From Microcella pacifica (GTDB lineage: Bacteria; Actinomycetota; Actinomycetes; Actinomycetales; Microbacteriaceae): a stretch of DNA of 64,000 nucleotides. The translations under genes and the position numbers were made by a program. The notes below the pieces were generated by a model that worked only from the letters and a program-made list of their open reading frames with translations, searched no databases and was not told where the DNA came from. Positions 1 through 64,000 of this stretch are shown one piece after another; within the stretch, counting starts at the first letter, position 1; every line of letters starts with the position of its first letter. The stretch lies in assembly GCF_009371975.2 (NCBI RefSeq), contig NZ_VIKT02000009.1:1-64000 (forward strand), read 5' to 3'.

Positions 1-589
1 GACCGCCGCCGGGACGGCCGGGGCCGCCCTCGGGGCGAGGAGCCCCCGGGCGGGGTGCGCCGGGGCGCGGCGGGCGCGGAACGGCGCCGCCGGGGCGCGG
101 CATGCCCTGGGAGGACGAGTAGGGGTTGTTGCCGGGCCGCGGCGCGCCGGGGCGCGACATGCCCTGCTGGGAGGCGAAGGGGTTGTTGCCGGGGCGCGGG
201 CCACCGGATGCCGCCGGGCGCGCGGGCGCGTCGCCCTCGGCCGGCTTCTGCGGTGCAGCGGGCGCCTCGGCAGCGAGAGCGTCAGCCGCCGGCGCCTCGG
301 CATCGGGCTTCGATGCCGACTCGGGTGCCGTCTCGACCGTCTCAGCGGGCTTCGGAGCCGGCTTGGGGGCGGCCTTGGCGGGTGCCTTCGCGGCGGGCTT
401 CTCTTCCGCCTTCGGTGCGCCGAGGCCTGCCTCTTCGACCGCCTTGCGCAGCTTGCGGGCGACGGGGGGCTCGATCGTCGACGACGGGCCCTTGACGAAT
501 TCGCCGAGCTCTTTGAGCTTCTCGAGGGCGACCTTGCTTTCGATGCCGAGCTCGCTCGCGATCTCGTGCACGCGTGGTTTTGCAGCCAC
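1..589 (-). CDS. infB: Translation initiation factor IF-2, N-terminal part (runs off the window start)
   Basis: IF-2 is the GTPase that brings initiator tRNA to the 30S subunit. Only the first 196 codons are present; the GTPase domain lies outside the window. The protein opens [16 protein letters not shown], the conserved IF2_N fold, and then becomes an Ala/Pro/Lys-rich linker and a Gly/Arg/Pro-rich tract with repeated RPGNNP-type units (about residues 125-196), as in actinobacterial IF-2. The GTG start at 589 is preceded by AGGAG about five bases upstream. It follows ylxR and nusA on the same strand, the usual nusA-infB order. Confidence 0.96.
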
Positions 590-664
590 AATTCTCCTGT
601 CTGGATCCGCACCCAGACAGGGGCGGATCACTAGTGGTGGACGGGTCTCATTTCGAGCCGCTCA

Positions 665-952
665 TTAGTTGTCCATTGGCCGATCAGCCTGTTCTCTCGT
701 GGAGCCGGTTGCTCCGATGGTGTGTCGTACGTGGTCTGCGTCGAGCGGACCGGTCACGCGCAGTGCGCGCGCCCATGCCCGCCGCTGCGAGGCGGCTTCG
801 ACGCAGTCGAGGGTGGCATGCACCCACGCGCCCCGTCCCGGCAAGCGGGCCAGGGCATCCGCCTCGACCCTCCCCTCGCGCGCCACGACCCTCAGAAGAG
901 AGGAGCGGGATGCACGCTGGCGACAGCCGATGCAGGTTCTGACGGGTTCCAT
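665..952 (-). CDS. ylxR: YlxR family (DUF448) RNA-binding protein
   Basis: Small basic protein of 95 residues that starts MEPVRTCIGCRQR, the signature of the YlxR family (a nucleic-acid-binding fold related to a ribosomal protein; some homologues bind RNase P RNA). The CxxC pair and GRGAWVH motif are present. I chose the ATG at 952 because it begins exactly at the family's N-terminus, 13 bases after the nusA stop; the frame stays open further upstream, but that part overlaps nusA and is not family-like. Its place between nusA and infB is the standard one and implies co-transcription with both. Confidence 0.93.
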   Translation of the reverse strand: MEPVRTCIGCRQRASRSSLLRVVAREGRVEADALARLPGRGAWVHATLDCVEAASQRRAWARALRVTGPLDADHVRHTIGATGSTREQADRPMDN

Positions 953-965
953 TGTAGCCCCTGGC

Positions 966-1961
966 CTACTCCTCCATGACGGAGTCGGGCTGGATGTCGA
1001 TCTTTGCGCCAGTGAGCTTGGCGGCGAGGCGGGCGTTCTGGCCCTCCTTGCCGATCGCGAGGGAGAGCTGATAATCGGGCACGAGAGCCCGCACCGCCTT
1101 CGTGTCCGCGTCGATGACGAAGGCGTCGGAGACCTTCGCGGGCGACAGGGCATTCTTCACGAAGGTCGCGAGGTCGTCGGAGTGGTCGACGATGTCGATC
1201 TTCTCCTGACCGAGCTCGGCCGTCACGGCGCGCACGCGCTGCCCGAGCTCGCCGATGCACGCGCCCTTCGCGTTCACCCCGGGCTCGAGCGAGCGCACGG
1301 CGATCTTGCTGCGGTGGCCCGCCTCGCGCGCGATCGCGGTGATCTCGACGAGCCCGCTCGCGATCTCGGGCACCTCGAGCGTGAAGAGCTTGCGCACGAG
1401 CGAGGGGTGGGTGCGGCTCACGGTGATCGACGGACCCTTGAGGCCCTTCGAGACGCTCGTCACGTAGACGCGGATGCGACGGCCGTGCGCGTAGTCCTCC
1501 CCCGGCACCTGCTCCTCGGGCGGCAGGATCGCCTCGACGGTGCCGAGGTCGATGTGGATCATGCGCGGGTTGGGGCCCTGCTGGATGACGCCCGCGACGA
1601 TGTCCCCCTCGCGCCCCTTGAACTCGCCGAGAACGCGGTCGTCGCCGATGTCGCGCAGACGCTGGTTGATGACCTGCTTGGCCGCGAAAGCGGCGATACG
1701 GCCGAAGTCGTCGGGGCTGTCGACGGCCTCGCCGATGAGGTTCTCCTCCTCATCGAACTCGGGCACGTAGATCGTGACGTGGCCCGACTTGCGATCGAGT
1801 TCAGCGCGCGGCTGCGGTCGGTCGGAGCCGCGGTGGTCGTCCTGCTCCGTGTGCTTGAGGTAGGCGGTGAGGATGGCCTGCTCGATGATCTGCACGAGCT
1901 CGTCGAACGGGATCTCCCGCTCGCGCTCCATCATCCTCAAGACGGTCAGGTCGATGTCCAC
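966..1961 (-). CDS. nusA: Transcription termination/antitermination factor NusA
   Basis: 331-residue NusA of the actinobacterial type, which binds RNA polymerase and nascent RNA during pausing and antitermination. Visible order: N-terminal RNAP-binding domain (about 1-120), S1 domain (about 130-200, with GxIxxGP-like residues), then KH domains containing PGVNAKGACIG and AIGKEGQNARLAA. It ends shortly after KH2, without the extra C-terminal repeats of E. coli, as in most Gram-positives. The GTG start at 1961 has AGAGGAG upstream. The gene upstream is a divergent transporter instead of rimP, so this nusA probably heads its own nusA-ylxR-infB operon. Confidence 0.95.
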   Translation of the reverse strand: MDIDLTVLRMMEREREIPFDELVQIIEQAILTAYLKHTEQDDHRGSDRPQPRAELDRKSGHVTIYVPEFDEEENLIGEAVDSPDDFGRIAAFAAKQVINQRLRDIGDDRVLGEFKGREGDIVAGVIQQGPNPRMIHIDLGTVEAILPPEEQVPGEDYAHGRRIRVYVTSVSKGLKGPSITVSRTHPSLVRKLFTLEVPEIASGLVEITAIAREAGHRSKIAVRSLEPGVNAKGACIGELGQRVRAVTAELGQEKIDIVDHSDDLATFVKNALSPAKVSDAFVIDADTKAVRALVPDYQLSLAIGKEGQNARLAAKLTGAKIDIQPDSVMEE

Positions 1962-2010
1962 GGTGTCGCTCCTCTATTCGATTGCAGACCCCCACGGTAC
2001 CGGACATCGC

Positions 2011-2016
2011 TAGTGT
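2011..2016 (+). promoter_or_regulatory. Candidate -10 box for a leaderless transcript (AGCS symporter)
   Basis: TAGTGT lies six bases before the ATG at 2023 and no ribosome-binding site is visible, so transcription may start at the start codon itself. No good -35 is seen. The same arrangement recurs before several genes of the window. Confidence 0.4.
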
Positions 2017-2022
2017 GTCTGA

Positions 2023-3510
2023 ATGGACGCCATGGACGCTGTCAACGACCTCATCGCCTCTTTCGGCGGCTCGCTCTGGCAGTGGATCGTGCTGCCGATC
2101 GTCATCGGGCTCGGCCTGTACTTCACGGTGCGCACGAGGGTCGTGCAGTTGAGGCTCATTCCCGCGATGTTCCGCACTCTCACCGACGTGACGCCGCGCG
2201 ATGCCGGCGGCAAGCCGCAGTCGGTCTCGGCGTTCCAGGCCTTCACCGTCTCGGCCGCCTCTCGCGTCGGCGTCGGCAACATCGCGGGTGTGGCGACGGC
2301 GCTCGCCCTCGGCGGCCCCGGCGCGATCTTCTGGATGTGGACCATGGCGTTCATCGGCGGCGCGTCCTCCTTCGTGGAGTCGACGCTCGGGCAGGTCTAC
2401 AAGACGAAGGACAGGGACGGCTTTCGGGGTGGCCCCGCGTACTACATGCAGCGCGGCCTCGGGAAGCGGTGGATGGGCATCCTCTTCGCCGTCGTCCTCA
2501 TCGTCGTGTTTCCCTTCGCCTTCTCGAGCCTGCAGGCGAACACGATCGTGAGCGCCGTCGGGGGCGCAGCCGGCCTGGAGGACCCGGGGATGCTCCCCTG
2601 GGCTATCGGCGGCGTTCTCGCCCTCGCGACCGGCCTCGTCATATTCGGCGGCATCCGTCGCATCGCGAGCGTGACCCAGTCGCTCGTGCCCGCGATGGCG
2701 CTGCTCTACCTCCTCATCGGCATCGTCATCGTCGCGATGAACATCGAGGAGGTGCCGCGCGTGTTCGCGCAGATCTACGCCGGCGCCTTCGGGTTCCAGT
2801 CGATCGCGGGCGGTGCCGTGGGCACGATCATCCTCGTCGGCATCCAGCGCGGCATGTTCTCGAACGAGGCCGGTCTCGGCTCGGCTCCGAACGCCGGCGC
2901 GGCTGCCGCGGTCACGCACCCGGCGAAGCAGGGCCTCGTGCAGACGCTCGGCGTCTACTTCGACACCTTCCTCGTCTGCTCGATCACAGCCTTCATCATC
3001 CTCGTGACGAATCCCGACCTCGCGGCCGCCGAGCGCGGCGTCGACCTCACGCAAGAGGCCGTGGTCTCCTCCCTCGGCGAGTGGGCCGGAGTGCTGCTCG
3101 CGGTCGTGATCCTGCTGCTCGCCTTCAGCTCGATCCTCGGCAACTACTACTACGGGGAATCGAATCTGGAGTTCATCACGACGAGCCGGCCCGCGCTCAT
3201 CGTCTACCGCAGTCTCGTCGTGCTCGCCGTCCTCGGCGGCTCTGTGGCCTCGACGACGCTCGTGTGGACGACCGCGGACGGCGTGATGGGCATCATGGCG
3301 ATCATCAATCTCGTCGCCATCGCGTTGCTCGGCGGCGTCGCCTTCCGCGTGCTCACGAACTACCAGGACCAGCGCGCGGCGGGGAAGGACCCCGTCTTCA
3401 CGCGTGACCAGCTGCCCGACGTCGCCGGCATCGAGCTGTGGGTCGACGAGGACTCGGTGACGGGCCCGATTCCGCTCGTGCGCGGCACGCGCGGTGCGGA
3501 CCGCAGCTAG
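2023..3510 (+). CDS. Amino acid carrier protein, alanine or glycine:cation symporter (AGCS) family
   Basis: 495-residue integral membrane protein with about ten hydrophobic helices. Family marks include the N-terminal GLYFTVRTRVVQLRLIP segment, SRVGVGNIAGVA near residue 82, FRGGPAYYMQRGL near 135, GGAVGTIILVGIQRGMFSNEAG near 265 and FSSILGNYYYGE near 370. AGCS members import small neutral amino acids with sodium or protons; the exact substrate cannot be read from the sequence. The start is ATG 2023 or the in-frame ATG at 2032; 2023 is favoured because a -10-like box sits six bases upstream. It is divergent from nusA across 61 bases and convergent with the surface-protein gene. Confidence 0.9.
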   Translation: MDAMDAVNDLIASFGGSLWQWIVLPIVIGLGLYFTVRTRVVQLRLIPAMFRTLTDVTPRDAGGKPQSVSAFQAFTVSAASRVGVGNIAGVATALALGGPGAIFWMWTMAFIGGASSFVESTLGQVYKTKDRDGFRGGPAYYMQRGLGKRWMGILFAVVLIVVFPFAFSSLQANTIVSAVGGAAGLEDPGMLPWAIGGVLALATGLVIFGGIRRIASVTQSLVPAMALLYLLIGIVIVAMNIEEVPRVFAQIYAGAFGFQSIAGGAVGTIILVGIQRGMFSNEAGLGSAPNAGAAAAVTHPAKQGLVQTLGVYFDTFLVCSITAFIILVTNPDLAAAERGVDLTQEAVVSSLGEWAGVLLAVVILLLAFSSILGNYYYGESNLEFITTSRPALIVYRSLVVLAVLGGSVASTTLVWTTADGVMGIMAIINLVAIALLGGVAFRVLTNYQDQRAAGKDPVFTRDQLPDVAGIELWVDEDSVTGPIPLVRGTRGADRS

Positions 3511-3537
3511 CGGTCCGGCCCGACGGGATGCCCGGCG

Positions 3538-4803
3538 CTAGTCGCGGCGCACGCGACGTCGCGAGGCGCCGACCGCGGTGATCACGACGCCGCCGAGGAG
3601 GAGCGCGCCGGCGATGACCCCGATCGCGAGGACGAGCTGGGCGTCGGCACCGGTCGCCGCGAGCTGCTCTTCCGCGTCTCCGGCGAGCTCGACGGCGGCG
3701 CGCTCGATCGCAATGCCGCCGGCGGTGAACGTCTCCAGGCCGCTCACCAGGTAACCTCCGCTGATCGCGGCTGCGTCGAATCCCCCCTGCGGCGAATCCT
3801 GCGTCACCGCGGAGAGGTCGCCCGCCGCGTCCAGAGGGGCCAGCAGATCGACACCGGGCTCCGAGGCCGAGGTGGGCTGCATGCCGAACTCACTCAGGTC
3901 GGCATAGCTGAAGCTGAAGACGGCCATCTGACCTTGCTCGATGTCGGGCGACACGATCCAGAGGTTGAGCTCGCTGTCGAACTCCGCACCGTTCACCGTC
4001 ACGGGGAAGAACGCCAACCGCGACTCGGTCTCGCCGCCCTCCCAGAGCACGCTCACGATGAGGGCCTCGTCGGTGAATCCGGCGACGATGACAGCGATAC
4101 CGGTGCGCTCCGGATCCAGCAGTTCGGCCGGACCGGCCGAGATCGCGAGCGACTCGAAATCGCCGAAGGACCCGGAGGAGCCCGTGAATACTTCCGTCAC
4201 GGTTCCGGTACGCGCGTCGATGCGAACGGCTGTTCCGTCGCTGAAGTACACGAACGCCGCCGTGCTCGGCGCAGCCTCCTGGCTGACGCCGCTCTCGAAG
4301 TCGAGATCGAGGCCGTACGCGCTGAGCACGTCGAGCAGAGCGAGGCCCGTGCACGCCACCGGCCACAGGCCGGTCTCGCCATCGTCAGGGTTCGCCACCG
4401 GCAGCGGCGACCCCAAGGGCACGCCGTCTTCGTCGTACACCCGAATCGCGCACAGGTACTGCACGCTCTCGCCGAAAATCTGCCCTGCGGAGAGGAGCGC
4501 CACGTAGACGCGGTCCTCTGAGTCGAAGCTCAGCGCCGTCGTCGTCCACGGCGTGATCTCGGGTGAAGTCGGGCCGCCGAACAGCTGCAGCTCGATCTCG
4601 GGCGGGGGCCCCTCGTCGCCGTCCGCGGGGAAGACCTCCGGAATCGCCCCGAAGGTGCTCTGGTCGCTGCTGAGGACGACGGGAGTGTCGCCCTCGACGA
4701 TGTCGGCGGCAGTCGCGGGGGCCACCGCACCGAGCGCGAAGGCGAGGGCCACACCGCCCGCCATGACCGTGCGTCGGCGGGCAGGGGCGGGGGTGGACGA
4801 CAT
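3538..4803 (-). CDS. Secreted surface protein with C-terminal LAATG sortase signal
   Basis: 421-residue secreted protein of unknown function. It has a Sec signal peptide (RRRTV followed by a hydrophobic stretch ending ATAA near residue 33). The body (about 40-360) has repeated strand-like segments naming display text such as FSSDR/FSDGT motifs that could form a beta-propeller, but this is inference. The C-terminus has LAATG (381-385), a hydrophobic helix and SRRRVRRD, the layout of a cell-wall sorting signal; LAxTG is the motif type used by class E sortases of GC-rich Gram-positives. No sortase gene is in the window. The ATG at 4803 has GGAG five bases upstream. Confidence 0.75.
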   Translation of the reverse strand: MSSTPAPARRRTVMAGGVALAFALGAVAPATAADIVEGDTPVVLSSDQSTFGAIPEVFPADGDEGPPPEIELQLFGGPTSPEITPWTTTALSFDSEDRVYVALLSAGQIFGESVQYLCAIRVYDEDGVPLGSPLPVANPDDGETGLWPVACTGLALLDVLSAYGLDLDFESGVSQEAAPSTAAFVYFSDGTAVRIDARTGTVTEVFTGSSGSFGDFESLAISAGPAELLDPERTGIAVIVAGFTDEALIVSVLWEGGETESRLAFFPVTVNGAEFDSELNLWIVSPDIEQGQMAVFSFSYADLSEFGMQPTSASEPGVDLLAPLDAAGDLSAVTQDSPQGGFDAAAISGGYLVSGLETFTAGGIAIERAAVELAGDAEEQLAATGADAQLVLAIGVIAGALLLGGVVITAVGASRRRVRRD

Positions 4804-4912
4804 GGTGCTCCAGGGGCTCGGGAGGGGTGGGAAGGCGCTCGCGGCCGCGACAGGTCAGCCGACCCGGCGACTCTTCACCCTAACCCGGACGAGCGCGGAA
4901 AGCGACGCGCTC

Positions 4913-6685
4913 TCACTGCGGTGCGTCGCGCAGGCGGTCGAGCACCTCGTGCAGCGCGATCTCGTCGCGCTCGCCCGTGCGGCGATCCCAGAACTCCACG
5001 CGCCCTTCGGCGGCGCCGCGGCCGACGATGACGATGAGCGGCACGCCGATGAGCTCCGCGTCGCCGAACTTGACTCCCGGGGAGACCTTCGGCCGATCGT
5101 CGAAGAGCGTGTCGAACCCTGCACCCTCGAGCTCGCTCACGAGCGTCTCGGCGACGTCGAACACCGCGGCATCCTTGCCCGTCGCGACGATGTGCACGTC
5201 GAAGGGCGCCACGTTGCGCGGCCACACGAGGCCACGCTCGTCGTGGTTGGCCTCGGCGATCACGCCGAGGATGCGCGTCACGCCGATGCCGTAGGAGCCC
5301 ATCGTGACGGTCACGAGCTTGCCGTTCTCGTCGAGCACCTGCAGCCCGAGCGCCTCGGCGTACTTGCGGCCCAGCTGGAACACGTGACCGATCTCCATGC
5401 CGCGCGCGGTCTCGATCGGCCCCGAGCCGTCGGGCGCGGGGTCGCCCTCGCGCACCTCGGCGATGTCGGCGAGGCCGTCGGCCGTGAAGTCGCGTCCCGC
5501 GACGAGCCCGAGCACGTGCTTCTCGTGCTCGTTCGCGCCCGTCACCCAGGTGGTGCCGTCGACGACGCGGGGGTCGACGAGGTACCGGATGCCCGTGCTC
5601 GAGCCCTTCCCGAGAACGGCGCCGCTCGGCGACCACGGGCCGATGTAGCCCTTGACGAGGCCGCGATACGCCGCGAAGTCCTCCTCGGTCGCCGCCGCGA
5701 CCTCCGCGGGAGCGAAGGCCACCTCGGCGCGTTTGAGGTCGACCTCCCGGTCGCCGGGCAGACCGACGACGACGAGCTCCTTCGTGCCGTCGAGCGAGGT
5801 GAGCCGCAGCACGACGTTCTTGAGCGTGTCGGCCGCCGTCCACGGGCGATCCTCGCGCGGGCGCTTCTCGTTCGCGAGCGCGACGAGCGTCGCGATCGTC
5901 GGCGTCTGCGGGGAGTCGATGACCTCGGCGGAGGGATGGCCGTCGAGCGACTGAGCGGCAGGGGCCACAGAGCGGTACGCCTCGACGTTCGCCGCGTAGC
6001 CCCCGGCCGACCGCACGAAGGTGTCTTCGCCGATGGGCGTGGGGTGCAGGAACTCCTCGCTGCGGGAGCCGCCCATGGCTCCCGCGTCGGCTTGCACGAT
6101 GACGTAGTCGAGCCCCAGGCGGGAGAAGATGCGCTCGTAGGCGTCGCGCTGCGCCTGGTACGAGACATCCAGACCCTCATCGGTCACATCGAAGGAGTAC
6201 GCGTCCTTCATGGAGAACTCGCGGCCGCGCAGGAGCCCGGCGCGCGGGCGCGCTTCATCCCGGTACTTGTCCTGGATCTGGTAGATCGACAGCGGGAGGT
6301 CCTTGTAGCTGCCGTAGAGGTCCTTGACCGTGAGGGTGAAGACCTCCTCGTGCGTGGGCGCGAGCAGGTAGTCGGCGCCCTTGCGGTCCTTGAGACGGAA
6401 TATGCCGTCGCCGTACTCCTCCCAGCGGCCGCTCGCCTCGTAGGGCTCGCGCGGCAGGAGCGCGGGGAAGTGCACCTCCTGGCAGCCGATCGCGTGCATC
6501 TCCTCGCGGATGACCGCCTCGACGCGGCGACGCACGCGCAGGCCGAGCGGCAGCCAGGCGAAGACGCCCGGCGCCTGGCGGCGGATGTAGCCCGCGCGCA
6601 CGAGGAGGCGGTGGCTCGCCACCTCGGCGTCGGCGGGATCGTCGCGAAGTGTACGGAGGAAGAGCTGGGTCAGTCGCGTCGTCAC
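4913..6685 (-). CDS. proS: Prolyl-tRNA synthetase, bacterial type
   Basis: 590-residue class II aminoacyl-tRNA synthetase that charges tRNA-Pro. Motif 2 is seen at about 139-163 ([18 protein letters not shown]), the proline-pocket PTHEE at 110-114, and motif 3 (GSYGIGVTR) near 461-470. Between motifs 2 and 3 lies the roughly 180-residue insertion domain that edits Ala-tRNA-Pro, which marks the bacterial (E. coli-like) type. A C-terminal anticodon-binding domain ends the protein. The GTG at 6685 is preceded by TAGTCT six bases upstream and no Shine-Dalgarno, consistent with leaderless expression. Two hairpins lie just upstream. Confidence 0.96.
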
Positions 6686-6691
6686 CGGTTC

Positions 6692-6697
6692 AGACTA
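6692..6697 (-). promoter_or_regulatory. Candidate -10 box for a leaderless proS transcript
   Basis: TAGTCT on the minus strand, then six bases, then the proS GTG. No convincing -35 is seen at the right distance. Confidence 0.4.
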
Positions 6698-6725
6698 CTG
6701 GCCTCGACGCGTCGCGCCCGATGCG

Positions 6726-6753
6726 CTGGCCGAACCCCCCGTTCGGGGGCCAG
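6726..6753 (-). other. Hairpin with homopolymeric loop upstream of proS
   Basis: CTGG and CCGAAC (6726-6735) pair with GTTCGG (6741-6746) and CCAG (6750-6753), leaving a three-base bulge and a loop of five C on the plus strand (five G on the minus strand). It ends 40 bases before the proS start. Its role is unknown. Confidence 0.45.
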
Positions 6754-6756
6754 AAT

Positions 6757-6808
6757 GGAAAATAGGCCTGCGAGCGGCGGCAAGGGGGGCTTGGGTCGCT
6801 CGCAGGCC
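6757..6808 (-). terminator. Probable intrinsic terminator downstream of ispG
   Basis: A perfect 11-bp inverted repeat (6765-6775 with 6798-6808, arm GGCCTGCGAGC) encloses an inner CAAG/CTTG stem with a five-base loop of C on the minus strand. On that strand it is followed by TATTTTCC, a short U-tract. It lies about 210 bases after the ispG stop and before proS, so it probably ends the ispG transcript; attenuation of proS is an alternative. Confidence 0.55.
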
Positions 6809-6888
6809 CTTCCCGCCCACCCGCGATGCGGCGTGAGAGGGAAACCTGCACGACGGAAGATGCCCCCTGATCGCCTCGTGCGAAACGT

Positions 6889-6931
6889 GCACCGCCCCCC
6901 GGTGCTTCTCAGTGTCGACTCCCCCAGTCGA
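6889..6931 (+). ncRNA. Twin C-loop hairpins resembling the actinobacterial 6C RNA motif
   Basis: Two perfect six-base-pair hairpins nine bases apart: GCACCG/CGGTGC (6889-6894, 6900-6905) and TCGACT/AGTCGA (6915-6920, 6926-6931). Each closes a loop of five C; the first lies in a run of six C. The 6C RNA motif of Actinobacteria is defined by two neighbouring hairpins with C-rich loops. No clear promoter or terminator is visible for a plus-strand RNA, so this is a resemblance and not a firm assignment. Confidence 0.35.
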
Positions 6932-7021
6932 TGGGTTGAGCCTACTGATCGCGGGCACGGCGCGGTCAGTCCCCCGATATGGGGCCAGCGCGACCGGGAC
7001 GACGCCTCGACGGACGCGCGA

Positions 7022-8170
7022 TCAGCTCGTGAGCACCTGCGGCTCGCCCACCGGGGCATCCGGCATCGAGGCCGCGATGCGGTTCGCCTCCTCGATGAGG
7101 GTCGCGACGATCTCCGACTCCGGCACCGTCTTGATGACCTCGCCCTTGACGAAGATCTGACCCTTGCCGTTGCCGCTCGCGACGCCCAGGTCGGCCTCGC
7201 GCGCCTCACCGGGGCCGTTCACGACGCAGCCCATGACCGCGACGCGCAGAGGAACAGTCATGCCCTCGAGACCCGCCGTCACGTCGTCGGCGAGCGTGTA
7301 GACGTCGACCTGGGCACGACCGCAGGACGGGCAGGAGACGATCTCGAGCTTGCGCTCGCGCAGGTTGAGCGACTCGAGAATCTTGAGGCCCACCTTGATC
7401 TCCTCCGCGGGCGGTGCCGAGAGCGAGACGCGGATCGTGTCACCAATGCCCTCGCCGAGGAGGATGCCGAAGGCCGTCGCGCTCTTGATCGTGCCCTGGA
7501 AGGCGGGGCCGGCCTCGGTCACGCCGAGGTGCAGCGGCCAGTCGCCGCGTTCGGCGAGCTGGCGGTAGGCCTTGACCATGACGATGGGGTCGTTGTGCTT
7601 GACCGAGATCTTGAAGTCGTGGAAGTCGTGCTCTTCGAACAGGCTCGCCTCCCACACCGCGCTCTCCACGAGCGCTTCCGCAGTCGGCTTGCCGTACTTC
7701 TGCAGCAAGCGCGGGTCGAGCGAGCCAGCGTTGACGCCGATGCGCAGGCTCACGCCCGCATCTTTCGCCGCCTTCGCGATGTCACCGACCTTGTCGTCGA
7801 ATTTCTTGATGTTGCCCGGGTTCACCCGCACGGCGCCGCACCCGGCATCGATCGCCTGAAAGACGTACTTGGGCTGGAAGTGGATGTCGGCGATGACGGG
7901 TATCTGGCTCTTCTTCGCGATGATGTGCAGCACATCGGCGTCATCCTGCGTCGGCACCGCCACGCGTACGATGTCGCAGCCGGTCGCGGTGAGCTCGGCG
8001 ATCTGCTGGAGGGTTCCGTCGATGTCCGTCGTCGGCGTGGTCGTCATCGACTGCACGCTCACGGGGTGGTCGCTGCCCACCATGACCTTGCCGACCTTGA
8101 TCTGGCGGGTCGTGCGACGGGGGGCGAGGGTTTCGGGAATCTTGGGCATTCCGAGGTTCACAGCAGGCAC
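7022..8170 (-). CDS. ispG: 4-hydroxy-3-methylbut-2-enyl diphosphate synthase (flavodoxin/ferredoxin)
   Basis: IspG (GcpE) converts the cyclic diphosphate of the MEP pathway to HMBPP with a [4Fe-4S] cluster. The N-terminal barrel carries VQSMTTT and the C-terminal part has the cluster motifs SCPSCGR and [11 protein letters not shown], so the three cysteines are intact. I start it at GTG 8170 (protein [10 protein letters not shown], as in relatives; 382 residues) because a TACACT box sits seven bases upstream; an in-frame ATG at 8188 is the alternative. dxr of the same pathway lies 11 kb away on the same strand. In many actinobacteria dxr, rseP and ispG are adjacent; here a catabolic operon separates them. 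Confidence 0.95.
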
Positions 8171-8177
8171 GATGCTC

Positions 8178-8183
8178 AGTGTA
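8178..8183 (-). promoter_or_regulatory. Candidate -10 box for a leaderless ispG transcript
   Basis: TACACT on the minus strand, seven bases before GTG 8170. It supports the shorter ispG start. Readthrough from the upstream hydrolase operon is also possible because only about 50 bases separate the genes. Confidence 0.4.
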
Positions 8184-8236
8184 CGCATCGAGGCTGAGCA
8201 GAGAAGCCCAGCGCCGTGAACCCCGGTGCCACCCGC

Positions 8237-9298
8237 TCAGCCCGCCGAGTCGAGGTGTTCGACGAGAGCTGCCACGAAGCTGTCGGCCTGCTCGAGGTGT
8301 GGCGAGTGGCCGCAGCCCTCGAACACGACCTCGCGCAGGGCTCCGCCTCCGCTCGCGTAGCGCTCGAGCACGGCCCGCGTCTGGCTCACCATGGGCTGCG
8401 GCGGTGCGACCTCGGCGCCGGGCCAGCCGGGGATCGCCCCGAGCTGCCCGAGGAAGTTCAGGTCGAAGGCCGAGGTGTCGGAGACGATCGCGTCGGCGTC
8501 GCCGCGAATCCAGAGGATTGCGGGCTTGGTCTCGAGCTCCGTGATGCCCGAGAGGTTCAGGTGCGTCGGGGCCATCGTATTGAGCACACCGCGCGGTCCG
8601 GGAGCGAAGCCCGGCCAGTTCTCGGAGGGGACGCTGTCGCCGGGGTAGTTGCCCTCCCCCGTCGCCGTCGTGAGCATCGACGCGACCCAGAGATCCTCGT
8701 GGGGCAGTCCATCGGGCTGGGCGACGTACGCGGTGCGGTAGACCGACCGCGGCGAGGTCTGCTCCTCGCCGCCGACGTCACCCGCGGCGAGCCGCGCGAT
8801 GAAGTCGGGATTGCCGCCGCCCCCGCCCGTCCCCGCGGCATCGGGGGTCAGGAGGGAGCCGTCGAGGGCGGTGCCGCCGAAGCCGTAGGGCGAGACGGGC
8901 GACTCGAGCGTGACGCTCAGCACTCCGTCGGGGTTGTCGAGCAGGTACTGCAGCACGACACCCGCGCCCATGCTCCAGCCCACGAGGTGCACGGCGCCGG
9001 TGCCGAGCGTCTCGAGCACGCTCGCGACATCGTCGGAGAAGTCGCGCAGCCCGCGCGTCGCGTCGACGGGCTTGACCTCGGAGCCGCCGAAGCCGCGCAG
9101 GTCGACGGCGAGAGCGCGCCACTGCGGCGGGAGGGCCAGCATCGTGGGCTGGTAGAAGTGCGAGGACGACACGTTGCCGTGGACGAAGACGACGGTGCCG
9201 GCGGGTTCCCCCTCGGCGGGTCGCTCGAGCACCGCAGCGGTGAGGCGCGGCGCGGGCACGGAGTGGGCAACGATGCCCGGCAGAAGCAACTCGGTCAT
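8237..9298 (-). CDS. Alpha/beta hydrolase, last gene of the importer/acyl-CoA operon
   Basis: 353-residue soluble alpha/beta-hydrolase-fold enzyme. The oxyanion-region HGN lies at 40-42, the nucleophile elbow GWSMG has Ser109, a candidate acid is in RGDAD, and GCGHSPHLE near the C-terminus supplies the His. There is no signal peptide, so it acts in the cytoplasm. It is similar in outline to, but not the same as, the hydrolase encoded just upstream, 11 bases away. The substrate is unknown; context with an acyl-CoA ligase and a hydroxybutyrate-dehydrogenase-like protein suggests an ester or lactone made of short hydroxy acids (inference). Confidence 0.8.
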   Translation of the reverse strand: MTELLLPGIVAHSVPAPRLTAAVLERPAEGEPAGTVVFVHGNVSSSHFYQPTMLALPPQWRALAVDLRGFGGSEVKPVDATRGLRDFSDDVASVLETLGTGAVHLVGWSMGAGVVLQYLLDNPDGVLSVTLESPVSPYGFGGTALDGSLLTPDAAGTGGGGGNPDFIARLAAGDVGGEEQTSPRSVYRTAYVAQPDGLPHEDLWVASMLTTATGEGNYPGDSVPSENWPGFAPGPRGVLNTMAPTHLNLSGITELETKPAILWIRGDADAIVSDTSAFDLNFLGQLGAIPGWPGAEVAPPQPMVSQTRAVLERYASGGGALREVVFEGCGHSPHLEQADSFVAALVEHLDSAG

Positions 9299-9309
9299 GA
9301 TCGGGCCTT

Positions 9310-10254
9310 TCAGTCGTGGATGGTCGCGGCCGGTGCCGCAGTGGAGGAGACGTGCAGTGCATCGTTCACCGCGCGCGCGACGCGGCGTGCGCCCGGCTCG
9401 GCGAGCACGATCGTGTAGTGGTTGACATCGTCGACCTCGATGACCCGCAGGCCCGCGATCGTCGGCTCCTCGCTCAGGCGCTCGGGGCGGTACAGCGCCT
9501 CTGGCTCATCGAGAAGTCCGCGCGGAGCACGCAGGAAGGTCGTCGGCTGGCGCACGCTCTTGAGCGCGCGGCGGTAGGACTCTCCGCCGTAGAGCTCGGC
9601 GACATCGGCGCCGACCGCCGCCAGATCCCCCGAGGGCCGCAGCGCCGGGGGCTGACCGTGGAGGTCGTAGTCGACGTAGGCCTCGACCGCGGCCGACCAG
9701 TGGTCACGGAAGGCGGGATGCTCGCGCCAGAAGTCGCGGTACTCCTCGACCGAGGCGAACGTCATCGAGAGGCGCCGCGCGGCAGGCCCGAGCACGGCCG
9801 TGCCGTCCGGTGCCGGGGCATCGTGGGTCTCGTCGCCCGATCCGGGGCGGTCGGGCGGGTCGAGCGGCAGCCCGCCGTCGACGAGGGTCAGGGAGGAGAC
9901 ACGGTCGGGAAAGCGCGCCGCGAGCAGCACCGCGACGAAGGCTCCCATCGAGTGGGCGACGACGGCGACGCTCTCGAGCCCGAGGTGGTCGAGCACCGCG
10001 ACGAGGTCGCGCGCGTGCTGCTCGAGGCCGTAGGGGCCGCCGAGGTCGCGGGAGCGGCCGCGGCCGCGCAGGTCGGGGGCGATGATCCGCACGCCGGGGA
10101 GGTGGTCGGCGAGGAGCGGCCAGCACCGGTGATTCGCGGTGATGCCGTGGATCGCGAGCACCGTGGGCGCATCCGGAGCGTTGTTCCAGATGCCGACCGT
10201 GAGCGCTCCCCCGGGCACGGGGACCGCGATCCTGGCGGGGGCGAACTCGGTCAT
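9310..10254 (-). CDS. Alpha/beta hydrolase, enol-lactonase/esterase-like
   Basis: 314-residue alpha/beta hydrolase with HGITA (36-40), DLRGRGRS (61-68), the nucleophile elbow AHSMG (Ser102) and a late DDVNHYTI segment that supplies a candidate catalytic His. The architecture fits the broad 3-oxoadipate enol-lactonase/esterase group. I use the ATG at 10254, which overlaps the stop of the dehydrogenase gene as ATGA; the frame is open further upstream, but that part is not family-like. The overlap implies translational coupling within the ten-gene operon. Confidence 0.82.
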   Translation of the reverse strand: MTEFAPARIAVPVPGGALTVGIWNNAPDAPTVLAIHGITANHRCWPLLADHLPGVRIIAPDLRGRGRSRDLGGPYGLEQHARDLVAVLDHLGLESVAVVAHSMGAFVAVLLAARFPDRVSSLTLVDGGLPLDPPDRPGSGDETHDAPAPDGTAVLGPAARRLSMTFASVEEYRDFWREHPAFRDHWSAAVEAYVDYDLHGQPPALRPSGDLAAVGADVAELYGGESYRRALKSVRQPTTFLRAPRGLLDEPEALYRPERLSEEPTIAGLRVIEVDDVNHYTIVLAEPGARRVARAVNDALHVSSTAAPAATIHD

Positions 10255-11012
10255 CGTGCGCTCCACCCGCCGTCCATCGAGTAGGAGGACCCCGTCACCA
10301 TGCCCGCCGCCGCACCGCACAGCCACACGGCGAGCGAGGCGACCTCGTCGGGCTCGACGAGCCGCTTGACGGCGCTCTCGGTGAGCATGATGCGCTCGAC
10401 GACCTCGTCCTCGGGAATGCCGTGCACGCGCGCCTGGTCGGCGATCTGCTTCTCGACGAGCGGCGTGCGCACGTAGCCGGGGTTGATGCAGTTGCTCGTG
10501 ACGCCATGCGGGCCGCCCTCGAGGGCGGTGACCTTCGACAGGCCCTCGAGACCATGCTTCGCCGAGACGTACGCAGACTTGAAGGCGCTCGCGCGCAGGC
10601 CGTGCACCGAGCTGATGTTGATGATGCGCCCCCAGCCGCGCTCGTACATGCCCGGCAGGGCGGCGCGCGTGAGGAGGAACGGCGAGACGAGCATGAGATC
10701 GACGATGAACCGGAAGCGCGCCGGGTCAAACTCGGCGATGGGGCTCACCGTCTGCACGCCGGCGTTGTTGACGAGGATGTCGGCGCGCAGCTCGACCTCG
10801 GCGAGAGCATCCAGGTCGCTCAGATCGACCTGCCATGCCTCGCCGCCGATCGCCGCAGCGACGCGCTCGGCGCCCTCGCCGTCGCGGTCGGCGATGACGA
10901 CGTGCGCCCCCGCCGCGGCGAGTGCTCGCGAGCACGCCTCGCCGATGCCGCTCGCGCCGCCCGTGACGACCGCCCGGCGACCGTCGAGCTCTCCGTGCGC
11001 GACCTGCGTCAT
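10251..11012 (-). CDS. bdhA: Short-chain dehydrogenase, probable 3-hydroxybutyrate dehydrogenase
   Basis: 253-residue classical SDR: TGGASGIG nucleotide-binding motif (17-24), NNAG (82-85), serine in ISS near 134-135 and YVSAK (Tyr148, Lys152). The segment VHGLRASAFKSAYVSAKHGLEGLSKVT closely follows the D-3-hydroxybutyrate dehydrogenase pattern, so the likely reaction is 3-hydroxybutyrate to acetoacetate with NAD. The ATG at 11012 overlaps the TetR stop (ATGA), and its own stop overlaps the hydrolase start. The exact substrate could be another 3-hydroxy acid. [run split: motif given as residues 136-161]. Confidence 0.8.
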   Translation of the reverse strand: MTQVAHGELDGRRAVVTGGASGIGEACSRALAAAGAHVVIADRDGEGAERVAAAIGGEAWQVDLSDLDALAEVELRADILVNNAGVQTVSPIAEFDPARFRFIVDLMLVSPFLLTRAALPGMYERGWGRIINISSVHGLRASAFKSAYVSAKHGLEGLSKVTALEGGPHGVTSNCINPGYVRTPLVEKQIADQARVHGIPEDEVVERIMLTESAVKRLVEPDEVASLAVWLCGAAAGMVTGSSYSMDGGWSAR

Positions 11013-11662
11013 GGTGCCCCCTCCTGGGTTCCGCGCGCTGCGAGCGCGTTCTCGATGAAGCGCATCATGCTGTCGAAGACGGCGTCGGGCACGTCGTTCG
11101 TGCCGCTCGCGAGCGGGTCGGCGCTCGCCCCGCTCGCTCCTTCCGCGCCCCACAGCACCCAGCGCATGCCGATCATCTCGCCGACGCCCATGAGCGCCCA
11201 GGCCGCGACCGTGGGGTCGATGTCGCCCACTTCGCCGCGCTCACGCGCGGCCGTGAGGCCCTCGATGTAGCCGTCGACGATGCGCGAGTAGTGCAGTCGC
11301 AGCGACCGAGGCGAGACGAACTCCGCCTCCCGCACGATGCGGTAGAGGGCCGGATGCTCGGCCGTGAAGCGAAAGAAGCCGCGAAAGCCCTCGCGCTCCC
11401 GCTCGATGCGGCTCATGTCGTCGGTCGCGTGCTCCGTCATCGCGTGCCGCACACGACGGTTGAGGTCGTCGACGAGCTCTTCGAAGACCTGCAGCTTCGA
11501 GTCGAAGTAGAGATAGAACGTGCCCTGGCCGACGCCGGCGCGCTCCGTGATGCGCACGATCGATGACTCGGCGTAGCCGAGCTCGGCGAACACGTGCTCG
11601 GCGGCGTCGAGGATCGCGCGGCGAGTGCGCTCACCGCGCGCCGTGCGCGGGGCGGCACTCAC
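11009..11662 (-). CDS. TetR family transcriptional regulator
   Basis: 217-residue one-component regulator. The N-terminal helix-turn-helix domain (about 10-56) shows ILDAAEHVFAELGY, ITERAGVGQGTFYLYF and SKLQVF; the C-terminal ligand domain is all-helical and typical in length. It starts at GTG 11662, overlapping the ligase stop (GTGA), and its stop overlaps bdhA. Being inside the operon it may repress it and respond to a substrate or acyl-CoA intermediate. A 20-bp dyad that overlaps the expected transcription start of the operon (17992-18011) is a candidate binding site. Confidence 0.9.
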   Translation of the reverse strand: MSAAPRTARGERTRRAILDAAEHVFAELGYAESSIVRITERAGVGQGTFYLYFDSKLQVFEELVDDLNRRVRHAMTEHATDDMSRIEREREGFRGFFRFTAEHPALYRIVREAEFVSPRSLRLHYSRIVDGYIEGLTAARERGEVGDIDPTVAAWALMGVGEMIGMRWVLWGAEGASGASADPLASGTNDVPDAVFDSMMRFIENALAARGTQEGAP

Positions 11663-13260
11663 GAGGCACCGCCCGTCGCGGCGAGCTGCGCGCCGCTCCA
11701 GGCCTCGAGCAGGTCGCGGCGGCGCACCTTGTCGGCGCCCGACCGGGGAATCGCCTCGATCTCGAGGATGCGCGTGGGCACCTTGAACCGCGCCAGTCGC
11801 GCCGCGCAGTGCTCGCGCAGGGCCGTCTCGTCCCTCGGCACGCCGGAGCGCGGCACGAAGTACGCCACGGGCACCTCGCCCCATCGCTCGTCGGGCACGC
11901 CGATGACGGCGACGTCGGCGACCGCGGCGTGCTCGAACAGCACCGCCTCGATCTCGGCGGGCGCGACCGACTCCCCGCCCGTGATGAAGATGTCTTTGAT
12001 GCGATCGATCACGCGGTAGTAGCCGTCGTCGTCGCGCGCCATGAGGTCGCCCGTGCGCAGCCAGCCGTCGGTCAGCGTCGCCGCGGTCTGCGCCGCATCG
12101 CGGAAGTACCCCGTGAAGACGCTCGGCCCCCGCACGAGCAGCTCGCCCGTGCCGGCGCCCTCGATCGGCTCGCTCGTAACCGAATCGACGAGCAGCACTT
12201 CGACGTGCGGGTACGGCCGCCCTGCGGAGCCGACGCGACGCCGAGCATCCTCGTCGGGCAGGCACAGCACGTTCGGCGAGGCCTCGGTGAGCCCGTAGCC
12301 CTGCGTGAGCGCGACACCGCGAGCGTGCCACGTGCGCAGGAGCGGCTCGGGCATGGGAGCGCCGCCGACGATCGCGTGGCGCAGAGTGGACAGGTCGGTG
12401 CTCGCGAAGTCGGGGTGCTCGGCGAGCAGCAGGTAGTTCGCGGGCACGCCCATCGTCGTCGTGATGCCACGATCGGCGATGAGATGCAGCACGCGACCGG
12501 GGTCGAAGGTGCGCTCGAGCACGACGGTGGCCCCCATCCACCAGGCGAGCAGCGGCTGCACGTTCCAGCCGCCCACGTGATACTGCGGCATCACGGCGAG
12601 CACGGTGTCCTGGCTCGTGATCTCGGCCGTGCGCGAGAGGGCGAGGTTCGTCCAGAAGCAGTTCGCATGGGTGAGGATGACGCCCTTGGGGGCGGCGAGC
12701 GTGCCCGAGGTGAACATGAGGAGCAGTGCGTCGTCGTCGCGCACCGGACGCTGCGGCGGAGCATCCTCAAGACGGCCACGAAGCGGTGCCGGCACTGCGC
12801 TCTCGACACCTCGGGAGCCCACGCCGGCGCGCGGCGGAGGCGCGAGAAGGCGCTCGAGCGACGCGGCGGCGAGGGAGGCGAACTCGTCCTCCACGACGAG
12901 CAGGGCGGGGTCGGAGAGCTCGAGCTCCTGCGCTATCTCGCGGGGCGACAGGCGCCACGAGAGGGGCACGAGCACGAGCCCGGCCTGCGCGCACGCGAAG
13001 AACAGCACGACGTGGTCGGCGCTGTTGCCCGTGAGGGTCGCGATGCGATCGCCGACGCCGTACCCGGCCCCGCGCAGCCGACGGGCGAGTCGGGATGCTC
13101 GATCGTGCAGCTCGCGATAGCTCAACTCGACACCGCGGTCGTCGATCGCGATGCGCTCCGGCGTCGCCCGGGCGCGATCCCCCGTCCAGCGGCCGAGAGT
13201 GTGCAGGCCGTCGTGCGGGGTGTCGTGCGGGTGGGGGTCGAGCGGGTGTGTCTCGGTCAT
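11659..13260 (-). CDS. AMP-dependent acyl-CoA synthetase/ligase
   Basis: 533-residue adenylate-forming enzyme that activates a carboxylic acid to its CoA thioester. The P-loop-like FTSGTLAAPKGV lies near 197, the GYGLTEASP motif near 320, YFRDAAQT and TGDL near 405, and the C-terminal hinge and lysine region (DRIKDIFITGGE, SGADKVRRRDL) near 430 and 513. GTLAAPKG replaces the more usual GT(T/S)GxPKG, a small change in that loop. ATG 13260 overlaps the livM stop. With the dehydrogenase beside it, acetoacetate or a related oxo/hydroxy acid is a plausible substrate (inference). Confidence 0.88.
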   Translation of the reverse strand: MTETHPLDPHPHDTPHDGLHTLGRWTGDRARATPERIAIDDRGVELSYRELHDRASRLARRLRGAGYGVGDRIATLTGNSADHVVLFFACAQAGLVLVPLSWRLSPREIAQELELSDPALLVVEDEFASLAAASLERLLAPPPRAGVGSRGVESAVPAPLRGRLEDAPPQRPVRDDDALLLMFTSGTLAAPKGVILTHANCFWTNLALSRTAEITSQDTVLAVMPQYHVGGWNVQPLLAWWMGATVVLERTFDPGRVLHLIADRGITTTMGVPANYLLLAEHPDFASTDLSTLRHAIVGGAPMPEPLLRTWHARGVALTQGYGLTEASPNVLCLPDEDARRRVGSAGRPYPHVEVLLVDSVTSEPIEGAGTGELLVRGPSVFTGYFRDAAQTAATLTDGWLRTGDLMARDDDGYYRVIDRIKDIFITGGESVAPAEIEAVLFEHAAVADVAVIGVPDERWGEVPVAYFVPRSGVPRDETALREHCAARLARFKVPTRILEIEAIPRSGADKVRRRDLLEAWSGAQLAATGGAS

Positions 13261-14345
13261 CGCGCCTCCTCGAGCGGGCGCTCCGACTCGGGACGCCGTC
13301 GCGCCAGGCGCGCGGTCGCCCGACGCGCGAGGCCCGCCAGGCCACCGGGGAGCAGCACCACCACCAGGATAAAGAGGGTGCCGAGAATGAACAGCGGCTC
13401 GCTCAACGGAATGCGCAGCACATCGGGCAGGTCGGCGATCGCCTCGGAGCGCGAGAGGGCCGTGAGCCGCTGGTCGAGGAGCGTGTAGATGAGGCCTCCG
13501 ACGACGGCGCCCCAGCGGGACCCCACGCCGCCGAGCACGACGATCACGAGGAGGGTGAGGGTGAAGTCGGGCGTCGTCACGGCCGGCGTGACGCCGCTCT
13601 GCAGCAGCAGGTAGACCATGCCGACGAGCGCCGCGAGAGTGCCGGCGAGCACGACCGTGATGAGGCGCACGCTGAACGGCGTCATGCCCAGCACGCGCAC
13701 GCGCAGATCGTTCTCCCGCGCCGCGACGACGACGTGGCCGGCGCGGGAGCGCTCGAACCACGTGACGATGAGGAACACGACCACGAGCATCCCGAGTGCG
13801 ATCCAGTACAGATTGCGCGTGTTGATGACGCCGACGAGCTCGCTCGGGATGTTCGCCACCTCGAGGGGCAGGCCCTCCTCGCCGTTCGTGATCGCGGCGT
13901 TGCGGCGCACGAGCACCGAGCCGGCCTGGGCGAAGGCGAGCGTCACCATCGCGAACGCGATGCCCGTGACGCGCAGGCTCAGCGCGCCGAGTGCTGCAGC
14001 GAGCACGACCGCGCCCAGCAGCACGACGCCCATGGCGGGCACGAGGGCGAGCTGCGTGTCGCGCAGCACGATGCCCAGGCCGTACGCCCCGACCGCGAAG
14101 TAGAGCGCGTGGCCGAACGAGAGCAGACCGGCGACGCCGAACAGCAGGTGGTAGCTGAGGGCGAGAGTCGCGAAGACCATCGCGAAGGCGAGCAGCTGCA
14201 GGGTGCCGGGCGTGTAGGTCGCACCGGGCAGGACGCCGGGCAGGCTCAGGTTGAGCACCGGCAGGAGTGCGAAGACCAGGATGAGCGCGCCACCGATGAC
14301 CCACGGGGTCGCGCGAGCGGTGCGGATGCGGTCGATGAGGGTCAT
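13257..14345 (-). CDS. livM: Branched-chain amino acid-type ABC transporter permease (LivM family)
   Basis: 362-residue membrane permease with about ten helices. Family signs are LSYHLLFGVAGLLSFGHALYF near residue 65 (split: LLFGVAGLLSFGHALYF) and GGVGSRWGAVVGGL near 275, the EAA-like coupling region. The C-terminus is short, basic and cytoplasmic. It overlaps livH upstream and the ligase downstream by ATGA. LivM-type permeases pair with LivH; despite the name, this ABC class also carries amides, aromatic acids and short-chain acids, so the substrate is not fixed by homology. Confidence 0.9.
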   Translation of the reverse strand: MTLIDRIRTARATPWVIGGALILVFALLPVLNLSLPGVLPGATYTPGTLQLLAFAMVFATLALSYHLLFGVAGLLSFGHALYFAVGAYGLGIVLRDTQLALVPAMGVVLLGAVVLAAALGALSLRVTGIAFAMVTLAFAQAGSVLVRRNAAITNGEEGLPLEVANIPSELVGVINTRNLYWIALGMLVVVFLIVTWFERSRAGHVVVAARENDLRVRVLGMTPFSVRLITVVLAGTLAALVGMVYLLLQSGVTPAVTTPDFTLTLLVIVVLGGVGSRWGAVVGGLIYTLLDQRLTALSRSEAIADLPDVLRIPLSEPLFILGTLFILVVVLLPGGLAGLARRATARLARRRPESERPLEEAR

Positions 14346-15220
14346 GATGCCTTGCTCCCGAGGAGTCCCGTGGGGCGGACGAGCAGGACGACGGCCAAGA
14401 GCACGACGACCATGAAGTCCCCCGTTCCCCCCAGATAGAAGTTGGCGAACTGCTGCAGCACGGCCACGACGACCGAGGCGATCGCGGCCCCCGTGAGAGA
14501 GCCGAGGCCACCGATCACCGTGACGATGAAGGCGAAGATGAGCAGCGAGCCTCCGATGAGCGGGGAGACGTAGCCGAAGTAGTGCGAGGCGAGCACGCCG
14601 CCGATGCCGGCCGCCGCACCGCCGATCGCGAAGACGAGGGTGAAGGCCTTGCGCACGTCGATGCCGAGCGCCGTCACCATCGCGCGGTTCTCGACGCCCG
14701 CACGGATGATGAGCCCGTAGCGCGTGAACTTGAGGAAGAGCACGAGCGCGAGCAGCACGAGGAGAGCTGCCGCGATGAGGATGAAGCGGTCGTTGGGGAT
14801 GAGCGCGCCCCCGATGTCGGTCGTCTGCGCGAGCCACTCGGGCCCGACGATGAAGATCGGGTCGACGCCCCAGATGCCCTCGAAGAGAGCGACGGTCGCG
14901 AGGGAGAGGCCCACGGTCACGAGCACCTGCTCGATGTGCCGCAGATAGAGCGGTCTGATCAGCAGCAGCTCGGTGAGCGCCGCGACCGTCGCGCCGACGA
15001 TCGCGCCCACGAGGATCGAGAGCAGGAAGGTGCCCCACGAGCCGTCGTCCATGCGGCGCGCGAACTCCCAGCCGAGGAACGCGCCCAGGGTGAGGAAGGA
15101 ACCGTGAGCGAAGTTGAGCACGCCCATGAGGCCGTAGATGAGCGAGAGCCCGCTCGCCACGAGAAAGTACAGTGCCCCGAGGCCGAGGCCCGTGATGAGG
15201 AGAAGCAGCACGGTGCTCAT
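14342..15220 (-). CDS. livH: Branched-chain amino acid-type ABC transporter permease (LivH family)
   Basis: 292-residue permease, about eight helices. GVLNFAHGSFLTLGA near residue 35 and GGLGSLTGAAIASV near 240 are the family's conserved segments. ATG 15220 overlaps the livF stop (ATGA) and the stop overlaps livM. It forms the transmembrane dimer with LivM in the cytoplasmic membrane. Confidence 0.92.
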   Translation of the reverse strand: MSTVLLLLITGLGLGALYFLVASGLSLIYGLMGVLNFAHGSFLTLGAFLGWEFARRMDDGSWGTFLLSILVGAIVGATVAALTELLLIRPLYLRHIEQVLVTVGLSLATVALFEGIWGVDPIFIVGPEWLAQTTDIGGALIPNDRFILIAAALLVLLALVLFLKFTRYGLIIRAGVENRAMVTALGIDVRKAFTLVFAIGGAAAGIGGVLASHYFGYVSPLIGGSLLIFAFIVTVIGGLGSLTGAAIASVVVAVLQQFANFYLGGTGDFMVVVLLAVVLLVRPTGLLGSKAS

Positions 15221-15972
15221 CGTTCGACCTCCGTGTCGGTACGGGCGTCGTCGTCGCCCGTCGTGTGGACGCCGAGGAGGCGCTGGGTGCGCTCGTCGTC
15301 GTCGAGGAGATCGCCCGCGTCGCCCGTGTGCACCACGCGGCCACCCTCGATCACCACCACGGTGTCGGCCAGGCGACGCACGATGGGCAGGTTCTGCTCG
15401 ACGAGAAGAATAGGAGTGGTGGCCGCGGCGCGCTCGAGAGCGGCCGCGACATCCTGCACGATCATCGGCGCGAGGCCCTTGGTGGGCTCGTCGACGAGCA
15501 GGATGCGGTTGTCGTTGAGCAGGGTGCGGGCCAGCGACAGCATCTGCTGCTGGCCGCCCGAGAGCGAGCCAGCTCGCTGGGCACTGCGCTGCACGAGGTC
15601 GGGGAAGAGCTCGTCGACGAGATCGCGGTGCGGCGCGCCGCCGCGCGTAGCGAGCCTCAGATTCTCGGCGACCGTGAGCTGCGAGAAGACCTCCCGGTCT
15701 TCCGGCACGTAGCCGACACCGCGCTGCACGATGCGGTACGTGGGCAGGCCGTCGATGCGCTCGCCCTCGAACTCGACCGTGCCCGAGCGGGTGATGAGGC
15801 CCATGATCGCGCGCAGCGTGCTCGTCTTGCCGACGCCGTTGCGGCCGAGAACCGCCGTGACGCCGGTGGCGGGAACCTCGAAGTCGACGGACTCGACGAC
15901 CTGCTGACCGTCGATGAGGGCGCTCAGGCCACTCACGCGGAGGAGCGGTGCGGTGCTGGACGGGGCGCTCAC
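15217..15972 (-). CDS. livF: ABC transporter ATP-binding protein (LivF family)
   Basis: 251-residue ATPase with Walker A GRNGVGKTS (about 44-52), Q-loop region, signature LSGGQQQ, Walker B ILLVDEP and the switch His replaced in place by EQN (LLVEQN), as usual for LivF. VGYVPEDREVF is typical of this subfamily. GTG 15972 overlaps the livG stop (GTGA). It energises the importer together with LivG. Confidence 0.92.
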   Translation of the reverse strand: MSAPSSTAPLLRVSGLSALIDGQQVVESVDFEVPATGVTAVLGRNGVGKTSTLRAIMGLITRSGTVEFEGERIDGLPTYRIVQRGVGYVPEDREVFSQLTVAENLRLATRGGAPHRDLVDELFPDLVQRSAQRAGSLSGGQQQMLSLARTLLNDNRILLVDEPTKGLAPMIVQDVAAALERAAATTPILLVEQNLPIVRRLADTVVVIEGGRVVHTGDAGDLLDDDERTQRLLGVHTTGDDDARTDTEVER

Positions 15973-16724
15973 AGGCTCTCTCCCAAGTAGGCGGACTGCA
16001 CGGTGGGGTCGGCCATGACGGCCTGCGGGGTATCCCACGCGAGCACCTGGCCGTGGTGCATGACCGCGACCGTGTCGACGAGCCCGAGCACGACGTCCAT
16101 GTGGTGCTCGACCATGAGCACCGTGCGGCCGCTGCGGTGCACCCGGCGGATGACCTCGACGAGCTCGGGCACGTCTCCGGAGGCGACGCCTGCCATGGGC
16201 TCGTCGAGCAGGATGACGCTCGGCTCGGTCGCGAGCAGCATGGCGATCTCGAGCTTGCGCTTGTCGCCGTGCGAGAGCACGCCCGCCATCGTCTGCGCGT
16301 GGTGCGCGAGCCCGACCTCCTCGAGCCGTTCCTCAGCCGCGCTCGTCGCGGCGTCGCCCCGCCTCGGGCGGGCGAGCACCGAGAGCTCGTGACCGATCGA
16401 GACCTGAGCGGAGAGGCGAACGTTCTCGAGAGCCGAGAGCCCCGTGAAGAGACTGGAGGTTTGGAACGTGCGACCGAGACCAGCCCGTGCGCGGCGCTGC
16501 ACGGTCAGGCGCGTCACGTCGTCCCCGCGCAGCAGCACTCGGCCCCCGGTGGGGGTCATGATGCCGCTCATGAGGTTGAACAGTGTCGTCTTGCCGGCGC
16601 CGTTGGGGCCGATGACGCCGAGCATCTCGCCGCTGCCGACCGAGAGCGTCACGTCATCGATGATGCGTGCGCCCCCGATCTGCAGCTCGAGGTGCTCGAC
16701 GGCGAGCACGGGCTGGTCGGTCAT
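15969..16724 (-). CDS. livG: ABC transporter ATP-binding protein (LivG family)
   Basis: 251-residue ATPase. Walker A GPNGAGKTT (about 38-46), GLGRTFQ typical of LivG, Walker B VILLDEP and MVEHHMD as H-loop are present. The ABC signature reads LSHGDKR, the usual LivG variant. ATG 16724 lies 34 bases after the binding-protein stop; its stop overlaps livF. It is the partner ATPase of LivF. Confidence 0.92.
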   Translation of the reverse strand: MTDQPVLAVEHLELQIGGARIIDDVTLSVGSGEMLGVIGPNGAGKTTLFNLMSGIMTPTGGRVLLRGDDVTRLTVQRRARAGLGRTFQTSSLFTGLSALENVRLSAQVSIGHELSVLARPRRGDAATSAAEERLEEVGLAHHAQTMAGVLSHGDKRKLEIAMLLATEPSVILLDEPMAGVASGDVPELVEVIRRVHRSGRTVLMVEHHMDVVLGLVDTVAVMHHGQVLAWDTPQAVMADPTVQSAYLGESL

Positions 16725-16758
16725 GGTGCGAACTCTCTCTGTGCCGTGAGCCGGGCGA

Positions 16759-17949
16759 CTAGCCGACGACCGGCGGGGCGACCGTGTCGGCCTCGATGAT
16801 CTCGATGAGCTCGGGCACCCACGTGCCGTCCTGCTCGACCAGGCGCGCCTGGAACATCGGCTGCAGCACGGCGTGGTCCTCGGCGCGGATCGTCGTCGTG
16901 CCCTTGGGCCCCTCGAAGGTCCAGCCCTCGAGCGCCGCGATCATGCCGTCGACGTCGTCGCCGCCCTCGCGGATGGCCTGCACGACCATCTGCGCGGCGA
17001 CGAAGCCGTCGGGCGAGAACAGGTCGGGCGTCGCGCCCGCGGCGTCGAGACGCTCGATCATGGCCGCTTCGACCTCGGTGCCTGCGGCGCCGCCGAAGTA
17101 GTGGTTGAGGAAGCTGATCTGGTCGCTCGCCTCGGCGTAGGCACCGTAGGTGGCGACGTCACCGAGACCCGTGACGACGGGGATCGCGTCGAACACGCCC
17201 TGCTGGTCGAGCGCCTGCCACATGGCCGCGCTCGTCGCACCGGCCCATGCCACGAAGACGAGGTCGGCGTCGGCGGAGAGGATCTGCTGGGCGAAGGGCG
17301 TGAACTCGGTCGCATCCTCGGGGACGAGGATCCCCTCGACCTCCGCGCCCGCTCCGCCGAGGACGGCGTCGACGCCGGCGAGATTGCCCTGACCGAAGGC
17401 TGTGTCCTGCGCGAACACGACGACCTTCTGGCCGGCCGGGTCGCCGATGAACGTTCCCGCCGTGGCGACGTCCTGGTAGGTCTGTCGGCCCGAGCGGAAG
17501 GTGTAGTCGTTGATGCCCGTGACGGCGTCGGCCGCCGAGGGGCCCGCGATGTAGAGGATCTGGTTCTGCTCGGCCTGCTCGGCGAGGGAGAGCGCGATGC
17601 CCGAGGAGACCGTACCGGCCACGATCTGAACGCCCTGACCGATGACGTCGCGAGCGAGGTTGACGGCGGTGTCGGTGTCACCGGCGTCGTCGTAGACCGT
17701 GACGTCGATCTCACGGCCGTCGACCGCTCCCGTGCCGTCGGTCGCGTAGTCGAGACCGGCGTCGAATCCGGCGAGGTAGGCCTCGCCATAGGCGGCGAGC
17801 GGGCCCGTCTCGGAGGTGATGACCGCGACGGGGACGGCGGGCTGCGCCTCGCCGTCGGTGCCGGGATCGCTCGCCGTGGGCGCACAGCCCGCGAGCGTGA
17901 GGCCGGCGATCGCGAGGACCGCCGGGACGAAGAACTTCTGGGTGCGCAT
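16759..17949 (-). CDS. LIV-type solute-binding lipoprotein, first gene of the operon
   Basis: 396-residue type I periplasmic-binding-fold protein. The signal peptide ends in the lipobox LAGC (Cys22), so it is anchored outside the membrane. VAVITSETGPLAAYGEAYLAG and IVAGTVSSGIAL are typical of LIV/amide/aromatic-acid binders (Leu/Ile/Val-binding family). ATG 17949 has AGGAAAGG seven to eight bases upstream. It heads the operon and has its own promoter. The binding pocket does not reveal the ligand by eye; the downstream enzymes point to an acid or ester other than leucine. Confidence 0.88.
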   Translation of the reverse strand: MRTQKFFVPAVLAIAGLTLAGCAPTASDPGTDGEAQPAVPVAVITSETGPLAAYGEAYLAGFDAGLDYATDGTGAVDGREIDVTVYDDAGDTDTAVNLARDVIGQGVQIVAGTVSSGIALSLAEQAEQNQILYIAGPSAADAVTGINDYTFRSGRQTYQDVATAGTFIGDPAGQKVVVFAQDTAFGQGNLAGVDAVLGGAGAEVEGILVPEDATEFTPFAQQILSADADLVFVAWAGATSAAMWQALDQQGVFDAIPVVTGLGDVATYGAYAEASDQISFLNHYFGGAAGTEVEAAMIERLDAAGATPDLFSPDGFVAAQMVVQAIREGGDDVDGMIAALEGWTFEGPKGTTTIRAEDHAVLQPMFQARLVEQDGTWVPELIEIIEADTVAPPVVG

Positions 17950-17991
17950 GTGCGTGCCTTTCCTGCTGCCGTAGAAGGATGTGGGGCTGTG

Positions 17992-18011
17992 ACCTGACAG
18001 GTGGTTCAGGT
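17992..18011 (-). promoter_or_regulatory. Candidate operator of the importer/ligase operon
   Basis: ACCTGA (17992-17997) and TCAGGT (18006-18011) form a 20-bp dyad; inside it ACCTGACAGGT (17992-18002) is an 11-bp palindrome. It starts seven bases downstream of the -10 box and so overlaps the expected transcription start, the classic repressor position. The TetR protein of the operon is the obvious candidate binder. Confidence 0.5.
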
Positions 18012-18018
18012 TTCAGGA

Positions 18019-18048
18019 AACGTACCGTGCGCGCCGCGACGATGTCAA
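18019..18048 (-). promoter_or_regulatory. Sigma-70-type promoter of the importer/ligase operon
   Basis: On the minus strand a perfect -35 TTGACA (18048-18043) is followed by an 18-base spacer and TACGTT (18024-18019). This is the best consensus promoter I see in the window and lies about 70 bases before the binding-protein start. Confidence 0.65.
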
Positions 18049-18103
18049 CACGACACGGCCGAAGGCAGAGCTCACCGACGAGCGAGCAGCGCGCGGCGGT
18101 GCC

Positions 18104-19429
18104 CTAGAACAGGCTGATCGGCTTGACGATGTCGGCGTAGATCAGGAGCGCGCTCATGACGCCGAGCACGACGACCACGGCGAGCGTGATCGGCACGAGC
18201 TTGGCCGTGTCGACCGGCCCGGGGTCGGGCTTGCCGAAGAGCGCCCACAAGCGCCGGCGCGCACCCTCGAACAGTGCCCCCGCGATGTGTCCGCCGTCGA
18301 GCGGCAGGAGCGGGATGAGGTTGAAGACGAAGAGGGCGACGTTGAGCGAGGCGAGGAGACCCGTGAGCGCGGAGATGCGCTCGACAACGGGTAGCGTGTC
18401 GATGCTCGCGATCTCGCCCGCGATGCGGCCGACACCCACGACGCTGATCGGGCCGTTGGGGTCGCGCTCCCCCGGGCCGAACGCCGCCTCGGCGACGTCG
18501 ATCATGCGCTGCGGGAGCGTGAGGATGATCTCGCCGACCCGCACGATGTTGTCGCCCACCGCGGGGAGGACCTCGCTCGCGGGCTGCTGCGCGGTCTCCA
18601 AGGCTGCGCCGATGCCGATGAACCCGACCTGCTGCGTGAGCAGCTCGCCGTCCGGCCCCTCGACGAGCTGGCCGCGATCGTCGATCACGTAGCGCTCCGT
18701 CAGTAGCGGCGTGAGCGTGGTCGACACGGTCGAGCCGCCGCGGTCGAGGGTGAAGGCGAGGGGCTCACCGGCCGCGTCGCGCACCGTCGTGAGCACGGCA
18801 TCCCAGTCATCGATGGGGGCGCCGTCGATCGCGACGATGCGATCCCCCGGCAGCAGCCCCGCCTCCGCGCCCGGGGCGAGCGGGTCGCCCGGGGCGCACT
18901 CCTGACGCTCGCTCGTCGCCGGTAGCACGCACTCGTTGACGCTGCCGATCGTCGTCGAGGGCTGCGCGATGCCGAAGCCCATGAGCACGACCGCGTACAG
19001 CACGATCGCGATGACGAGGTTCATGAGCGGGCCGCCGAGCATGATGATGATGCGCTTCCACACCGCCAGCCGGTAGAACGTGCGGTGCTCCTCCCCCTCG
19101 ACGATCGTGTCGGCGGAGGCCGAGCGGGCGTCCTGCACGAGGGTCTGGAAGAAGCCCGTGGTCGCATAGCGCTCCGCCGAGCCCGCGGCGGGCGGATACA
19201 TGCCCGCCATCGAGATGTAGCCGCCGAGCGGGATCCACTTGAACCCGTACTCCGTGCCGCCGCGCCGCCACGAGACGATCGTGCGCCCGAAGCCGACCAT
19301 GAACTGACCCACGCGCACGCCGAAGATCTTCGCCGGCACGAAGTGCCCGAGCTCGTGCAGCGCGATCGACACCACGAGGCCCACGACGACGACGAGGATG
19401 CCGACGATGTACAGCAGCACGGTCTCCAC
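18104..19429 (-). CDS. rseP: Site-2 (RIP) membrane metalloprotease, RseP/Rip1 family
   Basis: 441-residue intramembrane zinc protease. HELGH (25-29) sits in the first helix, a PDZ domain spans about 190-280 (PGDRIVAIDGAPIDDW), and FNLIPLLPLDGGH near 360-372 holds the second active-site motif. Such enzymes cut anti-sigma factors and other membrane substrates. GTG 19429 has TAGAGT eight bases upstream and no clear Shine-Dalgarno. It follows dxr by 25 bases, the usual actinobacterial pairing. Confidence 0.94.
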   Translation of the reverse strand: METVLLYIVGILVVVVGLVVSIALHELGHFVPAKIFGVRVGQFMVGFGRTIVSWRRGGTEYGFKWIPLGGYISMAGMYPPAAGSAERYATTGFFQTLVQDARSASADTIVEGEEHRTFYRLAVWKRIIIMLGGPLMNLVIAIVLYAVVLMGFGIAQPSTTIGSVNECVLPATSERQECAPGDPLAPGAEAGLLPGDRIVAIDGAPIDDWDAVLTTVRDAAGEPLAFTLDRGGSTVSTTLTPLLTERYVIDDRGQLVEGPDGELLTQQVGFIGIGAALETAQQPASEVLPAVGDNIVRVGEIILTLPQRMIDVAEAAFGPGERDPNGPISVVGVGRIAGEIASIDTLPVVERISALTGLLASLNVALFVFNLIPLLPLDGGHIAGALFEGARRRLWALFGKPDPGPVDTAKLVPITLAVVVVLGVMSALLIYADIVKPISLF

Positions 19430-19437
19430 GAGCGGTA

Positions 19438-19443
19438 ACTCTA
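19438..19443 (-). promoter_or_regulatory. Candidate -10 box before rseP
   Basis: TAGAGT on the minus strand, eight bases before the rseP GTG, within the dxr-rseP gap. It may give a near-leaderless rseP transcript separate from dxr. Confidence 0.3.
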
Positions 19444-19454
19444 GTGCCGCACGC

Positions 19455-20534
19455 TCAGCGTGAGCCGATGAGCGCGTCGGCCTCGGCGCGCGCCCAGAGC
19501 TCGGCCCCGAGAACGCCCTCGAGGGTCATCTCGTGCGGCTCGTGGCGGTCGACGACCGCCCGCACGGTGTCGAGAATTTCGAGGTAGCCCAGCGCCCCGT
19601 CGTGGAAGGCGTGCACGGCCTGCTCGTTGGCCGCATTGAACACCGCCGGGAAGGTCGCCCCCGCCGTACCGACCTGCTTGGCGAGCGCGACGGCCGGGAA
19701 GGCCGCCTCATCGAGCGGCTCGAACGTCCACGTGCTCGCCGTGCTCCAGTCGAGCGGCGCACCGACGCCGGCGACGCGGTGCGGCCAGTCGAGGCCCAGG
19801 GAGATCGGCAGGCGCATGTCGGGCGGCGAGCACTGCGCGATCGTCGAGCCGTCGACGAACTCGACCATCGAGTGCACGATCGACTGCGGGTGCACGGTGA
19901 CGTCGATGCGCTCGTAGGGCACGTCGAAGAGCAGGTGCGCCTCGATCACCTCGAGTCCCTTGTTGACGAGCGTGGCCGAGTTGGTCGTGATGACCCGACC
20001 CATGTCCCACGTCGGGTGCGCGAGCGCCTGCGCGGGCGTGACATCGGCGAGCTCGGCCCGCGAGCGACCCCGGAACGGCCCGCCGCTCGCCGTGAGCACA
20101 AGCCGGCGCACCTCGTGGTGCTCGCCCGCGAGCAGCGCCTGCGCGATCGCGGAGTGCTCGCTGTCGACGGGAACAATCTGGCCCGGCGCCGCGATATCGG
20201 TCACGAGGCTGCCTCCGACGATGAGGCTCTCCTTGTTGGCGAGGGCCAGGATGCGCCCCGCGCGCAGCGCCGCGAGCGTCGGCGCGAGACCGACCGACCC
20301 GGTGATGCCGTTGAGCACGACATCGCAGGCGACATCTCGCACGAGCTCGGCCGCGGCCTCGGCGCCGAGGGCGACGTGCTGCACGGAGTGGGCTCGCGCC
20401 TGCTGCTCCACGAGCTCGCGGTTGCGGCCGGCCGCGAGCCCGACGACGCGGAAGCGCTCGGGGTTCGCGGCGATGACCTCGAGGGCCTGCACCCCGATGG
20501 ACCCCGTGGAGCCGAGGACAATGATGTCGCGCAT
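19455..20534 (-). CDS. dxr: 1-deoxy-D-xylulose 5-phosphate reductoisomerase
   Basis: 359-residue enzyme of the second MEP-pathway step (DXP to MEP, NADPH). [14 protein letters not shown] (residues 7-20) binds the cofactor; [20 protein letters not shown] (metal ligands) and [16 protein letters not shown] are intact. The start at ATG 20534 gives the canonical [12 protein letters not shown]-terminus. It lies 31 bases after the broken FKBP gene and 25 before rseP. Confidence 0.96.
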
Positions 20535-20565
20535 GCGCCCTATCCTGCCCGAGAGCCGCGTGCGC

Positions 20566-21534
20566 TCAGCGCGTGCCGAGGATGTCGACGACGAAGACGA
20601 TCGTGTCCTCCGCGCCGATCGAACCGTCGGGCGTGCCGCCCTGCGGGCCGTAGCCGAGCTCGGGCGGGATGATCGCGATGACCTGCGAGCCGACGGTCTG
20701 GCCGACGAGCGCATCGCGGAAGCCCTGGATGACACCGTCGGTCGGGAAGGTCGCGGGGGCGCCGCGCTGCCAGCTGGAGTCGAAGACCTCGCCCGTGTTC
20801 TAGGTGATGCCCGTGTAGTGCACGGTGACCTCGGCACCCTCCTCGACGACGGGGCCGTCGCCCTCGATGAGCACGGCGAGGCCGAACTCGGCGGGCGGCG
20901 CCTCGTCGGGGATGACGATCGTGGGCGCGCCGTCCTCGGCGAGCGTGACCTCGGGGAAGCCCTCGGGCGCCTCGCCCGCCGCGCCCTCCGCGCGGTCGAG
21001 GGGCGCGTCGAGAATCTCGACGACGTCGATCACGAAGACGAGGGACTCGGTGCCCGCGAGCTGCAGCTCGGGGATGCCCGCCTCGCCGAAGCCCTCGGCG
21101 GGCGGGATGACGCCGGCGATGCGATCGCCGGGGGCGGCGCACTCGAGCAGGAGGGAGAAGCCGACGAGCTGCTCGCTCGCCGTGTCGATCGGGAAGGCCT
21201 CGGCGTTCTCGCCCGTGAAGCCCGTCGACGCGAGCTCGTCACCCGTCTCGCCGTTGAAGACGGTGTACTCGATGAGCACGGTGTCGCCGTTCTCGGCGCG
21301 ATCGCCCTCGCCCTCGGTCAGCAGTGAGCGCTGCGTCGAGTCGGCCTCGAGCGGCGCCTCGAAGCTGATCTCGGGCGCCGAGCCTGCGGCACCGTCGACC
21401 GCGACGGCCTGCGAGGCGTCACCCGGCTCGACGCAGCCCTCGGGCGCGGCGTCGGTCGAACCATCGCCGGGGGTACAGGCGGCGAGGGAGACGAGAAGGC
21501 CCGCGGTCAGCAGGGCGAAGGGAGTACGGCGCAC
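20566..21534 (-). pseudogene. FKBP-type peptidyl-prolyl isomerase lipoprotein interrupted by an in-frame TAG
   Basis: Secreted lipoprotein with signal peptide and lipobox LAAC. A first, divergent FKBP-like domain covers about residues 70-175 and a canonical FKBP domain begins near 215. Inside the second domain, codon 245 is TAG (minus strand 20802-20800): VHYTGIT, stop, [10 protein letters not shown]. After the stop the same frame runs on for 77 perfectly FKBP-like residues ([27 protein letters not shown]) to TGA at 20566. Relatives often have Trp at this site, so one G-to-A change (TGG to TAG) explains it. It could be a sequencing error, a recent pseudogene or a readthrough codon. GTG 21534 has GGAG upstream. 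Confidence 0.8.
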
Positions 21535-21596
21535 AAGAAAGCTCCGATTGCGGTCGGGGACAGGGACGGGACGGGCACGAAGTCTCCATCCTGCCA

Positions 21597-22100
21597 CTAC
21601 AGTCTTGGCGCCTCCTGCGCACCGGCGATGAGCGTGACCGGCTCGTGCGCCACGGGGAAGCTCACCGAGTTGGCGATGAAGCACAGCTCGCTCGCCCGCT
21701 CGTGCAGATGCGCGGCCCGGCGCGCATCCTCATCGCTGTGATGGGCGGCGAGCGTCACGCGCGGCCGCAGCGTGGCCTCGATGAGCCGACCGCCCTCGCC
21801 CTGCTGCTTGAGGGTGCCGCTCGCCTCGTCGCGGTAGTCGACGACGACGAGGCCGTTGCTCGCGGCGACGTGCAGGTAGCTCAGCAGGTGGCACTGGCTG
21901 AGCGCAGCGACGACGAGCTCTTCGGGGTTCCAGCGCTCGGCGTCACCGCGGAAGGTGCGATCGCTCGACCCCTCGATCTCGTGGGACTTGCCCGCGGCGA
22001 CGATGCGGTGGTCGCGACCGTAGGAACGGTACGTGGCCGTGCCCTCGCCTCGATTGCCGGTCCACTGGATGCTCACCGCATAGCCGTGCTCAGTGCTCAT
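21597..22100 (-). CDS. OsmC family protein
   Basis: 167-residue OsmC/Ohr-fold protein; the family reduces organic hydroperoxides with two cysteines. The pattern fits: AERWNPEELVVAALSQCHLLSYLH around residue 70-93 holds the first Cys (given here in part), and ASELCFIANSVSFPV holds the second. The ATG at 22100 has GAGAGGG upstream; the frame opens earlier but without support. It is divergent from gabT across 49 bases and likely heads the line toward the FKBP gene, dxr and rseP. Confidence 0.87.
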   Translation of the reverse strand: MSTEHGYAVSIQWTGNRGEGTATYRSYGRDHRIVAAGKSHEIEGSSDRTFRGDAERWNPEELVVAALSQCHLLSYLHVAASNGLVVVDYRDEASGTLKQQGEGGRLIEATLRPRVTLAAHHSDEDARRAAHLHERASELCFIANSVSFPVAHEPVTLIAGAQEAPRL

Positions 22101-22134
22101 GTCGTGCCCTCTCAAGCCGATCAGTGTCGCGGAG

Positions 22135-22140
22135 TACACT
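22135..22140 (+). promoter_or_regulatory. Candidate -10 box of gabT
   Basis: TACACT nine bases before the gabT ATG, implying a leader of two or three bases at most. A -35 is not clear. Confidence 0.4.
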
Positions 22141-22149
22141 CATCCCACC

Positions 22150-23529
22150 ATGACAGACACCCTCTCCGCCTCCTCCGCGAGCCTCGCGCCGGGCTCGGAC
22201 ACGGCACCGGGCTCCGAGATTGCACAGGAGCGCCGCGTCGTCACCGAGATCCCCGGCCCGCGCTCGCGCGAGCTGCACGAGCGCCGACTGGCCGTCGTCT
22301 CCGCCGGCGTCGGCACGACGCTGCCCGTCTACATCGACCGGGCGCACGGCGCCATCGCCGTCGATGTCGATGGCAACCACTTCATCGACCTGGGCGGCGG
22401 CATCGGCGTCACGACGGTCGGCCACACTGACGACTCCGTCGTCGAGGCGGTGCGGGAGCAGGTCGGCCGCCTCACGCACACGCTCTTCACCGTGACGCCC
22501 TACGAGCCCTACGTTCGCGTCGCCGAGCTGCTCGTGCAGCACTCCCCCGGCGACCACGCGAAGAAGGTCGTGCTCGTCAACTCGGGCGCCGAGGCGCTCG
22601 AGAACGCCGTCAAGATCGCGCGCAAGCACACCGGCCGCAACGGCGTCGCCGTGCTCGACCACGGCTACCACGGGCGCACCAACCTCACGATGGCGATGAA
22701 CTTCAAGGCCGCGCCCTTCAACACGGGATTCGGGCCCTTCGCGGGCGACGTGCACCACGCCCCGAGCTCCTACCCGTACCTCGACAAGCTCTCGGGCGCC
22801 GAGGCCGCGAAGCGCACGATCGGCTACCTCGAGAAGCGCGTCGGCGCCACCGACCTCGCGTGCCTCGTCGTCGAGCCCATCCAGGGCGAGGGCGGTTTCA
22901 TGGTGCCCGCCGAGGGATACCTGCCCGCTCTCGTCGAGTGGTGCCGCGCGAACGGCATCGTGTTCGTCGCGGACGAGGTGCAGTGCGGCGTCGCCCGCAC
23001 GGGCGCGTTCTACGCGAGCGAGCACTTCGGCATCGTGCCCGACCTCATCACGACCGCGAAGGGCATCGCGGGCGGCATGCCACTCGCGGGTGTCGTCGGG
23101 CGCGCCGAGATCATGGACTCGGCCCACGCGGGCGGGCTCGGCGGCACGTTCGGCGGCAACCCCGTCGCGTGCGCGGCGGCCGTCGCGGTGCTCGAGCAGA
23201 TCGTCAGCCGCGACCTGCTCGCCGAAGCACGCCGCATCGAGGGTGTGCTCAAGCCCGCCCTGCTCGAGCTGCAGAAACAGCATCCCGTCATCGGCGATGT
23301 GCGCGGCATGGGCGCGATGCTCGCGATCGAGTTCACCGACCCCGAGACGGGCGAGCCGGATGCGGCCACCGTCGCGCGCGTCGCCGCGGCCGCCGCCGAG
23401 CAGGGTGTGCTCGCCCTCACGGCGGGCACGTACGGCAACGTGATCCGCTTCCTGCCCAGCCTCGTCATCAGCGACGCGCTGCTGATCGACGCCGTCGGCG
23501 TGCTCGACGCCGCGCTCTCGGCCTCCTGA
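22150..23529 (+). CDS. gabT: 4-aminobutyrate aminotransferase
   Basis: 459-residue class-III PLP aminotransferase that moves the amino group of GABA to 2-oxoglutarate, giving succinate semialdehyde. Motifs: NSGAEALENAVKIAR, HGYHGRTN, FVADEVQCGVARTG and the PLP lysine in TTAKGIAGGMP (Lys304). The N-terminal 28 residues are a low-complexity extension. The start at 22150 is supported by TACACT upstream. It is followed by an asparaginase gene and, convergently, by the polyamine importer, which fits the putrescine-to-GABA route completed by patD at 47-48 kb. Confidence 0.92.
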   Translation: MTDTLSASSASLAPGSDTAPGSEIAQERRVVTEIPGPRSRELHERRLAVVSAGVGTTLPVYIDRAHGAIAVDVDGNHFIDLGGGIGVTTVGHTDDSVVEAVREQVGRLTHTLFTVTPYEPYVRVAELLVQHSPGDHAKKVVLVNSGAEALENAVKIARKHTGRNGVAVLDHGYHGRTNLTMAMNFKAAPFNTGFGPFAGDVHHAPSSYPYLDKLSGAEAAKRTIGYLEKRVGATDLACLVVEPIQGEGGFMVPAEGYLPALVEWCRANGIVFVADEVQCGVARTGAFYASEHFGIVPDLITTAKGIAGGMPLAGVVGRAEIMDSAHAGGLGGTFGGNPVACAAAVAVLEQIVSRDLLAEARRIEGVLKPALLELQKQHPVIGDVRGMGAMLAIEFTDPETGEPDAATVARVAAAAAEQGVLALTAGTYGNVIRFLPSLVISDALLIDAVGVLDAALSAS

Positions 23530-23551
23530 CCGACCAGTCGACTCGACCCGC

Positions 23552-24523
23552 ATGCCAGCACGTCCGCTCGACCTCGACGGTTGTGGGGAGCTGGCGCGGC
23601 TGGAGCGCTCCGGCCTCGTCGAGTCGCGCCATCTCGGCGCGGCCGCCGTCGTCGACGCCTCCGGGCGCGTGCTGCGTGCCGTCGGCGACGTGGGCGCGAC
23701 CGTCTACCCGCGCTCGACGCTCAAGCCGCTGCAGGCGATCGCGATGCTCGAGGCGGGAGCGCGGTTCACCGACGAGCAGCTCGTGCTCGCGAGTGCGAGC
23801 CACTGCGGGTCGCCCGCGCACCTCGCCGTCGTGGAGGGCATGCTCTCCGAGGACGGCCGATCGCCCGACGACCTGCAGTGCCCGGTCGACCCGCCGCTCG
23901 GCTCCCGCGAGCGCGCGGAGAGACGCGCGGCGGGGCTGCCCGCCACCCGCGTCACGATGAACTGCTCCGGCAAGCACGCCGGCTTCCTGCGCGCGAGCGA
24001 CGCGCTCGGGGCGGATGCCCGGCAGTACCTGCACGTCGAGCACCCCGTGCAACGGCGCGTGGTCGAGACGATCGCGCAGTGGACGGGTGAGGCCGTGCAC
24101 CACACGGCCGTCGACGGCTGCGGCGCTCCCCTGCACGCGACCTCCCTCGCGGCTCTCGCCCGCGGCATCGCCCGCGTCGCGGCGGAAGAGTCGGCGCACG
24201 CCGCCGCGCTCACGACCGCCGTGCGGGCGCAGCCCTGGGCCATCGACGGTGTCGGGCGTGCGAACACCGTCGTCATCGAGCGTCTGGGCCTGCTCGCGAA
24301 GATCGGTGCTGAGGGGCTCGTCGTGCTCGCGACCCCCGAGGGGGTCGCCGTCGCCGTCAAGGTGCTCGACGGCGGCATGCGCGCGACGACGCCCGTGGCG
24401 CTCGCGCTCCTCGTGGCCGAGGGTGCGGTTGACGCCGATGCGGCCGCGGAGGTCGTCGCGTCGCTCGCGCAGCCCGTGCTGGGCGGCGGCGAGGTGGTCG
24501 GCGGCCTCGTCGTGAGCGTCTAG
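23552..24523 (+). CDS. Asparaginase (L-asparaginase II, PF06089 type)
   Basis: 323-residue member of the family related to Rhizobium etli thermolabile asparaginase. Conserved segments are YPRSTLKPLQAIAML (residues 51-65), SASHCGSPAHL, MNCSGKHAGFL and VDGCGAPLHATSL, all typical of this family and holding its active-site Ser, Lys and Cys residues. It lies 22 bases after gabT and was probably transcribed with it. The reaction should be hydrolysis of asparagine to aspartate and ammonium. Confidence 0.88.
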   Translation: MPARPLDLDGCGELARLERSGLVESRHLGAAAVVDASGRVLRAVGDVGATVYPRSTLKPLQAIAMLEAGARFTDEQLVLASASHCGSPAHLAVVEGMLSEDGRSPDDLQCPVDPPLGSRERAERRAAGLPATRVTMNCSGKHAGFLRASDALGADARQYLHVEHPVQRRVVETIAQWTGEAVHHTAVDGCGAPLHATSLAALARGIARVAAEESAHAAALTTAVRAQPWAIDGVGRANTVVIERLGLLAKIGAEGLVVLATPEGVAVAVKVLDGGMRATTPVALALLVAEGAVDADAAAEVVASLAQPVLGGGEVVGGLVVSV

Positions 24524-24537
24524 CGCCCTCGGCTGAC

Positions 24538-25335
24538 CTACGTCGTCGCGGCGAGCTTGCGCCGACGCGCTGCGGCGCTCAGCTGCGCGATGAGCACGAG
24601 CGCAATCGCGAGGAAGAACACACCGGAGGCGATGACGTTGGCCTCCGGTGGGATGCCGCGCGCCGCCGCCGTGTACACGAAGCTCGGGAAGGTCACTTCG
24701 GCCCCGCGGTTGAAGTTTGTGATGATGAAGTCGTCGAAGCTCAGCGCGAAGGACAGCAGGGCGGCCGCGACGATGCCCGGCAGCAGCATCGGGAACGTGA
24801 TGCGCCAGAACACCTGCCGGGGGTTGCCGTACAGGTCGCGCCCCGCCTCCTCGAGCGCGGGGTCGATGCTCGCGACTCGCGCCCGCACGGTGACGACGAC
24901 GAAGCTCAGGCAGAACAGGGTGTGGGCGATGATGATCGTGCCGAGCCCCTTGGGCACACCGACCTGCAGAAACTGTGCCGCAAGGCCCGCACCGAGCACG
25001 ACCTCAGGGGTGGTCATCGGCAGGAAGATCAGGAGCGTCGTCGTGTTGCGGAATCGGAAGCGGTACCGCACGAGCGCGATCGCGATCATCGTGCCGAGGG
25101 TCGTTGCGAGCACGGTCGCGACCACGCCGATGAGGATGCTGTTGCCGAAGGCCTGGCACACGGTCTGCGCGTCGCAGACGTTCAGCCAGTTGTCGAAGGT
25201 GAAGCCGCGCCACAGGATGTTCGTGCGGCGCGCGTCGTTGAACGAGAAGACGATCGTGTAGACGATGGGGATGAGCAGGAAGACGAAGGCCATGCTCGCG
25301 TAGACCCAGATGGCCCACTTGCCGAAGCCCCTCAC
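24538..25335 (-). CDS. potC: Spermidine/putrescine-type ABC transporter permease (PotC family)
   Basis: 265-residue permease with six helices. The EAA motif reads LEEAGRDLYGNPRQVFWRIT (about 163-182). GTG 25335 overlaps the potB stop (GTGA). It is the last gene of potDABC and is convergent with the asparaginase gene 14 bases away. Confidence 0.9.
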   Translation of the reverse strand: MRGFGKWAIWVYASMAFVFLLIPIVYTIVFSFNDARRTNILWRGFTFDNWLNVCDAQTVCQAFGNSILIGVVATVLATTLGTMIAIALVRYRFRFRNTTTLLIFLPMTTPEVVLGAGLAAQFLQVGVPKGLGTIIIAHTLFCLSFVVVTVRARVASIDPALEEAGRDLYGNPRQVFWRITFPMLLPGIVAAALLSFALSFDDFIITNFNRGAEVTFPSFVYTAAARGIPPEANVIASGVFFLAIALVLIAQLSAAARRRKLAATT

Positions 25336-26243
25336 AGCAGCTCCTCCGTTCCCGAGCGCCTGACGTAGAGACTCACGAGGATGAGGATCGCCGCCATGAG
25401 CACGAGCGAGAGCGCGGCGGCGGCGGGGAAGTTCTGCAGCACGAGGAAGTTCGTCTCGATGACGTTGCCGATCATGGTCGTGTCGGTCGAGCCGAGGAAC
25501 TCGCGGGACGCATTGATGTAGTCGCCCGCGGCGGGGATGAACGTCAGGAGAGTGCCCGACATGACGCCCGCCGCCGAGAGGGGGAGGGTCACGGTGCGGA
25601 AGGTCACCGCGGGGCTGCCGTAGAGATCGTTGCCTGCCTCGAGCAAGCGCAGGTCGAGGCTCGCGAGCGTCGCGTAGATCGGCAGGGTCATGAACGGCAC
25701 GAAGTTGTAGGTGAGGCCGAAGATCACCGAGAACGCCGTGCCGGTGATCGCCTGCCCCGGCGGCAGGATCGCGAGGGCACCGAGCACACCCGCGATGGGG
25801 CCTTCATCGGAGAAGATCTGCTTCCACGCGAGCGTGCGCAGCAGAAAGGAGATGAAGAACGGCGCGATGACGAGCACGAGGGCGAGGCCCTGCAGCAGCG
25901 GGTAGGGGCGCAGGGTGATGCCGATGAAGTACCCGAGCGGAAACCCGATGAGCAGCGCGAAGAGCGTCGCGAGCGCCGCAAAGCCGGCCGACCGCAGCGA
26001 CTGCTCGCCGTAGGTCTCGAGCACGATGACGTAGTTCTCCCAGCGGAACGCGTTCACGAAGCTGCCGAACCGCACGGGGTCGGGCTCCTGGAAGCTCGTG
26101 ATCACGAGGGAGATGAGGGGCGTGACGAAGAACAGGATCAGGTAGAGGATGCCCGGCAGAAGCAGGAACAGCGCGATGGGGCTGCGCCGTTTCGCCGCGG
26201 GCTCGGCCGCGCTCGTTTGAGCGGAGAAGGCGGTGAAGGCCAC
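25332..26243 (-). CDS. potB: Spermidine/putrescine-type ABC transporter permease (PotB family)
   Basis: 303-residue permease with six helices and an extended basic N-terminus. The EAA-type loop reads LRLLEAGNDLYGSPAVTFRT near residues 198-217. GTG 26243 lies three bases after the potA stop. It forms the channel with PotC. Confidence 0.9.
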   Translation of the reverse strand: MAFTAFSAQTSAAEPAAKRRSPIALFLLLPGILYLILFFVTPLISLVITSFQEPDPVRFGSFVNAFRWENYVIVLETYGEQSLRSAGFAALATLFALLIGFPLGYFIGITLRPYPLLQGLALVLVIAPFFISFLLRTLAWKQIFSDEGPIAGVLGALAILPPGQAITGTAFSVIFGLTYNFVPFMTLPIYATLASLDLRLLEAGNDLYGSPAVTFRTVTLPLSAAGVMSGTLLTFIPAAGDYINASREFLGSTDTTMIGNVIETNFLVLQNFPAAAALSLVLMAAILILVSLYVRRSGTEELL

Positions 26244-26246
26244 GGC

Positions 26247-27467
26247 TCAGTCCGCCCCGAGCTCTGCCTCGAGCTTCTCGCGCGACTGGGTGGCGATCAT
26301 CGACGTGTCGGTGTCGTCCTGGAAGCGCGAGCCGGCTGCCGTGTAGGACTCGTCCGCGAGCCCGAAGGTGTGGCCGACGTCCCAGCTGAGCCAGACCTCA
26401 TCGCCGTCGTGGTGCATCGCGGTGATGCTCGTGTTCTGGGAGAACACGGTCACGACCCCGTGCGTGGGCAGCGTGACCTCGTACTGCGTGCTCACGCCGC
26501 TGAAGGAGACATCTGTCACGCGACCGGGCCCGACGACGTTGCGATCGCTGGACTGCTTCGGAGCGCTGTCGTACAGGGTGACCTTCTCCGGGCGCACACC
26601 CACCGTGACGCGCCCGCGGTGCCGCTGCGCTCGATCGGAGCGCACGTCGATCGTCGTGCCGGAGACGTCGACGGAGATCGAGGAGGAGCCGCTCGACGTC
26701 ACCTCACCGGTGAACAGGTTGGACTGCCCGAGGAAGGTGGCGACGAAGGCCGTGTGCGGAAGCTCGTAGAGCTCCTGCGGATTGCCCATCTGCTCGATGC
26801 GGCCCTTGTTCATGACCGCGACCGTGTCGGCCATCGTCATGGCCTCCTCCTGATCGTGCGTCACGTGCAGGAAGGTGAGACCGACCTCGCTCTGGATGTC
26901 CTTGAGCTCGATCTGCATCTGACGGCGCAGCTTGAGGTCGAGCGCACCCAGGGGCTCGTCGAGCAGGAGGAGCGCCGGGCGGTTCACGACGGCGCGCGCG
27001 AGAGCCACGCGCTGCTGCTGGCCACCCGAGAGCTGCGCCGGCTTGCGGTTCGCGACGTGATCGAGTTCCACGAGCTGGAGAGCCTCGTGCGCGAGCGGAT
27101 CGGCATTCTTGATACCGCGGCGCTTGAGACCGAACGCGACGTTCTCGATGATCGTCATGTGCGGAAAGAGCGCGTAGCTCTGGAACACCGTGTTGACGGG
27201 CCGCTGGTAGGCCCGAGTGCTCGTCACATCCCGACCGCCGATGAGGATGCGGCCGGTCGTTGGTTCCTCTAGCCCGGCGATGAGCCGCAGGGTGGTCGTC
27301 TTGCCGCACCCGGACGGGCCGAGAAGGGCGAAGAACGATCCGGCAGGGATCGTCAGATCGAGTTCCTCGATGGCAGTGAACCCGGGGAATCGCTTGCTGA
27401 TGCCGACCAGCTCGAGGTCGGCACCAGCCTCAGCGAATCCACCCTGCGGAACCTCGTTGTTCGTCAC
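26247..27467 (-). CDS. potA: Spermidine/putrescine-type ABC transporter ATP-binding protein (PotA family)
   Basis: 406-residue ATPase: Walker [10 protein letters not shown] near residue 52, Q-loop [11 protein letters not shown], signature LSGGQQQR, Walker B LLLDEP and H-loop LHVTHDQ. The long C-terminal part (about 270-406) is a TOBE regulatory domain. GTG 27467 has AAGGAG ten bases upstream. It lies 41 bases after potD. Confidence 0.92.
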
Positions 27468-27508
27468 GTCGGTGGTGCTCCTTGGGGAATGTTTCGCGGT
27501 GGTGGTCG

Positions 27509-28717
27509 TCAGGCGCCGAGCAGGATCGCCTGGAAGGCCGCCTGGTACTCGTTCTCCTCCTGGGCCGACAGGCCGCGGAAGATCTTGGTCTGCGCGAGGG
27601 TCGCCTCATCCGGGAAGATGAGCGGGTCGTTGGCGAGGTCGGCGTCGATGTCGAACATCGCCTCGCGAGCTCCCACGACGGGGGTGATGTAGTTCACCCA
27701 CGCGGCGACCTCCGCGGCCACCTCCGGCTGGTAGTAGTAGTTCATGAGCGTCTCGGCATTGGTCTTGCGCGGCGAGCCGATCGGGATGAGGAAGTTGTCG
27801 CTCCACAGCGTCGCGCCTCCCTCGGGCAGCACGAACTTCCACTTCTCGTAGCCGGCCTCGAAGTTGAGGACCGTGATGTCGCCGGACCAGCAGATCGCCG
27901 CGAGCGTGTCCTCGTTCACGAGGTCCTCCGTGTAGGCGTTGCCGCGCACGTTGCGGATCTGGCCGGACTCGACCTGCTCGCGGAAGACGTCGAGGGCGGC
28001 GTTGAACTCGTCGGCCGTGAAGTCGCCGGAGATGTCGACGCCGTTCTCGAGCATGATCACGCCGATCGTGTCGCGCATCTCGGAGAGCACGCCCACGCGA
28101 CCCGCGAGATCGGGGCGCCAGAGGTCGCTCACCGCGCCGACGGGGTCCGTCTGCTCGGTGTTGTAGGCGATGCCGGCGAAGCCCGACTGCCACGGGAGCG
28201 AGTGCTCGCGGCCCGGGTCGAATGCGGGGTTCTGCAGGCTGGGAGCGAGGTTGCTGGCGTTGGAGATGTTGTCCTTGTTGAGAGGCTGGGTGTAGCCGAG
28301 CTGGATCCAGCGGCTCACCATCCAGTCGGTGAGGCAGACCGTGTCGGCGCCGATGTCCTGGCCGAGCGCGAGCTGATCGCGCACCGTGGCGAAGTAGGAG
28401 TTGTTGTCGTCCACCGTGACGAGGTAGTTGACGTCGATGCCCGTCTGCTCCTGGAACGCGAGGAGCGTCGGGTAGTTGCCGTCGTCATCCTCGTCGATGT
28501 AGAAGGGCCAGTTCGCCCAGTTGAGCGTTTTGTCGTCCGCGGACGTGTCCTCAGCGGGGGTGAGCTCCCCGCCCGCATCGGTCGAGCAGGCGGCCAGAGC
28601 GACAGCGGTGGCACCGGCACCCGCACCGGCGAGCATCGCGCGGCGGCTGACCTGGGCGCGCTTGGCCTGCTGGATGAGGGTGCGGATCATCGGGTCTTCG
28701 GGAAGCGGACGGTTCAT
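27509..28717 (-). CDS. potD: Polyamine-binding lipoprotein (PotD family)
   Basis: 402-residue extracellular binding protein for spermidine or putrescine. The N-terminus has a twin-arginine-like SRRAMLAG and a lipobox LAAC (Cys44), so it may be Tat-exported and lipid-anchored. NWANWPFYI after the signal, DTVCLTDWMV and ICWSGDI are typical for the family. ATG 28717 is preceded by AAGGAG. It heads potDABC. Substrate preference cannot be set by eye; the downstream putrescine-degrading genes elsewhere in the window favour putrescine. Confidence 0.9.
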   Translation of the reverse strand: MNRPLPEDPMIRTLIQQAKRAQVSRRAMLAGAGAGATAVALAACSTDAGGELTPAEDTSADDKTLNWANWPFYIDEDDDGNYPTLLAFQEQTGIDVNYLVTVDDNNSYFATVRDQLALGQDIGADTVCLTDWMVSRWIQLGYTQPLNKDNISNASNLAPSLQNPAFDPGREHSLPWQSGFAGIAYNTEQTDPVGAVSDLWRPDLAGRVGVLSEMRDTIGVIMLENGVDISGDFTADEFNAALDVFREQVESGQIRNVRGNAYTEDLVNEDTLAAICWSGDITVLNFEAGYEKWKFVLPEGGATLWSDNFLIPIGSPRKTNAETLMNYYYQPEVAAEVAAWVNYITPVVGAREAMFDIDADLANDPLIFPDEATLAQTKIFRGLSAQEENEYQAAFQAILLGA

Positions 28718-28982
28718 GGCTCTGCTCCTTGCATTCGCGATCAGGTACGTCGGTGTCCTTGCATGCTGTGACAGGTCGATACTGACATATGGACCGCGCT
28801 CGCTGCACTACTTGACGCGGGATTCATCCATCCTGAAACACGATTGTCACGAAATCAGCACATATCGGCAAAGATGTGTGCGGAATCCATCGTCCAGGGC
28901 CGCTACAGTGGTGCCGCAGCGCAGCGTGGCGTCGGGATGCCCCCACGCGATGCGCCCACCGACACCGTCGCGAGGAGAACTG

Positions 28983-30098
28983 ATGAGAATCGCCGTTCCG
29001 GCCGAGGTCAAGAACAACGAGTACCGCGTGGCCATCACTCCCGCAGGAGTGCACGATCTCGTCTCGCACGGGCACGAGGTGCTCGTGGAGGCCGGCGCGG
29101 GCCTGGGTTCGCGCATCACGGACGAGGCCTACGTCGAGCAGGGCGCCCGCATCGTGCCCGATGCGGAGGCCGCCTGGGGTGAGGCAGAGCTGCTGCTCAA
29201 GGTCAAGGAACCCGTCGCGGCCGAGTACCCGCACTTCCGCGACGGCCTCGTGCTGTTCACCTACCTGCATCTCGCCGCGGAGGAGGCACTCACTCGGGCC
29301 CTGCTGGAGGCCCGTGTCACGGGCATCGCGTACGAGACCGTGCAGCTGCCCTCGCGCGGCCTCCCCCTGCTCGCGCCCATGAGCGAGGTCGCCGGTCGCC
29401 TCGCGCCGATCGTCGGCGCGAACGCCATGCTGCGCCCCTACGGCGGCCCCGGCCTCCTCGTCCCCGGCGTACCCGGCACCGACCCGGCGAACATCGTCGT
29501 CCTCGGCGGCGGTGTCGCCGGCACGAACGCCGTGGCCATGGCCGTCGGACTCGGCGCCGAGGTGACCGTGCTGGACACGAACCTGCAGCGCCTGCGCGAG
29601 CTCGACGCCCTGTACGCCGGCCGCATTCGGACGATCGTGTCCAACGGCTACGAGATCGAGCGGGCCGCCGTCGAGGCCGACATGCTCATCGGCTCGGTGC
29701 TCATCCCGGGAGCACGCGCGCCCAAGCTCGTGAGCAACGACCTGGTCTCCCGCATGAAGCCCGGCAGCGTGCTCGTCGACATCGCCGTCGATCAGGGCGG
29801 CTGCTTCGAGGACTCCCGACCGACGACCCACGCCGATCCCACGTTCACCGTTCACGAGAGCACGTTCTACTGCGTCGCCAACATGCCGGGCGCTGTCGCG
29901 GCGACCTCGACCTACGCGCTGACCAACGCGACGATGCCGTACGTGCGCGCGATCGCCAACCACGGCTGGCGGGACGCCCTGCGCGCCGACGGAGCCCTCG
30001 CCCTCGGGCTCAACACGCAGGCCGGCCTCGTGACCAATCAGGCGATCGGCGCGGCGCACGGCCTCGAGTCGGTGGAGCTCTCGGCGGCACTCGCCTAG
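28983..30098 (+). CDS. ald: Alanine dehydrogenase
   Basis: 371-residue NAD-dependent enzyme interconverting alanine and pyruvate plus ammonium. The N-terminus MRIAVPAEVKNNEYRVAITP, LLKVKEP (substrate Lys), the Rossmann motif VVLGGGVAGTNAV near 171 and NMPGAVAATSTYALTN near 300 are diagnostic. ATG 28983 has GAGGAGAACTG just before it. The 265-bp gap to potD holds both divergent promoters, with a TACAGT (28904-28909) as weak candidate -10 for ald. Its TAG stop shares the palindrome CTAG with the stop of the opposing FtsK-like gene. Confidence 0.95.
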   Translation: MRIAVPAEVKNNEYRVAITPAGVHDLVSHGHEVLVEAGAGLGSRITDEAYVEQGARIVPDAEAAWGEAELLLKVKEPVAAEYPHFRDGLVLFTYLHLAAEEALTRALLEARVTGIAYETVQLPSRGLPLLAPMSEVAGRLAPIVGANAMLRPYGGPGLLVPGVPGTDPANIVVLGGGVAGTNAVAMAVGLGAEVTVLDTNLQRLRELDALYAGRIRTIVSNGYEIERAAVEADMLIGSVLIPGARAPKLVSNDLVSRMKPGSVLVDIAVDQGGCFEDSRPTTHADPTFTVHESTFYCVANMPGAVAATSTYALTNATMPYVRAIANHGWRDALRADGALALGLNTQAGLVTNQAIGAAHGLESVELSAALA

Positions 30099-32734
30099 AG
30101 CTCGGGCCCGCCCTCCGCTTCATCGGCGAGCTCGTGCCACCGCGCGCGGACGATCGGTGCTTCCGGCTGCAGGAGCCACACCTCTCCCCCGTGCGCGTGC
30201 AGCGAGGGGGGACGCTCCCGCAGACCGATGAGGGATCTCAGTTCTGAGGGTCCGACCTCGGCGAGGATGATGTCGCACGTGCGTCGCAACTCCTGCAGAG
30301 CGCTCCACCGGGTCGTCCAGCCCTCGACATCGTCGAGGATGACACGCGGCTCGAGACTCACGGCACTGCCCAGCGATGCAGCCTCCTCGGCCGACTGGAG
30401 CACGAGGGCGGGGTGTGCGCGGCCGAGTCGCTCGCCGACCCAGCGCGGTCGCCGAGCGATGACGACGCACGGTCGCGGACCGAGGGCGGTGACGTCGGGA
30501 ACGGGTGGAGGCTGCGGCGCGGGCAGCGGTGGCGCCGTCATGATCTGCACCTCCGCACCACGCCAGCGGGCGCGGCCGGGAGGCGCGCGACGTTCCGGGA
30601 CCGGAGAGACCCTGGAGGGCGAGCTGCTGGTCGCCGTGCCGAGCTCGAGGGTGCTCGGGAAGCGCCCGGCGGTGAGACCCTGCTGCTGCGCACTCGAGGC
30701 GAGTGAGGCGACGACCGCTCCCCCGCGCCGCCGCAGCGCACTCGCAACGTCATCCCACAGTCTCAGCAGTTCGGCGCGCTCATCGCCGCAGCGTCGCAGC
30801 ACCTCGTCGAGGTCGTCGGCGAGGAGGAGCGTGCGGTCAGGAGTTCGGTCGCGGAGCGCGAGGAGCGTCGCCTCGGCGTCCACCCAGTCGACTGACAGTG
30901 TCTCGAGGGCGCTGCCGCTCTCGTGGGCGGCATGCGCGATCGCGGCGAGGGCGCCCGTGCGCCCGCTGCCGGGGGCCCCGACGATGGCGAGCGCACCGTC
31001 GCGCTCGGGCAGCCAGACGGCGCGGGTGCGCCGCAGCCGCTCTGGCTGATCCGCGACCCCGAACGCCCACCCCGTCTTGGCCACGTCGTCGACACTCTCG
31101 CGGGTGACGTCGCGCGGCGTCACGACGGTCGGCAGGGGCGGCTGCCAGAGTCGCGCAGCGTCGGGAGAGTCGCGCCACCGCTCGCGCACCGCCTCGACAT
31201 CCTCGGGCGCGATGAGTGCGGACTGCAGCTCGCGCGTGCCCTCGGCATCGGTGACGAGTGCACGGCCGGGCGGCAGAGCGCGAAGTCGGTGGGCGAGCCC
31301 GGCCCCGAGCATCCCGGCATCGGCGTTGTCGGCGATACGGAAGGAGACGCGGATGGCGCAGTTCGCCGCGATCGCGTCGCGCACCGCGCTGCCGGGGTGC
31401 TGCGTGCACAGCACGAGGTGGATGCCGAGCGATCGGCCGCGTGCCGACAGGTCGATGATCGTGGCGTGCAGCTCGGGGAGGGCCGCGAGCAGTGCCGCGT
31501 ACTCATCGATGATGATCACGAGCCGACCGAGCGATGCTCCGGGGTCGCGGATGTCGCGTGCGCCACGATCGCGCAGCCACCGCTCGCGGCGCTGGATCTC
31601 GGCGCGCAGCGAGGTGATCGCCCGCACCGCGGTCGACTCATCGAGGTCGGTGATCACGTCGAGCGCGTGCGGGAGTTCGGCGAGGTCAGGGAAGCTCGCC
31701 CCGCCCTTGAAATCGACGAAGAGCAGGGAGAGCTCGGCGGGCGACGCCCGGTGGGCCCAGCCCAGCACGAGGGTGCGCAAGAACTCGCTCTTGCCGCTGC
31801 CGGTCGTGCCCCCGATGAGGATGTGGGGCCCCTGCCCGATCGGATCGATCACGCTCTGACCCGCCTCGGAGCATCCGATCGGGATGCCCGACGACGACTC
31901 TCCTGCGGGCTCGAGGCTCGACCACGGCACGTGATCGGGCAGGCGCGCCGACTGCGCCTCGATCGCTCGGCGGCGGCGCTCGCGCTCGGGCGCGCTCCAG
32001 AATTCGGGTCGAGCCGGGATGGGAGCCTGCCCCGCGATGCGCACCGTCATGGTGCTCGCCGTGTGCACCTCGAGCTCGACGTCGGGCCGGAGCGCGCGAG
32101 CAGCCGCATCGCCCCCGGCATCGGCCGGATGGTCGTCGCGCACGTCGAGCACCGTGACGCCGGGCTCGAGTCGCAAGCGAGCGGCCATGGCGCGCGCGGC
32201 CGGCCCGCCGCCGCGGACGGCAATGGCGCCACGAGGCACGAGCACCGGCAGGGCGGGGTGCCAGCTCGCTCGCGCGAGGAGCGCCTCGCGCTGCCGTGCG
32301 TGCGCGCCCGATCGCGACCCTCCGACGTGCACGAGCCCGCCCTCGGGAGCCCGGTCGCTCGGCGCGCGCGCGACCCCGACGCGCACGCTCCCGCTCTCGA
32401 GCGGCGCGGCCTCGGTCGGCCGAGCGGGAGCCAGGGCATCCCGCTGAGCACGCTCTGCCCGGTGAGCCTCCTCGACGAGCCGGGTGTACGCGCCGCACTC
32501 CTCCTCGAACCGCACCGCGCCCTCCCGTGCGCGCCGCCGTGCCGTGCGCCGGCCGTCGAGCATGCTCGCGACGGCGATGACGGGGCTCAGAGCCGCGAAG
32601 ACCAGGACGTAGGGCGAGCCCGTGATGGCGCCGATGAGGACCGCGCCTGCCAGTGGCGCGAGCACGGCGAGCAGCGGGAACGGCGGACCCTCCTGCGGGG
32701 ACGGCTCGGTGGGAGGGGGCGGGAGGCGGCTCAC
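30095..32734 (-). CDS. FtsK/SpoIIIE-domain membrane ATPase, EccC-like
   Basis: 879 residues. Two helices (about 18-59) anchor it in the membrane. The first ATPase domain has Walker A GGTTGSGKS (308-316) and Walker B LVIIIDE (405-411), so it should be active; a second has P-loop GAPGSGRT (586-593) and LLLADDLDE (636-644); a third C-terminal domain has no P-loop. This is the plan of EccC, the motor of type VII secretion, though shorter than ESX versions of about 1300 residues. No WXG100, EccB, EccD, EccE or mycosin gene is next to it. It ends the PFNA-like locus, 93 bases after the zinc-ribbon FHA gene. The GTG start has no clear ribosome-binding site. Confidence 0.82.
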   Translation of the reverse strand: MSRLPPPPTEPSPQEGPPFPLLAVLAPLAGAVLIGAITGSPYVLVFAALSPVIAVASMLDGRRTARRRAREGAVRFEEECGAYTRLVEEAHRAERAQRDALAPARPTEAAPLESGSVRVGVARAPSDRAPEGGLVHVGGSRSGAHARQREALLARASWHPALPVLVPRGAIAVRGGGPAARAMAARLRLEPGVTVLDVRDDHPADAGGDAAARALRPDVELEVHTASTMTVRIAGQAPIPARPEFWSAPERERRRRAIEAQSARLPDHVPWSSLEPAGESSSGIPIGCSEAGQSVIDPIGQGPHILIGGTTGSGKSEFLRTLVLGWAHRASPAELSLLFVDFKGGASFPDLAELPHALDVITDLDESTAVRAITSLRAEIQRRERWLRDRGARDIRDPGASLGRLVIIIDEYAALLAALPELHATIIDLSARGRSLGIHLVLCTQHPGSAVRDAIAANCAIRVSFRIADNADAGMLGAGLAHRLRALPPGRALVTDAEGTRELQSALIAPEDVEAVRERWRDSPDAARLWQPPLPTVVTPRDVTRESVDDVAKTGWAFGVADQPERLRRTRAVWLPERDGALAIVGAPGSGRTGALAAIAHAAHESGSALETLSVDWVDAEATLLALRDRTPDRTLLLADDLDEVLRRCGDERAELLRLWDDVASALRRRGGAVVASLASSAQQQGLTAGRFPSTLELGTATSSSPSRVSPVPERRAPPGRARWRGAEVQIMTAPPLPAPQPPPVPDVTALGPRPCVVIARRPRWVGERLGRAHPALVLQSAEEAASLGSAVSLEPRVILDDVEGWTTRWSALQELRRTCDIILAEVGPSELRSLIGLRERPPSLHAHGGEVWLLQPEAPIVRARWHELADEAEGGPEL

Positions 32735-32827
32735 GCGTCGAGCACAGCAGAAGCACTCATGCGCGACGAGCGGGAATGTGCTCCCGTGGATGCGGACGCA
32801 GCGAGGACGGGTGGGGAGGACCGTGGC

Positions 32828-33696
<869 letters not shown>

Positions 33697-33700
<4 letters not shown>

Positions 33701-36012
33701 GGCTCTCGAACCCCCGCCTCGACCCGCATGCGGTCAGGATACCGCCGCAGTGAACGCGTGGAGAACGCCGCTCCCCAGCGCTGGCGCCGCGTGAGCGGCT
33801 GCAGCAGGGATGCCCGCACGCCGTCGGCGGCCGCCCAGACGCGGTCCGCCTCCTCGTGGTCGGGCTCCTCGGGGGCGTAGAGCGCGCGATCGGCGACGCG
33901 CGCGAGGACGAGCGCCTGCGGGCGGCCGATGACGCCAGCGAGCTCGCGCCGCGTCCCCGTGGCGGGGAGGGCGAGGCCCACATCGCGTGCGGCATCGGTC
34001 ACGTCGCGCCACCCCCCGAGGATGCGCAACGCGGGGTCGCTCTGCCGTCGACGTCGCGCGCGACGCCGACGCTTGAGCAGGGCTATGACGACGAGGGGCG
34101 AGGCGAGCATCCCCAGGATGAGCGCGAGTGGGCCCAGCACGCGGAGCACGGCGAGCACCGTCGCCCAGAACGGGTCGAGCTGCTCGTCGTCGCTCTGCTC
34201 GATCTCGGGCGGTGCTTGGTCCTCGATCGCGGGCGGTTCTTCGACCGGAGGCTGCGCGGGGTTCTGCGGTCGCACGACGGGCACGGGCTCCTCGGGCTCG
34301 ACCGGGGGCAGCTCCCGTCGCTCGGAGACGACGTCGACGGACTGCCAGCCCGCGGTCGTGGAGACCTCGAGCCACGCCGTGCGATCGCTCGCGAGCAGGG
34401 TCGTCGACCCGGCCTGTGCGAGCGGGCCGTAGCCGAGCACGATGCGTGAGGGGAACCCCAGCTCGCGGGCGATGAGCGCGGCCGTCGCGGCGTACTGCTC
34501 GGCATCGCCCACGATGGGCGCGCTGCCGATGAAGTCCTCGAGCCGCGCGAGCGAGTGCCCAGGCCGACTCGGTGCCTCATCCTCGTCGACGCCGTGGGAG
34601 AGATACCCGTCTTCGCGCAGCCTCTCGAGCGCTGTCTCGAGCTGTGCTCCGGGCTCGTCGATGCCCTCGGTGATCTCGGCCACCCAGTCGGTGAGGGCCT
34701 CGGGCACCTGAGCGATGCCGGGCACGGCCGCGGGTCCGGGGGCCGCGGCGCGCAGTCCCGCTGCGGTCTCCGTCGCGTCCAGCACCACGTCGAGCTCGTA
34801 GGTGAGCCCGATCGGTGCCCCGCCCACGAGGGCAGCCGTGCCCGTCGTCGCGTTGTACACGAAGCTGTCCCGCAGGTCATCGGCGTCGTCGGCGAGGATG
34901 CGCACCGCCGCGACCTGGCCGAGGGTGGGCAACCAGACCCCGTGGTCGCGCTCGAGGGTGAGGGTCACCGTCGTGCGCTCGCCGGGCAGGATGTCGGGCG
35001 GGCGCTCCGTCGGGATGCGCACGAAGCTGCCCGAGGCCGAGTCGACGGCGTCACTGCCCACGGCGAAGACGACGCCGTCGTAGCTGTCGAGAGCGGCGAT
35101 GCGGATGCGCGCGCCCGCGGGCGCTCCGTCCACGATCAGCGCTGGGAGCTCCGCGACGGCGGGGTCGAAGACGGCACGATAGGCCGCGAGGGGGCTCGGC
35201 TGCTCGAGCGGCGAGAAGGGACGCTCCGCGGTCGTGCGCAGGACCGTGCGGTTCTCGGGTGGCGCGATGAGGCCCGCGACGGCCGCGCCGGCTCCCCCGG
35301 CGAGAAGCAGCAGCACCGTCGCCGCGGCGAGGGTGCGGACCCCCGCGCCACGGGTCTCGACGGCCGAGGCGGCGAGCTCGTCCCGGCGGCGGTGGCGCGC
35401 CCGCGCCGCCATCCAGAGCAGGAGCGTCGTGGCGAGGGCGATCGTGGTGCTGATGGGTAGGAGCGGGGACTGCGGGCCGATCGCGATCGCCGTGAGGTAC
35501 CCGACGATGGGCACGAGCGCGGCGAGAGCGGGGCGGCGGCCGCGGAGAGCGACGAGGAGCGTCAGGAGAGGGCCGACGAGCAGCAGCACGAGCGCGGGGA
35601 CGAGGAGGGCTTCGTAGGCGCCCACAGGCAAGTCGATCGTCACGAGCTGCCGCCAGCCGAGCACGACACCCGCGAAGAGCTCCGCGAGCCCCTGCGGTTC
35701 CGGCAGCACCCCGTACACCGTGCGCCCCGGCACCGCGAGCGGCACCCCGACGACGGTGAACACCGCGACGGTCGCGCCAAGTGTCCCCCAAGAGGGCCAC
35801 CGGCCGAGCGTCGACGCGAGGGCTATCGCGGTCGCCGCCGTGATCGCGATGACGGCGAGGGTCACCAGCTCGCCGGCGCGGTAGATGGGCCAGAGGGCGA
35901 CCGCGATGATCGCCCACGCGAGCACCGTGAAGATCGTCGCGCTGGCGAGGACCGCGGGGCGCGGGACGGTGGACGCCGAACCCGCGGCGGAGGACGGGCG
36001 GGCTGTCGTCAC
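33697..36012 (-). CDS. Transglutaminase-like membrane protein with degenerate active site
   Basis: 771 residues, TgpA-like layout: about six helices in 20-250, an extracellular region with a transglutaminase-like core near 490-565, a Pro/Glu linker (570-612), another helix (616-645) and a cytoplasmic tail. The core aligns by eye with the usual motifs, but the catalytic Cys position is Ala (GDAEQYA, Ala504) and the His of HAW is Thr (TAW, Thr545); only Asp560 remains. It is therefore probably a pseudoenzyme that binds and does not catalyse. GTG 36012 overlaps the DUF58 stop. In bifidobacterial PFNA clusters the matching gene is called tgm. Confidence 0.82.
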
Positions 36013-37406
36013 GAGTCGCCACCCCGCATGGCGTGGCGAAGATCATGCAGCGAGCCGAGCGTGAGCACCGTGAAGGCACCGAGTCGACGGCGACCGGGGA
36101 CGTGATCGGGGTCGCACTGGAGCGCGACCACCTCGACCGCCGGCGGAAAGCTCGCTGCCGCGGTGCGCAGCCGTGATGCCGTGACCGTCGAGCCGACCAC
36201 GAGGAAGGCGACAGAGATACCGCGCGCGCTCTCGCCCGCGAGCCGAGAGGTGTCGAGGATGCCGAGGGCCGAGGGGCTGTGCTCGACGACCGCGAGGGCG
36301 TCGAGCAGGCGGTTCGGCGTGAGGGTCGGCAGGCTCTCCACGGCGAGCACTGCGCGCTTCGCGAACTCGGGGGTGATCGCGCTCACGACGACCGAGACCT
36401 CCCGTGCGTCTCGGATCGCGCGCGCGCCGAGGCTGCCCGTGACGCTCACGGCGAGCTCGAATTCCGCGTCGGAACCGAAGTCGATGCTCGCGATGCTCAG
36501 CGCGACCACGAGGTGGCTGCGCCTGGTCTGCTCGAACTGGCGCACCATGAAGGTGCCGGTCTTCGCGGTCGACTTCCAGTGGATGTGGCGGCGTTCGTCG
36601 CCGGGCATGTACTCCCGTAGAGCGTGGAAGGCGAGATCGCTCGACGTCAGATCGCGCGTCGGCTGGCCCTCGAGGTCGCGCACGAGCCCGCTCGAGGTGG
36701 AGGGGATGTCGATCGTACGAGGGTGCACGATGAACTCCGCAGCCGCCGTCCAGAGCCGCTCGCGCCGTACGAGGCCGATGGGGTCGGCACGCACCGTGCG
36801 CACCGGGCCGAGCGTGAGGCGACCACGCCGGTCGGTGGGGATGGCGACGCTGCGCAGAGCCTGCCCCCGTGCGGCGAGGCCGGGAACAGGTACGGGCACG
36901 ACGGAGGTACCGACGGGCAGGTCGACGACCGTGCCGAAGGAGCGCCGCACGCTGTCATTGCGCACCAGGATGCTGGCCTGCGCCGGGTCGCCGACCGCGA
37001 CGCGCTGAGGCGGAGGGGTGAGCTCCACCGTCCATCGCCGACTGCCGACGACGTAGAGGAGCGCGACGAGCGCGAGCGAGGCGCCGACGACGCCCGCCAC
37101 GACGAGCTCCTGCCAGCCCCAGGCGTACCCTCCGAGCAGCGCGAGCGGCACGAGAGCAGCAACGACCCAGCCGAGCGGCGTGACGACGGCGGAGGTCGCT
37201 GCGATCCCCCGCGACACGACGCCGAGCGTCGTGCGCCACAGCCGCACGACGGCCACGACGGCATCGGCCACGAGGCCCGTGCGAGCGCCGACGATGCGCG
37301 TGCGGGCCGTCGTGACCGTGGCACCGAGCGAGTGCTCGTCGGGCCCGCGGCGTGCGGGCTCCGTGGTGCGGCCGTGCGAGTGCCTCACGGAGGGAGGGGA
37401 GGTCAC
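36009..37406 (-). CDS. DUF58 domain membrane protein
   Basis: 465 residues. Two helices (about 78-94 and 100-121) precede an immunoglobulin/vWA-like region. The DUF58 signature is present at 265-291: REYMPGDERRHIHWKS then AKTGTFMVRQFE. DUF58 proteins nearly always sit beside MoxR ATPases, as here, and are thought to be their partners or clients; the exact function is unknown. GTG 37406 overlaps the moxR stop (GTGA), and its own stop overlaps the next gene. Confidence 0.9.
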   Translation of the reverse strand: MTSPPSVRHSHGRTTEPARRGPDEHSLGATVTTARTRIVGARTGLVADAVVAVVRLWRTTLGVVSRGIAATSAVVTPLGWVVAALVPLALLGGYAWGWQELVVAGVVGASLALVALLYVVGSRRWTVELTPPPQRVAVGDPAQASILVRNDSVRRSFGTVVDLPVGTSVVPVPVPGLAARGQALRSVAIPTDRRGRLTLGPVRTVRADPIGLVRRERLWTAAAEFIVHPRTIDIPSTSSGLVRDLEGQPTRDLTSSDLAFHALREYMPGDERRHIHWKSTAKTGTFMVRQFEQTRRSHLVVALSIASIDFGSDAEFELAVSVTGSLGARAIRDAREVSVVVSAITPEFAKRAVLAVESLPTLTPNRLLDALAVVEHSPSALGILDTSRLAGESARGISVAFLVVGSTVTASRLRTAAASFPPAVEVVALQCDPDHVPGRRRLGAFTVLTLGSLHDLRHAMRGGDS

Positions 37407-38371
37407 ACGGCGATCCGCTCGCTCGGCGGCGGCGTCTCGACGAGAACCTCGCTGATCACCGCGGAGGGTGTGACGCCATCGAACTCCGACTCGGGGTCAA
37501 GACCGAGCCGGTGCGCGAGCACGGGCTCAGCGAGAGCCTTGACGTCGTCGGGGATGACGTAGTGGCGCCCCTCCGTCGCCGCGAAGGTCTTCGCACAGCG
37601 CACGAGAGCGAGGGCGCCGCGCACGCTCGCGCCGAGACGCACGTCGTCGTGCGCGCGCGTCGCCTCGACGAGGCGGGCCACGTAGTCGGTGATCGTTGGG
37701 TCGACGTGCACGGTACGCGCCACGGAGATGAGGTCGCGCACGGTCTCGAGTTCGACGACGGGCTCGACGACGAGCGCTCGAGGGCCGCCGGCACCCTCGA
37801 GGATGCGCACCGTCGCCGCGTGGTCGGGGTAGCCGATCGCGGTCTTCATGAGGAAACGGTCGAGCTGGGCCTCGGGCAGGCGGTAGGTTCCCGCCTGCTC
37901 GATGGGGTTCTGGGTGGCGATCACGAGGAAGGGCGCCTCGACGTCGTGCGAGACGCCGTCGATCGTGACCTGGCCCTCCTCCATGACCTCGAGCAGCGCC
38001 GACTGGGTCTTGGGGCTCGCGCGGTTGATCTCGTCGGCGAGCACGATCGTGGCGAAGACCGGGCCGCGGTGGAAGCTGAAGTCGCCGCTGCGCTGGTCGA
38101 ACACCGTGATGCCCGTGATGTCGCCGGGCAGCAGGTCCGGGGTGAACTGCACGCGCGTCGTCGTGCCGCGCACGCTCTGGGCGAGGGCCCGCGCGAGCGA
38201 GGTCTTCCCCGTGCCCGGGACGTCCTCGAGCAGCAGGTGACCCTCGCTGAGCATCGCCGTGAGGCTCAGGCGGATCACGTAGCTCTTGCCGAGAACCGCT
38301 CTCTCGACGTTCGCGGTGATGCGCTCGGTGATGTCGGCGAACCAGCGCGCCTGCTCGGCGGTCATCGTCAT
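37403..38371 (-). CDS. moxR: MoxR family AAA+ ATPase
   Basis: 322-residue cytoplasmic AAA+ protein of the MoxR type, a chaperone-like remodelling ATPase. Walker A VPGTGKTS (51-58), Walker B TIVLADEIN (108-116), sensor 1 IATQNPIEQ, and the C-terminal lid are present. ATG 38371 overlaps the stop of the giant surface-protein gene (ATGA), so the two are translationally coupled. It corresponds to the AAA gene of PFNA clusters. Confidence 0.93.
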   Translation of the reverse strand: MTMTAEQARWFADITERITANVERAVLGKSYVIRLSLTAMLSEGHLLLEDVPGTGKTSLARALAQSVRGTTTRVQFTPDLLPGDITGITVFDQRSGDFSFHRGPVFATIVLADEINRASPKTQSALLEVMEEGQVTIDGVSHDVEAPFLVIATQNPIEQAGTYRLPEAQLDRFLMKTAIGYPDHAATVRILEGAGGPRALVVEPVVELETVRDLISVARTVHVDPTITDYVARLVEATRAHDDVRLGASVRGALALVRCAKTFAATEGRHYVIPDDVKALAEPVLAHRLGLDPESEFDGVTPSAVISEVLVETPPPSERIAV

Positions 38372-41300
38372 GGACTGTACTCCCGGGTGTAGATGGTGGA
38401 ACCGACGGTCACGGTGATGACCAGTCTGGGGTCGTCAGGCGCCGAGGCCGTGATGGTGCACTGGCGCGGCGCGTCGGGATCGGTCGTCACCTCGCCGCCC
38501 AGGCACTCGTACTGCACGGCCGTGTACGCCGCGCCGGGCGTGATCGTCGACCACGAGACCTCGACACTGCGGTCGGGCGGACCGGTCGAGATATCGGTGA
38601 ACTCCACTGCCGCGTCGATGCGCACGGCGACCTCGAGGGGTATGGCCTCCGACCACTCGCCGCACACGGTGATCTCGGGGTACACCCGACACGCGCTGAA
38701 CTGCACCTGCAGCGCAGCACCGTAGTGGGTCGACCCCGCCGTCAGGGCGATCGGCAGCTCGAGCGGAGCCGACTGCGCGGGGTCGACGCCCTCGCCGACG
38801 AGTCGATAGCGCACGCGGTCGACGGGGTCGCCTCCCTCCGTCGTCACGCCCGTCGCGCGGGAGTTCCAGCGACCGGTCTCGGTCTCGACACCCGGAGTGA
38901 TCGACGCGGCGACCACTTGCGAGGGTGTGGCGCGCGGCACGGCCGTCACCTCGACGCTCGCCGTGCATCCCTGCCCGTTGTAGGCGTAGACGACCGCGCG
39001 GTACTCGGTGTCGGCGGAGAGTCCCGTGAAGACCGTCGAGCTCGTCGCGGCATCGAGCACGCGCACTCCCGCGGGAGCGCTGTGGCTCGGCGAGCCCACG
39101 GAGACTCCCGTGACGGTGCAGGCGGGCGCGGAGCCCGAGTCGTCGAGCCACACGTAGTACGCCTGCACGCTGCGACCGTTGCCCGCGAATGCCGAGGGCC
39201 AGGCGACCGTCACCTCGTGGTCGTCGATGCCCATGCCCGAGGTGGACCCCGATGCTGTCGGTGCGGCGGTCGGGATCGGCGGGCCGGCGGGAGTGCCGTT
39301 CGTCTGCGCCGCGTTCCACGTCGTGAGGGCCCCGAAGGCGTCATTGCGCGCACTCACGCTCACGCTGTACGACGTTCCGTTGGCGAGCGCACCCACGTCC
39401 ACGACGTTGAGCCAGTACTCGGTGCCGACCGCATCCGAGGCCGACACGGTCTGCGTACGCGAGACCGAGCCCACGGTGATGCGATAGCTGCGGATGGGCG
39501 AGGCCCCCGCGCTCTGGTCGGGCTTGGTCCATCCGATGCGCAGCCCGCCGTCGAGCGGCGCGACGCCGAGGAGCGAGGGGGCGGGCGGCACGAGATCGGA
39601 CCACACCGGGTCGGCGAGGGAGGTCGGGTCGGATTCGCCCAGCGCGTTGACGGCGACGACGCTCACACGCACGCGGTTCGACGAGCCGTTGCCCTCCGTC
39701 GGCACCGTGCACGGCGAGGTCGCGCACGTCACGACCGTCGAGGAACCGGACTCGACGGTCGTCACGGTCGCCTCGAAGCCCTCGAGGGGTGCGTTGTTGG
39801 AGGCTCCCGGCGACCACGCGAGGGTGAGCTGCCGGTCGCCGTAGTTCTGCACGCGGAGGTTCGTCACGGGGTCGGGAACGTCCTGCACCGAGATGCGCAC
39901 GGAGCCCCACACGTAGCGCTCCGGGTCATCGGTCACGTCGGCGACCTGGTACTCGAGGTTGGTGTCGATGGGCGCTGCCGCCTCGCCCACCGTGACGGCG
40001 AGGCTCTGACCGTCGTTGACGGGCTCGATCTGCACGCCGGCCGGCAGACCACCGTCGAGCCCACGCACACCCACGACGCGCAATGGCTGGCCGGGGAACG
40101 GATTCGTCGCCTGATCGTTCGCGAGCACGTCGATGATGGTCGTCTCGCCGCGCGGCGCGATCGCCGCGTCGGTCGCGGGGGCGGCAAGCGGGCGCGTGGA
40201 GGGCACGACGCTCACCTGGATGCGCCCGGGGGTTCCCGGCGCGGCATCATCGCGCACACTGAGCGTGACCCCGGTCGTGGCGCCGCGCGGCGTGCTCGCC
40301 GGCACGCTCACCCGGAGGCGCTGCCCGACCAGGTCGGCCTCGAGACCCGGGGTCGGCCCATCGATGATGTCGTACGCGAGCTCGTCGATGTCATCCGGGT
40401 ACGGATAGCTCGTCACGCGGACGAGGTCGAGCTCAGCCTCCTGACCGGGCTCGAGCTCGATGCTCGCGCCGACGAGCACGGGAGGCTGGTTCTCGCGCGG
40501 CGTGACCGTGATGGGCAGCACGATCGTCGCGACGCGCCCCTCGGGGTCGGTCGCCGAGGCGCCGTCGGTGACCTCGAACGAGAGCGAGGCGGGGCCGAAG
40601 TAGAGGTCGGCGGAGGTGAACCGCAGGGTGTCCTCGTCGACGACCGGGTCCTCCCCGTTGGAACGCGAGGCCTGCACCGTCGCGGTGTCGGTGAGACGCA
40701 CGGGTTGGCCGCCGACCGCGATCACGTAGTCGTTGATGTCGATGAGGATCGACTCCTCGCTCACAACCTCGATGCGCTCGGCGCGGCGGTCGAGCTGCGG
40801 GAGCGCGTCGTCGGTGCCCGGCACCCACACGAAGGCGGTCGAGCGCACGGTCGGGTCGTCGGGGTGCACGACCTGGAAGGGGATGATCTGGCGCTCCTCG
40901 CGCACCTCGACGAGGATGCGGCGGTCGGGCTGGATGACCGCCCCCGACTCGTAGCCCGGCACGAGCTCGAGACCCAGCTCGGCGATCTCCCCCTCCGAGA
41001 AGAAAACGCGGGCGAGCACGTCGACGGCGACGGACTCCTGCTCGAGGATGTCGGTGAGGGAGAGCACGGTGTCGCGTGCGACGGGCGGCGTGAGCGGGGC
41101 ATCCGGATCGACGGTGATCGTCACGAAGGCCTGCGACCGCCCCGCGAGGGGGTTCTCGATCGTGTAGACGAGGCCGTAGGTTCCCTGCGCTGTGGGCGGG
41201 GTGACGCGCACGAAGCGCCCCTCGACGACCTCGGCGTCGAGCGCGGGGTCGTTGGGCTCGACGGCGACGACGGCGAGGGCCGAGCCGTCGGGATCGGTGT

Positions 41301-44283
41301 CGTTGTCGAGCACGGGCACGAGCACCGTCACGCCGGGGCGCACGACGACGGCGTCGTCGTTGGCGACGGGGTTGCGGGCGCCCTCGAGACGCGGGCTGAT
41401 GCCGACCCGTATCGTGCCGCTCGCGCGCGCGCCGAGCGCGTCGACGACCGTGTACCGGAAGCTGTCGGTGCCCGCGGAGTAGCTGCCGGCCTCGTAGTCG
41501 ATGAAGTCCTGCCCGCTGTCGACGATCGAGCCGCGCTCGGGACTCGTCTCGGGGCCGAGCAGCTGCACCGAGTCGCCATCCGGGTCCATGGTGTCGACAG
41601 GAATGGGAATGCGCACGGTGTCGCCCGCGATGACCCGCGCAGTCACCGTGCTCGCGACGGGCGCCTCGTTGGTGGCCTCGTTCGCCTCCCGCACGCGGAT
41701 GCTCACCGTCGCCTGGGCGCGCTCCTGGCCGAGGGGGCCGAGCACCTCGTACACGGCGGTGAAGTCGCCGGGCTGGTCAGGGGCGAGGTAGCGCAGCCGA
41801 TCGCCCGCGACGAAGAGCAGGCCAGACTCGCCGTCGAGGCCGCTGATGAGGTCGGGGGCGAGCGTGATGGGCTCATCATCGGGGTGCTCGTCGTTGTCGA
41901 GCACGGGAATCGACACGGCATCGCCGACCCGCACCGAGATGCTGTCGTCGACAGCGATCGGGGGCTGCTGGCGGTCGGGCCGGGGAATCTCGATGACGGT
42001 GATCGTGCCGACCGACTCCGCCGCACCGTTGCTGATGCGGTAGCGGATGCTCTGCGGGGCGTCGAGCGGACGCGTGAGGGTGACGCGCACATCGCGCTGG
42101 TCGATGATCTCGGCGCGGATACCCGACCCGGAGGGCACGTCGACGATGCCCGTGACGATGAGGACGCCGCCCGTCGGGTCGATGTCGGTCGTCGCGACCG
42201 CGACCGTGCTGTTGCTGAGGGTGCGCACGAACGCCGTCTTCGGGACGGTGATGGGCGCAGAGCCCGATTCGGGCGGCGCGGCGACGTCGATGCGCACGAG
42301 CCCCGTCGCCGTTGTCGCGCCATCGGTGACGACGTACTCGAGGTAGTGCGTGCGCACCTCGGTGCTGCGGAATCGGAAGGTGCCGCGGTCGAGGCTCGTC
42401 GTGATCGTCGCGCCCGCCTTGTCGGGCACGGCGCTGAGCCGGATGGTGCCGGTGCCTCCGCGCACGTGGATGAGCGGCTCGACGCGCACCTCCTGATCGG
42501 CGTACGCGAGCACCATGAAGGGCTCCGCGATGATGGGCACCTGGCCGGAGGGGCGCACGGTCACGGCGAGCTCACCCGAGGTCGACGCGGTGCCATCCGA
42601 GACCGAGAGCGCGACGGTGCGCACCTCGCCTGCCCCGCCGGCCTCCGAGAACGTCACCCGGCCGTCTGGTCGGAACGTCGCCGTATCCGGTGCGAGGGCG
42701 AAGGCCGACTCGAGGTAGATCGGGTCCCCGTCCGGGTCGTACCACTCCCCAAGCACGGCCGCGGTCGTCGTGCCTCCTTGCGCGACCGTCGTGCGGGAGG
42801 CGCGCACCTGCACGGGCGGAGCGTTCTGCTCCGGGCTCCGCACGCTGACCGTCACGCGCGCAGAATCGGCGTCGCCGCGGCCATCGGTGATCGTGTAGTC
42901 GAACTCGAGCTGCCCGGTGGCCGAGGGCTCGAGGGTGAGTTGGAGCTGTTGGCCCTCCGACACACGATCGATGCGTCCGATGCCCGGGTCGATCGGCGTG
43001 ACGGCGCTGATCGCGAGCACGTCGCCGTTGGGGTCGCTGTCGTTGAGCAGCACGGGCAGCACGGTCGAGCGGCCGGGGCGCGCCCCGAACTCGTCGTCCA
43101 CGGCGACGGGCGGCGCCTGCACGCGCTCGAGCTCCGGGGGCACGTCGAGGTCGTCGAGCTGCTCTTCCCGCTCATCCTCGTCCTGCACGATGAGCTCGTC
43201 CCAGTTGTCGATGAGCGCGCCGTTCGACTGCACCGCCCACGCCGAGCCTGAGGCCGCATCGCTCAGCACGAGGCGGTCCTCGCGCACCTCGAACCGCAGG
43301 AGGGCGGCGGGGCTCATACCCTGCAGAGCGAGCACATCGGCGACCGTGCCGCAGCGCCGCCAGGCGCTGCCATCCGTCCACGCCGCGTAGGAGCACTCGC
43401 CCACCCTCACGGGCGATGCGGGAGCGCCGGATCGGTCGGTGACGAGCGAGCGCGACTCGCCGGAGTCGAGCAGCACCTCGATGAGACCGCCGTCGTGCGC
43501 GAGGAGGAGCTCACGGCCCTGCGGCGTCGGCGCCGGCGCCGGCAGGGCCAGAGTCGAGCCGGGCGGCACGAGGTCGTCGAGAGGGATGCGGCGATCTGCC
43601 GTGATGAGCACCCTCTCGTCGCGATCGAGCACGACCCACGTGTCTCCGACGATCGTGATCGCGGCGTCAGCGGACGGGTCGATGTCGATCGTCCAGGTCT
43701 GCTCGACCCGATCGGTGCGATCGGGCAGCAGACGGTAGACCTCGCCGGCCTCCGGGGCCACGACGACGACGCCGTACCCGTCCTCCTCGGCGAGCGCCGA
43801 GCCCGCGCCGAACACGAACGAGGCGCTCGAGGCGGCGTCGAACTCGTCGAAGCCGAGCCGGGGAACGACCCACGTCTCTCCCGTGCTCGCACTGTGCACG
43901 ACCATCGACTCCGAGACCGCGCGCACGGAGGCGCCGTCCGGCGGCAGCGGCACGGTCTCGCGCACCTCGGCCCGCGCGACGTCGAGGATGTCGGCCGTCG
44001 CGTTCACCGCGTCCACGACGATCACGTCGTCCTCGTCCTGCAGGATGTCGAGCTGCGACCCTCCGCTCTCGACGACGGAGTCGAGGAGACCGATCTGCAG
44101 GTTGGCGCGACCCACCGTCTGGCGCTCCCCGCTCGCGATCCACAGCGAGCCGTCGTCGAGGTCGACGCGCTGCGTCTCGAACCCGGGGGCGATGACGGCG
44201 AGCGTCGCGACGAGGGCTGCGACGAGCGAGGCTCCGACCCCCGTGAGGAGGGTCGAGCGTCGCACCGGCACTCTCACGCGCAT
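38368..44283 (-). CDS. Giant Ig-like/FN3 surface protein
   Basis: 1971 residues. A basic N-terminus and one helix (about 11-32) anchor it, leaving the rest outside. Residues 35-365 have repeated strand-rich segments (possibly a beta-propeller), followed by an acidic linker (366-386). From about 391 to 1460 come Ig-like/cadherin-like repeats of the tandem-95 type, with recurring VLxNDxDPDG motifs (e.g. VLLNDSDPNG, VLDNDTDPDG). From about 1465 to the end there are at least three fibronectin type III domains and two related ones. Few Cys, no sorting signal. The ATG starts seven bases after the kinase stop. It matches the FN3 gene of PFNA clusters and is a likely adhesin or sensor; ligand unknown. 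Confidence 0.85.
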   Translation of the reverse strand: MRVRVPVRRSTLLTGVGASLVAALVATLAVIAPGFETQRVDLDDGSLWIASGERQTVGRANLQIGLLDSVVESGGSQLDILQDEDDVIVVDAVNATADILDVARAEVRETVPLPPDGASVRAVSESMVVHSASTGETWVVPRLGFDEFDAASSASFVFGAGSALAEEDGYGVVVVAPEAGEVYRLLPDRTDRVEQTWTIDIDPSADAAITIVGDTWVVLDRDERVLITADRRIPLDDLVPPGSTLALPAPAPTPQGRELLLAHDGGLIEVLLDSGESRSLVTDRSGAPASPVRVGECSYAAWTDGSAWRRCGTVADVLALQGMSPAALLRFEVREDRLVLSDAASGSAWAVQSNGALIDNWDELIVQDEDEREEQLDDLDVPPELERVQAPPVAVDDEFGARPGRSTVLPVLLNDSDPNGDVLAISAVTPIDPGIGRIDRVSEGQQLQLTLEPSATGQLEFDYTITDGRGDADSARVTVSVRSPEQNAPPVQVRASRTTVAQGGTTTAAVLGEWYDPDGDPIYLESAFALAPDTATFRPDGRVTFSEAGGAGEVRTVALSVSDGTASTSGELAVTVRPSGQVPIIAEPFMVLAYADQEVRVEPLIHVRGGTGTIRLSAVPDKAGATITTSLDRGTFRFRSTEVRTHYLEYVVTDGATTATGLVRIDVAAPPESGSAPITVPKTAFVRTLSNSTVAVATTDIDPTGGVLIVTGIVDVPSGSGIRAEIIDQRDVRVTLTRPLDAPQSIRYRISNGAAESVGTITVIEIPRPDRQQPPIAVDDSISVRVGDAVSIPVLDNDEHPDDEPITLAPDLISGLDGESGLLFVAGDRLRYLAPDQPGDFTAVYEVLGPLGQERAQATVSIRVREANEATNEAPVASTVTARVIAGDTVRIPIPVDTMDPDGDSVQLLGPETSPERGSIVDSGQDFIDYEAGSYSAGTDSFRYTVVDALGARASGTIRVGISPRLEGARNPVANDDAVVVRPGVTVLVPVLDNDTDPDGSALAVVAVEPNDPALDAEVVEGRFVRVTPPTAQGTYGLVYTIENPLAGRSQAFVTITVDPDAPLTPPVARDTVLSLTDILEQESVAVDVLARVFFSEGEIAELGLELVPGYESGAVIQPDRRILVEVREERQIIPFQVVHPDDPTVRSTAFVWVPGTDDALPQLDRRAERIEVVSEESILIDINDYVIAVGGQPVRLTDTATVQASRSNGEDPVVDEDTLRFTSADLYFGPASLSFEVTDGASATDPEGRVATIVLPITVTPRENQPPVLVGASIELEPGQEAELDLVRVTSYPYPDDIDELAYDIIDGPTPGLEADLVGQRLRVSVPASTPRGATTGVTLSVRDDAAPGTPGRIQVSVVPSTRPLAAPATDAAIAPRGETTIIDVLANDQATNPFPGQPLRVVGVRGLDGGLPAGVQIEPVNDGQSLAVTVGEAAAPIDTNLEYQVADVTDDPERYVWGSVRISVQDVPDPVTNLRVQNYGDRQLTLAWSPGASNNAPLEGFEATVTTVESGSSTVVTCATSPCTVPTEGNGSSNRVRVSVVAVNALGESDPTSLADPVWSDLVPPAPSLLGVAPLDGGLRIGWTKPDQSAGASPIRSYRITVGSVSRTQTVSASDAVGTEYWLNVVDVGALANGTSYSVSVSARNDAFGALTTWNAAQTNGTPAGPPIPTAAPTASGSTSGMGIDDHEVTVAWPSAFAGNGRSVQAYYVWLDDSGSAPACTVTGVSVGSPSHSAPAGVRVLDAATSSTVFTGLSADTEYRAVVYAYNGQGCTASVEVTAVPRATPSQVVAASITPGVETETGRWNSRATGVTTEGGDPVDRVRYRLVGEGVDPAQSAPLELPIALTAGSTHYGAALQVQFSACRVYPEITVCGEWSEAIPLEVAVRIDAAVEFTDISTGPPDRSVEVSWSTITPGAAYTAVQYECLGGEVTTDPDAPRQCTITASAPDDPRLVITVTVGSTIYTREYSP

Positions 44284-44290
44284 GGGGTCA

Positions 44291-45685
44291 TCACTCCGCC
44301 ACCGCGCACTTCTCGTCGCTCGGTGCGCCCACGCGCCCCTCGCGCGCGACGCTGACGGTCACGCACACCGTGTCGCCCTCGACGACGGCGACCGCGAACT
44401 CGGCGGTGCGCTGCAGGGTCGTGGCGCCGCCGTCGACCTGCACCTGGTAGACGTCCCCTTCCGCGAGGCCGGGGTCGCTCCAGGAGAAGATGATGGTCGA
44501 GCCCTCGCGCGCCGCCTCGACGTTGCTCACCCTCGGCAGACTGCCGTCTGCAGCCTGAATCGCCGAGAGCGTCGCGGTCGCGCCGAGACCGACCACGACG
44601 ATCGCGATCACCAGCAGCGCGGCGGCGATCATGCGGGACTGTCGCACGCGCCGCACACCGGCGGTGCGCGGCGACGCGCCTTCTGGTTCGGGAGCAGCAG
44701 CGACGGCTCGACGCCGCCGCAGGCGACGGCCGCGCGCACCGCCGGAGGGCTTGCCCGCAGCCGCTCGCACGATCGTGCGGTCGTGGGGATCGCCCGCACT
44801 CGCGATCGCCCAGTCGTCCATCGCGACGTCGGCCTGTGTGGGCGTGAGCCCGAGCTCCGCCTCGACGCGCTGGAGGTCTCGCACCAGCTCGAGCACGGAG
44901 GAGTGGCGCCGTGCCGGGGCCCGGTTCAACGCGCGCCGCAGCACCGTTTCGAGCGACTCCGGCACGTCGTCGCGATCGAGGGAGGGCACGCGAGCCCGAC
45001 TGATGCGACCGATGAGTGCCTCGGAGGCGTTCGAGCCTTCGACGACCTCGAAAGGAGAGCGACCCGCCAGGAGCGTGTAGAGCGTCGCGGCGAGCGACCA
45101 CACCTCGCTCTGCACCGAGCCGGTGGTCTCGTCGAGCAGAACCTCCGGAGCCGACCACGGTATCGACATGCCCACGCTCTCCTGCGTAGTGGCGGCATTG
45201 AGCGAGGAGGCGATGCCGAAGTCGCTCAGCACGGGGTGCCCGTAGGCCGTGAGCATGATGTTGGATGGCTTGATGTCGCGGTGCAGGACACCCTGCCGGT
45301 GGGCGGTCTCGATCGCGCCGCCGATGCGCACCCCGATGCCGAGCACCTCCGCCACGGGAATGCGCTCGGCTCGATACCGACTGGCGAGCTGCGCCGAGCA
45401 CAGCTCCATGACAAGGTACGGCCGGCCGTCGGCGGAGATACTGGCCTGGTAGACGGTGAGGATGCTCGGGTGGCTCGAGAGCTGCGCCATGAGGTTCGCC
45501 TCGACCTGGAACATCTGCCGCACGTGCTCCGTCACGACGTCGGAGAGCAGCACCTTGACCGCGACCTGCCGCCTGGGCATGTTCTGCTCGTACAGGAAGA
45601 CGTCGGCGAAGCCGCCGGAGCCGAGAACACGCACGTGGCTGAATCCGGGCAGGATCGGAGGGTCGGACGGTCGACGTCGAACCAT
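44291..45685 (-). CDS. Membrane Ser/Thr protein kinase with extracellular FN3-like domain
   Basis: 464 residues. Kinase domain 15-275: glycine loop LGSGGFADV, Lys44, Glu63, HRDIKPSN (135-142), DFG (155-157) and APE (179-181) are intact; the usual DxWS of subdomain IX is Glu (SEVWSLA). A basic juxtamembrane stretch (310-350) and one helix (352-373) lead to a roughly 85-residue extracellular domain with FSWSDPG and YQVQVDG, an FN3-like fold, not the PASTA repeats of PknB. Start ATG 45685 has GGAGGGGG upstream. It corresponds to Pkb2 of bifidobacteria and sits between its likely phosphatase and the surface protein. Confidence 0.9.
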   Translation of the reverse strand: MVRRRPSDPPILPGFSHVRVLGSGGFADVFLYEQNMPRRQVAVKVLLSDVVTEHVRQMFQVEANLMAQLSSHPSILTVYQASISADGRPYLVMELCSAQLASRYRAERIPVAEVLGIGVRIGGAIETAHRQGVLHRDIKPSNIMLTAYGHPVLSDFGIASSLNAATTQESVGMSIPWSAPEVLLDETTGSVQSEVWSLAATLYTLLAGRSPFEVVEGSNASEALIGRISRARVPSLDRDDVPESLETVLRRALNRAPARRHSSVLELVRDLQRVEAELGLTPTQADVAMDDWAIASAGDPHDRTIVRAAAGKPSGGARGRRLRRRRAVAAAPEPEGASPRTAGVRRVRQSRMIAAALLVIAIVVVGLGATATLSAIQAADGSLPRVSNVEAAREGSTIIFSWSDPGLAEGDVYQVQVDGGATTLQRTAEFAVAVVEGDTVCVTVSVAREGRVGAPSDEKCAVAE

Positions 45686-45731
45686 GACTACCCCCTCCCC
45701 CGACGGCGCTCGCCGCAGCACGGCGCGTACG

Positions 45732-46538
45732 TCAGTCTAGGGATTCCGACGGGGACGACGTGGGAGCGTGCACGACGTCGATGACGATGATGGTGATGTT
45801 GTCGCGGCCGCCCTGGGCGAGGGCGGCATCCAGGAGCGCGTTGGCGGTCTCGCGGGCGCTCAGACGGGCGGCGAGGTGCAGGCGGATCCGCTCGGCGGGA
45901 AGCTCCTTCGTGAGCCCGTCGGAGCACAGCAGGAGGCGCAGGCCGGGTACGAGGGGCACGATCGTCAGATCGGCCTCCGGCTCGAGGGAGAAACCGACGG
46001 CGCGCGTGATGACGTTCGATTCGGGATGCGCCTCGGCGTCCGCCGCGAGGATCTGCCCCGCGTCCACGAGCTCCTGCACGACCGAGTGGTCGCGTGTGAC
46101 CTGCGTGAGCTCGTTGCCCTGGAAGCGGTAGACGCGCGAGTCGCCGACGTTGAAGACGCGGAACACCGCGCCGCCGTCGAGCACGTCGAGACCGGCGCCC
46201 GTGACCGTCGTGCCGATGCCGCGATCCTCGTCGTCGAGGTGGTGGATATCCCACGTCGCGAGGTGCAGGGCATGCTGCACGCTCTCGATGCCCACGAAGT
46301 CGCCCTCCACGCACGCCTGCAGTCGGCGCACGACTGCGTCACTCGCGCGGTCGCCGTGCGAGTGGCCGCCCATGCCGTCCGCGACGGCGAAGAGAGGCAC
46401 GTCGGCGAGATAGCTGTCTTCGTTGGCCGTTCGCCGGTAGCCCGTGTGGGTCACGCCGTGCCAGGAGAGCTCGACCGCTCCGCCGTGGCCGGGCAGGGCC
46501 ACGGTGTGGCGCACGCTGCTGCGTCCGAGGGCGGTCAC
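45732..46538 (-). CDS. PP2C-type Ser/Thr protein phosphatase
   Basis: 268-residue cytoplasmic PPM phosphatase. All metal-site motifs are present: ADGMGGHSHGDRAS, GTTVTG, VGDSRVYRF, DHSVVQ, LCSDGL and GGRDNITIIV. It should reverse the neighbouring kinase. GTG 46538 (protein VTALGRSS) has GGAG about five bases upstream. It lies 40 bases after the FHA gene and 46 before the kinase. Unlike PstP it has no membrane helix. Confidence 0.92.
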   Translation of the reverse strand: MTALGRSSVRHTVALPGHGGAVELSWHGVTHTGYRRTANEDSYLADVPLFAVADGMGGHSHGDRASDAVVRRLQACVEGDFVGIESVQHALHLATWDIHHLDDEDRGIGTTVTGAGLDVLDGGAVFRVFNVGDSRVYRFQGNELTQVTRDHSVVQELVDAGQILAADAEAHPESNVITRAVGFSLEPEADLTIVPLVPGLRLLLCSDGLTKELPAERIRLHLAARLSARETANALLDAALAQGGRDNITIIVIDVVHAPTSSPSESLD

Positions 46539-46578
46539 GGGTACTCCGGTCGATCGAGGGTGCTGGCGCCGCGCGGCG

Positions 46579-47178
46579 TCAGAGGGTAGCCACGGCCACG
46601 AACTCGACGACGACGGCATCGCCGATGGCGACGACGGCGTCGGGCAGGACCACACTCGTCTCACCCGGGCGGAGCCGGCGCACCGGCCCCTGCGACCAGT
46701 GTACGTCGATGCCGTTGGTCGAACCGAGGTCGGTGACGACCAGAGTGTCGCCGAGCTGCTCGATGCGGGCGTGGCGCCCCGAGACATCCCGATGCGTCGC
46801 CGGAATCTGCACGCGGCGGGGCTGCGGAACCTCGTCGATGCGCGCCATGCTCGGGTGACGACCGATGATCGCCGGCCGGTCGAGGGGGATCGTGACGTCC
46901 GTGCCGCGGATGTGTGCAGCCCAGGTCGTGGGCGCGCGCCGGGGCTCGGGCTCGGGCGGCACATCGTGAGAGGGCAGAGGCGCGGTCGGCGCCGGCGAGG
47001 AGAGGACCGATCGATCGTGCGCCGGAGCGTGCGGCTGGATGAGCCCGATCACGGTGTCCTCGACGTCGGCGACGGGATGCTCCGCGGCGGCGCCTCCCGC
47101 TCCGAGCGTCGGGGGACACTCCCGCAGGACGGTGTCCTCGTCGGCGGGCTCGGACTCGGGATCGTTCATGGACGCCAC
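46579..47178 (-). CDS. FHA-domain protein with EDTV motifs
   Basis: 199 residues. The first 85 are acidic and disordered-looking and contain two EDTV motifs (Thr16, Thr42). The FHA domain (about 86-195) has the full set: GRHP (106-109), SGRH (133-136) and LGSTNG (151-156). Thr in acidic N-termini of FHA proteins (GarA, OdhI) is a known kinase target, so the motifs may be sites for the kinase of this locus (inference). GTG 47178 has GGGGAG seven bases upstream, overlapping the end of patD; ATG 47169 is the alternative. It heads the signalling locus. Confidence 0.88.
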   Translation of the reverse strand: MASMNDPESEPADEDTVLRECPPTLGAGGAAAEHPVADVEDTVIGLIQPHAPAHDRSVLSSPAPTAPLPSHDVPPEPEPRRAPTTWAAHIRGTDVTIPLDRPAIIGRHPSMARIDEVPQPRRVQIPATHRDVSGRHARIEQLGDTLVVTDLGSTNGIDVHWSQGPVRRLRPGETSVVLPDAVVAIGDAVVVEFVAVATL

Positions 47179-47182
47179 GCCG

Positions 47183-48619
47183 CTACTCCCCGAGGAAGCT
47201 CATGACGTGCTTGAGCCGCGTGTAGTCCTCGAAGCCGTACTGCGAGAGATCCTTGCCGTACCCGGAGTGCTTGAACCCGCCGTGCGGCATGTCGGAGACG
47301 AAGGGGATGTGCGTGTTGATCCACACGCAGCCGAAGTCGAGATCGCGAGACAGGCGCAGCGCGCGAGCGTGGTCGCTCGTCCACACCGAGGCGGCGAGCG
47401 CGTACCGCACGCCGTTGGCGAGCGCGAGGGCCTCGGTTTCGTCCCGGAAGGTCTGCACCGTGAGCACGGGGCCGAAGATCTCCTCCTGCACCGCCTCGTC
47501 GTCCTGCTGCAGGCCGGTGACGATCGTCGCCTCGTAGAAGTAGCCCTTCTCGCCCTGACGTCGCCCGCCCGTGACGATGTCGGCGTGGGCCGGCAATCGG
47601 TCGACGACACCGGAGACCTGGGCGAGCTGGTTCGCATTGTTGAGGGGGCCGTACAGGATGCCCTCCTCGTGGGGCGCGCCGGTGCGGGCGTGCGACCGCG
47701 CGCGGGCGGCGAGGGCTTCGACGACGGCGTCGTGCACAGACTCGTGCACGATCACGCGCGTCGCCGCGGTGCAGTCCTGGCCCGCGTTGAAGTAGCCGGC
47801 GAGCACGAGCCCCTCGGCGACCGCCTCGGGGTCGGCGTCGGGGAAGACGATCGCGGGCGCCTTGCCGCCGAGCTCGAGGTGCACGCGCTTGAGGTTCTGC
47901 GCGGCGGACTGGGCGACGGCCATGCCCGCGCGCACCGACCCCGTGATCGCGACCATCTGAGGCGTCGGGTGCTCGACGAGGGCCGAGCCCGTGCCGCGGT
48001 CGCCCACGACGACGTTGAGCACGCCCGCCGGCAGGAACTCCGCCGCCACCTCGGCGAGCAGGAGCGTCGACTGGGGCGTCGTGTCGGAGGGCTTGAGCAC
48101 GACCGTGTTGCCCGCGGCGATCGCGGGGGCGATCTTCCACACCGCCATGTTGAGCGGGTAGTTCCACGGCGTGACCTGCCCGATGACGCCGATGGGTTCG
48201 CGGCGCACCCACGAGGTGTGGCCCGCGAGGTACTCCCCCGCCGACCGGCCCTCGAGGGTGCGCGCGGCACCCGCGAAGAAGCGCAGCTGGTCGACCGACT
48301 GGTCGATCTCGTCGGCCACGAGGCTCGCGCGCGGCTTGCCCGTGTCATGCGATTCGAGATCGGCGAACTCCTCGGCCCGCCTCTCGACAGCATCGGCGAG
48401 GCGGAACAGCGCAAGTTGCCGCTCCTGCGGCGTCGTGCGGCCCCACGCGGCGAACGCCCGCTCGGCGGCGCCGTAGGCGGCGTCGATCTCGGTGGGCGTG
48501 CTCACGGGAGAGTGCGCGTACACCTCCTCCGTCGCCGGGTCCACGAGCTCGGTGTGGGACTCCGCGGTGCTCGCGACGTACTGGCCATCGATGAAGTTCT
48601 GCAGGATGCGCGTGCTCAT
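47183..48619 (-). CDS. patD: Gamma-aminobutyraldehyde dehydrogenase
   Basis: 478-residue aldehyde dehydrogenase. The catalytic Cys is in GQDCTAA (Cys283) and the general base Glu249 in LELGGKAP; GYFNAGQDCT is typical of the aminobutyraldehyde type. It would oxidise 4-aminobutanal from putrescine to GABA. ATG 48619 has TACAGT six bases upstream, so leaderless start is likely. It is divergent from lrp and followed by the FHA gene four bases later, so the signalling locus may be transcribed from the patD promoter. Confidence 0.87.
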   Translation of the reverse strand: MSTRILQNFIDGQYVASTAESHTELVDPATEEVYAHSPVSTPTEIDAAYGAAERAFAAWGRTTPQERQLALFRLADAVERRAEEFADLESHDTGKPRASLVADEIDQSVDQLRFFAGAARTLEGRSAGEYLAGHTSWVRREPIGVIGQVTPWNYPLNMAVWKIAPAIAAGNTVVLKPSDTTPQSTLLLAEVAAEFLPAGVLNVVVGDRGTGSALVEHPTPQMVAITGSVRAGMAVAQSAAQNLKRVHLELGGKAPAIVFPDADPEAVAEGLVLAGYFNAGQDCTAATRVIVHESVHDAVVEALAARARSHARTGAPHEEGILYGPLNNANQLAQVSGVVDRLPAHADIVTGGRRQGEKGYFYEATIVTGLQQDDEAVQEEIFGPVLTVQTFRDETEALALANGVRYALAASVWTSDHARALRLSRDLDFGCVWINTHIPFVSDMPHGGFKHSGYGKDLSQYGFEDYTRLKHVMSFLGE

Positions 48620-48625
48620 GCCGAC

Positions 48626-48631
48626 ACTGTA
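48626..48631 (-). promoter_or_regulatory. Candidate -10 box of patD
   Basis: TACAGT on the minus strand, six bases before the patD ATG, implying a leaderless transcript. The -35 region is weak, which fits control by an activator. Confidence 0.45.
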
Positions 48632-48666
48632 GCGCGGCCCGAGCAGAGCATCCCGGTCGATTTCGA

Positions 48667-48689
48667 CGGATTTCGTCGCTGGAAATCCG
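48667..48689. promoter_or_regulatory. Candidate Lrp/AsnC operator between patD and lrp
   Basis: CGGATTTC, seven bases, GAAATCCG: a perfect 8-bp inverted repeat in the 123-bp divergent region. A second palindrome GCGGATCCGC (48698-48707) abuts the lrp -35. Lrp-type regulators typically bind such dyads and control both themselves and the divergent gene. Confidence 0.5.
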
Positions 48690-48707
48690 CTTTTCCTGCG
48701 GATCCGC

Positions 48708-48736
48708 TTGTGATCACCCTTCGTGACTGCCAGAAT
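48708..48736 (+). promoter_or_regulatory. Promoter of lrp-aminotransferase-oxidoreductase
   Basis: TTGTGA (48708-48713), a 17-base spacer and CAGAAT (48731-48736), six bases before the lrp ATG at 48743. The spacing predicts transcription from the start codon, a leaderless mRNA. Confidence 0.55.
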
Positions 48737-48742
48737 CGAGGC

Positions 48743-49210
48743 ATGGTCGCCCGCCCCAAGCCTGTTCAGCTCGATGATGTCTCCAAGGCGATCATCGAGC
48801 AACTGCAGACCGACGGCCGGCGTTCCTACGCCGAGATCGGCAAGGCGGTCGGGCTCAGCGAGGCCGCCGTGCGCCAGCGCGTGCAGAAGCTCACCGAATC
48901 GGGCGTCATGCAGGTCGTCGCGGTGACCGACCCGATGCAACTGGGGTTCTACCGGCAGGCCATGATCGGCATCCGCGTCTCCGGCGACACGACCGCGGTC
49001 GCCGACGAGCTCGCCTCGCTCAGCGCCGTCGACTACCTCGTGCTGACCGCCGGCAGCTTCGACATTCTCGCGGAGGTCGTGTGCGAGAACGACGACGACC
49101 TCATCGACCTGCTCAACCGGCGCATCCGCGCCATCGACGGCGTCCACTCCACGGAGACGTTCGTCTATCTACGACTGCAGAAGCAGTTCTACAACTGGGG
49201 AACACGATGA
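48743..49210 (+). CDS. Lrp/AsnC family transcriptional regulator
   Basis: 155 residues: N-terminal winged helix-turn-helix (about 8-58; IIEQLQTDGRRSYAEIGKAV, LSEAAVRQRV) and C-terminal RAM ligand domain. It starts a three-gene operon with the aminotransferase and the FAD enzyme, overlapping the former by ATGA, and is divergent from patD. Location implies that it senses a polyamine or a derivative and controls this route; equivalent gene groups with Lrp occur in Streptomyces polyamine loci. Confidence 0.92.
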   Translation: MVARPKPVQLDDVSKAIIEQLQTDGRRSYAEIGKAVGLSEAAVRQRVQKLTESGVMQVVAVTDPMQLGFYRQAMIGIRVSGDTTAVADELASLSAVDYLVLTAGSFDILAEVVCENDDDLIDLLNRRIRAIDGVHSTETFVYLRLQKQFYNWGTR

Positions 49211-50676
49211 CACTCTTGAAGAAGAAGCAGAAGAAGCAGAAGTCCGACGCGACCGCGCACCACACCGCCGCCGCACCCGCCGCCCTGAGCGGCGCCGAGG
49301 CTCTCGCCGAGGCCGAGCTGCAGCGCAAGGCCAAGGACCACCTGTGGATGCACTTCGCCCGCCAGTCGGGCATGGCCGCCGGCGAGGGCGTGCCCATCAT
49401 CGTGCGCGGCGAGGGCCACCACATCTACGACTCGCACGGCCGCAAGTACATCGACGGGCTCTCGGGCCTCTTCGTCGTGCAGGTCGGCCACGGCCGCGAG
49501 CGTCTCGCCGAGGCGGCGCGCAAGCAGGCGGAGGAGCTCGCGTTCTTCCCCCTGTGGTCGTACGCGCACCCCAAGGCCATCGAGCTCGCCGACCGGCTTG
49601 CCGACTACGCGCCCGGCGACCTCAACCGCGTGTTCTTCACGACCGGCGGTGGCGAAGCCGTCGAGTCGGCGTGGAAGCTCGCCAAGCAGTACTGGAAGCT
49701 CGTCGGCAAGCCGATGAAGCACAAGGTCATCTCGCGCGCCGTCGCCTACCACGGCACCCCGCAGGGAGCACTCGCCATCACAGGCATCCCCGGCATGAAG
49801 GAGATGTTCGAGCCGCTCACCCCCGGCGGGTTCCGCGTGCCCAACACCAACTACTACCGCGCCGAGGAGATGGGCTTCCACGGCTCGCTCGAGGAGTTCG
49901 GGCAGTGGGCCGCCAACCGCATCGAGGAGATGATCCTCTTCGAGGGCCCTGACACGGTCGCCGCCGTCTTCCTCGAGCCGGTGCAGAACTCGGGCGGCTG
50001 CTTCCCGCCGCCCCCCGGCTACTTCCAGCGCGTGCGCGAGATCTGCGACCAGTACGACGTCCTCCTCGTGAGCGACGAGGTCATCTGCGCCTACGGCCGC
50101 CTCGGTGAGATGTTCGCGTGCACGGCCTTCGACTACGTGCCCGACATCATCACCTCCGCCAAGGGACTCACGAGCGGGTACTCACCCCTCGGCGCGATGA
50201 TCGTGCGCGAGAAGCTCTACGAGCCCTTCACCCACGGTCAGACGGCGTTCTACCACGGGTACACCTTCGCCGGGCATCCCGTCTCGGCCGCCGTCGCCCT
50301 CGAGAACCTCGACATCATGGAAGAGGAGGGCATTCTCGAGCACGTGCGCGAGAACTCCCCGAAGTTCCGCGCGGCGCTCGAGCGCCTGAAGGATCTCCCG
50401 ATCGTCGGCGACGTGCGCGGCGAGGGATACTTCTTCGGCATCGAGCTCGTGAAGAACAAGGAGACCAAGGAGACCTTCTCGGAGGACGAGGCGGAGCGCC
50501 TGCTGCGCGGCTTCCTCTCCAAGGCCCTCTTCGAGGCCGGGCTCTACTGCCGCGCCGATGACCGGGGTGACCCCGTCATCCAGCTCGCTCCCCCGCTCAC
50601 GATCGGGCCGGCCGAGTTCGACGAGATCGAGGGCATCCTGCGCAGCGTGCTCACCGAGGCCTCGAACCGGCTGTGA
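49207..50676 (+). CDS. Class-III aminotransferase, probable putrescine/diamine aminotransferase
   Basis: 489 residues. PLP motifs: TTGGGEAVESAWKLAK, VSDEVICAYGRLG and TSAKGLTSGYSPLG with Lys319. SNEAVE-type signatures and GYFFGIEL support the omega-aminotransferase class. The operon with lrp, patD and an FAD amine oxidoreductase makes putrescine or a diamine the probable donor; pyruvate or 2-oxoglutarate would be the acceptor. The first 12 residues, MTLLKKKQKKQK, form an unusual Lys-rich extension. ATG 49207 overlaps the lrp stop (ATGA) and has GGGGA upstream. Confidence 0.85.
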   Translation: MTLLKKKQKKQKSDATAHHTAAAPAALSGAEALAEAELQRKAKDHLWMHFARQSGMAAGEGVPIIVRGEGHHIYDSHGRKYIDGLSGLFVVQVGHGRERLAEAARKQAEELAFFPLWSYAHPKAIELADRLADYAPGDLNRVFFTTGGGEAVESAWKLAKQYWKLVGKPMKHKVISRAVAYHGTPQGALAITGIPGMKEMFEPLTPGGFRVPNTNYYRAEEMGFHGSLEEFGQWAANRIEEMILFEGPDTVAAVFLEPVQNSGGCFPPPPGYFQRVREICDQYDVLLVSDEVICAYGRLGEMFACTAFDYVPDIITSAKGLTSGYSPLGAMIVREKLYEPFTHGQTAFYHGYTFAGHPVSAAVALENLDIMEEEGILEHVRENSPKFRAALERLKDLPIVGDVRGEGYFFGIELVKNKETKETFSEDEAERLLRGFLSKALFEAGLYCRADDRGDPVIQLAPPLTIGPAEFDEIEGILRSVLTEASNRL

Positions 50677-52037
50677 CCGAGGCGGACTATCGCGGCCTGA
50701 GCTACTGGCATGCGACGGTCGACGACGAGCTGACCCCGCGCTCCCCGCTGGACGGCGACACCGACGTCGATGTGGCGATCATCGGCGCGGGGCTCACGGG
50801 GCTGTGGACGGCCTACGAGCTGCAGAGACGCGACCCCGACCTGCGCATCGCGCTGCTCGAGAAGGAGATCGCGGGGTTCGGCGCCTCCGGCCGCAACGGC
50901 GGCTGGGTCTCGGCGCTCTTCCCGCGCTCGACCGCGTCCCTCGCCGCGCAGCACGGCCGTGAGGCAGCACTCGCGATGCGACGCGCGATGATCGGCACGG
51001 TCGACGAGGTCGGCGCGGTCGTCGAGCGGGAGGGCATCCACTGCGATTACGTGCGCGGCGGCACGGTCGTCTACGCGCGCTCCGATGCGCAGTGGGCGGA
51101 TGCTCGTTCCCAGGTCGCCGAGGCGCGCGAGTTCGGCGTCGACGCTCTCGAGCTGTGGAGCGCCGAGCGCGTTCGCGCGGCCGGAGCACTCGGCGCGGTG
51201 TACGACCCCGCGTGCGCCCGCGTGCACCCCGCAGCGCTCACGCGATCCCTCGCCCGTATCGTCGAGTCGCGCGGCGCGGTCATCCACGAGCAGACCGAGG
51301 TCATGACGTGGGCACCGGGCCGAGTCGAGACCGCCCGCGGTGTCGTGCGCGCCCGGCACGTCATCGCCGCGCTCGAGGGCTACGGTGCCGGGCTGGCGCC
51401 GCTGCGCCGGCGCGTGCTGCCCCTGTACTCGCTCATGATCGCGACGCAGCCGCTGAGCGACGAGGTGTGGCAGCAGCTCGGCATCGAGCACGGTCAGACG
51501 TTCTCCGATGGCCGGCACCTCGTCATCTACGGCCAGCGCACTGCCGACAACCGCATCGCGTTCGGGGGCCGGGGCGCGCGCTACCACTGGGGCAGCGCGA
51601 TCCGACCCGAGTACGACCGGGTCGACGGGGTCTTCGCGCACCTCGCGGCGACGCTGCACGAGCTCTTTCCCGCACTGCCCGAGCTGTCGATCGAGCACGC
51701 GTGGGGCGGGCCGCTCGGCGTGCCGCGCGACTGGCACGCGAGCGTGCACTACGACCCGAGCTCGGGGCTCGGGCGAGCCAGCGGCTACGTGGGCGACGGC
51801 CTCTCGACGACCAATCTCGCGGGGCGCACGCTCGCGGACCTCGTGACGGGGGCCGACACCGAGCTCACGCGCCTGCCGTGGGTCGGCCATCGCTCGCCGC
51901 GGTGGGAGCCCGAGCCGCTGCGCTTCCTGGGCGCGAACGCCGGCCTGCTCGCGATGACGGCGGCAGACGCTGAGGAGCGTGCGACCGGCCGCTCGTCCCT
52001 CGTTGCACGGGTCATGGCGCCGCTCATCGGGCACTGA
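50673..52037 (+). CDS. FAD-dependent amine/glycine oxidoreductase (PuuB/DadA-like)
   Basis: 454-residue flavoenzyme with N-terminal GAGLTGLWTAYEL dinucleotide-binding motif (39-51), then LLEKEIAGFGASGRNGGW and a C-terminal GYVGDGLSTTNLAGRTLADL. This is the DAO fold of PuuB-type gamma-glutamylputrescine oxidases and related amine oxidases. GTG 50673 overlaps the aminotransferase stop. It offers an oxidative branch next to transamination. No gamma-glutamylputrescine synthetase gene is visible in the window, so the substrate remains open. Confidence 0.82.
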   Translation: MTEADYRGLSYWHATVDDELTPRSPLDGDTDVDVAIIGAGLTGLWTAYELQRRDPDLRIALLEKEIAGFGASGRNGGWVSALFPRSTASLAAQHGREAALAMRRAMIGTVDEVGAVVEREGIHCDYVRGGTVVYARSDAQWADARSQVAEAREFGVDALELWSAERVRAAGALGAVYDPACARVHPAALTRSLARIVESRGAVIHEQTEVMTWAPGRVETARGVVRARHVIAALEGYGAGLAPLRRRVLPLYSLMIATQPLSDEVWQQLGIEHGQTFSDGRHLVIYGQRTADNRIAFGGRGARYHWGSAIRPEYDRVDGVFAHLAATLHELFPALPELSIEHAWGGPLGVPRDWHASVHYDPSSGLGRASGYVGDGLSTTNLAGRTLADLVTGADTELTRLPWVGHRSPRWEPEPLRFLGANAGLLAMTAADAEERATGRSSLVARVMAPLIGH

Positions 52038-52163
52038 GAGGGGCCGGGCCACCAGCACGGCGCGAGCACGCCATACGCGCAGGATGTTCGGAGCCTTCGC
52101 GCCTACTCTCGACGTGGTCCAGGGGCACGGTTGTCCCGAAGGATCGGGGGCCGGGAGGTGAGC

Positions 52164-52709
52164 ATGGTCGGAGCACGGGCGCAGGAGTCCGCGATCCCGA
52201 CGTCCGGCGATCACTCCGCCGTGCGGTCCGCTTTCGCGCTCACCGGTTTCCTCGCGGCCTCCTTCGTCGTCGCCGTCATCGGCAGCGCCCTCTCGGTCAC
52301 GGCGATCTCCGGGTGGTACGACGATCTCGCCAAGCCGATGTGGACGCCGCCCAATACCGTGTTCGGCTCCGTGTGGACCGTGCTCTACTCGAGCATGGCC
52401 GTCGCCGCCTGGCTCGTGTGGCGTCATCCCGCCTCGACCGCCCGCCGCCGCGCGCTCGTCGCGTACGTCGTGCAGCTCGTGCTCAACGGCTTCTGGACCC
52501 CGGTCTTCTTCGGGCTCGGCTCGCTCATCGGGGCGAGCGGCCTGTGGATCGCTCTCGGCATCATCGTCGCGCTCGACTTCGCTATCCTCGCCGCGATCAT
52601 CCGCTTCGCCGACATCAGCAAGCCCGCCGCGGCCCTGCTGATCCCCTACTGGTTCTGGACCCTCTTCGCGACGACACTCAACGCCGCGATCGCCGTGCTC
52701 GCGGCCTGA
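52164..52709 (+). CDS. tspO: TspO/MBR family membrane protein
   Basis: 181 residues with five helices. KPMWTPPNTVFGSVWTVLY (residues 54-72) and NGFWTPVFFG are signature segments of TspO, a tetrapyrrole- and sterol-binding membrane protein. ATG 52164 has GGAGG six bases upstream; the frame is open further but without support. It follows the FAD enzyme by 126 bases and probably has its own promoter (TACTCT near 52102). Confidence 0.9.
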   Translation: MVGARAQESAIPTSGDHSAVRSAFALTGFLAASFVVAVIGSALSVTAISGWYDDLAKPMWTPPNTVFGSVWTVLYSSMAVAAWLVWRHPASTARRRALVAYVVQLVLNGFWTPVFFGLGSLIGASGLWIALGIIVALDFAILAAIIRFADISKPAAALLIPYWFWTLFATTLNAAIAVLAA

Positions 52710-52724
52710 GGGCGATCGCGACAG

Positions 52725-52730
52725 TAGCGT
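52725..52730 (+). promoter_or_regulatory. Candidate -10 box before the HExxH protein gene
   Basis: TAGCGT six bases before ATG 52737. GAGGG in the same six bases could instead be a ribosome-binding site, so this is weaker than the other cases. Confidence 0.3.
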
Positions 52731-52736
52731 GAGGGC

Positions 52737-53822
52737 ATGAGCCACTTCTCGACCGAGCCGCGGCACGCGCGGCGCGATCGGGGCGCGCGGGTGGGCCGCG
52801 GCGCCCTTCTCGCCGTCGCGGCGATCTGCATCGCAGCGCAAGGGCTCGTGCTCGCGGGCGCCGGCTGGGCGGTGGCGAATCCGCGGCAGGTGGATGACCA
52901 GCTCACGGTGTGGAGCTACGAGCCCGACCCCACGATCGTGCGGTACGCCGATCAGGCGGGACTGAGTGAGGAGGGGCGGTTCCTCTTCTACGCGAGCGTA
53001 CCCGAGGTCCTCCCGCCCGAGCGCTTCGACCTGTTCTGCTCCTTCGAGGAGACGGGTCTGGGGGTGCTCGGCTGCTACACGCCCGCCGACGGCCGCATCT
53101 TCCTCTACGACGTCACGAACGACGACCTCGACGGCTACGAGGTCGTCGTCGCGGCGCACGAGATGCTGCACGCCGCGTGGGACCGCCTGAGCACCGAGGA
53201 GCGGGATGCTCTCGCCGTGCTCCTCGAGGCCGACTTCGCCGCCCTCGGGCCGGAGCACGAGCTCGTCGAGCGGATCGCCGAGTACGAGGCTCTCGACCCG
53301 ACCTCGCGCATCCCCGAGCTCTACGCCATCCTCGGCACCGAGATTCCGACTCTCGCGCCGGAGCTCGAGCAGCACTACGCCCGCTACTTCGACGATCGCT
53401 CCCTCACGATCGACCTCTACGCGCAGGTCGCCGCCGTGTTCGACAGCCTCGAGGAGAGGCTGCAGCAGCTCAGCGACGAGCTCGACGCGCGCTTCGCGGC
53501 GCTCGAGGCCGACCAGGCGGAGTACGCCGACGCGGCGGCGGCGCTCGAGGACGACATCTCGGCGTTCAACGAGCGCGCCTCGCGACCGGGCGGCTACACG
53601 AGCCAGTCGGCGTTCGAGTCCGACCGCCAGGCCCTCCTCGACCGCCAGGCGGCGCTCGAGGTCGAGCGGGAGGGCCTCAACGCGGCGGTCGACGAGTACA
53701 ACGCGCTACTCGAGGAGCTCGAGGAGCTCAACGCCGAGGCCGCCGAGCTCAACCGCGCGATCAACGTCGACGCCCAGCCGCTGCCGCCCTCGCAGGGCTC
53801 CGACGACGACCTCGCCGACTGA
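52737..53822 (+). CDS. Membrane-anchored putative metalloprotease with coiled coil
   Basis: 361 residues of unknown function. A basic N-terminus and one helix (about 23-46) precede an extracytoplasmic domain with AAHEMLHAAW (HExxH, His141-Glu142-His145), a zinc-peptidase motif in a context that suits it, and a possible downstream acidic ligand in ELVERIAEY. Two cysteines (near 99 and 111) may form a disulphide. Residues about 245-345 are a long coiled coil rich in Glu, Leu, Ala. It may cut or organise cell-wall or surface proteins. It is 27 bases after tspO and convergent with the aldo/keto reductase. Confidence 0.65.
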   Translation: MSHFSTEPRHARRDRGARVGRGALLAVAAICIAAQGLVLAGAGWAVANPRQVDDQLTVWSYEPDPTIVRYADQAGLSEEGRFLFYASVPEVLPPERFDLFCSFEETGLGVLGCYTPADGRIFLYDVTNDDLDGYEVVVAAHEMLHAAWDRLSTEERDALAVLLEADFAALGPEHELVERIAEYEALDPTSRIPELYAILGTEIPTLAPELEQHYARYFDDRSLTIDLYAQVAAVFDSLEERLQQLSDELDARFAALEADQAEYADAAAALEDDISAFNERASRPGGYTSQSAFESDRQALLDRQAALEVEREGLNAAVDEYNALLEELEELNAEAAELNRAINVDAQPLPPSQGSDDDLAD

Positions 53823-53840
53823 GAGCAGCCCTCCCGTGCT

Positions 53841-54833
53841 CTACGAGGAGGGCGCCGAGTAGTCGACCCCGGGCGGGAAGAGCGCATCGATCTCAGCGAG
53901 GTCCTCCTCCGTCGGGGTCCACGCGTTCACAGCGGCGGCGTTCTGCGCGACCTGCTCCGCGGTCGTCGCGCCGGCGATGACGCTCGCGAGAGCCGGGCGA
54001 CTCAGCAGCCAGCCGATCGTCGCCTCGAGCATCCCGATGCCGCGCGCAGCGCAGAAGGCCTCGAGGGCCTCGATGCGGTCCCACGGCGCGGTCTCCACGA
54101 GGTGGGGGCGCTGCCGCATGATGCGGGTGTCGGCGGGCCCGCCTTCGCGCGAGAACTTTCCCGTGAAGAGGCCGTTGTAGAGCGGGTAGTACGGCAGGAA
54201 GCCGACACCGAGCTCGGCGGCGGCCGGAAGCAGCTCGCGGTCGGCGCCGCGCCGCAGCAGGCTGTACTCGTTCTGGGCCGAGATGAAGCACGGGTGGCCG
54301 TGCAGCTCGGCGAGCAGGTCGGCGCGCGCGAGCTGCCAGCCCGCGAAGTTGGAGTGGCCGATGTAGCGCACCTTGCCCGCGTCGATGAGCTCGTGCAGCG
54401 CCGCGAGGGTCTCCTCGAGCGGCGTGAGCGGGTCGGGGGTGTGGAACTGGTACAGATCGATCGTGTCGGTCTGCAGGCGCCGCAGGCTGCCCTCCACCGC
54501 GAGGCGGATGTAGCGGCGCGACCCCTTGGCACCCCAGTGCGGGATCGGGCTCTCGTAGTCGACGTGCCCGAACTTGCTCGCGAGCACGACCTCGTCGCGG
54601 CGGCCCCGCAGCGCGTGTCCCATCATGGCCTCGCTGCGTCCGTACTCGTGGCCGTAGATGTCGGCGCCATCGAGAAGCGTGATGCCGTGATCGAGCGCGG
54701 CGTGCAGCACCCGGTCGGTGCCGTCCTGGGTCTCGGTCGCCGAGCCGGGTCGGCCGAAGTTGTTGCAGCCGAGACCGACGGCGGAGACGCGCAGCCCGCT
54801 GCGCCCGAGGGTGCGATACGTCATGGTCGTCAT
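53841..54833 (-). CDS. Aldo/keto reductase
   Basis: 330-residue NADPH-dependent oxidoreductase of the AKR barrel. The signature DGADIYGHEYGRSE (Asp, Tyr), Lys in LASKFGHVD and His in YQFHTPDP complete the catalytic tetrad. It belongs to the YghZ/Kv-beta-like class. Start ATG 54833 (MTTMTYRTLGRSGL); ATG 54824 is possible. Substrate unknown. It is divergent from ogt across 118 bases. Confidence 0.9.
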   Translation of the reverse strand: MTTMTYRTLGRSGLRVSAVGLGCNNFGRPGSATETQDGTDRVLHAALDHGITLLDGADIYGHEYGRSEAMMGHALRGRRDEVVLASKFGHVDYESPIPHWGAKGSRRYIRLAVEGSLRRLQTDTIDLYQFHTPDPLTPLEETLAALHELIDAGKVRYIGHSNFAGWQLARADLLAELHGHPCFISAQNEYSLLRRGADRELLPAAAELGVGFLPYYPLYNGLFTGKFSREGGPADTRIMRQRPHLVETAPWDRIEALEAFCAARGIGMLEATIGWLLSRPALASVIAGATTAEQVAQNAAAVNAWTPTEEDLAEIDALFPPGVDYSAPSS

Positions 54834-54938
54834 GCCCCCATCCTCGCGCACGAGCCTCCACGCCCCCTCCCCAGGAACTCGCGCACCGGCACCGATCCCC
54901 GTGTCCGATTTCCGCCGGTCGCGGGATGCTCGGGGCCG

Positions 54939-54944
54939 TAGTCT
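54939..54944 (+). promoter_or_regulatory. Candidate -10 box for a leaderless ogt-tag transcript
   Basis: TAGTCT, seven bases before ATG 54952. No ribosome-binding site or clear -35 is visible. Confidence 0.4.
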
Positions 54945-54951
54945 GCTCGGT

Positions 54952-55509
54952 ATGACCCAGCTCGACACCGCGCCCGTCCGCCGCTCCCCCGCAGAGTCCC
55001 CCACGGCAGAGCACTCCGCCGCGAGCGCGATCGCCCGCCTCACGACGGCCTCGCCACTCGGGCGCATCGTCGTCGAGGGCGACGGCACGGCGATCACGCG
55101 CCTCGAGATCGAGCGCGCGGGCACTCTCTCCACCGATGACCAGCCCGACGTGCCCGACGATCTCACTCGCCGCACTGTCGAGCAGCTCGGCGAGTACTTC
55201 GCGGGGTCGCGGCGCGACATCGACGTGCCCGTGCGGCTGACGGGCACGCCGTTCCAGCGCGCCATCTGGGAGGGACTGCGTGCTATCCCCTTCGGTGCGA
55301 CGCGCAGCTACGGCGAGCTCGGCCGCGAGACGGGCCGCGCCACCGCGGGGCGCGCCGTCGGCGGTGCCGTCGGCGCCAACCCCGTTCCGCTCATTGTGCC
55401 GTGCCACCGCGTCCTCGCGAGCGATCAGCGCATCACGGGCTACAGCGCGGGCGATGGCGTGCCCACGAAGGTCTGGCTGCTCGACCACGAAGGCATCACG
55501 CACCGATGA
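54952..55509 (+). CDS. ogt: Methylated-DNA--[protein]-cysteine S-methyltransferase
   Basis: 185 residues. It repairs O6-methylguanine by transferring the alkyl group to Cys151 of the VPCHR motif. GTPFQRAIWEGLRAIPFG and SYGELGRE precede it as in all Ogt/MGMT proteins. The N-terminal 25 residues are low complexity. ATGA overlap with tag implies co-translation. Confidence 0.93.
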   Translation: MTQLDTAPVRRSPAESPTAEHSAASAIARLTTASPLGRIVVEGDGTAITRLEIERAGTLSTDDQPDVPDDLTRRTVEQLGEYFAGSRRDIDVPVRLTGTPFQRAIWEGLRAIPFGATRSYGELGRETGRATAGRAVGGAVGANPVPLIVPCHRVLASDQRITGYSAGDGVPTKVWLLDHEGITHR

Positions 55510-56108
55510 GCCCCGCGCACGACGTGCGCGTCGCCGACGACGGCCGTGCTCGATGCGGCTGGGTGGGCGACGATGCCGAGTACCGCCGGTACCACGACGA
55601 GGAGTGGGGCGTGGCCCTGCACGGCGACCGTGCGCTCTTCGAGAAGCTCTCCCTCGAGGCCTTCCAGTCGGGGCTCTCGTGGATCACGATCCTGCGCCGC
55701 CGGGAGGGCTTTCGGCGCGCCTTCGCGGGCTTCGACCCCGCGGCGGTCGCCGCTTTCGACGAGAGCGACGTCGCCCGCCTGCTCGCCGACGAGTCGATCA
55801 TTCGCAATCGCGCGAAGATCGAGGCCACGATCGCCAACGCGCAGCTGCTCGTGACGCACATCGCCCTCGAGCCGGGCGGGCTCGACGAGCTCGTCTGGCG
55901 GCACGCACCCGCGCCGCGCGCGACACGGCTGGCCCAGCTCGCCGATCTGCCCGCGAGCACCCCCGAATCGGTGGCTCTCGCGCGGACGCTCAAGGCTGTC
56001 GGCTGGCGCTTCGTGGGCCCGACGACGGCCTACGCGCTCATGCAGTCGGCCGGTCTCGTCGACGACCACATCGTCGGCTGCTGGCGCGCAACTGCCACGA
56101 CCGGGTGA
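55506..56108 (+). CDS. tag: DNA-3-methyladenine glycosylase I
   Basis: 200 residues. CGWVGDDAEYRRYHDEEWG is the family N-terminus (zinc Cys and aromatic pocket); FEKLSLEAFQSGLSW and the C-terminal VGPTTAYALMQSAGLVDDH with C-terminal His/Cys residues for zinc are present. It removes 3-methyladenine. With ogt it forms a constitutive-looking alkylation-repair operon; no Ada regulator is seen. Confidence 0.93.
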   Translation: MSPAHDVRVADDGRARCGWVGDDAEYRRYHDEEWGVALHGDRALFEKLSLEAFQSGLSWITILRRREGFRRAFAGFDPAAVAAFDESDVARLLADESIIRNRAKIEATIANAQLLVTHIALEPGGLDELVWRHAPAPRATRLAQLADLPASTPESVALARTLKAVGWRFVGPTTAYALMQSAGLVDDHIVGCWRATATTG

Positions 56109-56119
56109 TCTGACGTCTC

Positions 56120-56881
56120 TCAGTCCTGCGGCACCACGAGGTCGAGTTCGCCAGGCGCGCCCGGACGCAGGATCCACCCGAGGTCGGCCGAGCGTGCCAC
56201 CACTCCGTCGAGCGTCGTGGGCATCGGGCCCGACTCGAGCAGGGTGCGCAGGTAGCGGCCCTTGGCCGACTTGTTCGCGTGGGAGAGGGCACGGGTGACA
56301 CCGTCGTCGCCCGCTGCCACGACGCGCACGAAGCGCGCGTCGTCGCGCCCGGGAATCGGACCGAGGGCTGAGTAGGCCTCCGACCGCAGGTCGAGAATCG
56401 GGCCGCGGTGCCGAGCGAGGATGCGCGCGACGGGATCGGCCCAGTGCCGTACCAGCCGGACGTCGAGGAGCCGGGAGTCGTGCGAGAGACGGTAGGCCGG
56501 AATCGGGTCGTCGGCACGCAGCAACCCGAACAGTGCGGACTGGATCACGACGTGATCGGCGGCGCGACGACGAGCATCCTCGCTCCACTCCGTCACCGCG
56601 AGCGCGTCGTACAGCACGCCGGTGTACCTCTCCAGCGCCGGCAACGTCGCCGAGCTGCGCACCCGCCGATTGCGCTCGAGCTCGACCGCGGCCGCTCGGG
56701 CGCTGATGCGCAAGGCACGCATGCCCGTCTCGTCGTCGACTGACACGGCGACGAGCTGGTCGAGCATGCTGGCGCGCAGCTCCGTCAGGAGGGGGTAGCC
56801 CATTCGCGACAGGGCGAGGCGCGAGCGCGGCACTCCCCCGTCCCGCTTCGTCTCCGACGGCGGCAGGAGGAGCAGGGTCAC
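56120..56881 (-). CDS. yaaA: YaaA family peroxide-stress protein (DUF328)
   Basis: 253 residues. LLLPPSETKRDGG at the N-terminus, RYTGVLYDAL near 85, SALFGLLRADDPIPAYRL near 115 and SHANKSAKGRYLR near 200 are family signatures. E. coli YaaA lowers intracellular iron and protects DNA under peroxide stress. GTG 56881 overlaps the stop of the kinase gene (GTGA), so it may be the last gene read from the ATP synthase side. Confidence 0.88.
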   Translation of the reverse strand: MTLLLLPPSETKRDGGVPRSRLALSRMGYPLLTELRASMLDQLVAVSVDDETGMRALRISARAAAVELERNRRVRSSATLPALERYTGVLYDALAVTEWSEDARRRAADHVVIQSALFGLLRADDPIPAYRLSHDSRLLDVRLVRHWADPVARILARHRGPILDLRSEAYSALGPIPGRDDARFVRVVAAGDDGVTRALSHANKSAKGRYLRTLLESGPMPTTLDGVVARSADLGWILRPGAPGELDLVVPQD

Positions 56882-57399
56882 GAGCGCAGGAAGGCGATCG
56901 CTTCGGTCACGAGCGCATCGAGTTCGGAGACGGTGTCGAGCGTGAGGCGCGGGCACGCATCGGCCGCACCCGACCAGGACGCGTACTCGTCCAATCGCTG
57001 TTCGACGGCGTGCCAGGTGGGTTCGGCGAGGTGCTCGAGATCGCGTCTGCGCTCGTCGAGCCGACGCCGATGCAGCGCAGTGTCGCTGCACACGGTCTCG
57101 ATGAACCGCACCTCGACGCCCACACGCTCCGCGAGGAGGACCCACTGGTCACGGGCGGGCGACACGGCGTTGACGGCGTCGACGATGATGCCCTGGCCCG
57201 CGCGCAACACCGACTCGGCGATCGTCTCCGCGACCAGGTACGCGGCGAGTCCCGTGGGCTGGTCGCTCTCGATACCCGAGCGCAGGATCGCGGATTCGAG
57301 CGGATCCACCGAGACCACGGGAGTGCGCAGCTGCACCCCGAGCGCTTCCGCGACAGTGCTCTTGCCGGAGCCGGGCAGCCCGGCCATGGCGATGAGCAC
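56878..57399 (-). CDS. P-loop kinase-like ATPase
   Basis: 173-residue P-loop protein: Walker A GLPGSGKST (8-16), a lid with RRRLDERRRD and DAVNAVSPARDQW. It resembles the AAA_33 zeta-toxin/shikimate-kinase-like group and would phosphorylate a small molecule or protein. Substrate unknown. Start GTG 57399 shares one base with the atpC TAG (TAGTG), so it is translationally joined to the ATP synthase operon. The small size and lack of a partner antitoxin argue against a toxin. Confidence 0.72.
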   Translation of the reverse strand: MLIAMAGLPGSGKSTVAEALGVQLRTPVVSVDPLESAILRSGIESDQPTGLAAYLVAETIAESVLRAGQGIIVDAVNAVSPARDQWVLLAERVGVEVRFIETVCSDTALHRRRLDERRRDLEHLAEPTWHAVEQRLDEYASWSGAADACPRLTLDTVSELDALVTEAIAFLRS

Positions 57400-57659
57400 T
57401 AGAGCAGTTCGGCGGCGCCCGCGACGATTGTCACGGTGTTGTTCTCGACCGAGAGGAACCCGTCTTCGGCGCGCGCCGTGACGACGGCGCCCTCCGTCGG
57501 CGTGATGCGCACCTCTCCGGCGCCGAGGATGCCCAGCAAGGGCTCGTGACCGGGCAGGATGCCGATCTCACCCTCCGTGGTGCGCGCGACGATCTGCTTC
57601 GCGACGCCCGACCACACCTCTCGGTCGGCGGCGACGACGCTCACCGTGAGCTCGGCCAC
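57399..57659 (-). CDS. atpC: ATP synthase F1 subunit epsilon, short form
   Basis: 86 residues: only the N-terminal beta-sandwich (VVAADREVWSG, TTEGEIGILPGHEPLL). The C-terminal helical hairpin that inhibits ATP hydrolysis in E. coli is absent. Such short forms are seen in related actinobacteria, so it is probably natural and not a truncation. The gene lies two bases after atpD. Confidence 0.92.
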   Translation of the reverse strand: MAELTVSVVAADREVWSGVAKQIVARTTEGEIGILPGHEPLLGILGAGEVRITPTEGAVVTARAEDGFLSVENNTVTIVAGAAELL

Positions 57660-57661
57660 GA

Positions 57662-60086
<2,425 letters not shown>

Positions 60087-60142
60087 GTGTGTCGTCTTTC
60101 CTTAGGTGTCGTCGTGTGGTCGGTCGCGATCGAGCCGAGGCT

Positions 60143-61777
60143 CTAGCGCTTCCTCCGCACGATCTTCTCCTGGTTGATGTCGGCTTCCTCGGTCTCGTCG
60201 AACTCCTCCGAGCCGGCCTGCACGCCATCGGCCCCGCCGCCCTGGAACTCCTCGAGGAAGGAGTCGATCGCCTTCTCGAGCTCGCCCTCGGTCTTCTCGT
60301 CGAGCACGTTCGTCTCGCGCAGGGTGGTGAGGATCTCGGTGTTGCGGTGGAGGTGATCGAGCAGCTCGCGCTCGAAGCGCAGCACATCGCTGATCGCGAT
60401 CGAGTCGAGCTTGCCCTTCGTGCCTGCCCAGATCGAGACGACCTGCTCCTCCACGGGGTACGGCGAGTACTGCGGCTGCTTGAGCAGCTCGGTCAAGCGC
60501 GCACCGCGCGACAACTGGCGACGGCTCGTCGCATCGAGGTCGGAGGCGAACATCGCGAACGCCTCGAGCGAGCGGTACTGGGCCAGCTCGAGCTTGAGCG
60601 TGCCGGAGACCTTCTTGATGCTCTTGACCTGCGCGTCGCCACCGACGCGCGAGACGGAGATGCCGACGTCGACTGCGGGGCGCTGGTTCGAGTTGAACAG
60701 GTCGGACTGCAGGAAGATCTGGCCGTCGGTGATCGAGATGACGTTGGTGGGGATGTAGGCGGAGACGTCGTTCGCCTTCGTCTCGATGATCGGCAGACCC
60801 GTCATCGACCCGGCACCGAGCTCGTCCGAGAGCTTCGCGCAGCGCTCGAGAAGGCGGGAGTGCAGGTAGAAGACGTCACCGGGGTAGGCCTCGCGACCCG
60901 GCGGGCGACGCAGGAGGAGTGAGACCGCGCGGTAGGCCTCGGCCTGCTTCGACAGGTCGTCGAAGATGATGAGCACGTGCTTGCCGCCGTACATCCAGTG
61001 CTGGCCGATGGCCGAGCCGGTGTAGGGCGCGAGGTACTTGAAGCCCGCGGGGTCGGAGGCGGGGGCCGCGACGATCGTCGTGTACTCCATGGCGCCGGCC
61101 TCTTCGAGCGCGCCCTTGACGGCGGCGATCGTCGAGCCCTTCTGGCCGATGGCGACGTAGATGCAGCGCACCTGCTTGTTCGTGTCACCCGACTCCCAGT
61201 TGGCCTTCTGGTTGATGATCGTGTCGACCGCGATCGCCGTCTTGCCGGTCTGGCGGTCGCCGATGATGAGCTGGCGCTGGCCGCGACCGACGGGGATCAT
61301 GGCGTCGATCGCCTTGATGCCGGTCTGCATGGGCTCGTGGACGCTCTTGCGCTGCATGACGCCCGGCGCCTGCAGCTCGAGGGCGCGACGGCCCTCGTCG
61401 GCGATGTCGCCGAGGCCGTCGATGGGGGCGCCGAGCGGGTCGACGACGCGGCCGAGGTAGCCGTCGCCGACGGGGACGGAGAGGACCTCGCCCGTGCGGG
61501 TGACCTCCATGCCCTCGACGATGCCGGAGAACTCGCCGAGCACGACGACGCCGATCTCGCTCTCGTCGAGGTTCTGCGCAAGGCCGAGCGTGCCGTCGGA
61601 GAAGCGGATGAGCTCGTTGGCCATCACGCCGGGCAGGCCCTCGACGTGCGCGATGCCGTCAGCGGCATCGACCACGCGGCCGACCTCGGTCGCAGCGGCG
61701 GCTCCGGGAGCGTAGTCGCGCGCGAACTTCTTGAGCGCGTCGCGGATCTCGTCCGGGCTGATCGAAAGTTCTGCCAT
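60143..61777 (-). CDS. atpA: ATP synthase F1 subunit alpha
   Basis: 544 residues, non-catalytic nucleotide-binding subunit. GDRQTGKTA Walker [14 protein letters not shown] and [10 protein letters not shown] are present. The acidic then basic C-terminal tail (about 505-544) is an actinobacterial feature; in mycobacteria the tail damps ATP hydrolysis. 56 bases before atpG. Confidence 0.97.
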
Positions 61778-61840
61778 GTTCTTCCCTTTTCGTTCGCAGC
61801 CCCGACTCTGCGGGGCTCCGTCTGGTGTTCTCGAGCGGAC

Positions 61841-62632
61841 CTAGCCGGCCAGTCGAAGTGTGAGTTCTGCCAAGCGTGCAGCGACGCTGCCGTCGATCAC
61901 GTCGTCGCCGACCTGAACGCGGACCCCGCCGACGAGCGCGGGGTCGATGACCTGGTTGAGGGTGTGGTCGCGGCCGTAGCGCTCTCGCAGCATGGCCCCG
62001 ATGGATGCGCGCTGCTCGTCGCTCAGCGGACGGGCGACGCTCACGGTGGCGATGCCCTTACCGAAGGAGTCGGCGACGATCGCCGCACCCGTGCGCACGA
62101 GCTCGCCGATGCGGCGGCCGCGAGGCTGCTGCACGAGGTGACCGGCGATCGCGACCGCCTGCGTGCTCGCGTTGTCGGCGAGCAGGCTCTCCACGAGCGA
62201 CCGCTTGCCCTCGGCCGAACCGCGCTTGCTGCCGAGAGCGAGCTCGAGCTCAGCATCCGACGCGACAGCGGCACCGAACGTGAACAGCTCCGCCTCGAGA
62301 CCCGCTTCCGCGGACGTCGACGACGCCACCGCGCGGATGCCGATCTCTTCGAGGCCGGCGAGGAACTCCTCGGCGTTCGACCAGCGCTGCTGCGCCATGG
62401 CGGTGAGAAGCGCGAGCGCGGCCGGGGGGAGACTGCCGAAGAGGGCCGAGAGCAGCGCCTCCTTGTCCTTCGGGGAGGCCGAGGGGTCGGTGAGCGCACT
62501 CTGCAACTGCGTCGACGTGCCGATCGTGCGCGACGCCGCGAGCAGCTGCTCGCCCGTCGTGAGATCGACGCTCTTCGTGGCGGCGAGTGCCGAGCGTGCC
62601 GCCTCCAGAGCGCTTCGCGTCGCTGAGCCCAT
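61841..62632 (-). CDS. atpH: ATP synthase F1 subunit delta
   Basis: 263 residues, the stator link to alpha. The C-terminal half has the usual SVARPLSDEQRASI and the final DPALVGGVRVQVGDDVIDGS (split within the run). Length is typical for actinobacteria and longer than in E. coli. It begins two bases after atpF. Confidence 0.95.
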   Translation of the reverse strand: MGSATRSALEAARSALAATKSVDLTTGEQLLAASRTIGTSTQLQSALTDPSASPKDKEALLSALFGSLPPAALALLTAMAQQRWSNAEEFLAGLEEIGIRAVASSTSAEAGLEAELFTFGAAVASDAELELALGSKRGSAEGKRSLVESLLADNASTQAVAIAGHLVQQPRGRRIGELVRTGAAIVADSFGKGIATVSVARPLSDEQRASIGAMLRERYGRDHTLNQVIDPALVGGVRVQVGDDVIDGSVAARLAELTLRLAG

Positions 62633-62634
62633 GG

Positions 62635-63186
62635 TTACTTGGCCGCCGTCTCTGACTTCTCGAGGTCGGCGAGGAAGCGGTCGACGAGCGCCGTGGCCTT
62701 CTTGTCGTCCGCGAGGGACTCCCCCATGACGCCGCTCGCCAGGTCGATCGCGAGCGAGCCGACCTCCGAGCGCAACGAGACGAGCGCAGCCTGGCGCTCG
62801 GCCTCGATCTGGGCCTGCGCCGTTGCGGTGATGCGCGCGGCCTCGCTCGACGCCTGCTCTTTAAGCTCGGCGAGGATGGCGCCGCCGTCGACGCGAGCCT
62901 GCTCGCGGATCTTCGCGGCCTCGGCACGGGCCTCGGCGAGCATCGCGTTGTACTTCTCGAGCGCCACCTTGGCCTCGGCCTGAGCCGACTCCGCCTGCTC
63001 GATGCCGCCCTCGATCTTCGCGGCGCGCTCGTCGAGCATCTTCTGCATGCGCGGAAGGACGACCTTCCAGAACAGCAGCAGGACGAGCGCGAACGGGATG
63101 ATCGAGTAGACGATGTCGTACCACGCCGGGATCAGGGGGTTGACGTCCTCCCCCGGTTCCGCCGCAATGACGAGTTCAGTGAGCAT
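62635..63186 (-). CDS. atpF: ATP synthase F0 subunit b
   Basis: 183 residues: one helix (about 24-46; WYDIVYSIIPFALVLLLFWK) followed by the long charged coiled coil of the stator stalk. It starts ten bases after the atpE stop. Confidence 0.95.
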   Translation of the reverse strand: MLTELVIAAEPGEDVNPLIPAWYDIVYSIIPFALVLLLFWKVVLPRMQKMLDERAAKIEGGIEQAESAQAEAKVALEKYNAMLAEARAEAAKIREQARVDGGAILAELKEQASSEAARITATAQAQIEAERQAALVSLRSEVGSLAIDLASGVMGESLADDKKATALVDRFLADLEKSETAAK

Positions 63187-63196
63187 GGAGTGAGCC

Positions 63197-63487
<291 letters not shown>

Positions 63488-64000
63488 TTAGTGCTCGTCC
63501 GCCAGCGCGAGCTGGAGGTAGACGGCGGTGAGAAGAGTGAAGACGTAGGCCTGCAGCAGCGAGACGAGGATCTCGAAGAACGTGAACACGATGCCGAAGG
63601 CCTGCGTGCCGACGCCCGCGAGAATCCACCAGCCGCCGAGGTCGACCATGAAGAATGCGGAGGCCGAGAAGAACAGCACGAGCAGCAGGTGGCCGACGAC
63701 CATGTTCATGAGCAGTCGCAGCGTGAGTGTGACGGGGCGCAGCACGAACATGGAGACGAGCTCGATGGGCGTCACGATGATGTAGAGCGGCCACGGCACA
63801 CCGGGCGGGAAGAGCGCGTTGCGGAAGAAGGCGACCGGGTGCTTGCGCAACCCCGCGTAGACGAACGCGAGGTAGGAGGCGGCGGCGAGCACGAGCGGCA
63901 GACCGATTACGGAGGTTCCCGCGATGTTGATGCCGGGAACGATGCCCGTGAGGTTGAGGAACAGCACGAGGAAGAAGATCGTCGTGAGCAGCGGCAGGAA
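63488..64000 (-). CDS. atpB: ATP synthase F0 subunit a, C-terminal part (runs off the window end)
   Basis: About the last 170 residues are present. LFLNLTGIVPGINIAG and the essential Arg in LTLRLLMNMVVGHLLL are visible, with the last two helices and ALADEH at the end. The N-terminus lies beyond 64000. It opens the order atpB-E-F-H-A-G-D-C. Confidence 0.95.
   Translation of the reverse strand, partial: FLPLLTTIFFLVLFLNLTGIVPGINIAGTSVIGLPLVLAAASYLAFVYAGLRKHPVAFFRNALFPPGVPWPLYIIVTPIELVSMFVLRPVTLTLRLLMNMVVGHLLLVLFFSASAFFMVDLGGWWILAGVGTQAFGIVFTFFEILVSLLQAYVFTLLTAVYLQLALADEH

Follow-up and report, generated by a model that had tools for sequence, protein, structure and literature searches.

An in-frame TAG codon in the second FKBP domain of a conserved Microcella pacifica lipoprotein gene: a probable recent nonsense mutation

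Introduction

In the genome of Microcella pacifica, a gene for an FKBP-type lipoprotein is broken by a single TAG, beyond which the frame continues with a sequence typical of its family. Whether this amber codon reflects a recent mutation, a fault in the assembly or a codon that is read through was left undecided by the first-pass annotation. In-frame stop codons are common in conserved bacterial genes and have been described before (Belinky et al. 2021, PMC7918605), and a limited search of titles and abstracts found no literature on the stop in this FKBP gene. The window analysed here covers 64 kb from the beginning of contig C62 (NZ_VIKT02000009.1), one of the 62 contigs of a draft genome of 2.72 Mb, and the relevant features of this window are collected in Table 1. 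The explanation that we favour, with a probability of about 0.64, is that a nonsense mutation specific to this strain or species has very recently turned TGG into TAG at codon 245, which would truncate the second FKBP domain.

An interrupted FKBP gene next to dxr

Read on the minus strand, the gene starts with GTG at 21532-21534, ends with TGA at 20566-20568, and has a GC content of 73%. A lipobox, LAAC, was recognised by eye in its N-terminus, and the TAG, found where the first-pass annotation had placed it, directly follows the peptide VHYTGIT. Inspection of the whole frame revealed neither a second stop nor a frameshift, in agreement with the earlier claim that the gene bears no other damage, to which a change of codon 244 from AAC to ACC must now be added. 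There is no in-frame ATG, GTG or TTG among the 77 downstream codons, and re-initiation within the FKBP frame is therefore unlikely.

Table 1. Position of the interrupted FKBP gene, its parts and its neighbours in the window
Feature	Position	Strand	Basis
FKBP-type lipoprotein gene, TAG-interrupted, 323 codons including the final TGA	20566..21534	-	reading frame, Pfam
In-frame TAG, codon 245	20800..20802	-	frame reading and aligned relatives
Codon 244, ACC (Thr)	20803..20805	-	AAC (Asn) in 20/20 aligned genus orthologues
Part that ordinary translation would yield, 244 aa: signal/lipobox region, first (divergent) FKBP domain and opening strands of the second	20803..21534	-	
Post-TAG part, 77 codons and TGA: remainder of the second FKBP domain	20566..20799	-	
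dxr (1-deoxy-D-xylulose 5-phosphate reductoisomerase)	19455..20534	-	name from reading of the sequence
rseP-like site-2 protease gene, after dxr	18104..19429	-	name from reading of the sequence
OsmC-like gene, upstream of the FKBP gene	21597..22139	-	name from reading of the sequence

The start of dxr lies 31 nt past the FKBP TGA, on the same strand, and this adjacency was found in all 29 relatives tested. The named relatives come from Microcella, Yonghaparkia and further Microbacteriaceae, and the highest identity among them is 64%. Within the same genome, contig C12 carries a full-length, stop-free FKBP paralogue (43% identical), as well as a shorter FKBP-like match.

Domains and fold of the read-through protein

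The Pfam FKBP_C profile (PF00254) matched the read-through protein (92.3 bits) in two places, with the best match at residues 230-318. Residues 246-322 alone, the 77 residues previously described as FKBP-like, were also recognised (54.9 bits, E 1.1e-14), and residues 1-244 alone gave a weak match (27.9 bits, E 3e-6), the read-through protein and both parts scoring above the gathering cut-off of 21.1 bits. The read-through sequence was modelled with AlphaFold (pLDDT 88.3), and Foldseek matched the model to FKBP52, FKBP51, MIP, FkpA and FKBP12 (best E 2.6e-14); the FKBP fold is thereby predicted for the read-through sequence only.

In this model, the TAG falls where strand 235-244 ends, and the first strands of the second domain, at about residues 218-244, precede the stop. 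Truncation would remove strands 250-253, 261-264, 284-289 and 312-321 of that domain, together with helix 270-276. The earlier suggestion that only the divergent first domain would be left is correct in that this domain is retained; it overlooked the opening strands of the second, which would stay as well. In an alignment of 33 rows, the first of which is the gene itself with its TAG taken as Trp, Trp245 is among the invariant columns, as are Y240, F251 and D252; the last two, which we take to be active-site residues going by FKBP12, lie beyond the stop. The second domain is the better conserved of the two FKBP domains.

Among solved chains, the one closest to the second domain (residues 204-321) was Mycobacterium tuberculosis FKBP12 (6wbu, E 1.9e-23), in which a Trp also occupies the column of codon 245. 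This protein is an intact single domain, whereas that of Microcella pacifica has two domains and is interrupted. Closer at hand are the two-domain FKBP lipoproteins of the Microbacteriaceae, whose genus orthologues have equal length, the same domain order and a dxr neighbour; here alone is the frame broken, at Trp245, an invariant residue of the second domain.

Codon 245 in relatives and the age of the stop

The FKBP orthologue is present in all 26 genus genomes and contains a stop in one of them, that of Microcella pacifica itself. A first set of 32 loci comprised the gene under study, two paralogues from the same genome and 29 relatives, of which 28 have TGG at codon 245; the remaining one has CTC at this position and a Trp two codons upstream. 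In a second set, which partly overlaps the first, TGG was found in 32 of 32 relatives. It was also found in G003, the nearest genome (95% protein identity). These comparisons support the first-pass proposal that codon 245 would derive from TGG by a one-base change. More broadly, no other TAG was seen among the matches listed from a search of 80 genomes and from a search of 299 family genomes, 229 of which matched the FKBP protein at E 1e-50, with part of these matches listed; at least two distant homologues with a TGA were present among the matches listed from the 80-genome search. The locus shares one feature with recent nonsense pseudogenes, a nonsense change private to one lineage in a gene that is otherwise intact.

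Compared with G003, the sequence before the stop (codons 1-244) has a dS of 0.200 and a dN of 0.023, and codons 246-322 have a dS of 0.148, a dN of 0.018 and an omega of 0.12. No relaxation of selection after the stop was detected in codons 246-322. Only three amino acids in this stretch differ from G003, at positions 249, 280 and 292. At the first two, the interrupted gene has the commonest residue of the genus, and at position 292 the Glu/Asp difference is ambiguous, so that at most one replacement is to be assigned to its own branch after the stop, against about 12.65 expected had the whole branch been neutral (Poisson P 4e-5). On 95% bounds for either 0 or 1 event, the stop is estimated to be younger than roughly 24-37% of this branch. 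The absence of decay suggests a young stop, a stretch that is still translated, or a stop that does not exist in the strain. These three cannot be told apart by the purifying signal in codons 246-322, because nearly all of it would predate the stop.

Decoding of UAG

The data at hand indicate that UAG is read as an ordinary stop in this organism. Release factor 1 is encoded by an intact prfA (open frame of 360 aa, GTG start); a TAG that appeared to lie inside the prfA match turned out to terminate the preceding gene, identified from its sequence as rho, immediately ahead of the prfA GTG. TAG terminates 29 of the 76 heuristically predicted genes of contig C62, the truncated FKBP frame being counted in. 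With RF1 present and TAG not avoided as a stop, there is no sign of a genome-wide reassignment of UAG. A CTA anticodon was absent from the 45 tRNA matches in the genome, 44 of which were assigned by ARAGORN, and the 45th has CCC in its anticodon loop. That last match, at 255-320 of contig C17, was considered as a suppressor tRNA and rejected on its Rfam alignment (anticodon loop UUCCCAA, short T arm); it is probably a degenerate glycine-type tRNA copy. Its score is low (38.2 bits) and no ARAGORN gene corresponds to it. A profile search for PylS_Cterm returned no match in this genome; among 14 genomes used as controls, one scored above the cut-off. Programmed or recoded readthrough likewise finds no support, the stop being unconserved between species and neither a CTA tRNA nor PylS having been found.

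Weighing mutation, error and readthrough

A consensus or assembly error, in which the strain would have a sense codon at position 245 and an intact gene, is the foremost alternative, less probable than the mutation and still to be taken seriously. It is favoured by the draft state of the genome, the restriction of the change to a single genome, the undecayed downstream frame, the high GC content of the gene and the second private change at codon 244. A noisy assembly, however, should leave more faults, frameshifts above all, and the genome is estimated to be 99.99% complete with 0.03% contamination. Contig C62 is collinear with G003; 75 of the 83 predicted G003 ORFs were matched in it, and all 76 of its ORFs were matched in G003. 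Stops were flagged in six of the 75 G003 ORFs as found in C62, among them the FKBP interruption (position 256 of 333), and in three of the 76 C62 ORFs as found in G003. The idea of a noisy contig was rejected, as the other five flagged stops were judged to reflect shifted ends, start codons set too far upstream or false ORFs: two fall within the final 2-4 codons of their ORFs and two within the opening 9-25, and one lies 22 residues from the end of a spurious-looking ORF. These verdicts were reached from position near ORF ends and from composition, short of a full annotation, and on this basis the FKBP TAG is judged to be the only real interruption among the about 75 ORFs compared with G003, which speaks against the error. 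A frameshift in rho relative to G003 was only apparent and disappeared with a likely later start. The rho gene (contig C62, about 71595-73721) encodes a long low-complexity N-terminal region rich in N, Q, G and R, which differs in length between this genome and G003, with 23 gap positions in the alignment.

The changes at codons 244 and 245, three bases apart, could have arisen through a single multi-base mutation or through two mutations, or could stem from a local consensus error. The private change beside the TAG counts to a limited extent against a nonsense mutation, a consensus error fitting equally well. Little weight can be placed on it, because adjacent differences are frequent and because the site is variable outside the close group: 31 adjacent second-position differences were seen between this genome and G003 where 4.8 would be expected if they were independent (72 ORFs, 28,480 codons), and some other relatives have Ser, Val, Ala or Leu at codon 244. 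A further reason is that no private change at genus-invariant columns is left in the FKBP gene once the comparison extends to the most distant members of the genus; three such changes were found in gabT. Also to be set against the nonsense mutation is the expectation that loss of the gene should cost something, since every one of the 26 genus genomes retains it and it stands in a string with dxr, probably an essential gene.

Leaky or regulated readthrough, in which a near-cognate tRNA would decode the TAG at a low level and the stop would act as a brake on expression, was one of the options raised by the first-pass annotation and is now considered unlikely. The downstream codons do look as if under purifying selection, and according to Belinky et al. 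(PMC7918605) bacteria commonly carry in-frame stops with dN/dS below 1, which tend not to last long. The FKBP case resembles those described there in having a single in-frame TAG in a well-conserved gene, a low dN/dS and no other damage. In that study, however, the stop had to occur in two or more species, a filter that the FKBP TAG, confined to one genome, does not pass. The TAG has no counterpart in any other genus genome or among the other family matches listed, the selection signal would almost wholly predate the stop, and RF1 is intact in an organism in which neither an amber tRNA nor PylS was found; the lack of change after the stop does not show readthrough. A variant of this idea, a transient brake codon at which near-cognate decoding (e.g. 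by tRNA-Trp CCA or tRNA-Gln CTG, both present in the genome) would tune down FKBP and polarity would tune dxr, seems more doubtful still. Least credible of all is a selected truncation, whereby a short lipoprotein would still carry out a function of its first domain and the strain would be favoured by losing the second. The first domain is strongly conserved (omega 0.04 for codons 70-172 between this genome and G003), but the other genus orthologues are all uninterrupted and the leftover part of the second domain is expected to be unstable. With no downstream decay and the stop in no other genus genome, the evidence bears out the remaining option of the first-pass annotation, a very recent event.

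Predicted consequences for the lipoprotein and the neighbouring dxr

Under a nonsense mutation, RF1 would terminate translation at the TAG and yield a lipoprotein of 244 residues, with the divergent first domain and a second one that is broken and presumably inactive. The loss may be covered by the full-length paralogue on contig C12, and Rho-dependent polarity over the 231 untranslated nucleotides before dxr could reduce the expression of that gene. We infer each of these steps, from the reality of the base and the truncation of the product to the unfolding of the second domain, compensation by the paralogue and polarity on dxr.

Regarded in this way, the TAG is an ordinary event, since it lacks the conservation across species that would set it apart. 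It matters mainly for annotation, in which this genome's copy of the gene ought to be flagged as interrupted. Should the amber codon be both real and read through, it would represent a dated, very young case of a conserved gene tolerating an in-frame stop, ahead of the probably essential dxr.
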